Below are positions 1 through 8,994 of a stretch of 8,994 nucleotides of DNA, piece after piece. The translations under genes and the position numbers were made by a program. Origin of the DNA: an uncultured Candidatus Saccharibacteria bacterium. GTDB lineage: Bacteria; Patescibacteria; Saccharimonadia; Saccharimonadales; UBA6022. Position 1 is the stretch's first letter. Each line of letters begins with the position of its first letter. The notes under the pieces are model-generated. The model was not told the origin of the DNA. It made no database searches and was given only the letters and a program-made list of their open reading frames with translations. The stretch is from contig CAMLED010000034.1 of the NCBI GenBank assembly GCA_946479115.1, positions 1 through 8,994 on the forward strand. The letters run 5' to 3'.

Positions 1-25
1 TTTGCTATGCAATTGTGCAAAAGTA

Positions 26-54
26 TTGTTAAATATGCGTAAAAATGATATAAT
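26..54 (+). promoter_or_regulatory. sigma70-type extended -10 promoter for the MinD-like ATPase gene
   Basis: A perfect -10 box TATAAT lies at 49-54, preceded by TGA at 46-48, which gives the TGn element of an extended -10 promoter. A -35-like TTGTTA (4 of 6 consensus bases) lies at 26-31 with an ideal 17-base spacer. Transcription would start near 61, leaving a leader of about 130 bases before the preferred start codon at 195. The surroundings are AT-rich, as expected of a promoter. No other gene in the window could use it. Confidence 0.8.
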
Positions 55-69
55 CGACACCAAATAAAC

Positions 70-98
70 AGCGAAAAACAGACTCCCTGTCATTCGCT
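70..98 (+). promoter_or_regulatory. 5' leader hairpin in the ATPase mRNA
   Basis: AGCGAA at 70-75 pairs with TTCGCT at 93-98, and ACAG at 78-81 pairs with CTGT at 87-90. The two stems are separated by a 2x2 internal loop, and the apical loop has 5 bases. The structure would begin about 9 bases after the predicted transcription start. A hairpin this close to a 5' end often protects mRNA from 5'-dependent decay, and it could also be a protein-binding site. No run of T follows, so it is not a terminator. Confidence 0.4.
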
Positions 99-181
99 CT
101 CTTCGTAAAGAACCGAGTTTGAGTATCAGGTGAGATGCTCTTTAAAAACTTGGTAAAAGTGATTCAACCATTCATCTACAT

Positions 182-187
182 GGAAGG
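182..187 (+). promoter_or_regulatory. ribosome binding site that decides the ATPase start
   Basis: GGAAGG lies 7 bases before the ATG at 195 and 4 bases before the adjoining ATG at 192. This is a better signal than AGG at 128-130, which lies 4 bases before the first in-frame ATG at 135. It argues that translation starts at 195 (or 192) and not at 135. Confidence 0.6.
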
Positions 188-194
188 TAGTATG

Positions 195-1538
195 ATGTCC
201 CAAAATACTGCTATCAATGCAAGCACTACCCATTCACCTGTACCCCCACAGCCCACGACATTGCCTCAGCTAGCGGCAAATCATTCAACCGTGCTCATCA
301 GCGCAACCACGCTGCCAGAGAAGAACACGGCTAAAGGTGAGCCAAAGAAGATTGAAGATAAGGCCGTTGTCAAGCAGGAAGTCCAACGAGAAAGCCTCAT
401 GGACATCCTGCGAGACGCTTCGGTGCGATACGAACCCAGCAGTTTCAAAGAAAAGATGGTTCATTCGCTTACCGCGGATGCGCGACATGCTGAACACGAA
501 AGTGCTATTAACGCACGGCTTGATCAGGCCATCGCTCTTGCCGAGATCGAATTAATCGACCTTGGCGACGGTGAAGACGGTGTCGACCCCACGATTATTG
601 ACCTCAACCAGAAAGGTGGCGCCGGAAAATCTCCTAACGCAACTAGCGATGGGGTCACACTGGCCGCAAACAACGACCAAGTGATCATTGTGATCGACAA
701 CAACCAGGTTCTGGGCAGTACATTACAGTACCTTGATATCCAGAAGACGCTAGGCGTACGAGACAGTATAAAAATGTTCGAAAAGAACACTACATATGCC
801 CATGTTCGCCGTCATCTAGGACATCATCCGAAGTACAAGAACCTTTACGGTGTTGACTCGGATCCAGAAGACAAACGACGCAACAATCCGATCGATGTTA
901 CTGCGTTCTACAAGTACGCCAAGGGACTGAAGTCGGCATGCCATACACTGATATTCGATAATGGCAATGAAGTCGTCAACGCGCAGACACTTGTTGGACT
1001 TGAGTTAGCAGATGTCTTCCGTTTCGTCACTATCCCGTGGGTCAATGACGCTAACCGGTTATGCAAAGATACAATGGAGGAAACCCGCGCTCTTTACCCC
1101 GAAAAGGTAGCGAATGCCGTCATCTCTGTGAGCGCATGCAAGCCGGACGAGATGAATCTGGAGCATTGGTCAGAATATTTCAGCCACCCGAAAGAACAGA
1201 TCTGCCTGATACCCTACGACCCCATTTTCGATTCACGCTTCACAATTGTCGACGGGAAACGATTGCAAACTGCATGGGTTGTTGACCACACGCAGTTCCA
1301 AAAGCGAACATACCTGGCTAATCTTGAGCGTACTATCCTCACACTCAAGCAAGCACGTAAGGGTATCGAGGCTAAGAAGAAAAGCAACGAAACGGATGAA
1401 GCCATAATCAAGAGGATGCTCGGATTTCTGCAAGCAAGCACTGATCCGAAATCTCCTCAACAGGCCGAAACTGACAAAGCTGCCTTTGAAGCTGCGGTCC
1501 AAGCAGAAGTATACCGCAGGCTACACCCGGCTAGCTAA
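195..1538 (+). CDS. MinD/ParA-type (SIMIBI class) ATPase with proline-rich N-terminus
   Basis: The protein has 447 aa from ATG 195, or 467 aa from ATG 135; residue numbers below use the longer form. The start at 195 is preferred because of its ribosome binding site, and because the extra 20 residues are hydrophobic and unlike a soluble ATPase N-terminus. Residues 20-90 are Ser/Thr/Pro/Gln-rich and probably disordered, and 90-140 look helical. The nucleotide-binding core starts with a deviant Walker A, KGGAGKS (160-166), which carries the signature lysine K160 and the catalytic K165. A Walker A'-like strand IIVIDNN contains D188, and a Walker B-like strand LIFDNGN contains D275. The usual second Thr of the P-loop is Pro167, and Walker B lacks the D-x-P pattern of classical ParA. 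The C-terminal part (IPYDP near 359-363, then a helix after RTYLAN) recalls the MinD-like proteins of actinobacteria, including those linked to ESX secretion. Such ATPases dimerise on ATP and position or regulate membrane machines. The gene converges on the envelope operon; a shared role is inference. By eye its GC content is higher than the operon's. Confidence 0.85.
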   Translation: MSQNTAINASTTHSPVPPQPTTLPQLAANHSTVLISATTLPEKNTAKGEPKKIEDKAVVKQEVQRESLMDILRDASVRYEPSSFKEKMVHSLTADARHAEHESAINARLDQAIALAEIELIDLGDGEDGVDPTIIDLNQKGGAGKSPNATSDGVTLAANNDQVIIVIDNNQVLGSTLQYLDIQKTLGVRDSIKMFEKNTTYAHVRRHLGHHPKYKNLYGVDSDPEDKRRNNPIDVTAFYKYAKGLKSACHTLIFDNGNEVVNAQTLVGLELADVFRFVTIPWVNDANRLCKDTMEETRALYPEKVANAVISVSACKPDEMNLEHWSEYFSHPKEQICLIPYDPIFDSRFTIVDGKRLQTAWVVDHTQFQKRTYLANLERTILTLKQARKGIEAKKKSNETDEAIIKRMLGFLQASTDPKSPQQAETDKAAFEAAVQAEVYRRLHPAS

Positions 1539-1560
1539 CACTTTTACCAATACCAACAAA

Positions 1561-1593
1561 GCTGGCGCCCAGATCATTGATCAGGGCGCCAGC
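1561..1593 (-). terminator. intrinsic terminator of the envelope operon, possibly bidirectional
   Basis: A perfect 10-bp GC-rich stem (GCTGGCGCCC at 1561-1570 with GGGCGCCAGC at 1584-1593) encloses a 13-base loop that can add a short GATC/GATC pairing. On the minus strand it is followed by TTTGTTGG, a modest T-rich tail, 50 bases beyond the stop of the 897-aa gene. On the plus strand it lies 22 bases beyond the ATPase stop but lacks a T-run. It therefore ends the minus operon best, and may also block plus-strand transcripts in this convergent gap. Confidence 0.75.
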
Positions 1594-1642
1594 ATCTACC
1601 TGAGATTTCAACTCAACCGAATTGAAGCATCAGGCAGATTAT

Positions 1643-4336
1643 TTATTTAGTAAAGACAACTGCGCCAAATGTGCTATTAAGAATTGGTTGCGCATTCCAT
1701 GCGCCAGTATTAGTATCTGGTGTCTTTGGATATGGATCGGCTACAAGGAATTTACCGTCCTCAGTGATACCACGTATCAGCACAAAGTGTGCGCCGACAG
1801 ATGGTGCAACGAATGGTGCTGGACCACTACCAGCAGCCAGGATCATGCCCCCATTTTTTAGGATCTCTCGATACGCATTTATATCCTTGAAGTTCTGCAT
1901 TTGTGCACCATTGATACCAAAGCTTTTACCTAGGTTAATAGCAGCGTCAAATGAGGTTCCCTGGTCACCAGGTAGCCACATACGATTGTCGTTAGTAAAT
2001 TTAATAACATCACCAGGATTAATTTCCCTACCAGTGAGTGCGTTTACTGCCATAGCAACAGACGTTGGGCCACACGAAACGTCACAAGCCCGTACACCAT
2101 TCGGTGTGCGAATTTCACCCCATCGCGGATCACACTGATTAAATAGTTTCATCGCTGCTTCGCCAGTCGTTGGCCAACCCGCTAAAATACCATTGCTATT
2201 TGTTTCCTGCTTAGGGGCTCGTGATGCAAGAATTGCCTGGTATTCTGCATTAAATGCATCACCCACTTCATTAGCGTATGCTATGCGCTCTTCATCACGA
2301 TGTGCACTTGGTCGCTCATAGCTCTCACGTACAATAATGGCAGCATCCCGACGATTCGTAGCGGTTTTCAATGCGTTAAATGCCGCGCGCTCCTTACCGA
2401 GCAATTCGTGTTTAATAAATTGCAATTGCGTCATAAAGTCTGCTTGATTTTTCCCGGCAAATGCGCCAAGATCCATAAGCCGTCCGCCTTCCCACTGCGC
2501 AATACCAAATGCAGGACCGCCATTTTGATTGCGGCCAGGATTTAGGTCTGCGCCAGTCTCACCTAATAAGTTCCCCACGAGGCCTGCCGCCTGTGATGGT
2601 GTCATCGCCAACTCGGGATCATCAATAAAGAATTTCATTGCAATACCACGACGTTCCCACACCCCACCACGTCCTGCAAGCTTGTCAGATGCATGGCTAT
2701 AATCACCTTGAGGTGTCGAAGGACCTTGCTCTTGCCTTGGCGCTTCTTGCTTGTATGTAGGTATTTCGATAATCTGTGGTTTAGGTATTTCGAGAGTTGG
2801 CGATATAAGCACTTCTTCAGTAGCTGTTTTGTCCTCACCCAGATTCTCAGGAGTAAGAGTGATCACACCATCTATTACTTTTGGAGCTTTATCTTCGTCG
2901 GTTTCGTGATTGTTTGATTTGTCTGACTCTTTCTCGGACTTTTTATCTAATTTATCCTCGTCTATCTTGACTACACCATCAATAATTGAGACTACCGTTT
3001 CGTCAACTTTGTCTTTTGTTTTATCTGCAGGTGACTGCTCGATAATAGGCTGTGCCGTTACTTTATCTTTTTCATGTGATTTGTCATCAGATTTTTCATT
3101 AGAATCTATTAGATGTGATGGATCAATTAGTATCGCATGATCATCAGGTTTGGCATCATTTTTTGATTTAGCTTCTTGAGTTGCAGGGTCGTTCTTAGGT
3201 TTTTCGGCTATCTTATCCAAAGTAGTCTTGTCAGAATTATTTACTGGCGAATTGTCTTTCTGCTTGGTAGAATTCGTACTCTTCTCATCAGATTTCTTTT
3301 CCGCTGAGATGGGTGTTTCTACTAAGTTATCAGGAATTATAATTGCGTTTTCGGGCTGTTTAGGTTCAACCTTCTTGTCTGTCTTTTCCTGTGGCGACGC
3401 TAGTTCTTTAACAGGCTGGTTCTCTTGCCTAGGCACTTCGATTGCCTGCTTGGTGTCCGATGTAGGCTTTGGTGCCTCGATAGTAACCTTCTTATCGGGT
3501 GTGACAGATTTATCAGACTTAGCAGTACCGTCTGGCACTACTTCGGTCGTCTTGGGACCAGTGTCAGCATGAGCAGCGAATTGAGGAAGCGCGCTTAATA
3601 CGCCGGCAACAGCAACAGACGCAACAGCACGACGAGCAACAGTCCCCACCTTTTCAATCAATGCGTTGGGGTCTTTAAGTTCAGTGCCATAGGCGGCGAC
3701 ACAGACTTTATTTATTGCTTCAAATTTAGCCTTGCTCTCTGGATCCCTTCCTCTTGCATCCTTCCGTGCAGCTCGCAGCCAATCAAGTTTGTATTGCTCT
3801 CCACTCGGAATGACCTGCTGACCTTTTTTAATAGCAGGAATACCTGCACCATATTCTGCAGCAACAACAGCAAGCACGTCAGCCTCGCGTTTAGCACTAG
3901 ATTGCTCGGTTTTTGGTTTTAAATCAATATCTTTCTGCGCCTTAATTGCGGCATCATGCCACTTATCAATATGGGGCTTCAAAGAATCTAGCCCCACAGG
4001 TGCTTCCTTAATCACATCAAGAAATTCATTCGTAACTTCACCGTTTTCGACGACACGCTGGACCGCTTTATCGAAATATACCGCAATCTTGTCATCAAGA
4101 TCTTTATGTAGCTTATCGGCATTAAGTTTCGAACTAGAAAACACATCATCGATTTCAGCATGAACTTCAGCTACCACTTCTTTAAATTCTGCTCGTATTT
4201 GAGCTGGCCCCACTAAATAATTTTGATCACTCTCGATTACTGCATATAGATTCTCAACCTTCTCTTCAACAAAAGTCGTCTCATAAGCATAAGGTTGAGT
4301 GTCTGGCGTGGTAAATGTGTCGGTTGAATGTTCCAT
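1643..4336 (-). CDS. exported two-domain cell-wall hydrolase: phage-tail-type lysozyme plus C39-like cysteine peptidase
   Basis: The protein has 897 aa. Residues 1-230 form a helical, charged N-terminal region with no recognised fold. An export segment follows: R235-R236, a hydrophobic stretch at 237-250, and an A-H-A motif at 255-257 that resembles a signal peptidase site. Residues 258-545 are a Lys/Asp/Ser/Thr/Pro/Glu-rich, probably disordered tether with recurring short hydrophobic motifs. Residues 555-700 match the phage tail lysozyme type (Phage_lysozyme2-like): G-N-L-L-G-E-T-G with candidate catalytic E593, then FGIAQWEGGR. Residues 725-897 match the C39-like peptidase fold: NQCDPRW with Q734, SCGPTS with candidate nucleophile C755, GAHFVLI with H850, and ADPYP with D867. 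The two domains would cut peptidoglycan glycan strands and peptide bonds outside the membrane. It is the last operon gene, 11 bases after its neighbour, with TCCC at 4343-4346 (GGGA on the coding strand) as ribosome binding site 6 bases before the ATG. The domains are recognised from motifs only. The target could be the cell's own wall or that of a host or prey cell. Confidence 0.88.
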   Translation of the reverse strand: MEHSTDTFTTPDTQPYAYETTFVEEKVENLYAVIESDQNYLVGPAQIRAEFKEVVAEVHAEIDDVFSSSKLNADKLHKDLDDKIAVYFDKAVQRVVENGEVTNEFLDVIKEAPVGLDSLKPHIDKWHDAAIKAQKDIDLKPKTEQSSAKREADVLAVVAAEYGAGIPAIKKGQQVIPSGEQYKLDWLRAARKDARGRDPESKAKFEAINKVCVAAYGTELKDPNALIEKVGTVARRAVASVAVAGVLSALPQFAAHADTGPKTTEVVPDGTAKSDKSVTPDKKVTIEAPKPTSDTKQAIEVPRQENQPVKELASPQEKTDKKVEPKQPENAIIIPDNLVETPISAEKKSDEKSTNSTKQKDNSPVNNSDKTTLDKIAEKPKNDPATQEAKSKNDAKPDDHAILIDPSHLIDSNEKSDDKSHEKDKVTAQPIIEQSPADKTKDKVDETVVSIIDGVVKIDEDKLDKKSEKESDKSNNHETDEDKAPKVIDGVITLTPENLGEDKTATEEVLISPTLEIPKPQIIEIPTYKQEAPRQEQGPSTPQGDYSHASDKLAGRGGVWERRGIAMKFFIDDPELAMTPSQAAGLVGNLLGETGADLNPGRNQNGGPAFGIAQWEGGRLMDLGAFAGKNQADFMTQLQFIKHELLGKERAAFNALKTATNRRDAAIIVRESYERPSAHRDEERIAYANEVGDAFNAEYQAILASRAPKQETNSNGILAGWPTTGEAAMKLFNQCDPRWGEIRTPNGVRACDVSCGPTSVAMAVNALTGREINPGDVIKFTNDNRMWLPGDQGTSFDAAINLGKSFGINGAQMQNFKDINAYREILKNGGMILAAGSGPAPFVAPSVGAHFVLIRGITEDGKFLVADPYPKTPDTNTGAWNAQPILNSTFGAVVFTK
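2786..3346 (-). repeat. degenerate hydrophobic motif repeated five times in the hydrolase tether
   Basis: Within the disordered tether of the 897-aa protein, short patches of one pattern recur: AIIIPDNLVE (331-340), AILIDPSHLI (401-410), GVVKIDEDKLD (454-464), GVITLTPENLG (490-500) and EVLISPTLEI (508-517). The third and fourth are each preceded by IID or VID. The common form is roughly two or three alternating Val/Ile/Leu, an acidic or Pro residue, then Leu about four residues on. They are separated by 8 to 60 residues of charged low-complexity sequence. Such patches in a linker usually act as docking motifs for a partner. The DNA itself is not repetitive. Confidence 0.5.
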
Positions 4337-4347
4337 AATTTTTCCCG

Positions 4348-5136
4348 TTATTTATCTGACTTTATCGTTAGTTGTGAAAATATATTTCGTGAACCGGTTG
4401 GTATTGTAGCCCTTCGTAACTCTAGCGGAAGTTGCTGTTGCGACACCTCTACGGTAGGTGCTCTCTGCGGCAAAGGTGGCGGCAACGTAATGGGCACAGA
4501 TATAATAGGCTCTGATGAATTGTCCAGCAGTTGCGTCACCTGTCGCGTATCCGAATCTGAAATAATTGATTCATACTTATACAATTCGTTAAACAGTACA
4601 GGAACAGGCTCGATTTGCGGCATTGCCCCTAACTCCGTAACAGCAACTGCAATATGGCCTAGTATTTTTTTGATTGTAGCAGGACGATTTTCTAACCTCG
4701 CCTTGTATTCTCGATTGTTTTTTATATAAAGCTCACAACTCTGAAGCCGCATATCTAACAATGAAATACTTTTTTTGAGTTGTCGCGCTTCCATACGCAG
4801 CTTACGCAAGTTAGTTGCCAAGATAAAATCTCGATCATCGGCAATGTCGCTATCTGGACCATCCGCTTCGCTCAAATCACTCAATCTATTAAGAGTATCT
4901 GCTATAGCTTCATCGACACGCACCTTATCCTGATATAGCTTCTCTAATTCATGCTTCATACGACTCAAGTCCGTCTGCGCTTCGTCGTAACGATCCTCAA
5001 TCTCAGCCAGTGCCCGATCAACGACACCACCCTCTTGGTGCTCACGAACCACCTCATCAAGTTGCGTACCCAGCTTAAGTATCTCAGAAGATGAGATAGA
5101 GAATTGATCATGTGGTTGAGATTGGCCTTCGTGCAT
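4348..5136 (-). CDS. coiled-coil protein of the envelope operon, unknown function
   Basis: The protein has 262 aa and belongs to no family I recognise. Residues 15-160 are strongly helical with heptad-like spacing of Leu, Ile and Val and many Glu, Lys and Arg residues, which indicates one or two long coiled coils broken near 89-100 (ADGPDSDIADD). Residues 205-240 are proline-rich (LPPPLPQ), and the tail is short and basic. There is no signal peptide or membrane segment, so it should be cytoplasmic, unlike the other four products of the operon. It lies between two membrane or exported proteins, so a scaffolding role on the inner face of the complex is plausible but inferred. The ATG at 5136 is 13 bases after the preceding stop. 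The gap is AT-rich and has no clear Shine-Dalgarno sequence, so translation may depend on coupling to the upstream gene. There is one cysteine, at 134. Confidence 0.85.
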   Translation of the reverse strand: MHEGQSQPHDQFSISSSEILKLGTQLDEVVREHQEGGVVDRALAEIEDRYDEAQTDLSRMKHELEKLYQDKVRVDEAIADTLNRLSDLSEADGPDSDIADDRDFILATNLRKLRMEARQLKKSISLLDMRLQSCELYIKNNREYKARLENRPATIKKILGHIAVAVTELGAMPQIEPVPVLFNELYKYESIISDSDTRQVTQLLDNSSEPIISVPITLPPPLPQRAPTVEVSQQQLPLELRRATIPTGSRNIFSQLTIKSDK

Positions 5137-5149
5137 AATTTAAAATTTT

Positions 5150-6613
5150 CTATTTAGTAGCTTCGGTAGACCCGTCGGCATTAACGGTAAACTGTAATAT
5201 TTTGGTTGAATCTTTATCTAGTGTAAATGCATTTGAATTAGCAGCTACGGGATTCTTAATCAGCATAGGATCTTTAACTTGTGGATCATCTATCTTACCG
5301 ATGCCATCAACTTTCGCTTCTTTATATTTTGACAGGCCTTTGTTATACAAGTCCTCAACCTGCTTCTTAATTGCAGCTTCAATCTTCAATTCAGTATTTG
5401 CACTGGCCTGTTGTGCATATGCTCCAGCTTCATCTGATAGAACCTCAGCCATTCTCATTCGAGCCTGAGCTAGTTCAGCATCTTTATTTGGTCCATCGGC
5501 ATACGCAGCCTTCAAACGGGCACCTTCTTCAGCGGTCATACCCTTACCCGCTATGAATAAATCAACTGTTCCATTAAAGCCATCTTTTATACCAGGCAGG
5601 TTTTGCAATTTTTTATTAACATCAACATATATTTGTGGCGAAACCTTTGAATAATCTACGGTAATCCTATCACCTTCAATCTTTATAACAGATTCACGAT
5701 TAGCCGCTTCGACACATGCGGTGTATCGTACTGGAGTCTCGGTAAGGCTAGTAGTTGGCTTAAAGTAATCTCCTGCCTGAGTTTTTGCAGCAAGTGGATA
5801 TTCGGCACCCGAGGGGTCTTTATACTTCCAGCTCGAAGTGACCGTTGCATCAAATTTTCCACTATAAAGAGCAGGCCCTGCACCGCGCTCATCTAGACAG
5901 CCGCCAAATGCATCAACAATTGTAGCCGGCGCAAGATCAGGAATAGTTGCTGGATCCACCGTTGGTGATTTATCGGGACTAATTGAAGTGTTAGTCGCAT
6001 TAAAACCGAAAGTATTTGTAGTAAGTGCCAGGCCACCAGCCGTTAAGCTAACTGCACCCGCAGTAATCACAGCTACCGTCCCAAGCCTACGTCGACGTGA
6101 CATTTTCTTCTTTGGTGCTTGGTACTCAAGAGTTTCCTCTTTCAATGTCACAGATTGTGCTTCGGTCTTCTGCTCGACTAAAGGCAGCGGCGAATACTCC
6201 TGTGGTTGAGCTGGGGCATAGACTGGATACGCAGGTACAGGTCCACGACTTTTATTCATAAAATCACGAAGTGCATCAGTCTGTTTCTGTTTTTCTGCCG
6301 CTTTTAATGCATTTTCCGCCTCAGCAATTTCTTGCTCAAGTGTAGATGCTAAATCCTGAACTCCTGCAAGCGCATTCTTTAGTTGATCGACATCGAGTAC
6401 GGCTGCAGGTTCTTGCACTGGCAAAAGCATATCGATACGTGGTTGCGGCTGAATAGCAGCACGAAGACCGCCGCTCATAGGTGTTTCGTCCGACTGAACT
6501 CTAACATATTTGCTAACCCCACCAGGAAATTCTTTAAGCTCATAAAGCTTTCCGTCGATATTTTTTTGTTTTGGCTTCTCGCCCGAAAGAGGTGATTGTA
6601 AATTACGCTCCAT
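5150..6613 (-). CDS. single-span membrane protein with cytoplasmic coiled coil and Cys-containing outer domain
   Basis: The protein has 487 aa from the ATG at 6613. An upstream in-frame ATG at 6682 would overlap the preceding gene by 68 bases and has no supporting signal, while AGGA (6621-6624) lies 7 bases before 6613. Residues 1-60 hold a small Tyr/Val-rich segment (IDGKLYELKEF). Residues 73-120 form a coiled coil, and 123-146 are Pro/Tyr-rich (PVPAYPVYAPAQP). A basic cluster (KKKMSRRRR, 168-176) precedes one membrane span at about 178-197, so the positive-inside rule puts the N-terminus in the cytoplasm and residues 200-487 outside. The outer part holds two cysteines, C239 and C300, which could form a disulphide. 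The segment from C300 aligns without gaps to one around C120 of the 330-aa product, so the two outer domains are probably related, possibly of DUF4230 type (from memory, unchecked). Residues 360-435 are helical. The function is unknown; a structural part of an envelope complex fits best. Confidence 0.88.
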   Translation of the reverse strand: MERNLQSPLSGEKPKQKNIDGKLYELKEFPGGVSKYVRVQSDETPMSGGLRAAIQPQPRIDMLLPVQEPAAVLDVDQLKNALAGVQDLASTLEQEIAEAENALKAAEKQKQTDALRDFMNKSRGPVPAYPVYAPAQPQEYSPLPLVEQKTEAQSVTLKEETLEYQAPKKKMSRRRRLGTVAVITAGAVSLTAGGLALTTNTFGFNATNTSISPDKSPTVDPATIPDLAPATIVDAFGGCLDERGAGPALYSGKFDATVTSSWKYKDPSGAEYPLAAKTQAGDYFKPTTSLTETPVRYTACVEAANRESVIKIEGDRITVDYSKVSPQIYVDVNKKLQNLPGIKDGFNGTVDLFIAGKGMTAEEGARLKAAYADGPNKDAELAQARMRMAEVLSDEAGAYAQQASANTELKIEAAIKKQVEDLYNKGLSKYKEAKVDGIGKIDDPQVKDPMLIKNPVAANSNAFTLDKDSTKILQFTVNADGSTEATK

Positions 6614-6614
6614 A

Positions 6615-7004
6615 TTATTTTCCTGTAACCTTTTCTGTAATAAACTTAGTTTTATCATCAATATCATTAAGCAAGTTACCACTTAGATGATCGTAGTTAA
6701 TCTGATCCATTCGATTTGTCACAACTTTTGTGCCTGCATCAACCGCAATATATGTAGCACCGTACAGAACTGAAATACCAGCAGCACCCAATGCCATCTT
6801 TCCAGCAAAACGAGCAAAACGACGATTACGCACTCGCGGCTCATTATCAGCAGCTACTTCATCAGATTCGTATAGCTGTACTTGTGACCGTTCTGGCATA
6901 AGTGGCTGATCTACCACTTCATATGTATCGTTCTCTACATCATGAACATACTCATCGCCATCGATAATAACCTTTACGTATCGCACTTGCTGTTCGTGAT
7001 TCAT
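6615..7004 (-). CDS. small single-span membrane protein of the envelope operon
   Basis: The protein has 129 aa and no recognised family. Residues 1-35 are a polar, Tyr/Val/Asp-rich segment (VKVIIDGDEYVHDV) that weakly resembles the N-terminus of the next gene's product. Residues 36-56 are acidic. The basic cluster RVRNRRFARFAGK (57-69) leads into one membrane span at about 70-88, followed by a short outer tail of about 40 residues without cysteine. The predicted topology is N-terminus inside, as in its neighbours. It is separated by one base from the gene on each side. The ATG at 7004 is preceded by AAGGGG (7014-7019), placed inside the end of the upstream gene, so translation is probably coupled. 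Size and topology suggest an accessory or bridging subunit. Confidence 0.85.
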   Translation of the reverse strand: MNHEQQVRYVKVIIDGDEYVHDVENDTYEVVDQPLMPERSQVQLYESDEVAADNEPRVRNRRFARFAGKMALGAAGISVLYGATYIAVDAGTKVVTNRMDQINYDHLSGNLLNDIDDKTKFITEKVTGK

Positions 7005-7005
7005 T

Positions 7006-7998
7006 TTAACGATCCCCTTGTATGGCTGATTTTACGGCACTACCCTTTAGAGCAGCATCTTTAACAGCCTGTGATACGTCGCAGCTTCCAACCGTATCAT
7101 TATTAACGGTAAGTGTATTATTTTTTGCTCTTAGGTCCTGTAGTGAAGCATACGCACCGTCGACACTTGTCTTCTTGCCGACAATTTGCGCAGCATTTTC
7201 TTCTTCGCTTTTAGCATCGCCAATTAATATGGTCGTATTATTGCGAGTTAGTGCCTTGTCATATAGTCGAGCACCTAGCAAAACACTGTTGGAGACACCG
7301 TCTGAAAATGATGGCTCTACTACTGGCCATACTTTAGATGTACAGTTATCGCCCACTGCTTTTGTACCGCTCACTAATGCGGCCATTGCCAATGCACCAC
7401 CTGCTTCATCATTTCCGCTTGTAAGATCTTTAATAAAACCTACATCCTCAAGGAATGGTGTTGCCTTAAAGACATTCATAATATTTTCGACAGGTACAGC
7501 TGTTGGACTCATGTCGCTGCTAGGATGAATTGATTCAGGTAATATATGTACATCTGATGTAATAGCGTCTTTATCGATGTGAACAGTGATATGGTGGTTC
7601 TCTTTATCGAGGGTTGCTTTTGCAGTTGTTGCATCCATGCACAATTCCGTAGCTACTTGGAATTTTTCTGTCTGACTTTTCCATAACCATTCAAAATCAC
7701 CAACCTTGTTAGAGTATTTTGTCGTTGCCGCAACTTCTGTCGTAAATCCCGTGTAACAGACCTTTTCAAGATCTAGGTCGATGTCAATTACTCTTTGATC
7801 TCCGATGCTTAGAGTTGTTCCCTGAGTGAGAGGGATCATCTCGGAAAGGTTTTTACCTACCGCACTAAAGGCGGCAACTCCAACCGCAGCAGCCCCTATC
7901 GATTGCATAACGCGTTTTTTACGATGCTCGGCATCACCCCATTTAGAAAATTCACCTACGAATCCTCGACCAACTATCTCAGCAGCTTTAAGCAACAT
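7006..7998 (-). CDS. single-span membrane protein with Cys-rich outer domain, first gene of the envelope operon
   Basis: The protein has 330 aa. The ATG at 7998 follows GGAG (8007-8010) at 8 bases. A short cytoplasmic N-terminus of about 28 residues ends in H-R-K-K-R (25-29), then comes an Ala/Val/Gly-rich membrane segment (about 31-47). The rest is outside. The outer part has four cysteines (C81, C120, C219, C306), enough for two disulphides. Residues 68-152 look beta-rich and resemble the outer domain of the 487-aa product, with an ungapped match starting at C120 (C-M-D-A against C-V-E-A, then a shared I-T-V strand). The layout recalls DUF4230 proteins, but this is a recollection and not a search result. 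Residues 175-330 are mostly helical with several NNT or NCT sequons of no known meaning in bacteria. The function is unknown. It is the promoter-proximal gene, so a transcript that passes the leader terminator makes it first. Confidence 0.87.
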   Translation of the reverse strand: MLLKAAEIVGRGFVGEFSKWGDAEHRKKRVMQSIGAAAVGVAAFSAVGKNLSEMIPLTQGTTLSIGDQRVIDIDLDLEKVCYTGFTTEVAATTKYSNKVGDFEWLWKSQTEKFQVATELCMDATTAKATLDKENHHITVHIDKDAITSDVHILPESIHPSSDMSPTAVPVENIMNVFKATPFLEDVGFIKDLTSGNDEAGGALAMAALVSGTKAVGDNCTSKVWPVVEPSFSDGVSNSVLLGARLYDKALTRNNTTILIGDAKSEEENAAQIVGKKTSVDGAYASLQDLRAKNNTLTVNNDTVGSCDVSQAVKDAALKGSAVKSAIQGDR

Positions 7999-8050
7999 AC
8001 ACTTATCTCCATTTATTCGCAGCTGATTGAAGTGTCGTGTTTAGGCCGAC

Positions 8051-8066
8051 TCATTGATCACAATGA
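8051..8066. repeat. 16-bp inverted repeat in the operon leader
   Basis: TCATTG (8051-8056) and CAATGA (8061-8066) form a perfect 6-bp inverted repeat around ATCA. It lies between the leader terminator and the first operon gene. It could be a DNA operator or a weak RNA hairpin with a 4-base loop. It is AT-rich, so chance is a real alternative. Confidence 0.3.
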
Positions 8067-8075
8067 ATTTAGAGT

Positions 8076-8118
8076 AAACAAAAAACGGGTGGGCACGCTA
8101 TTCGCGCATCCACCCGTT
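8076..8118 (-). terminator. intrinsic terminator inside the operon leader (candidate attenuator)
   Basis: On the minus strand AACGGGTGG (8118 down to 8110) pairs perfectly with CCACCCGTT (8092 down to 8084). A short CGC/GCG inner stem can form, and TTTTTTGTTT follows immediately. This is a textbook intrinsic terminator. It lies downstream of the operon promoter (8152-8180) and upstream of the first operon gene, so it would stop transcripts after about 70 nt unless it is bypassed. A competing pairing is visible: GGGTG at 8130-8126, upstream of the stem, can pair with the CACCC of the 3' arm and so open the terminator. If no such switching occurs, it marks the 3' end of a small RNA, or a backup terminator for trhO. 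Confidence 0.8.
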
Positions 8119-8145
8119 GAAACAACACCCAACCAACTTACATTT
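8076..8145 (-). ncRNA. predicted short leader RNA (about 70 nt) upstream of the envelope operon
   Basis: The promoter at 8152-8180 predicts transcription from about 8145, and the intrinsic terminator ends near 8076. The expected terminated product is a structured RNA of about 70 nt that also carries a small GTTG-TTT-CAAC hairpin overlapping the terminator arm. It does not match any riboswitch, T-box, 6S or tRNA-like pattern I know. It may be only the terminated form of the operon leader and not an independent regulator. Confidence 0.35.
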
Positions 8146-8151
8146 GTAGTG

Positions 8152-8180
8152 ATAATATACTCTTTATTTACTAATGTCAA
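8152..8180 (-). promoter_or_regulatory. near-consensus sigma70 promoter for the envelope operon
   Basis: On the minus strand a perfect -35 TTGACA (8180 down to 8175) is followed by exactly 17 bases and a -10 TATTAT (8157 down to 8152, 5 of 6 consensus bases). The predicted start is near 8145. The -35 box adjoins the T-tract of the trhO terminator, so the operon is insulated from trhO and has its own strong promoter. I found no comparable promoter between the leader terminator and the ATG at 7998. Confidence 0.85.
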
Positions 8181-8181
8181 C

Positions 8182-8215
8182 AAAAAATAGCGTTTTATAA
8201 CAGTAAAAAACGCTA
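8182..8215 (-). terminator. intrinsic terminator of trhO
   Basis: On the minus strand TAGCGTTTT (8215 down to 8207) pairs with AAAACGCTA (8196 down to 8188) across a 10-base loop, followed by TTTTTTG. It starts 28 bases after the trhO stop codon. The stem is perfect but AT-rich, so it may leak. Confidence 0.75.
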
Positions 8216-8243
8216 CATTTGGGGTTTGAGTCGCGAACTAAGC

Positions 8244-8994
8244 TTAAGCGCTAGCTGTAGCGCCTAGTTTAGCATTACTACGACATATATCGGTATGGAA
8301 CAGCAAATCAGGATTTTGTTTACAATGCAGGCAAATCAAAACCAGGTCATTACAGTTCGCCCAAGCACAGTTTTCAAAGTTATTCGTTGGGCCTTGGCAA
8401 TGACTACATTCGCCAATCGTCGCCGTATGATCACTAAAATCAACCGTCATACGATTATCAAATACACGCAGGCTACCTTCCCATAATCCATCATCACCGT
8501 AGGCTTCACCGTACTTTACGATACCGCCATCAATTTGATAGACGTCTTTGAAGCCACGCTTTTTCATCATGGCGCTAATCACTTCACAGCGGATACCGCC
8601 CGTACAGTACGTAATAATTTTCTTGTCTTTGATATCATCATATTTATCACTCTCAAGCTCGGCAATAAAATCACGTGATGTATTAGTGTTCGGCACAATC
8701 GCATTTTTGAATTTACCAATTTTAGCTTCGTGCTCATTACGACCGTCAAAGAAAATAACATCGTCGCCGTACTGCTCGATCATTTCGTGAATTTGTTTTG
8801 GCTTGATGTGTTTACCGCCACCAACAACGCCATTTTCGTTGACTTCAAATTCATTATCACTATTCTTAAATCCAACTAGTTCACGTCGAGTCTTTACGCT
8901 CATGCGTGGGAAATCTTCACGGCTACCATCACTCCATTTAAAGACAACGTCTTTAAAGCCCGGGTATTGTTTGGTTGCTTTGATGTAGGCCTTT
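8244..8994 (-). CDS. trhO: tRNA uridine-34 hydroxylase of the rhodanese family (partial, 5' end outside the window)
   Basis: The 3' 249 codons are present, read from 8993, and the frame stays open to the window edge. The ATG at 8903 is internal: the preceding residues ([10 protein letters not shown] before MSVKTRREL) match the conserved region ahead of the rhodanese domain in TrhO/YceA proteins. The family is usually 300-350 aa, so roughly the first 70-100 residues are missing. The rhodanese domain holds [15 protein letters not shown] and the active-site loop YCTGGIRCE, with the catalytic Cys codon at 8604-8606. The C-terminal extension has a Cys-rich pattern typical of the family (C-S-H-C, C-A-W-A-N-C, C-L-H-C, then a last Cys), probably metal-binding or structural. 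TrhO hydroxylates U34 of certain tRNAs to 5-hydroxyuridine in an oxygen-dependent reaction. It ends in its own terminator and appears unrelated to the envelope operon. Confidence 0.93.

Follow-up and report, generated by a model that had tools for sequence, protein, structure and literature searches.

What does a compact set of envelope genes do in Saccharibacteria, which are tiny and thought to live on other bacteria? The question is raised by five adjacent genes, A to E, in an 8,994-nucleotide stretch of DNA from an uncultured member of the group (hereafter, the window). They are minus-strand open reading frames separated by gaps of 1, 1, 13 and 11 bases, just as an earlier note on this DNA had described (Table 1; the start of gene C was set at ATG 6613). 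That note took the genes for an undescribed wall-spanning machine, possibly acting at the contact with a host cell. As a whole, this interpretation is partly supported by the analysis presented here.

Table 1. Features of the window, with positions counted from its first letter
Feature	Position	Strand	Description
Convergent ParA/MinD-like gene	180..1538	+	P-loop KGGAGKS; library matches below cut-offs; start from L001 alignment
Strong hairpin in the gap separating gene E from the ParA-like gene	1561..1593	.	z -3.7 / -6.7, two strands
Gene E	1643..4336	-	897 aa; predicted bifunctional peptidoglycan hydrolase (from sequence)
Peptidase_C39_2 of E	1730..2149	-	residues 730-869, E 1.3e-8
Phage_lysozyme2 of E	2252..2635	-	residues 568-695, E 8.8e-25
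Hydrophobic signal-like segment of E	3566..3628	-	residues 237-257, ends AHA|D
E residues 1-236, proposed docking domain	3629..4336	-	region before signal-like segment
Gene D	4348..5136	-	262 aa; coiled coil, probably soluble
Gene C	5150..6613	-	487 aa; about 180 aa cytoplasmic, then span, outer domain
Gene B	6615..7004	-	129 aa; span around residue 70, between a cytoplasmic N-terminus and a short outer tail
Gene A	7006..7998	-	330 aa; one span after a short cytoplasmic N-terminus; 4 conserved Cys in the outer domain
Leader hairpin, then T run (terminator or attenuator)	8084..8117	-	about 85 bases 5' of gene A
Promoter-like site of operon	8152..8180	-	TTGACA-17-TATTAT, 11/12 match
trhO (partial)	8244..8993	-	upstream flank; NCBIfam TrhO E 2.7e-55

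Gene order, distribution and divergence

The order A-B-C-D-E was found in nine loci: the window, L001, L174, L176, L177, L178, L221, L338 and L339. L001 belongs to a Saccharibacteria metagenome-assembled genome and the other seven to genomes of its class or family; the genomes labelled G were sampled from the class or family of Saccharibacteria genome G001. In all eight further loci the genes overlap or nearly abut, with single insertions before A in L174, between A and B in L177 and between B and C in L339. L177 also carries an extra single-span protein of the Exo_endo_phos type (E 1.8e-8), an enzyme without an evident part in the growth of the cell's own wall. UvrC is only 59-76% identical between operon loci, so the arrangement extends far beyond close relatives; confinement to close relatives was one of the two findings that the earlier note had named as refuting its reading. 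Comparison of these predicted genes shows that A-E have been kept together as one operon in genomes far apart within the class.

The genes themselves diverge far faster than their surroundings. Among the carriers compared, flanking TrhO and UvrC are 59-83% identical, compared with 19-31% for A-D. Between the window and L001, identity is 83% for TrhO, 67% for the catalytic part of E, 30% for its N-terminal region, 22% for A and 23% for D. A protein database search retrieved two relatives with A alone and four with C, these four including the C protein of the window itself and one identical or nearly identical to that of L001; word-based searches find so few because A-D diverge too fast. Relatives were recovered by synteny and by profiles built from it.

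A profile search detected A in 7 of 392 class genomes, five of which had themselves supplied one of its rows. L338 and L339 came up with an A profile that contained no row of theirs (E 3e-17 and 6e-7), and leave-one-out A profiles recovered five of the seven loci tested (the window, L001, L174, L176 and L178; E 3e-4 to 9e-16). With the corresponding profiles C and D were never recovered; for B there was one marginal recovery, in the window (E 0.035). Profile alignment recovered C in the window (91%), L001 (95%) and L221 (73%) and missed it in L174, L176, L177 and L178; for A it was poor in L174 (50%) and L177 (35%) and failed in L221. Given these misses, distant copies of B and D, and much of C, are assigned by position, length and topology. 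Four extra C-profile matches (G060, G311, G081 and G097) were rejected as carriers, since reading them revealed no operon. E was also rejected as an operon marker: 167 of 392 genomes match it, and the loci examined hold mostly hydrolases of type IV secretion system (T4SS) clusters. The 40 lysozyme/C39 loci were a non-random set, chosen for lysozyme or C39 matches and mostly for long open frames. An operon this rare cannot be a general machine for host contact, and that part of the earlier interpretation was not borne out.

In L001, L174, L176 and L221, too, trhO precedes the operon, with a further gene (X) between them in L174 and two multi-span genes in L221. The trhO-uvrC interval holds varied inserts. 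In a uvrC census of 100 of the 147 genomes searched, taken by E-value and omitting plus-strand matches with little contig before uvrC, trhO was found in at least 41 of 100 stretches, a lower bound given that some stretches were short (5 of about 5.4 kb or less). Promoter-like sites in the window number 16, compared with 17.9 expected by chance; that of the operon is retained in L001, and promoter plus leader are 89% identical across 103 nt in G001. The ParA/MinD-like gene adjoins the operon in L001 and L174 too, and its membership of the A-E system is uncertain. Rfam gave no match in the window at gathering scores.

Predicted proteins A-D

Hydropathy predicts one span each in A (around residue 30), B (around 70) and C (around 180), in line with the three single-span proteins proposed earlier; the outer domain proposed for each does not fit B, whose outer portion measures only about 40 residues. 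The span calls are uniform for A and C (nine of nine loci) and nearly so for B (eight of nine, L178 B falling just below threshold). A second, borderline hydrophobic stretch occurs in C at four of nine loci. At least four cysteines follow the span of A in all nine loci, with similar spacing in seven. D had been called a soluble coiled coil. It lacks a 19-residue span and weakly matches coiled-coil families, but has one borderline 15-residue hydrophobic stretch at 158; such a stretch is present in three of nine loci, the window included.

None of A-D matched Pfam or NCBIfam above curated cut-offs, which agrees with the earlier statement that no family could be recognised with confidence outside the hydrolase domains. 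Across Pfam, NCBIfam and PHROGs, the best E-values were 0.063 for A, 0.0085 for B (a PHROG of unknown function), 0.032 for C and 2.8e-4 for D (a coiled-coil match). Family profiles of A and C, compared with solved structures and with Pfam, revealed no known secretion-system component. Among the PADLOC anti-phage defence models, A, C and E had no match, D matched larger models only along their coiled-coil parts (best E 3.8e-4), and B gave a single weak 41-residue match to Csx1 (E 0.01). The predicted folds of A and C were of low confidence (pLDDT 55.7 and 45.4), which leaves the wall-spanning arrangement proposed earlier conjectural, and the low-confidence A model had no match in Foldseek or VIA. 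We rejected the idea that A and C are paralogues (20% probability over 38 columns in a profile comparison). We also dropped a supposed resemblance of both proteins to DUF4230, which was absent from the Pfam matches (to E 5) of all eight members taken from either family; in that range HMMER filters discard most matches above 0.1.

Hydrolase E and the Saccharibacterial T4SS

E had been described as an exported double-domain hydrolase. Both domains were recovered: Phage_lysozyme2 (PF18013) at 88.0 bits (cut-off 28.2) and Peptidase_C39_2 (PF13529) at 35.9 bits (cut-off 24). Glu593, presumably the catalytic residue of the former, and C755, H850 and D867 (Cys-His-Asp), which we take to be those of the latter, are invariant in 13 aligned sequences. 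The protein is not simply exported, since about 236 residues precede the signal-like segment. The first hydrophobic segment lies at residues 181-329 in all nine operon copies of E, compared with a median of 11, and none beyond 100, in 29 T4SS-cluster lysozymes chosen mostly for long frames. Inspection by eye gives a signal-peptidase-like junction for eight of the nine E sequences; in that of L177 no small-x-small junction stands out.

From one locus to another, the N-terminal regions of E mostly lack a detectable relationship, so that the term docking domain reflects architecture. In L174, gene X encodes a second hydrolase whose N-terminal region is similar to that of E (z 5.3, 0 of 200 shuffles). 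Used to look for a second protein of this kind in the eight carrier genomes, a profile of the window-type region found only E itself, in G001, the E regions of the other seven being too diverged for it. The catalytic domains also differ. The C39 peptidase is found in E of the window and L001 (near-identical copy P0009) and, in L174, on the separate gene X; E carries VanY in L176, L178 and L339, CHAP in L177, C39 plus M23 in L221 and M23 in L338. An E homologue, P0020, carries a FlgJ-type glucosaminidase, and Pfam recognised no glycosidase in L339.

The enzymes of E belong to the same domain families (Phage_lysozyme2, C39/M23) as those of the Saccharibacterial T4SS, a VirB4/PrgI/TrbL-like system. 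Within G001, E and the T4SS-cluster hydrolase are 31% identical over 327 residues. Judged from domains and alignment, E is related to the lysozyme of the T4SS and differs from it by a new front end. The T4SS lies elsewhere, however. VirB4 is encoded at a separate place in six of eight carrier genomes and was not found among the operon proteins of the window (Pfam, NCBIfam). BLAST with Saccharibacterial VirB4 gave no match in the operon loci compared, and the operon loci had no BLAST homologue of VirB4, PrgI, TrbL or TraC; these locus searches used small local databases, which makes E-values lenient. Reference proteins of the L031 cluster (PrgI/VirB3- and TrbL/VirB6-type) had no BLAST match to A-D, a comparison that could miss remote relatives. 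The genes beside the Saccharibacterial T4SS are recF, dnaN and dnaA (named by eye). On these comparisons A-E is distinct from the known Saccharibacterial T4SS, and the earlier view that A-D belong to no known secretion system holds at the cut-offs used. Neither of the two findings that the note had named as refuting its reading was therefore made.

The operon also differs from other systems that employ wall hydrolases. In the VirB1-like or PrgK-type arrangement of Gram-positive conjugation systems, one secreted or anchored glycosidase-peptidase protein serves a membrane machine. E resembles such proteins in combining glycosidase and peptidase in one chain; unlike them, A-E comes without nearby conjugation genes and with four orphan partners and a large pre-signal region. 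In FtsEX-type recruitment, membrane proteins position a wall hydrolase at division. Here the operon is rare, has no ABC ATPase and matches no such family. Bacteriolysins, phage endolysins and tape-measure lysozymes share the modular lysozyme and peptidase (PHROG matches), but A-E adds three membrane proteins and a coiled coil.

Possible roles of the operon

We tentatively favour, at a little under an even chance, the reading that A-E is a dedicated accessory envelope assembly from which E is exported onto a wall, that of a neighbour or host more probably than the cell's own. A membrane platform would be built from the coiled coil D and the tails that A-C extend into the cytoplasm, and E would dock on it through its N-terminal region. 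E would then be exported, probably by Sec, be freed by signal peptidase or retained at the platform, and cleave glycan and peptide bonds of the wall beside it. A neighbour's wall seems the likelier target because the catalytic domains are exchanged from locus to locus and the sequences of A-D change very quickly. Domain content also varies among T4SS-cluster hydrolases, so swapping alone is no proof of a foreign target.

Alternatively, A-D could position E on the cell's own wall, for cell separation, swarmer budding or opening the wall for another appendage. Epibionts need to remodel their own wall, and single-span proteins and coiled coils recruit many hydrolases, FtsEX being one example. We consider this unlikely, since a gene as rare as A is not needed for ordinary growth, and a constant own wall would favour neither peptidase swaps nor such divergence of A-D relative to the flanks. 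Less probable still is a secreted bacteriolysin system, in which free E would kill competing cells or other epibionts, while A-D would serve export or self-protection. Fusions of glycosidase and peptidase do resemble secreted lysins, and the predicted junction in most E copies and the scattered occurrence of the operon, in part where inserts vary, would fit; yet Pfam, NCBIfam, PHROGs and PADLOC recognised no immunity family among A-D, and a plain secreted lysin needs neither several conserved membrane proteins nor a pre-signal region.

We also think it improbable that A-E is an accessory to the known T4SS, supplying it with a VirB1-like hydrolase and a scaffold for that enzyme. The kinship of the enzymes and the presence of VirB4 in most carriers speak for it. 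Against it stand the separate locus, the lack of matches between A-D and T4SS reference proteins, and the fact that carriers G001, G409 and G255 have a lysozyme of their own within the T4SS cluster. In a further set of genomes whose T4SS loci were read, none belongs to the seven that have A. We regard it as very improbable that the operon was left behind by a prophage or another mobile element. The E lysozyme matches tail tape-measure PHROGs (E 2.5e-14) as well as unnamed families, and inserts vary between trhO and uvrC. However, PHROGs recognised no phage structural genes in the operon, where beyond weak matches only this lysozyme part matches; A-D resemble phage families of known function only weakly, and C was unmatched in 50,697 phage and 72,556 plasmid records. 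The E architecture is also retained in nine loci, and the same flanks accompany the operon in several distant genomes.

Returning to the accessory assembly, a bolder version is possible but doubtful: an undescribed, non-T4SS hydrolase-delivery machine of epibionts, whose four-protein membrane platform would take enzymes with a cytoplasmic docking domain ahead of the signal sequence and export them at host contact, platform and docking code co-evolving quickly with the host. Its cargo would be the wall hydrolases of all nine loci and possibly, in L177, a nuclease-like enzyme. The consulted parts of PMC10633639 name the T4SS, type 4 pili and adhesins as players at the host wall, and report the T4SS as essential in S. 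epibionticum by Tn-seq; those of PMC12102498 note that homologues of a peptidase and a lysozyme, encoded a short way downstream of virB4, are essential. In the portions surveyed of the Saccharibacteria literature, including these two papers, PMC8080830 and PMC12857230, the operon is not mentioned.

If our reading is true, a second, unrelated and fast-evolving operon with swappable hydrolases would bear on how Saccharibacteria breach or tap the host wall and would offer a concrete candidate to account for host specificity. The order of large region, signal and enzyme could flag exported cargo in these genomes.

Genes of the operon and their divergence

The operon consists of five genes, A to E, whose intergenic gaps measure 1, 1, 13 and 11 bases by ORF listing and translation, and it is flanked on both sides by strong hairpins in the window. 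E alone exceeded the Pfam cut-offs in the window, with Phage_lysozyme2 (E-value 8.8e-25) and Peptidase_C39_2 (1.3e-8) domains. Searches of NCBIfam, PHROGs and PADLOC returned weak coiled-coil matches for D, a tape-measure/lysozyme match for E and beyond these only a few marginal hits. B marginally matched a PHROG of unknown function (0.0085) and Csx1 (0.01). At one uniform threshold, spans were found in A and C at all nine operon loci and in B at eight; C had a second, weaker hydrophobic stretch at four of the nine and D a borderline one at three.

Features and coordinates at the operon loci and in carrier genomes
Feature	Location	Strand	Description
A	window	minus	330 aa, span at about residue 30
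B	window	minus	129 aa, span at about residue 70
C	window	minus	487 aa, span at about residue 180
D	window	minus	262 aa, without a 19-residue span
E	window	minus	897 aa
trhO	window		partial, upstream of the operon
Promoter-like TTGACA-17-TATTAT, leader, hairpin with T run	window 8084-8190		5' of A
ParA/MinD-like gene	window 180-1538		beyond E, convergent; P-loop; library matches below cut-offs
ParA/MinD-like gene	L001 12774-14312		convergent
ParA/MinD-like gene	L174 2329-3600		convergent
Extra operon gene	L177 14369-15886		one span, then Exo_endo_phos domain (E-value 1.8e-8)
Single-span protein	L221 13234-13908		directly after E
Second VirB4	G105 contig C11 120346-122049		diverged (40% identity), one in-frame TGA

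Between the window and locus L001, TrhO is 83% identical, the catalytic part of E 67% and its N-terminal region 30%; A, B, C and D share 22%, 31%, 31% and 23%. UvrC of L001 is 61-76% identical to that of L174, L176 and L178, where identity is 22-24% for A, 19-26% for B, 22-25% for C and 22% for D. By these comparisons the operon proteins are evolving very fast. We regard the A proteins as orthologs, because leave-one-out profiles recovered five of seven loci (L177 and L221 were missed), pairwise shuffles linked several of them (window-L178, z 9.3; L178-L338, 18.3; L176-L177, 13.9; L178-L339, 7.6) and every A has four cysteines after its span. The cysteine spacing is 39-45, 92-112 and 80-97 in seven of the nine loci, with L221 and L339 deviating. 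Shuffles also linked C proteins (window-L001, z 37.5; L001-L174, 10.7; L176-L221, 8.1; window-L221, 5.4); profile alignment recovered three of seven loci, and a leave-one-out profile search for C none. B and D were assigned between distant loci by position and topology only.

Distribution and genomic site

E had 21 database relatives at E-values of 0.001 or less, one of them named Candidatus Saccharimonadales. In a GTDB genome scan, L001, from the Saccharibacteria MAG RYN_423 (G001), was the sole locus of 74 to match E over residues 41-897. Its arrangement is that of the window (trhO, A to E, convergent ParA-like gene), and uvrC is also there. Reading around E-like matches added L174 (genome G409), L176 (G218), L177 (G345) and L178 (G105), and a uvrC census added L221 (G100). 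Of 392 class genomes, seven matched a profile of eight A proteins. Two of these were additional carriers, G255 and G204; their loci, L338 and L339, likewise contain all five genes. The known loci, nine with the window, demonstrate the architecture and its conservation: gaps or overlaps between genes are mostly a few bases, and the larger overlaps computed in L221 and L339 arise from mechanically chosen start codons. The operon is conserved yet patchy in distribution.

trhO lies upstream of the operon in the window, L001, L174, L176 and L221, separated from it by a second hydrolase gene, X, in L174 and by two multi-span genes in L221. uvrC follows the operon in L001, L174, L176, L178 and L221; a ParA-like gene intervenes in L001 and L174, and L221 has one additional gene there. 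The operon was not seen at this site in L177, L338 and L339. Noncoding window bases 1-154, on the 5' side of the ParA-like gene, share 83% identity with the stretch between the ParA-like gene and uvrC in L001, and each of the two sequences folds into two similar hairpins. Since these bases match that stretch, uvrC is probably located immediately beyond the window. Among 100 census loci (L182-L281), 41 had both trhO and uvrC, within 100 bases of each other in 17 and over 2 kb apart in 14; contents of the latter differ between loci, marking a site of varied inserts. The operon occupies this interval in one of the 41, L221. The ParA/MinD-like gene adjoins the operon at three of nine loci, at two of which its P-loop deviates (KGGAGK[ST]P), and its product is 24% identical between the window and L001.

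The promoter-leader-hairpin stretch 5' of A is 89% identical over 103 nt in L001, versus 22% for A itself. It had 11 matches among the 392 genomes, the ten besides G001 being short and weak (E-value 1.6e-4 or worse). Sites of this promoter type are not enriched in the window (16 observed, 17.9 expected by chance). From the two sequences compared, the stretch could be an operon attenuator, or partly the trhO terminator. Short open frames are present in the leader.

E and the type IV secretion system

Most Phage_lysozyme2 proteins in the loci examined lie within the known type IV secretion (T4SS) cluster, alongside TrbL, PrgI, TraC-N, VirB4 and a protein of about 1000 aa. G001 has both copies, a T4SS-cluster lysozyme of 442 aa and an operon E of 920 aa. 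Across 29 T4SS-cluster lysozymes, the first hydrophobic segment has a median start at residue 11 and begins within the first 100 residues in every case. In the nine operon E proteins this segment begins at residues 181-329, and in eight of them a small-x-small junction follows it (by eye). E is related to the T4SS lysozyme and has been rebuilt.

Taking the domains of L001's E from those listed for its near-identical copy P0009, Pfam found the lysozyme domain in eight of nine E proteins (the exception is L339) and a peptidase of C39, VanY, CHAP or M23 type in eight, which demonstrates domain swapping. The peptidase of L174 is in gene X, whose C39-type domain scores 18.9 bits in Pfam, under the cut-off of 24, and is 32% identical to the C39 part of the window (E-value 6e-25). 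It lies behind an N-terminal region resembling that of L174's own E (z 5.3). The extra operon protein of L177 is a further enzyme sharing the N-in/outer-enzyme layout. The outer part of the single-span protein of L221 is, by eye, what we take to be cohesin-like.

A to D of the operon loci compared had no BLAST match to any T4SS reference protein. VirB4 (75-84% identical) was located elsewhere in six of the eight carrier genomes, demonstrating coexistence with the T4SS; it was not found in G345 or G409, although in the latter other genes of the T4SS lie at the edge of a contig. At the level of sequence, the operon is not the T4SS. G105 carries the second VirB4 beside the usual one. In S. epibionticum the T4SS is essential according to one study (PMC10633639), and another places peptidase and lysozyme homologs downstream of virB4 (PMC12102498). 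The portions available of the literature searched do not mention the operon, which does not prove it unpublished.

Proposed working

Structure predictions were of low confidence (pLDDT 55.7 for A, 45.4 for C); the model of A gave no convincing PDB match by structure, nor did A or C by sequence. We propose that A to D would form a membrane platform on which the N-terminal region of E docks, and that E would be exported via Sec, then cleaved or held, and cut a wall. The ParA/MinD-like protein may position the assembly. Four points, none of them proof, favour a foreign wall as the target of E: the swapping of peptidase class, the speed of change, the rarity of the operon and the nuclease-like enzyme of L177.
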